A stretch of 33,160 bases of DNA from a virus, in the IMG/VR virus record IMGVR_UViG_3300030118_002622, positions 1-33,160 of that record; one strand, 5' to 3'. Of this stretch, positions 1 through 33,160 are shown piece after piece. Under the pieces are notes generated by a model that saw nothing but the letters and a program-made list of their open reading frames with translations, did not search any database and had not been told where the DNA came from. Position numbers and translations under genes: made by a program. Each line of letters starts with the position of its first letter. The stretch's first letter is position 1.

Positions 1-613
1 TCATATCACCAGATAGAATTAAAGCTTGAATAGTATTTACATTGTCTTGAATACCTAGCAGCTGATTAGTTATTGCAGCTGTTTCTTCATCTTTGATTTT
101 TTGTCTAGTAAGTTGGTTGTAATGATCCATAGTGCGTTCTGCACCAACGCCATCCAAAGTAGATTGTCCAACATCCATAAAATCTTCTGGCACACTAGAC
201 ATCATGCCTTCTAATTTTACAGTAGCTAACTCTCTAAACTTTTCTGGATCATTGCCATGGGACTTTACATCACGGCGCAAATCAATTAGCTCCCTATCCA
301 TATCGATAGCAAGCTGTCGCCCATAACGCTCATTAATGATTGGTTCAGCTGCATTTCGTGCAACACGTGACATTTCAGAAGTAACGTCTTGGAACATAAT
401 GTTCCCGTTTTCATCACGCAGCTTTAGTTTACGAGCAGCCTCTTTCCCTTTTTTAGTTTCTTCTGCTTCAAATTGGTTGTACGCAACCTGCCCAACACGA
501 TCAGCTGCACGACCTATTGCAGCCGCAACTTGTTGTGCGCCAGTATTTATTTGAAGAACGCCAGCCCCTCTAGTTAATTCTTGAGGGCCTTTGGACTTTA
601 TAACTCCAACCAT
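1..613 (-). CDS. Internal virion protein, 714 aa: N-terminal part (split by window ends)
   Basis: This is the first 204 codons of a protein that resumes at 33062 on the right edge of the window. Joined, the product is 714 aa (203 + 511). It starts MVGVIKSKGPQELTRG at an ATG at 613-611, seven bases after the stop of the 138-aa gene. The N-terminal part is rich in Ala, Gln, Glu, Lys and Arg and predicted helical. By position (after the two tail tubular proteins and a small internal protein, before a very large one) it is the counterpart of T7 gp15, an internal core protein ejected into the cell with the DNA. No enzymatic motif is visible. The role rests on gene order and composition, so it is probable but not proven. 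Confidence 0.8.
   Translation of the reverse strand, partial: MVGVIKSKGPQELTRGAGVLQINTGAQQVAAAIGRAADRVGQVAYNQFEAEETKKGKEAARKLKLRDENGNIMFQDVTSEMSRVARNAAEPIINERYGRQLAIDMDRELIDLRRDVKSHGNDPEKFRELATVKLEGMMSSVPEDFMDVGQSTLDGVGAERTMDHYNQLTRQKIKDEETAAITNQLLGIQDNVNTIQALILSGDM
2..99. repeat. Terminal overlap, copy 1 (contig circularises)
   Basis: These 98 bases are identical to 33063-33160. They lie inside a gene whose reading frame continues correctly across the join. This is what an assembler overlap from a circular or circularly permuted genome looks like, not a phage direct terminal repeat, which would normally sit between genes. Base 1 (t) and the base before the second copy (33062, c) differ, so the exact match stops there. 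Confidence 0.9.
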
Positions 614-620
614 GTATCAC

Positions 621-1037
621 CTATTTGAACAATGCAGCATGTGTATATGCAGATGAAACACCATCAATTAAGCTTGCGGTAGCAGCGTTATTGCCTTTCA
701 TCACTGCTATACGACCAGCTAATCTATTTTGTGAAGCTGCTGCCATCATACTGGCATTAATACGACCAGCATCTGTTGCAGCATCTTTACGAATTTTATC
801 TGCAACTCGTTTCAAACTTCTATTGTCGCCTGACATAAAGCCAGCCAATGCATTATTTGTAGAAAGATGCGCTGACATATTTGCTATAGCAGCATTATGA
901 CGCTCTTTACCTTGAAGTATTGCGTCTTTACGAGCTTGCTCATATTGCTGCGCTTGCATAGATGCGGTGTCTTGCGCTGCTTGCATAGAATACAATGTTG
1001 AAAAAGCCATTAGGCCAATAGTAAATGGATCTGCCAT
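621..1037 (-). CDS. Small internal virion protein (T7 gp14-like position)
   Basis: The product is 138 aa. A short hydrophobic N-terminus (MADPFTIGLMAFSTLYSMQA) is followed by an Ala/Gln/Lys-rich helical body. T7 gp14 and its relatives have the same build and the same place, directly after tail tubular protein B and before the two large internal proteins. In T7 such proteins leave the capsid first and help build the channel through the outer membrane. The ATG at 1037 overlaps the stop of the preceding gene, so translation is probably coupled. The protein is shorter than T7 gp14 (about 196 aa). The assignment is by position and general character, not by a diagnostic motif. Confidence 0.7.
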   Translation of the reverse strand: MADPFTIGLMAFSTLYSMQAAQDTASMQAQQYEQARKDAILQGKERHNAAIANMSAHLSTNNALAGFMSGDNRSLKRVADKIRKDAATDAGRINASMMAAASQNRLAGRIAVMKGNNAATASLIDGVSSAYTHAALFK

Positions 1038-3610
1038 TAGTAAGCGACCTCCAAAACCATACCGTTTAATTGTAAATCCAATGGTGCAGACTGAGATATT
1101 GTAACTTGCGGATCTCTGCTATAACCGAATACAAAAAATTCTTTCTTGCCTGTAAAAGACGATCTGTCTATCGAAAAATCATCAGTAACATTTCTAATAA
1201 GCATATCTGTACCATCAACAGATACAGATAATGTATCAAATAAATCTAATATTACAGATGCAATTCGACGTTGCTTACCAGTTAAAGGGCCACTTGCAAG
1301 CCTACCATCAACAGGCAATGTGACAAGTTGAGGTGTAAATGCATATCCAACAAATGCAGTTTTGACAGTATTATCAACAGCGGAAACATTTACTTGAGCA
1401 GAGCCGATAGTATATTCACCAAGGTAATCTGTACCGCTAACAACCTTCACAACAGCACCATTCTCAAAGTCTGTGTTAAGTCCTGACAATACTCCACCTG
1501 TGCCATTATATACATTGCAATGGTCCATTGGCATGGTGTTATTAAATTCTTCTAAATAAAACTTACTCGTTCCTGTGCCATCATCACGAACGACAACAGT
1601 AAAAAGCCTTTCTCCAACGGAACAAATACTTTGAAACAATCCATTAGTATCCCACAATGACCAACCAGCCTTTTTATCTGCTCGCAACGAGTAAAACACA
1701 GCTATTGTGCCATCCTTGTTTACATAAAATGCATAGCTTTCTGGTTTATTTAGAGCGCCCTTTATCAGGCTTTGCTGCAATGGGTTTCTTATAAGATGTG
1801 GAGATAATGTTGATATATTTGTTGCAACATATGCACCTTCAGTATCTGAGAATATATATTCTCTTATTGCACTTTCTGTTTTTTGCACAAAGAGAGTTGC
1901 GCCATCAAAAGGTGCAGGTCTTACAAATGATGACCCAAACGGAGTCTGTCGTTTGACTTGCGCTGTTGTTGGTGTTACAGGAGCATTGGAAAATGAAGGT
2001 ACAAAAAACTCTGAGTCACTAGTAAATACTTGTAAATCACGATTTGAAACCATGTGACGAATCTGATCAAACGAACCAACATTTGCAGATATATCTATTG
2101 CCTCGTCATCCTGCCCATCACCTAAACTAAAATTAAAAAAGTTATTACTATGAGACGCCCAGATTCCAGAGGGTTGAGCAAGAGAACCAGCAAACCATAA
2201 ACGCCCTTCATGAAAAGTTACACAACTTGGATACCCTCTTAGAGATGAGTATGACTGTTCTTCCCATTGGGTTGTTGCTGCTCCTGTTTCTATTCTTGGA
2301 GATCCCCCACCAACAGTACTAACTGTTGCAGCAGCTCCTGCATTAATTTCATATACATTTTCATTACGAACAGTTTGAACTGTTCTAGTGCCATTTATAT
2401 TACCAGCTGTAATGCCGCCAACACCTGATGCCCTTGAGATTGTAATTGACGCATTTGGAGCCAAACCATGCAATGCATGAGTAATAAGAATCCTGCTAGA
2501 GCCAGATATAGTTTCAATAGCATCTATATCAAGCTGTTCTCGTATTCTACCACTTATATTCCCTGTTGCAGTTGTAGCATTTGAAACAGCTGTAATAGTT
2601 ATTTCTGCTCCATGCATTCTTAGTTTTGTACCAACATGACCAGAAACAAAGTAGTCAGCACTTGTAGTCAAAGTCGTACCGTTACCATTAGTAAGGCTAC
2701 TAGTTAAAGTCTCCCCAGTACCTTGAAAACTAAAGTATGGCTGTTGAATACGTTGGCCATCTGTTGAAACCTCAAACTCAAATGGGTTCACAACAAAGCT
2801 CTCAAGACCTGTTCTTACAAGTTTTAATATTGGATACAGCTGGTGAGTAATAAACATAACATCAGCTTGTTGAGCAAACTGTAATTCAATAACTTTTGTT
2901 TGAGTAAATGGTAATGCTGTACCAGCTGAATCTTGCGTTATTGTAGATACTTTTTTTGGATTAAAGTTATTTGTTGGATCTAGAAGAAATGCTTCTATCT
3001 GACCAGCGCTAAACGCAATGATATATCTTTCATCATCACTAAAAATAAATGGTTCAATTCTTACCTGTAATGGATTTGATGAAAAGTTTGTAACAGCGAG
3101 GCGTGTTGCATCTTGTGTGATTACATTAAGGTTCATTGAACCATGATCATCACGTGTAACAGTAATTACATTTGCAGCAGGATTTGCAACTGTTAAACCA
3201 GTAACTGCATTTAATGCAGCCTGTATATTATCAGCGGTTGTATTGTTATCTGTAAACGGCCTGAAAAAATGATTGTTTCCAACTGACGCACTTGGCGCAT
3301 CAGCAGAACTTGTTTCTGATGTTAATGTTATTGTAGTTCCATCATTTAAATTAAGAGTAATTACTGTGCCAACAACAATATTAGCATAATCTGTAACTGT
3401 TATTGTACATGTTGGCTTTGTGTATGTGTTTGTAAATGTATGCCAGTTTTGTGTGCCGCTACGCTTTTCAACGCCACCTTCAGATTTGATAAAAAAGTTT
3501 CTTATCTTTGCAGCAGCTGCATTATAAACAGATACATCAGTACGAGATGTTAATGACGGACTAACTTCTCCAAATTCGAAGCTAGAAAGCGGAACTCTGA
3601 GCCTTGCCAT
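1037..3610 (-). CDS. Tail tubular protein B (nozzle, T7 gp12-like)
   Basis: The product is 857 aa, close to the usual size of podoviral tail tubular protein B. The N-terminus (FEFGEVSPSLTSRTDVSVY, then a FFIKSEGGVEKRSGT stretch) is the typical opening of this family: a statement that the mesh of chains is symmetric and the 'GG..KRpGT' signature. Later it has HEGRLWFAGS near the middle, a common nozzle-protein motif. It forms the hexameric nozzle at the end of the short tail. It starts at an ATG overlapping the stop of tail tubular protein A and is followed by the internal virion proteins, the order seen in T7-like phages. The extra 130-250 region looks like an inserted beta-rich domain (TITVTDYANIVVGT and following). 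Confidence 0.92.
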   Translation of the reverse strand: MARLRVPLSSFEFGEVSPSLTSRTDVSVYNAAAAKIRNFFIKSEGGVEKRSGTQNWHTFTNTYTKPTCTITVTDYANIVVGTVITLNLNDGTTITLTSETSSADAPSASVGNNHFFRPFTDNNTTADNIQAALNAVTGLTVANPAANVITVTRDDHGSMNLNVITQDATRLAVTNFSSNPLQVRIEPFIFSDDERYIIAFSAGQIEAFLLDPTNNFNPKKVSTITQDSAGTALPFTQTKVIELQFAQQADVMFITHQLYPILKLVRTGLESFVVNPFEFEVSTDGQRIQQPYFSFQGTGETLTSSLTNGNGTTLTTSADYFVSGHVGTKLRMHGAEITITAVSNATTATGNISGRIREQLDIDAIETISGSSRILITHALHGLAPNASITISRASGVGGITAGNINGTRTVQTVRNENVYEINAGAAATVSTVGGGSPRIETGAATTQWEEQSYSSLRGYPSCVTFHEGRLWFAGSLAQPSGIWASHSNNFFNFSLGDGQDDEAIDISANVGSFDQIRHMVSNRDLQVFTSDSEFFVPSFSNAPVTPTTAQVKRQTPFGSSFVRPAPFDGATLFVQKTESAIREYIFSDTEGAYVATNISTLSPHLIRNPLQQSLIKGALNKPESYAFYVNKDGTIAVFYSLRADKKAGWSLWDTNGLFQSICSVGERLFTVVVRDDGTGTSKFYLEEFNNTMPMDHCNVYNGTGGVLSGLNTDFENGAVVKVVSGTDYLGEYTIGSAQVNVSAVDNTVKTAFVGYAFTPQLVTLPVDGRLASGPLTGKQRRIASVILDLFDTLSVSVDGTDMLIRNVTDDFSIDRSSFTGKKEFFVFGYSRDPQVTISQSAPLDLQLNGMVLEVAY

Positions 3611-4194
3611 TAACTCAACCTTTCAGTCCTAAACCTATTCGTAACAAGCTTTCTTGTTGTTTGCTGTTGACTGTCAAGTGTACGAGCCTTTGCCATAAGT
3701 CGTTCTGCTTTTTGCTCCATCGCATTGGCTAGCCCATCATCTCTTGCTATAGAAGTAGCAAAGATAGCAGCAAGTTGATATTCAACAGCTAATGTAAAAT
3801 ATGAAGGCCATGATGTTTCATTTGCACGGAATGTAAAATCAGCAACTAGTTCATCAGATGTTGAAGAGTTTGAAAAAACCTTATCGCCATAAATTGAGTA
3901 TTGAATCAACAAATCGCTCACAGTAATAGCATGAACCATCAAAGTATCTACAGGGAGCTGATGAGCAACATCAAATCGACCAGTTGGTACATCTGATAAC
4001 TGATTCAAAACAGCTTGATTAGTAGAAAACCGCCAACGAGTTTGGCACAAAGATGCTTGAGCAACATCTTCATACATGTTGTTTGCAATTTGAGCCTCTG
4101 TACTTGTTTCAGAAAAAGATGAAATCGGATTCGCACCGATCAATGTGAGAGCGCGAGCCGATATATCTACTGCTGAATTAGCTGCTTGTGACAT
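3610..4194 (-). CDS. Tail tubular protein A (adaptor, T7 gp11-like)
   Basis: The product is 194 aa, matching T7 gp11 (196 aa) in length. It begins with the family pattern: ALTLIGANPISSF, then NMYEDVAQASLCQTRWRFST. The rest is mainly helical, with a basic C-terminus (TRKLVTNRFRTERLS). Twelve copies join the portal to the nozzle in the T7-type tail. It lies immediately before tail tubular protein B and after the small head protein and capsid genes, as expected. The start is the ATG at 4194, with about 40 non-coding bases between it and the preceding gene. Confidence 0.92.
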   Translation of the reverse strand: MSQAANSAVDISARALTLIGANPISSFSETSTEAQIANNMYEDVAQASLCQTRWRFSTNQAVLNQLSDVPTGRFDVAHQLPVDTLMVHAITVSDLLIQYSIYGDKVFSNSSTSDELVADFTFRANETSWPSYFTLAVEYQLAAIFATSIARDDGLANAMEQKAERLMAKARTLDSQQQTTRKLVTNRFRTERLS

Positions 4195-4236
4195 ACTTTA
4201 GATAGAGGGAGAGGCTTATGCCCCTCCCCACATCCT

Positions 4237-4500
4237 TTAGTCGGTGTCAGTCATTGTCAATGCTGTACCATCAGCAATGTCAACAACAGAACCTGTGTTA
4301 GATAACACAACAGAGATGCCCATTGTTGGCGCATCACTGTCGTAAACAAAAATAACATCGCCAACATTTAACATGCCAGCAGCGTCATTAAAGTATCCAG
4401 ATACACGAACAGCGGTCAGTGCGTCAGTCGAATCATAGAACCAAAGGCTATGACCGCCACCACCTGCCATACGAGTAAGACCTGCGGAAGAATATGCCAT
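4237..4500 (-). CDS. Small head-associated protein, 87 aa
   Basis: The product is 87 aa, with the opening MAYSSAGLTRMAGGGGHSLW, then a YDSTDALTAVRVSGYF segment and DVIFVYDSD. This is a recurrent small phage protein found directly downstream of the major capsid gene in many podovirus and siphovirus genomes. I know it only as a presumed head decoration or minor capsid protein, and no direct function is established for it here. Acidic residues dominate the C-terminus (VDIADGTALTMTDTD). It starts at an ATG 11 bases after the capsid stop. Confidence 0.75.
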   Translation of the reverse strand: MAYSSAGLTRMAGGGGHSLWFYDSTDALTAVRVSGYFNDAAGMLNVGDVIFVYDSDAPTMGISVVLSNTGSVVDIADGTALTMTDTD

Positions 4501-4511
4501 GATCTAACTCC

Positions 4512-5324
4512 TTATGTGTTATTATCTAAGACTTCATAAACACCATTGTCGTCAATAACAACAGCGCCCATGCTCATCGCAGATACGGTTAAGTGGGACA
4601 CTTTCTCAGGAACATAGTTCACTTCAGTAGATACATCGGAGTTAATTCCAAGACCTACTGCCATATTGTGATAAGCCATATTCTTACCAGCTGTAACAGC
4701 TGATGTTGAGAAAATCTGGAAGCCAAGGAATTGCTTCATGGTCATTCCACCAGCGAACGGAAGATTCTGCTCACCAACATAATCTGATGAAGCAAACTCT
4801 TCAATCAGGAATAAATCAGCAAAGCCCTTTGGATGCATTGCAAGATAACGCTGACCATCTTCTGGAACATTGGCTGTGCCAAATGTTTCAAACAATGTCA
4901 ACAAATCTGCCTTACCCAAAGCAGAGTTAGTATCATGAATTTGGGTGCTGTTAGCACCTGCATCCATAGCTGTGTAGATAATCTCATCAGTCTTTCGACC
5001 AAGAGCAGCAGCAGCAGAAGTAGCAACAGCTTGACGCTCATCAATATTTATCTTGAGTTCATCGAGTTTATCAATGTACTCAGCTGCATAATGATCTGTC
5101 ATTGTTACTTCTACAGTGGTGTGTGTTAGCTCCATAGGAGTAACATTACCGTTTCTTGATTTAGTCGAAGCAGAACCAGCACCGATTTTCTGGAAACGAG
5201 CAACACTCGCACTCACATTATTATTGCGAATGGTATTCTTTAGTTTTGAACCCATACGCTGATAAGCCATGTGAACTTCGGTTTCGAACTGCTTGATAAA
5301 TGCGACATCAATTGTACTCGCCAT
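4512..5324 (-). CDS. Major capsid protein
   Basis: The product is 270 aa and lies between the scaffold/gp13-like genes and the tail tubular genes, where the capsid protein belongs. An N-terminal helix (IKQFETEVHMAYQRMGSKLK) is followed by a beta-rich core and a conserved-looking AMHPKGFADLFLIEEF segment. The C-terminal half (LGFQIFSTSAVTAG, AYHNMAVGLGI) fits the HK97-fold P and A domains. It is shorter than T7 gp10A (about 345 aa). The 82-nt leader (5325-5406) has a ribosome site AAGGA nine bases before the ATG and, on the minus strand, a TATAGT (5358-5353) that could be a -10 box, but no matching -35 is obvious. A late motif lies about 140 bp upstream at 5462-5470. Confidence 0.88.
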   Translation of the reverse strand: MASTIDVAFIKQFETEVHMAYQRMGSKLKNTIRNNNVSASVARFQKIGAGSASTKSRNGNVTPMELTHTTVEVTMTDHYAAEYIDKLDELKINIDERQAVATSAAAALGRKTDEIIYTAMDAGANSTQIHDTNSALGKADLLTLFETFGTANVPEDGQRYLAMHPKGFADLFLIEEFASSDYVGEQNLPFAGGMTMKQFLGFQIFSTSAVTAGKNMAYHNMAVGLGINSDVSTEVNYVPEKVSHLTVSAMSMGAVVIDDNGVYEVLDNNT

Positions 5325-5406
5325 TTTATCAGTTCCTTACAAAGTTAAAGTTACTATACGTCAGGTTGTCCATTTCGCTCGTCATCCAGTTATCCATAAA
5401 GGGCTG

Positions 5407-5958
5407 TCAGTTAGAAATAGGCCATTCATCATTCTGGAATGACACTATTAAATGTGGAGCGCAACGCACAAATCTTACACAGGGGAATCCATTTATGAGA
5501 GTTTCCTGTTGGGCAAACATACATTTAGCAAACTTTAGCCAACGTATTGTTTTTTTATGGTCAACAGGAACAATGTTTTCAAGCACATCATATGTGTTTT
5601 GAAAGTAATCAAACACAGATTCAGTAAGACGAAGCCATGTTTTAGAATGTTTATCCAACTCATAACTGCCAAGCAACCATATAGAACCAGTTGCAATCCC
5701 ATTATTCTTAGATATTGGAACAGTTCCAAACATACATATAGTTTCGTCATTCTGATCTAAAACAGAAAATGTTTCAGCTTTTGGTATCGATAAAGGCAGA
5801 TGCAACGCCCTCCAAGGCGTTGACCCACCTATCATACATTCTCTCAAATCAGTGCTGCGTAACTTGTGTTGCAATTCTCCAGCATGAGATTCATTAGCTG
5901 GAACAATCGCCAAATTGTCATACAGCCCCTTGCCTATAAAGTTTAGCAAATCCATCAT
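5407..5958 (-). CDS. T7 gp13-like protein (DUF2833, GNAT-like fold)
   Basis: The product is 183 aa. The C-terminal half has the pattern of T7 gp13: a helix around TWLRLTESVFDYFQNTYDVL, then ENIVPVDHKKTIRWLKFAKC, which parallels 'NYVWVGNTSHIRFLKTIGA' of T7. That family (DUF2833) has a GNAT acetyltransferase-like fold, and in T7 the protein is needed for morphogenesis and is found in trace amounts in virions. Here the gene lies between scaffold and capsid instead of after the tail genes. Its start overlaps the scaffold gene by 41 nt, and two consecutive ATGs are available (5958 and 5955). The last third of the gene carries a late motif (5462-5470) that may drive the capsid gene. A perfect 7-bp inverted repeat (CAACGCC/GGCGTTG) lies at about 5803-5822 inside the gene. 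Confidence 0.72.
   Translation of the reverse strand: MMDLLNFIGKGLYDNLAIVPANESHAGELQHKLRSTDLRECMIGGSTPWRALHLPLSIPKAETFSVLDQNDETICMFGTVPISKNNGIATGSIWLLGSYELDKHSKTWLRLTESVFDYFQNTYDVLENIVPVDHKKTIRWLKFAKCMFAQQETLINGFPCVRFVRCAPHLIVSFQNDEWPISN
5462..5470 (-). promoter_or_regulatory. Late motif TGTGCGTTG, copy E (upstream of capsid gene)
   Basis: The minus strand reads ATTTGTGCGTTG, identical over these 12 bases to copy D at 8701-8709 with its flank. It lies inside the gp13-like gene, about 140 bp ahead of the capsid start. It is the only one of the five copies that lies within a gene. A role in boosting capsid transcription is inferred. Confidence 0.5.
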
Positions 5959-6646
5959 TCACCTGTTGTACAAATCCTGCATCACGTGATCCCTGTTTCC
6001 AATAACGCGGATCTTGCATCATTGACTTTAGATCATCTTCCGTAATACCTGATTGTGTTTCAGCTGAACCATTTATACTAGAACCTTTAAGTGCTTCCAT
6101 AACTTTCTCTAACACTTCGATGCCTTCTGAAGTTTGCCCAAGGCGCTCTAATGCACCCATTTGGCCTTCATCAAAAAACTTATTTGCCCAAAGTTGAACG
6201 GCCTCAATACGAGCATCCGCATTTTCACCAAGCTTTTCTCTTTCTGAATCAAGATCAGGAATAGCCTCTTGTATAGCTGACGCATATTTAGCAATGCCAT
6301 CAGCAAACTTGTCTTGACCATAACCGTGTTCAAAACAAAACTCCGACCACCAATGTAATAGCTCATTATCAACCGCTTGAGATTCATCAATGATTTCTGG
6401 CAAAACATAGTCACCAGATGTCTCTGGCCTATCTTTCACAGACTCTGCAAGTATTTCTTGCTTCACAGTCTCTCGTATTTCATCTTGGCCTTTGCCTAAT
6501 TTAGTTTCTAATGCTGAATACGATGACACAAGATCTTCTGGTGACTTAAATTTTTCTGGAAGCCACTCTGGTCTTTCATCCACCACAGGTGCTTCCGCAG
6601 AAATCATAGAGGTTTCTGTTTCTACATTATCTGTAACTTCATTCAT
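5918..6646 (-). CDS. Scaffolding / capsid assembly protein
   Basis: The product is 242 aa, strongly acidic and helical, with the PEWLPEKFKSPEDLVSSYSA opening found in podoviral scaffolds (T7 gp9 type: 'WLPEKF.s.EdL..aY..LE'). The C-terminus (DPRYWKQGSRDAGFVQQVND, then GFAKLYRQ) is the usual basic capsid-binding tail: 'DPRYW....rDp.fv..V...f..lY'. It assembles inside the procapsid and leaves before or during packaging. It overlaps the preceding 85-aa gene by 4 nt (ATGA-type) and the gp13-like gene by 41 nt. Confidence 0.9.
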   Translation of the reverse strand: MNEVTDNVETETSMISAEAPVVDERPEWLPEKFKSPEDLVSSYSALETKLGKGQDEIRETVKQEILAESVKDRPETSGDYVLPEIIDESQAVDNELLHWWSEFCFEHGYGQDKFADGIAKYASAIQEAIPDLDSEREKLGENADARIEAVQLWANKFFDEGQMGALERLGQTSEGIEVLEKVMEALKGSSINGSAETQSGITEDDLKSMMQDPRYWKQGSRDAGFVQQVNDGFAKLYRQGAV

Positions 6647-6900
6647 TTGCTTTTAACCTTTTGTCCATGAGTAATGCGGCGCTCTAAAAGCCCGACTAAA
6701 TATCGCTGACCCTCCATATGACGGAGTTCAGCATCACTTACATTCGGCCCATTGACAGCTTCAATAGTTATCGAACGTAAATACTTTAATACAGATTCAC
6801 CAGATGGATTTGCAAAAAGCGCAGCAACATCCAAAGAGATGCGCTTTTCAGCTTCTGCATCTCTGGCAAACCCATCTAAGCCAATAAATGGTTTTGTCAT
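6643..6900 (-). CDS. Bbp19-like small head protein
   Basis: The product is 85 aa: ALFANPSGESVLKYLRSITI early on, then HMEGQRYLVGLLERRITHG. This resembles the Bbp19 family first named from Bordetella phage BPP-1: 'F.t..Gk.VL..L...' followed by a 'GrR.l...I...i' helix. The gene lies between portal and scaffold in that phage group too. Its role is not known to me. The ATG at 6900 overlaps the portal stop by one base, and its own stop overlaps the scaffold start. Confidence 0.7.
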   Translation of the reverse strand: MTKPFIGLDGFARDAEAEKRISLDVAALFANPSGESVLKYLRSITIEAVNGPNVSDAELRHMEGQRYLVGLLERRITHGQKVKSK

Positions 6901-8435
6901 TATTGTTCCTGTTGTGGAGCCATGCCTTGTGATTGTGCTGCCATTTGTTGCATAGCTTGAGCGAGTGCCGCACGTTCATGCGAATCGCGTATTAAGTTAT
7001 CTGGCACACCAAATTTCTTGGCAAGAAAAGCGGATGCCTCCTCTGACGATACAAGGAGGTTTACCATTTGTGGGCCAAATCGTCCACCAACCATTTCTAA
7101 AAACCTATCAACAGCTGCAATATCTTGATTAGCTTGCGCTTGCGCGAGAGGCGAAACAGATCGTATTTTTACATCTCTTCCATTCAATGTAGGTACATCG
7201 ATGCGCCCCTGTTTCTTTAAAATATAAACAACACGCTGTAAAACAGGCTGAACAAATTCTGCTTGCAACCTACCAAACGCAGAACCAATGCGGCGTGATA
7301 AATCAGCCATACGTTCTGCAACTTCAGTTGCAGTTGCTGGGGTTTTATTAGGATCTCCCAACATATCATTATATAACGCACGTTTAATATTATTACGCAT
7401 ATCACCGAGAATGAGATTCGCAACATCAAAAGAACCAGCAGCGCGAATAGGTTGCAATCCTGCACTGTTAGGTGATTTTGGAATTATTGTGCCAGGGACT
7501 AGGTTGATTGAGTCAGTGTTAATCACGCCATCATCATCCATTTGATAGATGCCTGATATAGCCATCTGTGCATTTTCAAGAACTAATTCGATAGTCAGGT
7601 TTGTAGTTTTAATTGCACTGAGGCTGTTGACCAAAGGGCCGCGTCCATAAACTTCACCAGCTGCTTTTGACCAACGAAAACAAACAAAAGGATTTGATCC
7701 AGCACCTTTAAAGGTATCTTGATGGATCAACTCTCTAGTATCTTTGCAGATTACAAAGTATGCATTTTGTTCTTCATTTGGCTTGTCATAAATGCGGCAA
7801 ACAACTTCAAGCATGTTTGCTTTATTATCTGGCTCTTTTAGGATTTTATCCATGAGCATTTCAGAAACAACGGCATCAGGATATGCAATTAATATATCGC
7901 TGTTGCGAATTTTGCGTTCTCTATACACATGGTCGATTCTATCATCTGCGCCATTTTCTAATACTAACTGAGGCAATGGGATTGCATTAAACCTGACAGG
8001 GTTTAAGGCATCACCCTCTTCAACCAAGAGACAGCCTGTTCCCACAGCAAGATCAAGGAATGCTTCGTGGGCCTCTTGTCCAAAATTACTGTTTTGCATA
8101 ATTTGAAAAACATATTCAGTGACCTCTTCAAGCTGATTATCAATAGCTTCAGTTTGATCACTTGGCACTTCACTACCAGCGACAAGATCAGCCCAACGCG
8201 CAAAGTTTGGGACAAGGCCAGATTGTAAACGTGATGCAAATTCTTGGACACCGACAACAGCAGTTTCGTCAAATATTCTATCATCACGTCTTTGGCCAGC
8301 TGCAAGTTGTGTAAAACCTTCTCTTTGAGGTAATGCATATTCATAACACTCATCAAATAATGATTCAAAATTTAGCCGATGAGAACGAGCTTTTTCATAT
8401 CGTTTAAGATATATTGAAGCAACTTTATCTTGCAT
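6900..8435 (-). CDS. Portal (head-to-tail connector) protein
   Basis: The product is 511 aa, the normal length for the T7 gp8 type connector (Head_tail_con family). It opens with a long helical segment (YLKRYEKARSHRLNFESLFD) ending in ECYEYALPQREGF, a well-conserved portal signature. PLVNSLSAIKTTN and the PNKTPATATEVAERM segment in the second half are also typical. The C-terminus is Gln/Met/Ala-rich (AQAMQQMAAQSQGMAPQQEQ). Twelve subunits form the DNA gate and bind the terminase. It overlaps its upstream neighbour by one base and its downstream neighbour by one base. Confidence 0.95.
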   Translation of the reverse strand: MQDKVASIYLKRYEKARSHRLNFESLFDECYEYALPQREGFTQLAAGQRRDDRIFDETAVVGVQEFASRLQSGLVPNFARWADLVAGSEVPSDQTEAIDNQLEEVTEYVFQIMQNSNFGQEAHEAFLDLAVGTGCLLVEEGDALNPVRFNAIPLPQLVLENGADDRIDHVYRERKIRNSDILIAYPDAVVSEMLMDKILKEPDNKANMLEVVCRIYDKPNEEQNAYFVICKDTRELIHQDTFKGAGSNPFVCFRWSKAAGEVYGRGPLVNSLSAIKTTNLTIELVLENAQMAISGIYQMDDDGVINTDSINLVPGTIIPKSPNSAGLQPIRAAGSFDVANLILGDMRNNIKRALYNDMLGDPNKTPATATEVAERMADLSRRIGSAFGRLQAEFVQPVLQRVVYILKKQGRIDVPTLNGRDVKIRSVSPLAQAQANQDIAAVDRFLEMVGGRFGPQMVNLLVSSEEASAFLAKKFGVPDNLIRDSHERAALAQAMQQMAAQSQGMAPQQEQ

Positions 8436-8650
8436 TATAGATACTCGTTATAAAAACCAATACCGCCACCACTTCCAGACAGAAGTGAATGTGTAGCACT
8501 ACCGCCCTTCTTCTTTGCCTTGACAGCCTTTTGCAAGTTCTGTTGCTTCATTTGCTTTGTTTCAGCCAACTCTTTTTCCATACGCTCTTTGCGTTCTGCT
8601 TCTACAGATGGGTCAGGTGCTGGTGGAGATGGTCTATTAAATATACACAT
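8435..8650 (-). CDS. Small terL-portal linker protein, 71 aa
   Basis: The product is 71 aa, with MCIFNRPSPPAPDPS at the N-terminus (proline-rich after a Cys), a charged helix, and a C-terminus SGSGGGIGFYNEYL. I recognise the layout 'MC.F..P..P.P...(K/R-rich)...LLtGSGGG.GyyN.yl' as a small protein that commonly lies between terminase and portal in podoviruses. Its function is unknown. It starts at an ATG with GAGG six bases upstream, about 50 nt after late motif D, and is thus probably the first gene of a promoter-proximal group including portal, scaffold and capsid. Confidence 0.7.
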   Translation of the reverse strand: MCIFNRPSPPAPDPSVEAERKERMEKELAETKQMKQQNLQKAVKAKKKGGSATHSLLSGSGGGIGFYNEYL

Positions 8651-8700
8651 AATAACCTCAATCGTTTCACTCTACATCTAAACTTACGAAAAAAGCAATA

Positions 8701-8709
8701 CAACGCACA
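8701..8709 (-). promoter_or_regulatory. Late motif TGTGCGTTG, copy D (before linker-portal genes)
   Basis: The motif lies directly after the terminase large-subunit stop: that TAA (8714-8712) is followed by TT and then TGTGCGTTG. It falls in one of the few true gaps of the late unit (8651-8711). The distance to the next ATG is 50 nt. A promoter or activator role is inferred from recurrence, orientation and position. Confidence 0.62.
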
Positions 8710-8711
8710 AA

Positions 8712-10226
8712 TTACATCCTCGCCCAAAGTCCTTGGCGACGTTGTTTTGGTTGGCGCGTGAACACATCAAAGTCTCTACGCGCTTGTATTACTGCCTGTG
8801 AGCCTTGATTACCTAGCACACCACGACCCTCGCCAGCACCTAGCATAAGATATTGAAGAGCGTCATGTATATGAGAGAACCTGTTTTTTTCTGGCCTGTC
8901 ATCATATCGCTCACCAGAAACCTGTATGCGTCTGTACTGATAGCCACCTTCGAAGCCTTTTATTATTTCTTTACAACGCGGGTCTATCAAAAAACCAGAT
9001 AACCCATCGACCATTCGATTAAGACTTGCACTAACAGATTCTAAACGCAAAGCAACATCATTGCTTGGCGCTGGCCTTGCTTTCAAACCTGCGCCACGCA
9101 ATATTTGAAATGGGGTTGATTCATCAGTCTGAGCGCGAAAATCACCAGAAGGATCGCCAAATATATTTATTTCACAGTTGTCATATTTAACAGCAAGCTC
9201 TTGCCGTAACAGTTCAGCAAACCTGACAATGCCCATATCAAACGCAACAATCTCTTGGAGTATAAGCCATCTACCTCTTACTTTTTGCCCAAAGACAGCG
9301 GCTGGTGTTAGCCCAAAGTCTAAGCCAATATAAACAGGCAAACCATCTGCAACAGGTATTTCTTCATCGGCTACATGCTGATCATATGAAAACATATTGT
9401 AGACAGGCTTGCCATCTTGTATCGCGCCAAGCCTATTCATTACATACACATCAATCCAGCTTTTGCCCTTACCTTGGATAAGGTTAGGATAATAACTATC
9501 CATCATATGTTTTTTGTTTTCTGCATTTTTATTTGTCTTGTATTTTAAAACATTACCCTCGTCATCTTTCTCTTCGACCATAGCGGATGGCTGTGTATAA
9601 AATTTCCAGTTGTCAGGCAGCACCATCATCTTCGCTTCTTCACGACTTATATAGTCTGGCATTGGTACTTCACCTGACATTATTGCCCACCAGTGATCTT
9701 CTTCTGGTGCATTAGTATCTGCAATAACACCTGTCCAACTTGGGCCACCTTCTCTCATTGATGGGTATCTGCCAACACGCATTGTACAAGCGTCAATGAT
9801 TGATTTGGGTATCTCCCTAGCCTCGTTTATCCAGATACCAGTTAGCTCTAGGGAGAGTAATTTTTTAACATCTTCTGGACGGTCGAGGGCTAGGAAGATT
9901 ACTTCAAGTTCCAAATCACCCTTACTGATATTATGAGTATATGGAACCGACCAACTAAACTTGCCCCATTCATTTTCTGGAAACCAATCAAGCCAAGTCT
10001 TTATTGTGGTTGTACGCAACTGAGGATTTGTATTTCTAATAATAGCCCATCGGCTCTTTCGTATTCCCTGTTCATTTTTTTGTTGCATCAAAGCTCGTCT
10101 AAAAACTTCGACACAACAACCAACAGACTTGCCAGAACCGACAGGCCCACGGATGCCACGAAAGAAGGTGTCATCTTTCATAAAGGCTTTGAGGACTTCC
10201 CCATCTGGTTTGTATTTAAATTTCAT
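8712..10226 (-). CDS. terL: Terminase large subunit (ATPase-nuclease)
   Basis: The product is 504 aa. The packaging ATPase has Walker A GPVGSGKS (residues 27-34) and a Walker B-type strand IWINEA (131-136) with the catalytic Glu135. The C-terminal RNase H-fold nuclease has Asp303 (IGLDFGL), Asp358 (NIFGDPSG) and Asp455 (HIHDALQYL), the three metal-binding aspartates of the family. Near the C-terminus it is arginine-rich (RQPKQRRQGLWARM). It cuts and pumps DNA into procapsids through the portal. It overlaps the upstream 65-aa gene by 11 nt. The small subunit is not adjacent but lies 3 kb upstream, separated by the small basic protein cassette. Confidence 0.96.
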   Translation of the reverse strand: MKFKYKPDGEVLKAFMKDDTFFRGIRGPVGSGKSVGCCVEVFRRALMQQKNEQGIRKSRWAIIRNTNPQLRTTTIKTWLDWFPENEWGKFSWSVPYTHNISKGDLELEVIFLALDRPEDVKKLLSLELTGIWINEAREIPKSIIDACTMRVGRYPSMREGGPSWTGVIADTNAPEEDHWWAIMSGEVPMPDYISREEAKMMVLPDNWKFYTQPSAMVEEKDDEGNVLKYKTNKNAENKKHMMDSYYPNLIQGKGKSWIDVYVMNRLGAIQDGKPVYNMFSYDQHVADEEIPVADGLPVYIGLDFGLTPAAVFGQKVRGRWLILQEIVAFDMGIVRFAELLRQELAVKYDNCEINIFGDPSGDFRAQTDESTPFQILRGAGLKARPAPSNDVALRLESVSASLNRMVDGLSGFLIDPRCKEIIKGFEGGYQYRRIQVSGERYDDRPEKNRFSHIHDALQYLMLGAGEGRGVLGNQGSQAVIQARRDFDVFTRQPKQRRQGLWARM

Positions 10227-10413
10227 TAACCTTGTAGTCCTTGCCGATCTTAATCATCGTTTCAACTACTTCGGGGCCAATAGAAGCTATGAGTTTATCA
10301 GCTTCATAGTCAGTACAAAATTCTGTTGGGTAATGTTTGAAGTGAACCTTTTTAACAACGGTTCTCAAAATATCACGCTCTTCTGGTTTGAGCATATGTA
10401 AAAACGCACTCAT
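10216..10413 (-). CDS. Small conserved phage protein upstream of terL, 65 aa
   Basis: The product is 65 aa: MSAFLHMLKPEERDILRTVV, then HYPTEFCTDYEADKLIASIG. I recognise the type, 'L..L.PEER..L......HYP...CTD.EAD.lI...Gp', as a small phage protein of unknown role often found beside terminase. It overlaps the upstream gene by 4 nt and terL by 11 nt. An interaction with terminase is only suggested by position. Confidence 0.65.
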   Translation of the reverse strand: MSAFLHMLKPEERDILRTVVKKVHFKHYPTEFCTDYEADKLIASIGPEVVETMIKIGKDYKVNEI

Positions 10414-10655
10414 CTGAACCTCTTAGCAATACGTGCAGCAGACTTAGGTTGTTTTGAGAACTGCTTGCCAGACGCTTTATCTTTTCTCTTTTTAGCAGAA
10501 GAGGCGGCATATTGGGAAGATGACATTGCTTTAATAGCTTTTGCAGGTAAGTATCTTTCACCTGTTGCGTTTGGCCCTTGAGTTGATGGCTTGCCAGATT
10601 TAGTACGCCACTTTTGTTTTGTCCAATTTACTAGCGATCTTTGAGATTTTTTCAT
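10410..10655 (-). CDS. Small basic phage protein, 81 aa
   Basis: The product is 81 aa, strongly basic, with WTKQKWRTKSGKPSTQGPNA followed by TGERYLPAKAIKAMSSSQYA. This 'W..qkWrTKSGKpS.....tGERYlP..AI..ls..eYa' pattern is a widespread small phage family that I know only as uncharacterised. The C-terminus (KQPKSAARIAKRFR) is again Lys/Arg-rich. Its ATG follows the stop of the 56-aa gene directly. With its neighbours it forms a cassette of Lys-rich proteins between the 371-aa gene and terL. DNA binding or capsid association is plausible but not shown. Confidence 0.75.
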   Translation of the reverse strand: MKKSQRSLVNWTKQKWRTKSGKPSTQGPNATGERYLPAKAIKAMSSSQYAASSAKKRKDKASGKQFSKQPKSAARIAKRFR

Positions 10656-10826
10656 TTACGCTTTTGCTTTTTTCTTTGCTGTTGCGCTCAAATCTTTGAA
10701 ATGCACAACTGGTTTACTGCTGCTTGTGTGTGTCTTGCCGCTATGCAATGAACCATTAGGCATTTTATGAACTGCGCCTTTATGTTCTTTACCACTTTTA
10801 AAATAATGTTTAGTACCCTTGCCCAT
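10656..10826 (-). CDS. Small basic phage protein, 56 aa
   Basis: The product is 56 aa: MGKGTKHYFKSGKEHKGAVH, then KMPNGSLHSGKTHTSSSK and a Lys-rich end. The 'THYF..GKeykG..HkM.dG.lHtGkTHt..S.' layout recurs in phage genomes next to the families flanking it here, which supports a real gene despite its size. It is rich in His and Lys, and no function is known to me. The ATG overlaps the TAA of the 59-aa gene (TAATG). Confidence 0.72.
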   Translation of the reverse strand: MGKGTKHYFKSGKEHKGAVHKMPNGSLHSGKTHTSSSKPVVHFKDLSATAKKKAKA

Positions 10827-11005
10827 TATTTGTATCCTCCACCTTTAGCCTTATATTGCTTTGCAAGCATTTGCGCTTTACGCGCACTCCATTGTCCAGC
10901 AGCGCCGCCTTTAGTACCAGCCTTTATTCTATTAAAAAGACTTTTACGCATAGTAGGCTTAGTGTAATTACCAGCTTCGTTGACACGTGACTTCTTTTTT
11001 TTCAT
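10826..11005 (-). CDS. DUF5872-like small basic protein, 59 aa
   Basis: The product is 59 aa: VNEAGNYTKPTMRKSLFNRI, KAGTKGGAAGQWSARKAQML, and a final AKQYKAKGGGYK. This matches the widespread phage and virus family that I recall as DUF5872, in which 'IKaG.kGGk.GQWSARKAQ.la..Yk..GGGY' is nearly invariant. The function is unknown. The strong conservation across unrelated viruses suggests a nucleic-acid-linked task. It starts at an ATG overlapping the stop of the 229-aa gene (ATGA) and ends in TAATG with the next gene. The DUF number is from memory. Confidence 0.8.
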   Translation of the reverse strand: MKKKKSRVNEAGNYTKPTMRKSLFNRIKAGTKGGAAGQWSARKAQMLAKQYKAKGGGYK

Positions 11006-11691
11006 CGCAGCTTCCTACCAAATAAAGATCGTCTACCAGATCCAGATGAATCTTGTGGCCCCTTCTTACCAGAATAAGCAGTTGTCATAGCAGACGCGCC
11101 TGTACCGACAAGTGGAGTTGGTTCTTCAACAGTAGTCGTAGAAGGCTTGCTAACAAAAGTTCCTTCTTTGCTACCATCTGCATCAGGCGCTGCTCTGTTT
11201 ACATCATAACCAGCAATTAAACCTTGTGAGTCAGTTTTTGCACCTGTGATATTACCTTGGCTGTCATATACTGGTGTAGCACCTTTAATAATCTGCTCAA
11301 GAACATTTTTAGCAGAAAGCTTACCAAGCTCATTCAAAGCGTATGAAATTGGCCCAAAAGCCAATGCCTTTATTAAATCGTTGTCTATTTCATTTGCCAT
11401 CATACCAAGCTGACCAGTAATAATCCTATTAGCAAGTTGTTCAGCTTTATCAACACTGCCAAAAATTTCCATCCCTGCAAGTTGTGGGCCTAGCTGATTT
11501 CCAAACATGGCTGATGCTTGGCCAGGGGATAGGCCAATCTTAGTAGGCTCTGTTACCTGCATCGCCTCCTGTTTTTCACCAGCGTTTACGGATGTTTCTG
11601 ATGATGGGCCAAACCCCATCCCCATTCCACCAGTTGCTGCTTCTCCACCACCAGCCCCTTGGAATCCACCGCTGTCACCATAATCAGGCAT
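11002..11691 (-). CDS. Unrecognised 229-aa late protein
   Basis: The product is 229 aa. The N-terminal 40 residues are Gly/Met/Ala-rich and probably disordered (GGFQGAGGGEAATGGMGMGF). A predicted helical centre follows (about residues 50-140: AMFGNQLGPQLAGMEIFGSV, IDNDLIKALAFGPISYALNE). The C-terminus is Ser/Thr/Gly-rich with a basic end (SGRRSLFGRKLR). I do not recognise the family. Its place in the head-gene cassette, co-translated with the small basic proteins, suggests a virion or assembly role. The TAATG overlap at 11691 fixes the start. Confidence 0.7.
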   Translation of the reverse strand: MPDYGDSGGFQGAGGGEAATGGMGMGFGPSSETSVNAGEKQEAMQVTEPTKIGLSPGQASAMFGNQLGPQLAGMEIFGSVDKAEQLANRIITGQLGMMANEIDNDLIKALAFGPISYALNELGKLSAKNVLEQIIKGATPVYDSQGNITGAKTDSQGLIAGYDVNRAAPDADGSKEGTFVSKPSTTTVEEPTPLVGTGASAMTTAYSGKKGPQDSSGSGRRSLFGRKLR

Positions 11692-12008
11692 TATGCTTTC
11701 GCCTTTTTAGCTTTGTTTCTTTTTGATATTGCTGCCGCTTTTTTCTTAGCGTCAGCTTTAGAAGAGGCACCCCACGCACGAAGTGAAAGAAGGAGGCGCG
11801 TGGGGCGACCTTTGCTATCTCGCTCTGGGCCACGCATACCACCCATCCTAGCAAGAAAACTGGCTCGTCTTGGATTGTCTCCAGACTTAACTGGCGCTTT
11901 AAGAGTGCCGCCTTTGTAAGAGGCGCGACCTTTGGCGTTGAGACCACCTTTGGGGTTCTTGCCCTCTTTGCGTGTCCAAGCTGGAGTTTTTGGAGCCTTT
12001 GGAGCCAT
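11691..12008 (-). CDS. Basic conserved phage protein, 105 aa (DUF6321-like)
   Basis: The product is 105 aa, very basic: TPAWTRKEGKNPKGGLNAKG, RASYKGGTLKAPVKSGDNPR, then RASFLARMGGM and GRPTRLLLSLRAWGASSKAD. This pattern is strongly conserved in phages and some cyanobacterial and marine viruses, and I recall it as DUF6321. Its function is unknown. The high-copy 'GLNAKGRASYKGG' and 'DNPRRASFLARMG' segments hint at nucleic-acid binding. It follows the 43-aa gene with no gap. The DUF label is from memory and should be checked. Confidence 0.78.
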   Translation of the reverse strand: MAPKAPKTPAWTRKEGKNPKGGLNAKGRASYKGGTLKAPVKSGDNPRRASFLARMGGMRGPERDSKGRPTRLLLSLRAWGASSKADAKKKAAAISKRNKAKKAKA

Positions 12009-12140
12009 TTACTTTTTCTTCTTTGAAGCCATAATTTTTTTCTTCAAAGCAGCTGGCAATGTCTTTTGCTTTGCTGTTAGCATTTGCTTTTTTGCAGGGC
12101 GACCCCGCTGTGAACCGTATGTACCTTTACCCATTGGCAT
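12009..12140 (-). CDS. Tiny Lys-rich phage protein, 43 aa
   Basis: The product is 43 aa: MPMGKGTYGSQRGRPAKKQM, ending in KIMASKKKK. The 'GKGTYGS..GRP.KK' opening is a recurrent signature of tiny basic proteins in marine podovirus genomes. Its start overlaps the stop of the 371-aa gene by one base (TAATG) and its stop is followed immediately by the ATG of the 105-aa gene. This tight fit supports translation. Its function is unknown. Confidence 0.68.
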   Translation of the reverse strand: MPMGKGTYGSQRGRPAKKQMLTAKQKTLPAALKKKIMASKKKK

Positions 12141-13255
12141 TATGCAATCTCCGTAGTGTACTCGTTTCCACGCCAAGTAAATGTTTTATTGCCAGCGGCG
12201 CGATTACTAGCAAAAGCTTCATTGAAAGACATTTTTTCTTTCTGTTCTCTTTCTGGTGGAGATACTGGCAACTCCATTTGTTTTGGTTCAGCCCTTTGCG
12301 TTTTGGCAACTGGATCAGGTGTTGTATCCTCAGACATCATATCTGGAACTGCCTGTTCCGTTTGTGGGGATGGCTTAGAAATAGGAAGTACAGGCTCCGC
12401 AGATGTTTCAGCAGCCTGAGCTTCTGTTACAAAAATATCACTAAAGTTAGCCAAGAATGAATCAAGCAAACCTTTACGCTCTTCATCCATGGGCGTGTTA
12501 GGAAACACTGGTTCAATGTTTTCATCCTCAAACCATAATGGTCTTGGAGATGGACGCTCAAAAGCGACAGCATCTTCTGCTGGAATGTCAAAGGTGACAA
12601 ACTGTGTACCATCTTTTGATGGGTCTGCCTTTTGCCCAAGATGCTTCTTGTCGCTCATGAAGATGCCGCCAAACATACGAGCAGCAGAATGTGGACTCAT
12701 TTGCATCACACTACCAGCCACACCAGCTGCCAATTGAACCCCAGCATGATCATATAATGCATAAATTGTTTCACGTGGAACACCCATATCCATTAGTGTT
12801 TCAGTTACTTCTGGAGCATACTTTTTTAAGTACTCTGCATTGCTTGCAAAATCATAGATGTCTCTGCCGTGATATGAACCAGCCTTGGTTTTATACCAGC
12901 GAGTCTCTGGATCTTTTGTTAAATGAAAACGACCAAGAGTGAGTTTAATATCTGTTGGGATGCCTTCGTAATTGCGAGTGCCATAAAAAGCAGACTGCTT
13001 GAATAAGTCATTAATCATGCCGTAGCTGATTTGACCAGACTCTAATTCCTTCAAACGATCTTCATCTTTGGCATTGGCTATATGCTTTGCTGTTATCTCA
13101 GGAGAGCCATAGTAGTGGTCTGCAACCTTCCGCATTACCGCAATAAACTCAGGAGACACATGATCATTAAGGTGCGTGCTATCGCTGTCCATAAATTCTG
13201 GAAGCAACGAGTTAAACGCAGCTTTGATAAAGAATGATTGGTGATCTTTTAACAT
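12140..13255 (-). CDS. Unrecognised 371-aa late protein with a C-terminal phage motif
   Basis: The product is 371 aa. Residues 1-200 look globular and helical (WYKTKAGSYHGRDIYDFASN, LYDHAGVQLAAGVAGSVMQM). Residues 230-335 are Pro/Glu/Ser-rich and probably disordered. The last 30 residues, MSFNEAFASNRAAGNKTFTW followed by RGNEYTTEIA, form a short motif ('sF..AFa.aR..GkktFtWrGk.YtT') that I have seen at the C-terminus of various phage structural proteins, perhaps a docking or sorting tag. I do not recognise the whole protein. The start lies 33 nt after late motif C and lacks a clear ribosome site. It is the first gene after the hairpin at 13332-13361. Confidence 0.72.
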   Translation of the reverse strand: MLKDHQSFFIKAAFNSLLPEFMDSDSTHLNDHVSPEFIAVMRKVADHYYGSPEITAKHIANAKDEDRLKELESGQISYGMINDLFKQSAFYGTRNYEGIPTDIKLTLGRFHLTKDPETRWYKTKAGSYHGRDIYDFASNAEYLKKYAPEVTETLMDMGVPRETIYALYDHAGVQLAAGVAGSVMQMSPHSAARMFGGIFMSDKKHLGQKADPSKDGTQFVTFDIPAEDAVAFERPSPRPLWFEDENIEPVFPNTPMDEERKGLLDSFLANFSDIFVTEAQAAETSAEPVLPISKPSPQTEQAVPDMMSEDTTPDPVAKTQRAEPKQMELPVSPPEREQKEKMSFNEAFASNRAAGNKTFTWRGNEYTTEIA

Positions 13256-13288
13256 GTGACCAATATCAAGCCGTCATCCGCTTTTACG

Positions 13289-13297
13289 CAACGCACA
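13289..13297 (-). promoter_or_regulatory. Late motif TGTGCGTTG, copy C (before 371-aa gene)
   Basis: The motif lies in the 143-nt gap between terS and the 371-aa gene, just after a hairpin that could end terS transcription. The minus strand reads AAATGTGCGTTG. The distance to the next ATG is 33 nt. A restart of transcription here would make sense of the hairpin. Confidence 0.62.
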
Positions 13298-13331
13298 TTT
13301 CAATAACGAACCCTGAGAAAGAAAAATGTTA

Positions 13332-13361
13332 GCGCTAGACCTATTGCATATATACTAGCGC
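13332..13361. terminator. Possible bidirectional terminator between terS and 371-aa gene
   Basis: The arms GCGCTAG (13332-13338) and CTAGCGC (13355-13361) form a 7-bp stem with a 16-base loop. On the plus strand the stem is followed by AGTTTTT. On the minus strand it is followed by TAACATTTTTC. Next to it lies a C6-A-C5 run (13369-13380). Leftward read-through from terS would meet this before late motif C. Confidence 0.5.
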
Positions 13362-13398
13362 AGTTTTTCCCCCCACCCCCTGCGTCAAGAGTACTCTA

Positions 13399-13773
13399 CT
13401 AGCTTAGATCGATGCTAACAGATATCTCACCTGCGTGTAGGTGCATGTGCTTATCCGCAGCCTTGAACCCAGCACGATCCAGAATGTCCTTGCTCGCTTC
13501 CAGCTGAACATACTCACTCTTTGCGCCTTGTGCAAGCTGGACTACCTTACTGGCGGCAATCGTAGCATTCATACCTATCGTCTCACCCACCCTGCTCATC
13601 ATGTACTGTTGCACATGCGGCAGCTTCAAAGCCTTGCTGGCGCTCACTCTCCCGCTCTCGCCAGCTGCATAACCCGCAGCTTTCGCCGCGTGTGTTATGC
13701 TACATCCCGTAGCTACGAGCGTATCCACCAATGCAGTCTGTTTGGCGGTCAGCATCTTTGTACCATCACTCAT
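13399..13773 (-). CDS. terS: Terminase small subunit
   Basis: The product is 124 aa. The N-terminal helix-turn-helix (MLTAKQTALVDTLVATGCSI, THAAKAAGYA) is the typical terminase small-subunit DNA-binding domain: 'LT.kQ..fv....tG.s.t.AA..AGYs'. It is followed by a helix that pairs with the next copy (LPHVQQYMMSRVGETIGMNA) and a short beta C-terminus. It binds the packaging site and delivers DNA to TerL. I chose the ATG at 13773 because a G6 run serves as ribosome site seven bases upstream; an in-frame GTG at 13809 would add 12 residues. It is the first gene of the leftward unit. Its base composition is more GC-rich than the genes to the left. Confidence 0.82.
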   Translation of the reverse strand: MSDGTKMLTAKQTALVDTLVATGCSITHAAKAAGYAAGESGRVSASKALKLPHVQQYMMSRVGETIGMNATIAASKVVQLAQGAKSEYVQLEASKDILDRAGFKAADKHMHLHAGEISVSIDLS

Positions 13774-13827
13774 TTTGAACCCCCCTTGTGTTCCCCCCTT
13801 TTCTAACACCCTTGCCTATACCCATGT

Positions 13828-13836
13828 CAACGCACA
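13828..13836 (-). promoter_or_regulatory. Late motif TGTGCGTTG, copy B (before terS)
   Basis: The minus strand reads AGAATGTGCGTTGACATGGG. In this copy the last bases form a consensus -35 hexamer TTGACA (13830-13825), but no good -10 follows at 16-18 bases. It is flanked by two direct copies of GTGTTAGAA. The terS ATG is 54 nt downstream. This is probably the head of the whole late unit. Confidence 0.6.
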
Positions 13837-13990
13837 TTCTAACACACTCAGCCGTCCTCGGTGTCGTGCGCCACCATCTCTGCGCCGCTGATGGGCGGCT
13901 TGAGGGCGCGTCTCCCCCTGCGTTGCGGCACTCCGAGATACTACCCTTTTATACAGCCCAGCAGGGCTATTCCATACCTACGCCAAACAA

Positions 13991-14029
13991 ACGGCACCGA
14001 CACACCCCATTGAGGGGTATGTCGTCCGT
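13991..14029. other. Three-part long hairpin
   Basis: Outward from the loop ATTGA the pairs are ACCCC/GGGGT, then CGACA/TGTCG after a single mismatch, then ACGG/CCGT after a small internal loop. That is 14 paired positions in 39 bases. It is the strongest secondary structure in the divergent region. No T-run follows, so it is not a typical terminator. It could act as RNA or as a protein-binding site. Confidence 0.6.
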
Positions 14030-14209
14030 TGCCCTATCGGGCTACCTACTACAACAACAAAAGATTGGAATCATAACCTCCAGTTGGGCCATAGTGCCTC
14101 GGGCAAGTCAAACTGCGTGGTTATGTTGTGCGTATAGCGGCCCCTCCAATTTGCTTTGCAAATCGGTTCCTCCGCAACGAGACGCAAGCAAGCCCTTGTT
14201 CCACATCGG

Positions 14210-14244
14210 GTCGCCACTTTATTACGCGCTACGCGCAAGGCGAC
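14210..14244. other. Nested hairpin GTCGCC/GGCGAC with inner GCGC stem
   Basis: The outer arms are GTCGCC (14210-14215) and GGCGAC (14239-14244). They enclose a ten-base spacer and an inner hairpin GCGC-TAC-GCGC (14226-14236). The inner hairpin lies almost against the 3' arm, a layout similar to the structure at 17103-17144. Function unknown. Confidence 0.55.
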
Positions 14245-14359
14245 TTCCTGCACCGAGGCTATACACGTTTGACAGGCCGCGAGTCCCGATGCCCGACCAT
14301 GCTTATGATCACATCTTTGTGGTTGTATCAGAAAATGACATACAGAAAAGGAGTAAGCT

Positions 14360-14923
14360 ATGTCGAAGAAAGTACAAAATGCACCTAAGTTCTCAACATT
14401 CAAGAACGCACCTACCATTGACGAGGTTGAACACATCGCAGTTCAGAATCTGGAGTACTTCCCAGAGATCAACATCGATGACGATTCTTACGAGTTCAAC
14501 AGCATCAGTGGCGAGGCCAACCCACGCTTCCAACAAGACGAGAAGTACATGCTCGGCGGTATCATCTGCCAGTATGCTTGGTCACTTCAGCGCAAGCACC
14601 AAGTTCTCAAAGAGCGCGAGGCGGCTCGTGACCAAGAGAAGGAGCTAAACGGTGCCGAGTCTGCGCTGCTTCCAGCAATGGAGAAGACCATCACCAAGAT
14701 CCAAGAGTCCATCAAGTACTGGGAGTTCCAGCTTATGATACAGGTTGAGATGTTTGAGCGCCTTGCCCGCATCTCATGGGGCGAGGGCCGTGGCTTCACC
14801 GAAGATGACAAATACGGTCAAGGCTGGTGGGCCACTTACAAAGAGGAGATGTCCAACCGCAAGGTTCTTTCTACAACTAGCAAAGAAGAATCACGCTCAC
14901 GCTTACTCGCCAAGCGTGCCTAA
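14360..14923 (+). CDS. Unrecognised 187-aa early protein (first early gene)
   Basis: The product is 187 aa and begins MSKKVQNAPKFSTFKNAPTI at an ATG with AAGGAG eight bases upstream. It is charged and predicted helical, with a probable coiled segment around residues 78-125 (LQRKHQVLKEREAARDQEKE, AMEKTITKIQESIKYWEFQL). The C-terminus is Ser/Lys/Arg-rich. I do not recognise the family. It is the first gene of the rightward unit and is closed by its own strong terminator, so it can be made separately from the rest. Its codons end in C and G far more often than in neighbouring early genes, which fits high expression or separate origin. A host-takeover or DNA-associated role is only a guess. Confidence 0.82.
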   Translation: MSKKVQNAPKFSTFKNAPTIDEVEHIAVQNLEYFPEINIDDDSYEFNSISGEANPRFQQDEKYMLGGIICQYAWSLQRKHQVLKEREAARDQEKELNGAESALLPAMEKTITKIQESIKYWEFQLMIQVEMFERLARISWGEGRGFTEDDKYGQGWWATYKEEMSNRKVLSTTSKEESRSRLLAKRA

Positions 14924-14931
14924 CAAAGCAC

Positions 14932-14961
14932 AGACAGGGTGCAACATGCACTCTGTCTTTT
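14932..14961 (+). terminator. Intrinsic terminator after the 187-aa gene
   Basis: The 12-base arms AGACAGGGTGCA (14932-14943) and TGCACTCTGTCT (14947-14958) pair fully with one G-U and a three-base loop. The stem runs into TTTT (14958-14961). It begins eight bases after the stop codon. Confidence 0.88.
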
Positions 14962-15127
14962 CTACTTCGAGATCGGCCCCGCTGCGCGCCGCCTACCCCA
15001 CCCCGCTTGCTAATCTCACACACCCAGCACTTCCACCATCGGGCAACCCCTGTGGTAACCCGACTCTTGCTCGCGTAGCTAGGGCTGTGAACTTGAACTG
15101 ACTTGTAAACCTATGGAGGTACGTCTC
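14962..15127 (+). other. Non-coding leader before the small membrane protein
   Basis: About 165 nt, GC-rich in the first two thirds, without a gene that I can support. It holds a weak stem TCGGG/CCCGA around 15039-15063 enclosing ACC/GGT. It ends with ATGGAGG, the ribosome site of the 54-aa gene. I find no consensus promoter, although one is expected because a strong terminator precedes it. Confidence 0.45.
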
Positions 15128-15292
15128 ATGAACGATTTTGTATTTGCAATTTTATTTTTCTTACTGCTTGCTGGTATCACTGGCTTCATACTTTTGTGTA
15201 TCAGCACAGCTGAAGCATCAATAGAACAATACAAAAGGTCACGCCGTAACTATGGCTATGACAAAAGATATAGGTATGTAAGAGATGATTGA
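15128..15292 (+). CDS. Small single-span membrane protein, 54 aa
   Basis: The product is 54 aa. The N-terminal hydrophobic segment (about residues 3-26: FVFAILFFLLLAGITGFILL) is followed by a basic, Tyr-rich cytoplasmic tail (YKRSRRNYGYDKRYRYVRDD). The positive-inside rule would place the tail in the cytoplasm. A good ribosome site (GGAGG) lies ten bases before the ATG. The stop overlaps the ATG of the DnaA-type gene by 8 nt, so the two are probably co-translated. Function unknown. Candidates are a membrane-linked early protein such as a superinfection or host-interference factor. Confidence 0.72.
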   Translation: MNDFVFAILFFLLLAGITGFILLCISTAEASIEQYKRSRRNYGYDKRYRYVRDD

Positions 15293-15644
15293 CACATATT
15301 GCTACTATGTATGCCAAGCAACTGGCATCACACGATCACAACTTTATTCACGCAAGACACATTCCGATCTAGTCAATGCGCGTCAATGTTTATACCTATT
15401 GCTAGCTGACACAACAAACCTATCATATAGTGAGATAGGTAGGCAGCTACGCAAAGACCACACCACAATCATCAGTGGTGTCAACAAAGCAAGAGACAAA
15501 CGCAAAAACAATACAGTGTTTGCTCACTTATATAATACAATCGCAACTATGTTATCGAAGGAGATATGTAATGGATGGCATGATAAACACAGACTCTACG
15601 TGGAACTTCCCAGTAGCATTCGAAGAAATGACCTATACCAGTGA
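15285..15644 (+). CDS. Stand-alone DnaA domain IV DNA-binding protein
   Basis: The product is 119 aa. Residues 12-72 match the C-terminal DNA-binding domain of the bacterial initiator DnaA: TGITRSQLYSRKTHSDLVNA, then RQCLYLLLADTTNLSYSEIG and RQLRKDHTTIISGVNKARDK. The signature DHTT (residues 58-61) and the Arg-Gln of the base-contacting helix (33-34) are kept. The AAA+ ATPase of DnaA is absent. It could compete with host DnaA for its boxes, help start phage replication, or act as a transcription regulator. The last 30 residues are unrelated to DnaA. Its 3' end overlaps the DUF932 gene by 74 nt in another frame. Confidence 0.88.
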   Translation: MIDTYCYYVCQATGITRSQLYSRKTHSDLVNARQCLYLLLADTTNLSYSEIGRQLRKDHTTIISGVNKARDKRKNNTVFAHLYNTIATMLSKEICNGWHDKHRLYVELPSSIRRNDLYQ

Positions 15645-16440
15645 CGGAATCAACCTGCATAATGTCCCGACTGATCTTGGTCGTGTTCTTATACGCACTG
15701 ATACAAATCAACCACTAGCAATTCACAAAGAGAGATACACAATTCAAACCAATGAAGAGTGTATCAATCAAATGGATGATGCTATTCGTGCAGCCAACAT
15801 CGGCACAGACTATGAATGGAACATCCAGACTGTAGATAACGGCAAACGAATGAAAGCAACTGTAGACTTTCGAGACCTTGTTGTTCAGCCAGTAAAAGAT
15901 GACTACATCCATTTTCGTGTAAGCGTATTCAACTCATACGATGGTACGTGGTCATTCATATTCAGCGCAGCTGGCTTACGTTTGTGGTGTCTCAATGGCT
16001 GCACAACACCAGACAATGTAGCAACATCACGTAGCAAACACACAGCTAGCATCAATGTACAACAAGAAGCACGCAAGATTGGCAAAGCTGTAGATATGTT
16101 CATGAACAATCAAGAACTATGGAATCGCTATGTACATACAGACATCCGACATATGCAGTCTGTAGCAGAGCAAATGATCTCAGATGAATTGTGCAAACTA
16201 TCGAGCGCTACAAGTAAATTCAAATACAATGAACGCCAACTAGAAATACTAATGAGGACACTGAATGATGAGTTCAGAAAACTTGGCCCAAACATGTGGG
16301 CATTGTACAATACACTAACGCACTGGGCATCACACCCCGAACACAATCGGGCTGATGATGCAATCACAACACGTAACCGTGACGAACAGATTGCAAGATG
16401 CATGCAATCAAAGTTATGGAAAGAACTGGAGAATGCATGA
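15571..16440 (+). CDS. DUF932 phage/plasmid-like protein
   Basis: The product is 289 aa. The centre carries the DUF932 pattern: DNGKRMKATVDFRDLVVQ, then VSVFNSYDGTWSFIFSAAGL and RLWCLNGC, followed by a helical C-terminal half. The family is common in phages and plasmids (TIGR03299-type proteins) and usually lies in replication or early regions, but its activity is not established. I chose the ATG at 15571 because GGAG lies seven bases upstream; the frame is open further upstream inside the DnaA-type gene without a ribosome site. The stop overlaps the start of the next gene. Confidence 0.88.
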   Translation: MDGMINTDSTWNFPVAFEEMTYTSDGINLHNVPTDLGRVLIRTDTNQPLAIHKERYTIQTNEECINQMDDAIRAANIGTDYEWNIQTVDNGKRMKATVDFRDLVVQPVKDDYIHFRVSVFNSYDGTWSFIFSAAGLRLWCLNGCTTPDNVATSRSKHTASINVQQEARKIGKAVDMFMNNQELWNRYVHTDIRHMQSVAEQMISDELCKLSSATSKFKYNERQLEILMRTLNDEFRKLGPNMWALYNTLTHWASHPEHNRADDAITTRNRDEQIARCMQSKLWKELENA

Positions 16441-16619
16441 TGAAAGACGAACACCCAAAATTTCTACGAGCCGAAGATGCTTACAACTATTGTTATCAAG
16501 TACAAGTACGCAGCGGCTGCAAAAGTATGAGTGACCTTGACATCGGCATCGAAGAGATGATGGATGAATTAGGTTACGTAAAAGTTGATGCCCCATACGG
16601 TGGGTACACTTGGGAATAA
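16437..16619 (+). CDS. Small acidic early protein, 60 aa
   Basis: The product is 60 aa, beginning MMKDEHPKFLRAEDAYNYCY and ending APYGGYTWE. It is rich in Tyr, Asp and Glu. Two consecutive ATGs (16437 and 16440) overlap the DUF932 stop, with GGAG five to eight bases upstream. I do not recognise it. It is closed by the terminator at 16637-16670, so it ends the first early sub-unit. Confidence 0.65.
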   Translation: MMKDEHPKFLRAEDAYNYCYQVQVRSGCKSMSDLDIGIEEMMDELGYVKVDAPYGGYTWE

Positions 16620-16636
16620 AATCATTCCTCCCAACT

Positions 16637-16670
16637 GGGCAGGTAGTCTACGGATTACCTGCCCTTTTTT
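16637..16670 (+). terminator. Intrinsic terminator
   Basis: The arms GGGCAGGTA (16637-16645) and TACCTGCCC (16656-16664) form a perfect 9-bp stem with a ten-base loop and are followed by T6. It lies 18 nt after the stop of the 60-aa gene. Confidence 0.9.
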
Positions 16671-16689
16671 ATACGCAAAGGAGCGAGCC

Positions 16690-17004
16690 ATGAGAATATC
16701 TACACTAACAGGCAAAGATGTAACAGTCAGACGCATCATAACTCAAGACATGACAGCACTAGAAATTGTTGTCGAAACACTTGGCGCGAGTCAAACATTT
16801 ACAATTCATTTCGAACATGACGATCCAATCATTCGTGAGTTACCAGCGACTGTTGATCCTGATCTTCAAGAAACAGCACGTAACTTTGATCGCATTCGCA
16901 AGCCTATCTTTATCCCTCAAATGACTGACGTTGAAGAGCGAGAGATGGAGCAGATATTCTTGAGCGACTGTGAAGAATTGTGTCCCAACACGTCAACTCT
17001 GTGA
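16690..17004 (+). CDS. Unrecognised 104-aa early protein
   Basis: The product is 104 aa, starting MRISTLTGKDVTVRRIITQD at an ATG with AAAGGAG eight bases upstream. The N-terminal half is predicted beta-rich, and the C-terminal half is helical and acidic (MTDVEEREMEQIFLSDCEEL). I do not recognise the family. It lies between two intrinsic terminators, so it needs read-through or its own promoter. The 25 bases between the upstream terminator and its ATG are too few for both. Confidence 0.7.
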   Translation: MRISTLTGKDVTVRRIITQDMTALEIVVETLGASQTFTIHFEHDDPIIRELPATVDPDLQETARNFDRIRKPIFIPQMTDVEEREMEQIFLSDCEELCPNTSTL

Positions 17005-17011
17005 AGTGTTG

Positions 17012-17020
17012 TGATATAAT
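17012..17020 (+). promoter_or_regulatory. Extended -10 promoter
   Basis: TGATATAAT gives a consensus -10 TATAAT (17015-17020) with the TGn extension. I see no good -35, which extended -10 promoters can do without. It starts eight bases after the stop of the 104-aa gene. The predicted transcript start is near 17027. Confidence 0.6.
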
Positions 17021-17026
17021 AAACCG

Positions 17027-17084
17027 TAAGTTCAACTAACAAAGAAAGGACATTTCAGACAGCCCCATATTAGGTGGCTTTTTT
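17027..17084 (+). ncRNA. Candidate small RNA (promoter to terminator, about 58 nt)
   Basis: The sequence from the predicted start to the T-run has no ATG-led gene. It ends in a hairpin AGCCCC/GGTGGCT (17061-17079, one bulge, loop ATATTA) followed by T6 (17079-17084). It contains a free AAAGAAAGGA stretch that resembles a ribosome site. Either a short regulatory RNA or an attenuated leader for the XRE gene would fit. Expression is not shown. Confidence 0.4.
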
Positions 17085-17102
17085 GTGTAAGATTTGGAGT
17101 AC

Positions 17103-17149
17103 AGGGCTGGCTTTACCACATGCTCTGCAAGCATAGCCAGCCCTTTCTT
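17103..17149 (+). terminator. Long hairpin with stacked inner stem, terminator-like
   Basis: The arms AGGGCTGGCT (17103-17112) and AGCCAGCCCT (17135-17144) pair perfectly. An inner stem ATGCT/AGCAT (17120-17124, 17130-17134) abuts the 3' arm directly, leaving seven unpaired bases on the 5' side. A weak T-run (TTTCTT) follows. It could be a second terminator or a leader element for the XRE gene. Confidence 0.68.
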
Positions 17150-17154
17150 GCTTT

Positions 17155-17454
17155 ATGTATATGTTTTATGTAGTAATTATGAGTAACTATTTTCAGTATG
17201 TGGATAAGCTATTGAAAACATTTACTCATTTAAAAGAGCCAGTAACTATCGATAGAAACTGGATTGTAATCGTAGATCGTTTGGTAGAAGAGAGACACAA
17301 ATGTGACCTCTCGCAAGAAGCATTAGCCCATAAGATTGGCTGCGCTTCTAGCCTAATACACAAATGGGAACAATATAAACGCTTACCTTCTGGTTTCCTG
17401 TTTCTATGCTGGCTGCAAGCATTGGATTGCAAAGTTGAAATCAAAAAAGATTAA
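17155..17454 (+). CDS. XRE-family helix-turn-helix protein, 99 aa
   Basis: The product is 99 aa. Residues 52-90 carry a Cro/CI-type helix-turn-helix: CDLSQEALAHKIGCASSLIH, then KWEQYKRLPSGFLFLCWLQA ('lSQe.LA.kiG.s.s.i..WE...r.P...'). It is a likely transcription regulator of the phage units. The start is uncertain: neither the ATG at 17155 nor the one at 17179 (MSNYFQYVD) has a visible ribosome site. A perfect DnaA-box 9-mer (TGTGGATAA, 17199-17207) falls within it, probably by chance. No integrase or second repressor is present, so a lysogeny switch is not supported. Confidence 0.75.
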   Translation: MYMFYVVIMSNYFQYVDKLLKTFTHLKEPVTIDRNWIVIVDRLVEERHKCDLSQEALAHKIGCASSLIHKWEQYKRLPSGFLFLCWLQALDCKVEIKKD

Positions 17455-17749
17455 TCGTGGTCACGCTGCAAAGTGCGATGTATGTGAATCTGTTTCACAA
17501 TACTTTGTATGCCCTGTGAAATCTTGTGACCCACCCGACCATTATGTTGTGTGTTTGAACTGTTACGAGAAAGAATCATGGCAAGCAAAGCTCGCTCAAA
17601 AGGCAACTACCACGAAAACTTCTTCGTCAAGCTCTTCAAAGGATGGGGATGGAGCGTCAAGAAACAGCCGCTTAGTGGATCACTGGGAGGAGAGTATTCT
17701 GGAGACCTCATCATCGAAATCAATGGACATCGCTTGGTGGCAGAAGTAA
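17435..17749 (+). CDS. Possible zinc-ribbon protein (TTG start) overlapping the nuclease gene
   Basis: This frame begins at a TTG and overlaps the end of the XRE gene by 20 nt. Its first 47 residues hold a CxxC...C....C...CxxC pattern (CDVC, CPVKSC, then YVVCLNCYEK), which is rarely produced by chance. After residue 48 the frame runs inside the nuclease gene and becomes Ser/Thr-rich, as an out-of-frame shadow would. Either a 104-aa zinc-ribbon protein is made with an unstructured tail, or the Cys pattern is fortuitous. I see no ribosome site for the TTG. Confidence 0.4.
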   Translation: MKSKKINRGHAAKCDVCESVSQYFVCPVKSCDPPDHYVVCLNCYEKESWQAKLAQKATTTKTSSSSSSKDGDGASRNSRLVDHWEESILETSSSKSMDIAWWQK

Positions 17750-17895
17750 AATACAGAAAGTCATCCAGCTTCCCATCACCTTTTACTGTTTTAGAAAATC
17801 GTGATGTTGCGCTGTACAAGCGCGGCACAGGAAGCAACCCCAAATGGGTGATGATTATACCAGATCATATAGTGGAGCAAATATGGAGTAAGTAA
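17578..17895 (+). CDS. PD-(D/E)XK nuclease, Holliday-junction-resolvase-like
   Basis: The product is 105 aa, starting MASKARSKGNYHENFFVKLF at an in-frame ATG (17578). The catalytic residues of the restriction-endonuclease fold are visible: Glu13, Asp43 (in EYSGDLII) and Glu56-Val-Lys58 (in RLVAEVKYR). Size and spacing fit archaeal Hjc-like resolvases and small phage recombination nucleases. With the YqaJ exonuclease and ERF protein downstream it would resolve branched replication intermediates before packaging. Its stop overlaps the ATG of the initiator gene by one base (TAATG). Confidence 0.82.
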   Translation: MASKARSKGNYHENFFVKLFKGWGWSVKKQPLSGSLGGEYSGDLIIEINGHRLVAEVKYRKSSSFPSPFTVLENRDVALYKRGTGSNPKWVMIIPDHIVEQIWSK

Positions 17896-18491
17896 TGTCA
17901 TTCGCACTAATGGGCTGCGTGTATCAAACCGACATCGGTGATGCACTAGCCAAGTTTGTGTTGCTCGTTATCGCAGAACACGCAAACACGGAGTCAGGAG
18001 AATGTTGGCCTTCTATTACACGTATGCAAAAGGTCACACACTTATCAAGACAAACAGTAGTCAACAAGCTAGACTATCTAGAACGCAATGGTTTTATCCA
18101 TAGAGATAGAACCAAAAGGCGGTCTACGACCTATACTATTCTAGTCAACGAGCTTGACCAAACTAGTCTAGCAGGTAGACACGAACCTGTAACTAACACT
18201 AAAACAAAAAGATACCCAATACCTCCTGACTGGGTAGCTAGTGAAGAGTTACGTGCGTCAATCAAGGAGGACATCAACCATGACGTTGAGCAAACTAAAT
18301 TTAGAAATTACTACCAAGCCGATGGAAGACCCCAAGCAAACTGGGATGCCAAGTATTCTGTCTGGTGTTCTAACAGCTTCGGAACAAAGCAAAGCAGTAG
18401 ATCGTCTGCGCCTGTCGTCACCCGCAGGAATCGACAGGGCGATTCTTTCTTCGATGAAGCAGCACGGAGTATTCTTGACACCAAGAAGTGA
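17895..18491 (+). CDS. Replication initiator, lambda-O-like winged-helix protein
   Basis: The product is 198 aa. Residues 18-82 form a helix-turn-helix domain (HTH_36 type): FVLLVIAEHANTESGECWPS, then TRMQKVTHLSRQTVVNKLDY and LERNGFIH. Residues 136-160 hold FRNYYQADGRPQANWDAKYS, the C-terminal signature of many phage replication proteins ('FRdYw.a.sG..a.W.atwr.W'). It probably binds the phage origin and brings in the helicase loader. A ribosome site GGAG lies six bases before the ATG. The last 70 codons are also read in another frame as the start of the next gene. Confidence 0.85.
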   Translation: MSFALMGCVYQTDIGDALAKFVLLVIAEHANTESGECWPSITRMQKVTHLSRQTVVNKLDYLERNGFIHRDRTKRRSTTYTILVNELDQTSLAGRHEPVTNTKTKRYPIPPDWVASEELRASIKEDINHDVEQTKFRNYYQADGRPQANWDAKYSVWCSNSFGTKQSSRSSAPVVTRRNRQGDSFFDEAARSILDTKK

Positions 18492-18894
18492 ATCAAGATT
18501 CCCAACAGACGGCGACAGCTATGAAGTGTTTCGTGGTTACGATATTTATGTAGCTAACGATGTTGATTCTGACCAAGCTGTACGTGCTTTAGCTATGGCT
18601 ATGCAGCCTATGCCTGTTGAGGTCATGGAAAAATCTTTGCTGACAACAATGATGCTTATGGTCAAACCATCAAATGAGTCACCCAAAGATGCAGCTATGC
18701 GATGCAAGCTGTACGCAAATGAAATGCGTGATTGGCCCGCAGATATATTTTATAGTGTTTTAAATACTGTAAAATTATCTTGCACGTTTTGGCCCGCATT
18801 TTCAGAGTTTAATAAATATTATGAACAACGTGCAAAGAAGCGCAATGAGATGGCAAAAGCCATATTCAACCGAATAAAAAAGGTTGATTCTTGA
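18280..18894 (+). CDS. Putative replicative helicase loader, 204 aa (overlaps initiator gene)
   Basis: The product is 204 aa. The ATG at 18280 has an excellent ribosome site (AAGGAGG, nine bases upstream), so the first 70 codons really seem to lie within the initiator gene in another frame. The C-terminal part (about residues 110-204) is helical, with MPVEVMEKSLLTTMMLMVKP, CKLYANEMRDWPADIFYSVL and FWPAFSEFNKYYEQRAKKRN. This recalls small phage loader or helicase-partner proteins in the lambda P / G39P position: 'la.Ya..L.d.P.d....a........fFP...El...'. No ATPase motif is seen. The loader role is inferred from position and this pattern. Confidence 0.7.
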   Translation: MTLSKLNLEITTKPMEDPKQTGMPSILSGVLTASEQSKAVDRLRLSSPAGIDRAILSSMKQHGVFLTPRSESRFPTDGDSYEVFRGYDIYVANDVDSDQAVRALAMAMQPMPVEVMEKSLLTTMMLMVKPSNESPKDAAMRCKLYANEMRDWPADIFYSVLNTVKLSCTFWPAFSEFNKYYEQRAKKRNEMAKAIFNRIKKVDS

Positions 18895-18907
18895 GACTAA
18901 ATAGTCT
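18894..18907. repeat. 14-bp perfect palindrome (possible operator)
   Basis: AGACTAAATAGTCT is symmetric about its centre, starts at the last base of the loader stop codon, and lies 28 bases before the exonuclease ATG. The size suits a dimeric regulator such as the XRE protein. I see no second copy, so the assignment is weak. Confidence 0.35.
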
Positions 18908-18935
18908 ACAACAAAACTGAAAGAAGGAGTGCATA

Positions 18936-19730
18936 ATGAAATCTATCAATCACCGTATGGGATTTATTGGTGGTAGTGACTGCTACGATATCATGGCAGG
19001 TAACTGGCATGACTTGTGGCTTGTCAAAACTGGTCGCCAAGATCCCGATGATCTATCAGACATTTTTGCTGTGCGGCTCGGTACGTACACAGAAGAGTTC
19101 CATATCAAGGAGCTTGAAAAAGAGCTTGGTGTATCTATTGAACGCCAAGTCAAGCGCAAACGTGATATAGAGCATGTTCCATGTCGTGCCACACTTGATG
19201 GCGCTAATGGCGGCATTGGTTACGAGTGCAAGCATACCAATGAACGCACAACAATGGACAAACAATTACAGCGTTACATGCCACAGATACAATTTTATCT
19301 AATGGTTTCTGAGTTCAAACGCCTTGTATTTTCCTGCATATTTGGAAACTCTCGCCGTGAGCATGTGACAATCCAAGCTGACAAAATGTACCAGCATGAA
19401 ATGCTAATGCAAATCATTGACTTCTGGTCGTATGTCAAAGATGACCTTGAGCCTGACAGAGGTGAGCTAAACCCAATCTTGCCAAAGATTGATGCTATTC
19501 CTATCAACAGCATGATTGCTATTGATGGCTCTAAAAACAATCAGTTCATGGCTGATGCTGAGATCTTTGCTATGACCAAAGAGAAGCACACAGCACATGA
19601 GAATGCCAAGAAGCGGCTCAAAGAAATCATGCCAGCTGACTGCCGTGAAATGTATTGTGATGACTTTGCGATGCGCCGCACATCCAACGGCTCTATTCGC
19701 ATGGCAACCAAAGAGGCTAGCAATGGCTAA
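18936..19730 (+). CDS. YqaJ-type viral recombinase exonuclease
   Basis: The product is 264 aa of the lambda-exonuclease fold. Motifs in order: FIGGSDCYDIM (residues 10-20), RLGTYTEEFH (47-56, with Glu53), TLDG with Asp88, YECKHT with Glu97 and Lys99, and QIQFYLMV (117-124). Those acidic residues and the Lys form the metal-dependent 5'-3' exonuclease site. It degrades one strand at DNA ends so the ERF protein can anneal the other, which makes concatemers for packaging or repairs forks. The ribosome site is GGAG, six bases before the ATG. The stop overlaps the next start by 8 nt. Confidence 0.9.
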   Translation: MKSINHRMGFIGGSDCYDIMAGNWHDLWLVKTGRQDPDDLSDIFAVRLGTYTEEFHIKELEKELGVSIERQVKRKRDIEHVPCRATLDGANGGIGYECKHTNERTTMDKQLQRYMPQIQFYLMVSEFKRLVFSCIFGNSRREHVTIQADKMYQHEMLMQIIDFWSYVKDDLEPDRGELNPILPKIDAIPINSMIAIDGSKNNQFMADAEIFAMTKEKHTAHENAKKRLKEIMPADCREMYCDDFAMRRTSNGSIRMATKEASNG

Positions 19731-19986
19731 GAAAGTAAAAGTAAAAAAGCTCTGGCAAGGCAGATATGTATCTGTCAAAGACTATGAAATAAAAGAAGCC
19801 ATATCAAAAGGTGGTATGCACATATCACACGATGGCAAGTTTATGTCACTGTCTGTAGATCAGCTGTCGCAGCTGAAGCCAAGCAGCAAAGTATTTCAAT
19901 CTAAGTTTAAGGGTAGCTATCAGCTTGTCGATATACCTTGGGAGCCAGCTACTACAGATCCACGCCAAGGTTCTTTACAATTATAA
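19723..19986 (+). CDS. Small basic protein between exonuclease and ERF genes, 87 aa
   Basis: The product is 87 aa: MAKKVKVKKLWQGRYVSVKD, then YEIKEAISKGGMHISHDGKF and VDIPWEPATTDPRQGSLQL. The Lys-rich N-terminus and small beta-like core suggest nucleic-acid or protein binding. I do not recognise a family. It is coupled to the exonuclease gene (8-nt overlap) and closed by the hairpin at 19987. It may be an accessory of the recombination pair. Confidence 0.72.
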   Translation: MAKKVKVKKLWQGRYVSVKDYEIKEAISKGGMHISHDGKFMSLSVDQLSQLKPSSKVFQSKFKGSYQLVDIPWEPATTDPRQGSLQL

Positions 19987-20018
19987 ACAGGGCGACCCTT
20001 CCCCAAAGATCGCCCTGT
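19987..20018 (+). terminator. Perfect 9-bp hairpin, weak terminator or attenuator
   Basis: The arms ACAGGGCGA (19987-19995) and TCGCCCTGT (20010-20018) surround a 14-base loop. The stem starts right after the preceding stop codon. Only TTATAT follows, so termination would be incomplete at best. It could instead protect the mRNA end. Confidence 0.6.
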
Positions 20019-20052
20019 TATATCGCACTATCATCAAAGAAGGAGTCAGTTG

Positions 20053-20505
20053 ATGACAACGAAATCTAACACACCACCACAAACAATGGAAGCAGCTTTA
20101 CTTGCATGGCAGCGTGCCAAGCCAACCGTGCCAAAGAAAGGCAAAGCACAATACGGTAAGTATTCCAAACTAGAAGATGTCATGCTGGTATGTGACACCG
20201 CAGAAAGGTTTGGACTCGTCTACTATCAAGAAAATAATTTTGAGGTTCACGATGGACTCATTGTTGAGTTCATCGTCACTCACATGATTCACGAACCATC
20301 AGGCAAGGAGCGCATCAGCCGCACCCTCGTCAAGGTGAAAGACATTACCAATCCACAAGCCATGGGCAGTGGCATTACATATGCAAAGCGTTATGGTTTG
20401 CAAGCTATGTTTGGCCTAGCCTCTGACGATGATGGTAATGACGCAGCTGGATCAGCGTCTGCAAATAAAAGATCCAATCGCACTAAAAATACAGGAGACT
20501 TCTAG
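20053..20505 (+). CDS. erf: ERF-family single-strand annealing protein
   Basis: The product is 150 aa. The ERF core is clear: KKGKAQYGKYSKLEDVMLVC early, then ITNPQAMGSGITYAKRYGLQ and AMFGLASDDDGND (residues 98-130). It anneals complementary single strands made by the exonuclease and thus supports recombination-dependent replication. The C-terminal 20 residues are basic and flexible. I chose the ATG at 20053 (GGAG seven bases upstream); an in-frame TTG three bases earlier is less likely. It is shorter than P22 Erf (204 aa), which fits the minimal ERF type. Confidence 0.92.
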   Translation: MTTKSNTPPQTMEAALLAWQRAKPTVPKKGKAQYGKYSKLEDVMLVCDTAERFGLVYYQENNFEVHDGLIVEFIVTHMIHEPSGKERISRTLVKVKDITNPQAMGSGITYAKRYGLQAMFGLASDDDGNDAAGSASANKRSNRTKNTGDF

Positions 20506-20774
20506 TGTCAAATAAACCATTTGTAATTCGAAAAGATGTACCTATGCCTGACCTTTCTCATGTAGGAGTTGTCAAAGGCAAAACTAAATATGAGTGGATG
20601 AAAACTTTAGAGCTTGGTGATTCGATTGTTGTCGATAGTAAGCGCGAAGTAGACTGTCTATCGAATGCTATTCGCAAGCATACTAATTTTGTTTTCTTGC
20701 GTAGAACTTTGGATGACGGAAAGATCGGATTATGGGTATGTCATAAAGATAAGGAGATGCGTACTAATGGATAA
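20505..20774 (+). CDS. Small conserved phage protein, 89 aa (GTG start)
   Basis: The product is 89 aa, starting at a GTG that overlaps the ERF stop (TAGTG), with GGAG about eight bases upstream. It has the layout WMKTLELGDSIVV, then NAIRKHTNFVFLRRTLDDGK and IGLWVCHKD. I recognise this as a small phage protein type ('y.W..m.vGDSf.v.......a..a..k....f..R....g.rvWrv') often found in early regions. Its biochemical role is not known to me. It ends inside the start of the SSB-tailed gene (8-nt overlap). Confidence 0.75.
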   Translation: MSNKPFVIRKDVPMPDLSHVGVVKGKTKYEWMKTLELGDSIVVDSKREVDCLSNAIRKHTNFVFLRRTLDDGKIGLWVCHKDKEMRTNG

Positions 20775-21147
20775 AGTATATGATGATACGAATACTGCTG
20801 TCGTTTACAAGCCGCGTGAAAGTGAGCAACTGCTTTCAACTGGCAAGGTGAACATCGATGGTGAAGAAACACGTATTCTTATTCTTAAAACTACACTGCC
20901 AGATGGCACTGTAATACGTGATGTCTACACAAAAGATGGCACATTGTTTGAGAATGAGGACAATGGTAATAACAATCCATTATTCTCTGGGCCATTCAAA
21001 CATTTACGTTTAGCCTTTTGGCTCAAGAAAAATGAGAAGTATGGTAGTTTTTTATCTGGTGTTGTCGAGCCACCACGTGATGCGCCAAAGAAACAAGAAC
21101 CGCCAGCACAAAGCAAAGATGTAATAGATGACGACATCCCCTTCTAA
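20767..21147 (+). CDS. Putative single-strand DNA-binding protein with SSB-like acidic tail
   Basis: The product is 126 aa. A beta-rich N-terminal part (residues 20-60: KVNIDGEETRILILKTTLPD) is followed by a Pro/Lys/Gln linker (101-118) and the exact C-terminus DDDIPF. Bacterial SSB proteins end in DDDIPF and use it to recruit repair and replication enzymes. The body does not show an obvious classical OB-fold signature, so it may be a diverged SSB or an unrelated protein that borrowed the tail. Its place after ERF and the exonuclease supports a single-strand DNA role. ATG at 20767; ribosome site AAGGAG about ten bases upstream. Confidence 0.72.
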   Translation: MDKVYDDTNTAVVYKPRESEQLLSTGKVNIDGEETRILILKTTLPDGTVIRDVYTKDGTLFENEDNGNNNPLFSGPFKHLRLAFWLKKNEKYGSFLSGVVEPPRDAPKKQEPPAQSKDVIDDDIPF

Positions 21148-21280
21148 GCTTGTAAAAGAAGGAAGCAGCGGCAAGTTAGTTGCTGCTTCTTTTATACTTA
21201 AAGAGTGTAAACGTAATCACAAACATAAGTGGATTATATTTGCTATGCTCACCTTAATTTTACTGCTAATTTTAATTTAG
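21128..21280 (+). CDS. Possible small membrane protein, 50 aa
   Basis: This open frame begins inside the end of the SSB-tailed gene. It encodes MTTSPSKLVKEGSSGKLVAA, a basic middle, and a C-terminal hydrophobic stretch WIIFAMLTLILLLILI. That looks like a tail-anchored membrane protein. Against it: no good ribosome site, and the terminator hairpin at 21162-21189 falls within it. The membrane segment after a basic run is the only positive sign. Confidence 0.3.
   Translation: MTTSPSKLVKEGSSGKLVAASFILKECKRNHKHKWIIFAMLTLILLLILI
21162..21193. terminator. Bidirectional terminator at the end of the early recombination genes
   Basis: The arms GAAGCAGC (21162-21169) and GCTGCTTC (21182-21189) form a perfect 8-bp stem, followed on the plus strand by TTTT. 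On the minus strand it is followed by CTTCTTTTAC, so it can also stop late transcripts arriving through the endolysin gene. Confidence 0.75.
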
Positions 21281-21373
21281 CGCACGCTCCTTTCTAGCGG
21301 CTGCATGGAGTCGCTTGCAAAGACACAATGCAATTTTATCATTTTTCTTGTTAAGCTCACCCAGTGCGCTAAA
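21276..21373 (+). other. Branched inverted-repeat structure, RNA element candidate
   Basis: The outer arms TTTAGCGCAC (21276-21285) and GTGCGCTAAA (21364-21373) pair perfectly over 10 bp. Inside lie AGCGGCT/AGTCGCT (21296-21302, 21309-21315) and TTGCA/TGCAA (21315-21319, 21329-21333). This gives a closed multi-branch shape of 98 nt. It has no T-loop sequence and is not a tRNA. It lies in the gap before the 66-aa gene. Confidence 0.45.
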
Positions 21374-21432
21374 GACTGAGACATTACGCGGAGGTAATTG
21401 TGTCACCATGCATTACATAAAAGGAGAGAAAT

Positions 21433-21633
21433 ATGTCAGTTCCAACCACAGAACAAATAATAGATGCACTTCGCATACCAGAAATAGAAACAAAACTAGA
21501 CAGGCTTGGTCGAGTGGTGCGTAAAAAGAACCACAACATAAATCAAAAACCAGCTAGAGGTTCAAAAATCTTTTATAAGAATGTATCAACGGCAGAAGTT
21601 ATTCGCGTAAAAGCCCGACTCTATAACCATTAG
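21433..21633 (+). CDS. Small basic early protein, 66 aa
   Basis: The product is 66 aa: MSVPTTEQIIDALRIPEIET, then KLDRLGRVVRKKNHNINQKP and a basic end. The ribosome site is AAAGGAG, six to seven bases before the ATG. I do not recognise a family. It is the last rightward gene and its 3' end overlaps the end of the leftward endolysin gene by 35 nt, so the two units converge here. Confidence 0.68.
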   Translation: MSVPTTEQIIDALRIPEIETKLDRLGRVVRKKNHNINQKPARGSKIFYKNVSTAEVIRVKARLYNH

Positions 21634-22048
21634 ACCTGTCGTATGTAAGGGTTTCATTACGGTTATCTTCCCAAGTGTGGCTGCAATGAACCCATCCACT
21701 GTTTCCACCAGTATAACATTCTAAAATTAACTGATCGAAATCTAGATTGTCCTGTATCCAAACAGCAAGATCATAGTTATCAACACCAGCAACCTCAAAG
21801 TCAGCCGCTTCACCTTTTGCATGTTGGCTATGGATGTTTGACCCTATGGCAATGCACAGTTCTGGACTGCGGTAGCCTGACGATACAATAAAGGAACCAA
21901 ACTCATTACGTATTGGCTGCAATATATTCTTAGCCAACATCTTCATGCATTTTATATGTTCATCAGTAGGCTCGTTAGGTATACCCTTACGTTCAGCTGT
22001 CTGGCTTTTAAGCATTTCAGCTAATGAAAAGTTCTTTGACAGTTTCAT
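21599..22048 (-). CDS. Endolysin, M15-type peptidoglycan peptidase
   Basis: The product is 149 aa. It belongs to the peptidase M15 / YcbK-like group: LSKNFSLAEMLKSQTAERKG at the start, then FIVSSGYRSPELCIAIGSNI, HSQHAKGEAADFEV and SGWVHCSHTW. The zinc ligands are the His of SQHAKGEAAD, its Asp, and the His of WVHCS. It would cut the peptide stem of the cell wall at lysis. I chose the ATG at 22048 over the GTG at 22057 because AGG lies eight bases upstream. No signal peptide is seen, so release depends on a holin. It is the last gene of the late unit. Confidence 0.9.
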   Translation of the reverse strand: MKLSKNFSLAEMLKSQTAERKGIPNEPTDEHIKCMKMLAKNILQPIRNEFGSFIVSSGYRSPELCIAIGSNIHSQHAKGEAADFEVAGVDNYDLAVWIQDNLDFDQLILECYTGGNSGWVHCSHTWEDNRNETLTYDRSNGYRVGLLRE

Positions 22049-22141
22049 AATGCGCACCTATATTAAACATGTCACGGCGATCGTCCTACTGGGCAGATCG
22101 AAGCTAGACACCGCTTTGAATAAAAGAAGGACTAGCAACAG

Positions 22142-22199
22142 AGGGGCAGAAGTAAGACCTTACAGTTTGGTTTTCACTCTGCCCCTTATTTATTTTTTA
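22142..22199 (+). terminator. Plus-strand terminator between the convergent units
   Basis: The arms AGGGGCAGA (22142-22150) and TCTGCCCCT (22178-22186) pair perfectly. A T-rich tail TATTTATTTTTT follows. A small GTAA/TTAC stem lies in the loop. It would stop rightward transcripts that pass the 66-aa gene. On the minus strand it lies in the holin-endolysin gap (22049-22189). Confidence 0.7.
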
Positions 22200-22555
22200 A
22201 TACCTTTCAACGATCTTAAACCAAAGCTCGCAGCTATACTGGCATAAACAGCATACTGAAACCACTCTGGCGTAGTTTCAAGAGCCGCAAAGCCATCCCT
22301 AACAAATGGCTGAAGCGGCGGCACAAAGCACATGCCAATTATAATTATAAATAAAATTGTCCAAGCTTCGTCTTTCCAGCTGTTGTCACTAGCCTGAGCC
22401 ATGACCTTTTCCCAGCCAGCCTCATGCTTCATCAACTCAGCTTCAGCTTCAGCCTTTGCCTGAGCTACCTTACCCTTTGCCTTGGTAGCCTCTACCTTAC
22501 TTTCCATCCAAGACCCAGCCAGTGAGGCTATAGGCCCGATTAATGCCTGTATCAT
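22190..22555 (-). CDS. Holin, 3TM family
   Basis: The product is 121 aa. A charged N-terminal helix rich in Ala, Lys and Glu is followed by SWKDEAWTILFIIIIGMCFV, PPLQPFVRDGF and a last hydrophobic segment (YAVYASIAASFGLRSL). 'W.De.wt.l......f.P' is the signature of the 3TM holin family. It would form the membrane lesion that frees the endolysin. It overlaps the upstream gene by 4 nt. Confidence 0.85.
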   Translation of the reverse strand: MIQALIGPIASLAGSWMESKVEATKAKGKVAQAKAEAEAELMKHEAGWEKVMAQASDNSWKDEAWTILFIIIIGMCFVPPLQPFVRDGFAALETTPEWFQYAVYASIAASFGLRSLKGIKK

Positions 22556-22770
22556 CTTGACAACACTCCCCTTGGCATAGGTTTACAACTCCAACCCACA
22601 GCTTTGTACCCTCTCATATGCACATGAACACGTTCAGCAAGTACAAAAGCATGACTCATGCAAGCCCTTTCTGTATCATGCCATTTCTGCGCTTCAAGAA
22701 ATGTACATTGCTCACGTTGCACAGCTGATGTGCCAATCAAGCAAGCAATCACAACAGCCTGATACATCAT
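22552..22770 (-). CDS. Small secreted or lipid-anchored Cys-rich protein, 72 aa
   Basis: The product is 72 aa. A short hydrophobic N-terminus (MMYQAVVIACLIGTSAV) is followed by a hydrophilic part with three more Cys (QCTFL, ACMSH, SCKPM). VIAC could be a lipobox with Cys10, but the N-region has no positive charge, so signal peptidase I cleavage or a plain anchor is also possible. In a lysis cassette an outer-membrane spanin would fit, yet the sequence is not Pro-rich. It overlaps both neighbours by 4 nt. Confidence 0.65.
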   Translation of the reverse strand: MMYQAVVIACLIGTSAVQREQCTFLEAQKWHDTERACMSHAFVLAERVHVHMRGYKAVGWSCKPMPRGVLSR

Positions 22771-22982
22771 TCTTTTGGCGTCCTCGCTTCTTTACCAAGA
22801 TAAATACCATACACGCCTGTCATAACACCCATAATTACAGATACAAATGCAGACTGTTGTGTGGTTGGAGCTTCCAGATTCATAAACCATTCAGCACAAC
22901 GCCAAGACATTGCGACAGACGCAAGCATTGTCAACTTAGCTGTAAGATTAAACTGTATGTATCGTTTCCACCAATTTGTCAT
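22767..22982 (-). CDS. Two-span small membrane protein, 71 aa (holin-like)
   Basis: The product is 71 aa, with hydrophobic segments about residues 13-35 (LTAKLTMLASVAMSWRCAEW) and 43-63 (SAFVSVIMGVMTGVYGIYLG). Charged ends are KRYIQ and GKEARTPKE. It may be a second holin or antiholin. Its position next to a 3TM holin supports a lysis role, but membrane topology is the only direct evidence. Confidence 0.68.
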   Translation of the reverse strand: MTNWWKRYIQFNLTAKLTMLASVAMSWRCAEWFMNLEAPTTQQSAFVSVIMGVMTGVYGIYLGKEARTPKE

Positions 22983-23479
22983 AACACAATCTCTTCTGCG
23001 CTGCTTTGAGCAATGGTTGCAAACAAGAATATAAACAATGCTACTGCTACCGCGATAATACAGGTGACGAGTAACGTTGTTTTAATCGTCTCTTCAATTT
23101 CCTTGGCCCTTCTGGCAGCCTCTCTACGCGCCGCTTTCTCTGCTTCCTTTTGTTCCCTAAGTTTCTGATTATGATGGTTGACGATTTCATTCCATGTGTC
23201 TGGGCCAAAGCGCAAGTTTATCATAGTTTTGATTTCTTGCATTTGCTCCTGTAATTTTTTGGCTTCAAGAACTGCGTCAATACTGCTTTGAAACTTGATG
23301 TCACCGACACCAGCCTGTTTATTACGCTCATCATTAAGCTTCTTTTGGCAGTCAAAGAGCGTACCGATTTGTTGTGAAATATCAGCAACAGATTGAACAT
23401 CGTTAATCCTTGCTTTGATAAACGCTATGGCATTACTAGCAGCTGCTACAGCTGCAACAGCTGTTGTAATAGGCTCCAT
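22979..23479 (-). CDS. Coiled-coil protein with C-terminal membrane segment, 166 aa
   Basis: The product is 166 aa. It has an Ala-rich N-terminus (MEPITTAVAAVAAASNAIAF), a long charged helix (about residues 55-130), and a membrane segment about 135-157 (LLVTCIIAVAVALFIFLFAT). The motif MINLRFGPDTWNEIV recurs in similar proteins of T7-like marine phages, where the role is not established. It could be a spanin-like or virion-membrane protein. Its ATG follows the 58-aa gene's stop by two bases. Confidence 0.7.
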   Translation of the reverse strand: MEPITTAVAAVAAASNAIAFIKARINDVQSVADISQQIGTLFDCQKKLNDERNKQAGVGDIKFQSSIDAVLEAKKLQEQMQEIKTMINLRFGPDTWNEIVNHHNQKLREQKEAEKAARREAARRAKEIEETIKTTLLVTCIIAVAVALFIFLFATIAQSSAEEIVL

Positions 23480-23481
23480 CG

Positions 23482-23658
23482 TTACTCAGCATCAGCTATT
23501 GTCAGGGTGCCAGCTTTTACTTGCCGCATGATTTCTGCGTAGGTTGCGTTACCATCTGAAATAGGCACAAATGAGAGTATTCCATCAATGGTTGCTCTAA
23601 TTGTATTAGGTTCCCCATCATCACTACTTATGTATTGTGCTGATTTAATTTCAATCAT
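23482..23658 (-). CDS. Small conserved phage protein, 58 aa
   Basis: The product is 58 aa, starting MIEIKSAQYISSDDGEPNTI, with GILSFVPISDGNATYAEIMR later. It is a small beta-alpha protein often found after tail fibre genes, function unknown. I use the ATG at 23658 because GGAG lies seven bases upstream, inside the end of the 362-aa gene; a TTG at 23673 would add five residues. Confidence 0.68.
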   Translation of the reverse strand: MIEIKSAQYISSDDGEPNTIRATIDGILSFVPISDGNATYAEIMRQVKAGTLTIADAE

Positions 23659-23659
23659 T

Positions 23660-24748
23660 TTAAAACTCCGCAACCAACTCTAAATAATATACCGCTTGCA
23701 CTGTTGCCGCACCACTGCCTGTCCTTTGCAACTGGGCATTTAAAGAACTTGTAGTAATGGTAAGCAAACTTAATGTCGTGTTGGTAGTGGTGGAACTTCC
23801 AGAGCTTGAATAATTTGAATTGGTGTATGGATTTGCGGTAGGGGCATCACGCATTGCTGGAAATGTAATAGAAACAGCCAAGTCTGGATTAGCTGATTGA
23901 ACAGCACTTGAATAAAATCGATGCCTCATAGATCCAAGGCGATTGTAATATCGTAGACATTTTGAAAGTGTCTCTGCGTATTCTTCTGGCTCTATATCCG
24001 TAGCTGTAGAGCCTGTCTCAAGTTGAATGCCAGTAATAAACCATTGATTTGCAGTATCATCCATACAGTTTACCTGATTTGGAGATGCGTAAATATTACC
24101 ACTATTATTAGAATCTGTTCCCCAAGAACCAACTGTAGAAGCTGCATGAAAATTTGATCCTGATGCTAGTGGCCATATAAGCTGGAGTCCTACATTTTCA
24201 TCGTCTTGCCATGTTCCACCAGTGTCCCCAGGAATTGTAATCGTCTTTCTTTCCCAAACATTTGCTACACTAACAGTAAACTCTTCAACGCGAGTGCGAC
24301 TTTGATCGCTATTCCTCAATGCCACAGAGTGCGTACCTGTTTTCGGTGACTTGATGTAAAAAGATAGAGTAACTGTTTTTGCCTGTGCTGTACCCCATCC
24401 CAAATGAGCAATAGTATAACCTTCCAATCGAGTGAGTAGACTATACAGATCTGAATTAGCTAATGAAGCGTCTGCTGTTGTAACATCAACCTTTAAGGAT
24501 TTTCGTAATGTTCCAATTGGCACACCGCTGTTTTGTGAAATAGTTACAGCACCAGCTCCAGTGTCATACCACTGCATTCTGTCTATAGTGTATGCAAGAT
24601 TGGCTACATTTGCGAATGATATGCCGCGTTGTGAAACATTCATACTCCCATTGATCACCATGTTTTTTCCTTGGGGAGTAGGTAAATCACTAATATCAGC
24701 AGTAGTTATACCGCCAGCTAAATCAGCAAAGTCTCTTGCTCTTGTCAT
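23660..24748 (-). CDS. Receptor-binding / carbohydrate-binding tail protein, 362 aa
   Basis: The product is 362 aa. Its N-terminus GKNMVINGSMNVSQRGISFA is the typical 'Nl..NG.m.v.QRG' opening of phage tail fibre tip and carbohydrate-binding modules. The rest is beta-rich and jelly-roll-like (TIDRMQWYDTGAGAVTISQN, TLSFYIKSPKTGTHSVALRN). It follows the main tail fibre and its chaperone and is probably a second receptor-binding protein. The ATG at 24748 has GAGGTGAGG just upstream; a TTG at 24781 would overlap the chaperone gene. The Ser/Thr-rich end suggests a variable tip. Confidence 0.78.
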   Translation of the reverse strand: MTRARDFADLAGGITTADISDLPTPQGKNMVINGSMNVSQRGISFANVANLAYTIDRMQWYDTGAGAVTISQNSGVPIGTLRKSLKVDVTTADASLANSDLYSLLTRLEGYTIAHLGWGTAQAKTVTLSFYIKSPKTGTHSVALRNSDQSRTRVEEFTVSVANVWERKTITIPGDTGGTWQDDENVGLQLIWPLASGSNFHAASTVGSWGTDSNNSGNIYASPNQVNCMDDTANQWFITGIQLETGSTATDIEPEEYAETLSKCLRYYNRLGSMRHRFYSSAVQSANPDLAVSITFPAMRDAPTANPYTNSNYSSSGSSTTTNTTLSLLTITTSSLNAQLQRTGSGAATVQAVYYLELVAEF

Positions 24749-24759
24749 AACCTCACCTC

Positions 24760-25233
24760 TTAACTTGGCTCTGTAGGCCAATCACTGTCACTCAGTTTAG
24801 GCCAGTTACTATGGGTTGTAATATCACGCAGGGACTGTCTGTATGTTACCCATTTAGATTTGATTGAATCTGGAACATCAGCACCTTGCGTCCAATCGCA
24901 TCTTGTTAACAAAATATCTCTTTTCTCACGATTCAGCACTGCTAAACCAGTGTCACTAGCAGCCCAAGCGTCATAATCTTCTTGCGCTTTTTTTTCATCA
25001 GCAATTTCTTTATCAAATGCAGCTTTTTGCTCATCAGCGATAGTAGACGCCCAAGATGGTAAAGATTTGATAGTTTCATTTGGGGTGTTATCTTTAAATT
25101 CTATTTCTCCAGTATTTCCATCAAACCATTGTAAGGCATGAACATTTGCTGGGATACCTGATAAAGTAAGATTCAGTTTGCTTGCATTGTCGATAGAAAC
25201 AAGACCATCATCTGGCACAATTATTAATCTCAT
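24760..25233 (-). CDS. Tail fibre assembly chaperone (Phage_tail_APC-like)
   Basis: The product is 157 aa. The C-terminal domain has LNREKRDILLTRCDWTQGAD, KWVTYRQSLRDITTHSNWPK, then WPTEPS: the assembly chaperone pattern 'R..RN.lL..tDWTq.pD......a.YRq.LRdi.....wP..p'. The N-terminal half is a small beta domain (MRLIIVPDDGLVSIDN) joined by a charged helix (about 80-105). It probably helps the adjacent fibre fold or trimerise. It overlaps the 103-aa gene by 4 nt. Confidence 0.8.
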   Translation of the reverse strand: MRLIIVPDDGLVSIDNASKLNLTLSGIPANVHALQWFDGNTGEIEFKDNTPNETIKSLPSWASTIADEQKAAFDKEIADEKKAQEDYDAWAASDTGLAVLNREKRDILLTRCDWTQGADVPDSIKSKWVTYRQSLRDITTHSNWPKLSDSDWPTEPS

Positions 25234-25541
25234 TGCATTTTCCCATCATCAATAAGTTTTCTATTAGATAAATCTAAAGATGCTTGAAGCATTCTTTGGC
25301 TTGCCTCTGCGCCTTTTACCATTTCGTTTCTAAAGCTTTCAACTGCCGCACCAGTTTGTCTTGATTGTTGCGAGCCTTCTATTAAAAGAACAGGCAACCA
25401 AGCAACAGCACAACCATACTCATCAACCTCTTTGCCAGTGTTTGGATTAGTGCCAACAATCTTTGTAAACCACGCGCACTCCAATTTTTTGCAAGGCTCA
25501 AATCCATTGAGTGGGCAGTTATCTTTTACATCAAGCTGCAT
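25230..25541 (-). CDS. Conserved Cys-containing phage protein, 103 aa
   Basis: The product is 103 aa: MQLDVKDNCPLNGFEPCKKL, then ECAWFTKIVGTNPNTGKEVD and EYGCAVAWLPVLLIEGSQQS. The four Cys (C9, C17, C22, C44) suggest a metal site. The family recurs in marine podovirus and siphovirus genomes near tail fibre genes but its role is unknown to me. The ATG overlaps the tail fibre stop (TGATG). The C-terminus is helical. Confidence 0.72.
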   Translation of the reverse strand: MQLDVKDNCPLNGFEPCKKLECAWFTKIVGTNPNTGKEVDEYGCAVAWLPVLLIEGSQQSRQTGAAVESFRNEMVKGAEASQRMLQASLDLSNRKLIDDGKMQ

Positions 25542-27649
25542 CAGTCTTTGGCCGCAATGATCACATCAACATACTGGACATTAATGGCAGCAGTACCGCT
25601 CAGTGTATGATTATGAGCTGAGTTGCTACCACGGTTGTTTATTACATTTTCGTTGTTAAATGAATTGTTTGGACTTGTGTTATGACAATAGGCTCTTCCA
25701 TCTTGGTCAGCCCTACCAAACGCAGATGTTGATGCTGAAAAGTTATTGGGACCATTAACATTTCGACCGCGTAAACTATGGTCGTGTGCCGCTAAATTTG
25801 CTGTCGTTAATGTATGATTGCCAGTACTGCCCGACAAAGAGGGTGTGCCAAGGGCTGTTGTAAAATCACTAGATCCACCAGAACTTGCGCTGCCTGTTAC
25901 AACACGCAAGGCTTTATTGTCATGGGTTGTTTGTTTAGTCCATCCAGTAGGCGCAGCAGTTTGTTGGAATAGCATCAATGTACCAGCAGGAAACGCCTGT
26001 ACATTTAATGTTGTTGGCTCAAAGTCACTACTAGAACTGTTAAATGCAAGCACCTGACCATTTGTAGCACCAGAAGGATTTACATCAGTGAGAGTGGCTA
26101 GACTTATATTTGCTACTTGGAATGTCCCATAAGCAACTATATCGACCGTATCACCAGCAGCAGCCCCAGCAGCAAGAACAACTGTACTACCGTTAGTTGC
26201 AGTAAAGTCTGTACCAGCAATCAGCTTCACACCATTTAAATATACATCTACAAACCCAGCATCATAAGTTGCACCGAATGATGTTTGGTTGGCCGTTGCC
26301 GTGTAAGTGTTTCGGTTTGATGTTCCATTAACGGAAGAGCCAGCATTTTGAAAACCGCTTGCTCCAAACACCTTCAATGTATTAGAGGCTGTATCAAATA
26401 CTAAATCACCAATATCATTATTAGAACTTGGTACACCTGATTGAACTCTGTATCGTTCTGCAAAACTATTTACCCCAGATATATTTGAGGCAACTGTATT
26501 TACATTTGATATAGCTCCACCAACTGCATTTACATTGGATATGCCACCTGCAACAGCATTAATATTTGTTGCGTTACTAGCTACAGATGAAACATTAGAA
26601 GAAATACCTGCAACGGTGGCTATATCAGTACTATCACCAGCAACTGTTGTTACATTACTTGCTATACCAGCAACAGTAGTAACATTCGATGCAATACCAG
26701 CTACAGTTGTAGTATTAGCAGCAACTCCAGCGACTGTTGTTACGTTAGCAGAAATACCTGCAACAGTATTTATACTAGATGTAACATCACCTAACGCATC
26801 GATTTCTGTTGCTAGATCGGCTAATGCATCTAAATCTGTAACAATAGCTGACGTTGCCAGCGTATTTAAATCAGACACAAAGTCGCTTGTTATAAGAGAA
26901 GAAACACCAGCAACTGAAGATATATTTGAATTGTTTCCTGCGACTGTATTTATGTTGGAGGCGTTTCCTGCGACCGCAGTTACATTTGATGCAACATTTG
27001 CAACAGATGTTACATTAGATGCAATGCCAGCAACTGTAGTAACATTTGCTCTAACAGCATTAACATTAGATATTGCATCTGTTGCAACAGTGCCATCCTC
27101 AATATCAGCTAGTGTGGCTATATCAGCCGATGCAGCTGAAACAGTTTGCACATCAGCAATGCTTGGACCAGCCTCAACAGCACCTGACGAAGCATTAAAT
27201 GCTAATGTTTTACCTTTTCGCGTATCAACAGCTGGCAAAGTTAAAGACGCAGCCGCATCAAAATCTGTAAGTTGTAATGATCTAGTTGACTTGTCTTTTA
27301 GGTCAGCTTGGATCGCAACAAGCTTATCAAGCTCAACATTAAGAGCATCTATTGCAAATGGGCCAGATGTTTGAAAATCGGTTGCTCTTTCAATAGCAAT
27401 ATCACGTGTAATAACAACAGTACTATTGCCTGAAGCACCAGTAACATTAAGATTGATTGTACCAGTGGAACCATTACCCCCCGATGCAATCGTATAATCC
27501 TGTGTTGCAGTTTTTTGTACACCATCTACATAAACATTTAAGTCAGCTAATACAAAGAACTCAAATGGCACATTAAATGTTGTCTGCGTAGCGCCAGCAT
27601 TCACAGTATAAGATATTCTAGGATTATTGTCTGCCAAATTTATAGTCAT
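25541..27649 (-). CDS. Tail fibre with gp17-type N-terminus, decapeptide shaft and collar-domain tip
   Basis: The product is 702 aa. Residues 1-150 match the T7 gp17 virion-attachment domain (NPRISYTVNAGATQTTFNVP, then FEFFVLADLNVYVDG and the DYTIASGG segment). Residues 171-396 are about 22 ten-residue repeats of the form SNVTTVAGIA, a probable trimeric shaft. Residues 440-540 hold a second small beta domain (RNTYTATANQTSFGATYDAG). Residues 565-702 are a phage tail collar domain (FPAGTLMLFQQTAAPTGWTK, ending HNHTLSG and NVQYVDVIIAAKD). The ribosome site AAGAGG lies six bases before the ATG, 32 nt after late motif A. Confidence 0.92.
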   Translation of the reverse strand: MTINLADNNPRISYTVNAGATQTTFNVPFEFFVLADLNVYVDGVQKTATQDYTIASGGNGSTGTINLNVTGASGNSTVVITRDIAIERATDFQTSGPFAIDALNVELDKLVAIQADLKDKSTRSLQLTDFDAAASLTLPAVDTRKGKTLAFNASSGAVEAGPSIADVQTVSAASADIATLADIEDGTVATDAISNVNAVRANVTTVAGIASNVTSVANVASNVTAVAGNASNINTVAGNNSNISSVAGVSSLITSDFVSDLNTLATSAIVTDLDALADLATEIDALGDVTSSINTVAGISANVTTVAGVAANTTTVAGIASNVTTVAGIASNVTTVAGDSTDIATVAGISSNVSSVASNATNINAVAGGISNVNAVGGAISNVNTVASNISGVNSFAERYRVQSGVPSSNNDIGDLVFDTASNTLKVFGASGFQNAGSSVNGTSNRNTYTATANQTSFGATYDAGFVDVYLNGVKLIAGTDFTATNGSTVVLAAGAAAGDTVDIVAYGTFQVANISLATLTDVNPSGATNGQVLAFNSSSSDFEPTTLNVQAFPAGTLMLFQQTAAPTGWTKQTTHDNKALRVVTGSASSGGSSDFTTALGTPSLSGSTGNHTLTTANLAAHDHSLRGRNVNGPNNFSASTSAFGRADQDGRAYCHNTSPNNSFNNENVINNRGSNSAHNHTLSGTAAINVQYVDVIIAAKD
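26462..27079 (-). repeat. 30-bp tandem repeats in the tail fibre shaft
   Basis: About 20 diverged 30-bp units encode decapeptides of the form SNVTTVAGIA. The ten-residue register is kept even through the irregular section (SLITSDFVSD, LNTLATSAIV, TDLDALADLA, TEIDALGDVT). DNA identity between units is modest, so these are coding repeats, not a CRISPR array. Slippage here could change fibre length. Confidence 0.85.
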
Positions 27650-27681
27650 ATTAGCCTCTTATCATCCATAAAACAGTGGTT

Positions 27682-27690
27682 CAACGCACA
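27682..27690 (-). promoter_or_regulatory. Late motif TGTGCGTTG, copy A (before tail fibre)
   Basis: The motif is directly adjacent to the stop codon of the 1279-aa gene: that TAA (27693-27691) is immediately followed by TGTGCGTTG. It lies in the only gap (27650-27690) between the internal virion and tail fibre genes. The ATG is 32 nt downstream, and the ribosome site occupies the place where a -10 box would be if the motif were a -35. Confidence 0.62.
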
Positions 27691-30600
27691 TTAATCATCA
27701 TAAAAATCAGTAGCCAACGCAAAAATCGGTAATATTGGAGAGTTGTATTTAAACTCTCTTGCTGCTTCTGTGTCTTCGCCGTTCATGTAATGAGTAGCGC
27801 CTTTGATCCAAGACGCAACCATTCCAGGGGCCGCGCCAGCTGGTTCAGAAATAGCATCAAAGAAAGAGGGGTTATATTTAGGCTTCAATATTGAATCACG
27901 TTCATCAAGTAAGCCTGTGCCAATAGCAACATGTGTAGCGGTATAAGCTATATCGCCATATACACCAAAAATCCCAGACTGATCTACGGTACGTTGAAAG
28001 ATTTCTGCATCAGAACGCGCATCAAACCACCATCTGTCCTTTTTTAAATTAAGAGCTAAATAACCCAAGCCAAGCAATGCAAAAGCACCAGTAATGCGGT
28101 GTCTACGCATTGGGTCTGCCAAGCCGCCAGTTACACGTGCTGTTGCACCAAGCATAAAATTATAAAACTGGAAAGGAAATGTCATCAAACCAGACTCAAG
28201 ACGAACTAATGGGATTGTTTTTGATGATGCACGTTGATCAATGTCAGACTCACCAAAACCAATCTTCTTCATCCATGGTCTATATCGAACATAAACTGTG
28301 CCATCCATTATGCGTGGTTTATCAAAAGCTGTTGCATGAAGAACAGTATTGCCAATACCAGCATTCATAGCGGTATTCCATTTGCGTATTAACTCACGGT
28401 CTGCTTGAGTTTTATTAGGCCATTTATCAATATTAGGATGTAATATATGATCGCCTTTTTCATAGGGCAGCTGTGCCATAATTTTTGCATCACGTTCTGA
28501 TATGCCATATCGCAATAAATATCGCGCATCAGCTTCATCGATAGTGTTGTTAGCCATTCTGACAACTTTATCCATCAGATCACTAGCACGAAACGATCCA
28601 TCAATCTGTTTAAATATATAAGTAAGAGTGCCAAGGCCATTACCAAGAATCGGTATATTGTAATAAGCTCTTGTTATTGGATTCAAAACCCGCTCTACAG
28701 CGGTAGGCTCAATTCCATCAATGTTATCAGCAATAATACGTTGCTGCACACCGCCTAGTGCCAGCTCAGTCGCTTCTCCAGTAGCAGGTATGAGCTTTCT
28801 ATTTTTACCAAGAAGGCTTCTATCAAGCTCTGTACGTGCGCCCATAAACATTTTCATAGGCCCACGTTCCATAACAAGCATTCCAGCATCAGTAACAGAG
28901 GCTAGTGCAGCTGCATCAAGATAGGAAATGCCAGCAGTTTCTTTAAGCAATCTAGCAGTTTGATTATCAAATCGTGATGGGTCTTTGATATGTTCACCCA
29001 TTACACGCTCGTACTCAAACGCCATGTCAGCACGAAGCGATACTATCTTTTTCTCAGCAAATCCTTTTTCACGCATTTCAAATTCAGCATCATCAAGAAT
29101 ATCATCGATGCTTTGATTGCCATACTTTCTTGCAAATTCAATACGCTTGCCAACTCTTGCAGCATAAGATCGTGCAACGCGCATATCCTTAATTATAAAG
29201 TCTTTTATCTTATATTCTGGTATTGCGATTTGTCTGTGACGTAAATGTTTGCCTTTAGGGATTCCACTCATTTCAACAACAAGCATCTGATCGCCCTCTT
29301 CCATGATGGACGCAACAGCATCTTCAGCAATCTTTCTTGGCTCCGCTCTTGTTGCTGGATCTACTTCTATAAACTTTTGCGCCTTATCATCCCAAAAGCT
29401 AACAACGGGATTGTTTTTAATATGCTCTTCAAAAATGTCTACAAGACGTTTACGCATATTATCATCAGCTGCAATAGCAGCTTTATCATAGTAAATAGGT
29501 AGTGTGTAATTATCTGTAATTGAGTTTTTAATAAGACCTTCATTAAACTCAACTTGCTTCCTCATAGATTCAAGGCGTTTTGCTTGACCAGCCGTTAGCC
29601 CACGCTCTGATTGCATACGCTCCATATATTCAATGTCCAACTGGATACGAGCATTCCTATCTTTCAAAGGCTGTACACTGGTTATGAGGTTAAGAGCTTC
29701 TAACTCATCTCTAAATTTTTCAAAGAATGTATCGATTTCAACCATTGCCTGTCTAAAGTCAGCAGAAAATGTTCCATCGTATTTTTTAAAACCTTGACCA
29801 GCCTGTTTAAGCAAACGAGCCTCATTAACAGCTGAATACCAATCTTCAAATGTTTTTGAATTTCTCCACTTAGCAACAATGTTATCTGTGTTGTAACCAA
29901 ATACACGTGTTGCAGCTCCCTTTGATCTACCAAGCTGGTCTTTTGCCCAAAGATCACGCATCACATTTACATGGGTAACGTATGTTCCAATGTGTGTTTC
30001 TGCTTGTTGGTGTACAGACTGTGTAGTTGCTTGCCCATTTGAAAGATTCTTTGTTGAAATATGTTCAACCCCAACCATACGATGCACAAAAACCTTCATA
30101 GAATTTGTGCCATTTTCTAATATACGTTTGCTAGGAGTTGTAAGCATCTTCCATGCTAATGACCTAGTAAGTGGAGTCTCTTCTAACTCAAGGCCGCTTC
30201 TAGAGCGATCTAGTGCTATTTTGTTAGTACGATCTACATATGCTGCCTCTGATTCACCTTTGACGCGTTTGTTTTGTGATCGGACAATAGAACGCATTAC
30301 TTGAAACTCACCCCATTCATCAGGAGTAAGGAAGTCTGTTTCTTTTAAAGGAGTGGCACCTTTAACTTCTGCGCGAATCCACGGACGTTGATCAAATTCA
30401 ATTGATAGTTGAGTATCATCAATTGTAATCTTTTTGTTCTTCGTGGTTATTGGTTGCTGTGGATTGCCTTTTAAAGCTATTTCATTAATAGCATTTTCAT
30501 AATCAGCAACACCTGTAGGTGATTTCTTATTTATTCCAAGATCAGATGGACGCACCATAGTATGAGCAATCTCATGATTACGTACAAAATTTACCCACTC

Positions 30601-31530
30601 GTCTGGAGTTTTAAAAGCATCTTTTGCAAGTGGTTTAACACCTTTAACTTTTGGCTTAGTCCAAGGCGCTTTATCAAATGTTGACTTGATGTACTCAGAA
30701 TCAATTTTAACAGTTTGTGTTTTTGAATTGTATAAAGCTGGAACATATCTTCCATTAACTGTCTTACCTGTATTGCCTTCTTCAATTTTTATTTTAGATG
30801 AAACAGGCAAACGGCTGTTATTATCACCACGCTCAATAGTAAATCCATCAATTTCTCTTTTAAGAGAAGATCGACCTTGAAACTGTGCGTTTCGCATAGA
30901 CTGAGTTTTACGTGCATAGTTATATCCAGCACGCGCAACAGATGGAATAGAACCAATAACGCCACCAAAAAATGTTGTTGCAAGTATATTTGATGCAACT
31001 TCTTCATCAGTAACTGTTTTGTCAAATGGCGCACGAATAGCCTCTGAGGCTACACCAGTAACAAATCCACCTCTAGCACTTGCCAATGCAGCCTGACGTA
31101 CAGTCATGCCACCTTTTGCTAACAAACCAAGTTGGCCGAAGATAGGTAAAGCAAAAACAATATTTAATGGATCAATCAAACTTGCAATGAGAACACCGCC
31201 ACTTGTAATGCCAGCACGTGTTAAAACATCTTTCTCAAATAAACGCTCATCAATATTTCGTTTGATATAATCTAAATGCTCCTGATCTTTAGCTCTTGCA
31301 ATCTGGCCTAAATATTCCTCATATCCTGCGGCTTGTGTGAATGGATCAAAATCTGGATCAAATGATCTGTTTCCAAAAACACTTTCTTCTTCAATTCGAT
31401 CAAGTAATGGGCTGTATTGATACGCAAATGTAGATTTAAATGCCTGACCAAATGTTGGAGCATCTAAAGGAGCATTAAGCAACCCAGTATCAAGCGGTGG
31501 AGTATACGCATTTTCCAGTGTAACTGGCAT
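27691..31530 (-). CDS. Very large internal virion protein, 1279 aa, with zinc-protease-like module
   Basis: The product is 1279 aa. By size and position it is the counterpart of T7 gp16, the largest ejected core protein. Residues 106-165 and 178-200 hold hydrophobic, Gly/Ala-rich stretches (ITSGGVLIASLIDPLNIVFA, LATTFFGGVIGSIPSVARAG) suited to membrane insertion. Residues 272-354 hold a module with HEIAH (319-323) and a downstream Glu350, resembling a zinc metallopeptidase. Residues 366-440 repeat the module without those residues. The rest is helical and charged. I see no transglycosylase motif of the T7 gp16 N-terminus. The start overlaps the 714-aa gene's stop (ATG at 31530). Confidence 0.82.
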   Translation of the reverse strand: MPVTLENAYTPPLDTGLLNAPLDAPTFGQAFKSTFAYQYSPLLDRIEEESVFGNRSFDPDFDPFTQAAGYEEYLGQIARAKDQEHLDYIKRNIDERLFEKDVLTRAGITSGGVLIASLIDPLNIVFALPIFGQLGLLAKGGMTVRQAALASARGGFVTGVASEAIRAPFDKTVTDEEVASNILATTFFGGVIGSIPSVARAGYNYARKTQSMRNAQFQGRSSLKREIDGFTIERGDNNSRLPVSSKIKIEEGNTGKTVNGRYVPALYNSKTQTVKIDSEYIKSTFDKAPWTKPKVKGVKPLAKDAFKTPDEWVNFVRNHEIAHTMVRPSDLGINKKSPTGVADYENAINEIALKGNPQQPITTKNKKITIDDTQLSIEFDQRPWIRAEVKGATPLKETDFLTPDEWGEFQVMRSIVRSQNKRVKGESEAAYVDRTNKIALDRSRSGLELEETPLTRSLAWKMLTTPSKRILENGTNSMKVFVHRMVGVEHISTKNLSNGQATTQSVHQQAETHIGTYVTHVNVMRDLWAKDQLGRSKGAATRVFGYNTDNIVAKWRNSKTFEDWYSAVNEARLLKQAGQGFKKYDGTFSADFRQAMVEIDTFFEKFRDELEALNLITSVQPLKDRNARIQLDIEYMERMQSERGLTAGQAKRLESMRKQVEFNEGLIKNSITDNYTLPIYYDKAAIAADDNMRKRLVDIFEEHIKNNPVVSFWDDKAQKFIEVDPATRAEPRKIAEDAVASIMEEGDQMLVVEMSGIPKGKHLRHRQIAIPEYKIKDFIIKDMRVARSYAARVGKRIEFARKYGNQSIDDILDDAEFEMREKGFAEKKIVSLRADMAFEYERVMGEHIKDPSRFDNQTARLLKETAGISYLDAAALASVTDAGMLVMERGPMKMFMGARTELDRSLLGKNRKLIPATGEATELALGGVQQRIIADNIDGIEPTAVERVLNPITRAYYNIPILGNGLGTLTYIFKQIDGSFRASDLMDKVVRMANNTIDEADARYLLRYGISERDAKIMAQLPYEKGDHILHPNIDKWPNKTQADRELIRKWNTAMNAGIGNTVLHATAFDKPRIMDGTVYVRYRPWMKKIGFGESDIDQRASSKTIPLVRLESGLMTFPFQFYNFMLGATARVTGGLADPMRRHRITGAFALLGLGYLALNLKKDRWWFDARSDAEIFQRTVDQSGIFGVYGDIAYTATHVAIGTGLLDERDSILKPKYNPSFFDAISEPAGAAPGMVASWIKGATHYMNGEDTEAAREFKYNSPILPIFALATDFYDD
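30211..30435 (-). repeat. Module copy 2 in 1279-aa protein (active-site residues lost)
   Basis: Residues 366-440: KITIDDTQLSIEFDQRPWIR, AEVKGATPLKETDFLTPDEW, GEFQVMRSIVRSQNK and ending TNKIAL. In the alignment FVRNHEIAH becomes FQVMRSIVR, so both His and the Glu are replaced, and NEIAL becomes NKIAL. The scaffold residues are kept, as in a pseudo-enzyme copy. Confidence 0.72.
30469..30717 (-). repeat. Module copy 1 in 1279-aa protein (HEIAH intact)
   Basis: Residues 272-354: KIDSEYIKSTFDKAPWTKPK, VKGVKPLAKDAFKTPDEWVN, FVRNHEIAHTMVR and ending AINEIAL. HExxH at 319-323 and Glu350 would supply the zinc ligands and general base. It matches copy 2 in the order I..FD..PW...VKG..PL....F.TPDEW..F, then N.IAL. 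Confidence 0.75.
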
Positions 31531-33160
31531 TATTCTTGATTCTTTCTGCGTCTAACTTCTTCACGTATGTCACTTATTGAAGGAGGTGACTGATTATCGA
31601 CAATTTTGCTTATCTGCATTTCACGTGTACGCAAATCACGTGCAGCATCTATTTTAGCTTGCATTGCTGCGCCAAACTTAGCAGCCATTGTTGAGTTCTG
31701 ATTGATCATTTGAGACTTAATATATATTGGGCCATTTGAGTTCATAATAGCGCTGCCATTTTGATCAAGAACTTGCCATGTAACAGAAGAGTTTGTGGAG
31801 TCAGGTGCTGGATATAAAAATGCATTATCGCCAAGTGTTAAACGTGGATTAGCTGTACGAATTTTCCTATTTGCCATTTCTTCAAATTGATCATAGATTT
31901 CACCGCTTGGGTAAAATCTTTCAGGAGCAAATTCAGAACGCTTCACACGTTTTGCGCCCATAATATTAGGAGTCATAATCAGACTTGTTGGAGCGTAAAT
32001 TGTTTCATAAGCAGTTTGTAAATATTCATCAGCTTCTTCTGGAGGCAAAGAAGCGTAAGCACGAATTGCTATAGTTTCCAAACGGCGTATTGCCGATGGA
32101 TTCATATCGTCAATTAAATCTTCTTCTATTATTCTATCTTTAATCTGGGCATATGCATCTTTATTAGGATTGCCTAAACGCCTACGCGCTTCATTTTGCA
32201 AATCTTCTCCAACAGTAGAGCCTTTCGTAATTGATGTTGCGTATTCATTGGCAGCGTCCATCCCATAAGATAGAGCATAATTATTCACATTTTTCCAAAA
32301 GGAATTAACTTCATTGGATAATTTAGCATTTACAACAGGGCCATCTTTTGTCATTCCCATAGAGCCTGTACCCCACAATGTAAGCAGGTTACTAAGTTCT
32401 TGTGTGGTTGTTGGTTTCCCAGAATAAACATTATTGAATGCTTTAACCATTGCGCTTGGAAAGACTTGACCATTACGTAAAAATTTACCCAAAGCAGAGT
32501 TCGGGTCTCGCGCTTGAGAAACCCCTGTATCACCTAAAATAGTTTCTGGGTCTAATCCACCAGCAGTAAAAAAGTCCTGCATATCATTTTCAGTTTTAGA
32601 GCCATTGCCAGCATGTAAGGCACCATTAACTTGATTCATAAATTCTGAGCGCAATAAAGAGTTCTTAGCGTCTTGGCTTTGTCTTGATGAATACTGGTTA
32701 GCAACTGTACGAATATCAGCAGCAATAATATCGCGTACTTGCGCGTCTTGAATCTCCGCTATTGTTTGATCGGTAATGCCTCTTGCAGAAAGAGCTTCTC
32801 TTAATGTTACTTCTTTACCGCCAACAACAACTTTCCTGTCTGGCTCTACAATCTGGTTGCCGCGATAGGACTCTGCCATTGCATCAAGCAAATCAAATTC
32901 ACCTGCGGCAATCATTTGATTCGCAACCATATCAGCTTGCTGACCATAAAACATTATATCAATAGATCTGACAGCGGCTTGTTGCTGGCTTAGATTACCG
33001 CCCATACTTATAATTCTGCCAGCCTCAATACGAGAGTTTTCCGCAAGCTGTTTAGCTTGCTCCATATCACCAGATAGAATTAAAGCTTGAATAGTATTTA
33101 CATTGTCTTGAATACCTAGCAGCTGATTAGTTATTGCAGCTGTTTCTTCATCTTTGATTT
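31530..33160 (-). CDS. Internal virion protein, 714 aa: C-terminal part (split by window ends)
   Basis: This is the continuation of the gene whose start is at 613. The frame stays open to the window edge, and the ATG at 33065 is internal (Met204 of the full protein), not the true start. This part is Asn/Gln/Ala-rich and helical, with DPETILGDTGVSQARDPNSA, NNYALSYGMDAANEYATSIT and SLPPEEADEYLQTAYETIYA. The C-terminus is charged (ISDIREEVRRRKNQE). No catalytic motif is recognised. It is probably an ejected internal core protein of the T7 gp15 type, between the 138-aa and 1279-aa internal proteins. Confidence 0.8.
   Translation of the reverse strand, partial: IKDEETAAITNQLLGIQDNVNTIQALILSGDMEQAKQLAENSRIEAGRIISMGGNLSQQQAAVRSIDIMFYGQQADMVANQMIAAGEFDLLDAMAESYRGNQIVEPDRKVVVGGKEVTLREALSARGITDQTIAEIQDAQVRDIIAADIRTVANQYSSRQSQDAKNSLLRSEFMNQVNGALHAGNGSKTENDMQDFFTAGGLDPETILGDTGVSQARDPNSALGKFLRNGQVFPSAMVKAFNNVYSGKPTTTQELSNLLTLWGTGSMGMTKDGPVVNAKLSNEVNSFWKNVNNYALSYGMDAANEYATSITKGSTVGEDLQNEARRRLGNPNKDAYAQIKDRIIEEDLIDDMNPSAIRRLETIAIRAYASLPPEEADEYLQTAYETIYAPTSLIMTPNIMGAKRVKRSEFAPERFYPSGEIYDQFEEMANRKIRTANPRLTLGDNAFLYPAPDSTNSSVTWQVLDQNGSAIMNSNGPIYIKSQMINQNSTMAAKFGAAMQAKIDAARDLRTREMQISKIVDNQSPPSISDIREEVRRRKNQE
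33063..33160. repeat. Terminal overlap, copy 2
   Basis: Identical to 2-99. Removing one copy gives a circle of about 33,061 bp. The base just before this copy is c (33062) while base 1 of the window is t; c gives Glu and t would give Lys at residue 205 of the internal virion protein. Confidence 0.9.

Follow-up and report, generated by a model that had tools for sequence, protein, structure and literature searches.

A Swappable, Probably Catalytic Zincin-like Cassette beside a Conserved Pseudo-enzyme Module in a T7 gp16-like Phage Ejection Protein

Introduction

The idea that ejected phage proteins carry metallopeptidase (MPTase) zincins with an HExxH motif is already known (Iyer et al. 2017, PMC5512222). 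The MPTase domains treated there, which belong to polyvalent proteins of phages and plasmids (PF18818), resemble the module analyzed here in being small, with HExxH and a Glu on the next helix, and in lying within large, virion-delivered multidomain proteins, where multiple copies in a single protein have been recorded; the text consulted makes no mention of inactive MPTase copies or of gp16-like carriers. At the sequence level, however, the module matched PF18818 (MPTase-PolyVal) above its cut-off in none of 21 records, the lone hit falling in another gene, and among 55 members of the module family only 4 gave a match, which was weak (E 0.019 at best). In the L037 record, at contig positions 24150–24533, a separate 303-aa frame matches PF18818 (E 2e-39), so that this virus codes for a recognised polyvalent zincin beside the module.

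The C1 domain of the N4 virion RNA polymerase (vRNAP; PMC12633501) is likewise of HExxH type and part of a giant phage protein that is ejected, and by eye it shares a hairpin-like stretch just ahead of the motif in the sequence, but a sequence relationship beyond the motif was not detected (no hmmsearch hit; hhalign aligned 11 columns only). For T7 gp16, TMH I has been placed at residues 243–410, and gp16-C (411–1118) has been modelled as cytoplasmic (PMC8954989). The gp16-like protein of Pelagibacter phage EXVC031P Hodr is homologous to the one described here and has one module at the same place, but that single module is degenerate, lacks HExxH and shows 24–25% identity. The Hodr record (L009; OQ414635) bears the name Hodr EXVC031P and the locus tags EXVC032PBaldr.

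Here, we analyzed a 33,160-nt stretch of marine phage DNA (IMG/VR record IMGVR_UViG_3300030118_002622), referred to as the window at its full length, which encodes a gp16-like protein with two copies of an HExxH-type module, one of them dead. Whereas zincins in ejected proteins are an established idea, the module family, its slot in gp16 and the pairing of a constant dead copy with an optional live copy, as deduced from sequence, were not found described in the open literature searched.

Results and Discussion

The Carrier Is a T7 gp16-like Protein

The original prediction placed the two copies in a virion protein, and this was borne out by the match of the carrier to phrog_342, a family whose profile covers T7 gp16 over its whole length, identifying it as a gp16-like internal virion protein. 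The carrier and its membrane region are located as follows.

27691..31530, minus strand: gp16-like internal virion (ejection) protein, 1279 aa (phrog_342 match, E 2.9e-36)
30919..31461, minus strand: region homologous to T7 gp16 TMH I, residues 24–204 (phrog_342 positions 222–408, E 6e-21)

The TMH I homologue contains the one stretch that is strongly hydrophobic by hydropathy (residues 107–144), and hhalign of residues 82–202 against T7 gp16 298–411 (E 8e-4) agreed with the assignment. The carrier's neighbours in the window are also T7-like, including a tail tubular protein, a capsid protein and a capsid assembly protein. The open frames at 2–613 and 31533–33158, both on the minus strand, run off the ends of the window; on a circular record, they would join in frame into a gp15-like gene of 747 codons. 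Unlike T7 gp16, the window protein is without the N-terminal transglycosylase and molecular-tape regions, the phrog_342 profile matching only from position 222–223, and it has two modules inserted after TMH I. By sequence homology, it can be classed with the T7 gp16-like ejection proteins, minus the transglycosylase domain. The N-terminal lytic transglycosylase is present in T7 gp16 and absent in P22-like homologues, and is thus not universal among gp16-like proteins.

Since residues 24–204 correspond to about T7 TMH I, the modules begin at the point where T7 gp16-C starts. Standing just behind this segment, they are predicted by analogy to lie on the cytoplasmic side, with the caveat that the topology of T7 gp16 has in part been modelled and that the window protein also lacks the periplasmic gp16-N. 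This placement bears on an improbable reading, in which the module would be a peptidoglycan peptidase that substitutes for the missing transglycosylase and cuts wall peptide cross-links during entry. The loss of the T7 transglycosylase region would fit such a role, as would the finding of no SLT domain (PF01464) in a profile search of the window record and the existence of one carrier (L015) that joins an SLT domain with the zincin module. A module behind the TMH I homologue, however, would be cytoplasmic by T7 topology; the close relatives without the module likewise gave no SLT match when their records were searched, and the same module is found at many positions in many kinds of large protein.

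One Copy Retains a Candidate Metal Site and the Other Has Lost It

The two copies and their diagnostic residues are as follows.

30466..30756, minus strand: copy 1, putative zincin module in the cassette slot, residues 259–355 (module family alignment; AF2)
30208..30447, minus strand: copy 2, pseudo-module, residues 362–441 (inactive-copy clade; predicted secondary structure the same as in copy 1)
30562..30576, minus strand: HEIAH, residues 319–323, with putative metal ligands His319 and His323 and putative base Glu320 (H, E and H invariant in 55 modules)
30496..30498, minus strand: Glu345 of the YEN motif, putative third ligand (invariant in 55 modules; on the second predicted helix)
30280..30294, minus strand: RSIVR, residues 413–417, replacing HEIAH (alignments A4 and A10)
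30235..30237, minus strand: Val432, replacing Glu345 in copy 2 (alignments A4 and A10)

Local alignment of copy 1 with copy 2 scored 123, whereas the best of 2000 shuffles reached 54 (z about 19), confirming that the 1279-aa protein holds two copies of one module, each about 80–97 aa in length. The span first assigned to them (30211–30717) slightly clips copy 1. As proposed, copy 2 has lost every active-site residue, which by the present alignment are H, E, H and Glu345; the residues aligned with HEIAH are RSIVR, one residue on from the MRSIV that had been named. The choice of the NEIAL Glu as the downstream ligand had to be abandoned, as this residue (Glu350) varies, whereas Glu345 is the invariant Glu across the 55 family members. 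The FD..PW..VKG..PL..F.TPDEW framework does occur in both copies, but it is the consensus of the whole viral module family.

The Module Family Is Widespread in Large Viral Proteins

A first pattern that included the active-site motif identified 15 viral contigs, while a second scan, using patterns for the W[TN]KP..G and FKT.E[WF] parts and ignoring the active site, yielded 76 loci in viral contigs; alignment A1 was too diverse for use in the collection scan. HExxH was kept in 53 of the 59 non-redundant modules from the active-site-blind scan. In the 55-module alignment, which comprises active-type modules and leaves out the dead copies, the invariant columns were His319, Glu320, His323 and Glu345, and both His residues are therefore conserved in relatives, as a catalytic copy 1 had been expected to show. 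HExxH and the second-helix Glu are among the most strictly kept residues of the family.

The carriers are large proteins, mostly of 1000–4000 aa, and 15 of the 29 scanned matched phrog_342; some are not gp16-like. Pfam and PHROG scans of the modules gave nothing convincing, and a profile search of PDB sequences with the module returned three chance-level hits only. A tblastn search of 50,697 phage records with six module queries found only the degenerate Hodr module, and no module or relative of it was found in the plasmids or in the bacterial and archaeal genome contigs searched. A degenerate module also accompanies an HExxH module, to all appearance independently of the pair in the window, in L036 (frame 3793–9300, plus strand; residues 639–723 and 727–821, the degenerate match being weak) and in L023 (frame 2437–9000, minus strand; residues 1335–1457 and 2060–2160). 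Scattered single modules in L062, L060 and L074 have partly or fully lost HExxH, as in HERAR and HEAEN.

The Predicted Fold Has a Gluzincin-like Arrangement

AF2 modelling of copy 1 from 55 sequences (pLDDT 95.2, pTM 0.85) predicted a beta hairpin followed by a helix with HEIAH (309–325) and a helix with Glu345 (340–354), the helices being H51–67 and H82–96 in model numbering. Thus, a metallopeptidase-like helix arrangement around HEIAH is present in the model, and by sequence and model copy 1 has the gluzincin order, in which the HExxH helix is followed by a helix with a conserved Glu. A tandem model of both copies was weaker (pLDDT 74, 8 sequences), with copy 2 showing the same strand and helix order as copy 1; alignment A9 was excluded from folding because it misplaced single modules between the two copies. 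Foldseek comparison of the copy 1 model, a very small domain, with the PDB gave no match at E <= 0.001, so that the case for a zincin fold is made from the motif and the order of the helices. Comparison with predicted viral proteins yielded five hits at a probability of 1.00, each to a protein of about 765–1325 aa.

HExxH together with a Glu can hold iron in non-proteases. Copy 1 might accordingly be a non-proteolytic metal domain, whose metal would either be structural or serve an oxygenase-like activity of the iron/2-oxoglutarate HExxH type, a reading that we consider rather unlikely. The alphaKG-HExxH enzymes also have HExxH, a possibility raised for the N4 vRNAP (PMC12633501), and the model matched no solved peptidase fold; the strict conservation of the HExxH Glu and the next-helix Glu, however, is the gluzincin arrangement.

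The Dead Copy Is Constant and the Slot Before It Is Variable

The inactive copies of the window and of L005, L006, L003, L105, L108, L087 and L096 form one clade (support 100/97). Scanning with copy 2 brought in more relatives, and all of those read have the inactive module. Copy 2 thus belongs to an all-inactive, well-supported clade retained across this gp16 lineage. The slot before it is occupied by a zincin in four proteins (window, L005, L087 and L096), by a coiled coil in L006, L105/L129 and, in shorter form, L124/L125, and is empty in L003, L123, L127, L132 and L136. At least 5 changes are required to account for these states on the protein tree, part of which is unsure at depth because Hodr, L136 and L132 lie on long branches. 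Between the window and L006, DNA identity drops from about 0.8 to 0.25–0.42 over the length of the slot and is back at about 0.8 in copy 2, showing slot exchange directly.

This history differs from simple duplication and decay, and the expected picture, in which the protease was primary and the pseudo-copy derived, is reversed in the relatives, where the pseudo-copy is constant and the catalytic copy optional. A recent tandem duplication was rejected, because copy 1 is 31% identical to copy 2 but 40–52% identical to many modules of other phages; copy 2 also belongs to an old clade. The dN/dS of copy 1 between the window and L005 was 0.013, with synonymous change as high as in the neighbouring parts, and that of copy 2 from the window was 0.044 to L005, 0.109 to L006 and 0.131 to L003, all of these values being rough as dS is near saturation. 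Both copies are under purifying selection. That both are purely structural, with copy 1 inactive too, is very improbable: a coiled coil can indeed fill the slot instead, but the catalytic residues are the best kept across 55 divergent modules, and the low dN/dS of copy 1 also speaks against it.

The relatives bear equally on the possibility of a self-processing protease, in which copy 1 would cut its own polypeptide or partner core proteins during assembly or ejection, with copy 2 as the docking site. The two modules are adjacent in the chain, and autoprocessing is proposed for virion zincins by Iyer et al. 2017 (PMC5512222). On the other hand, relatives without the active copy retain the rest of the protein intact, so that processing by the module is not essential to its core function, and the same study reports that the N4 vRNAP, with its HExxH domain, is packaged unprocessed. 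We therefore regard self-processing as unlikely, though less so than the non-proteolytic reading.

Proposed Role of the Cassette

That related phages retain the inactive copy but differ in whether they have the active one points to an injected enzyme that can be swapped, next to a structural part. We give about an even chance to the full proposal of a gp16-like ejection protein with an exchangeable slot that holds an active metallopeptidase, copy 1, next to a dead structural or binding copy 2. The slot would lie directly after the first membrane segment and would be filled here by the small zincin-like copy 1, with HEIAH and Glu345 as its metal site. Once ejected, copy 1 would come out on the cytoplasmic side of the host's inner membrane, where its substrate may be a host protein or else the ejectosome, while copy 2 would be an old, catalytically dead paralogue retained by the gp16 lineage. 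We infer the metal binding, proteolysis, ejection, topology and substrate of copy 1 from its sequence, the predicted model and the analogy with T7. A more specific version is tentative: a gp16-like cargo slot just inside the inner membrane, held by a dead protease fold, in which cassettes (zincin, coiled coil or nothing) are swapped and from which a host-targeting protease might be delivered by the ejection channel. For copy 1 itself, the most likely identity is that of a small metallopeptidase that enters together with the DNA, and the pair is best read as a cassette, swappable and probably catalytic, beside a conserved pseudo-enzyme scaffold.

These results define a viral HExxH module family, without a confident Pfam, PHROGs or PDB match, that is widespread in giant virion proteins of uncultured viruses, and its putative enzyme domain, at 97 aa, is small enough to test by expression. 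They also reveal an exchangeable position in a DNA-ejection protein, where catalytic content can be acquired or lost next to a dead paralogue that persists. Should the active copy prove to be a protease, phages that infect abundant marine bacteria may bring a proteolytic enzyme with them as they enter.
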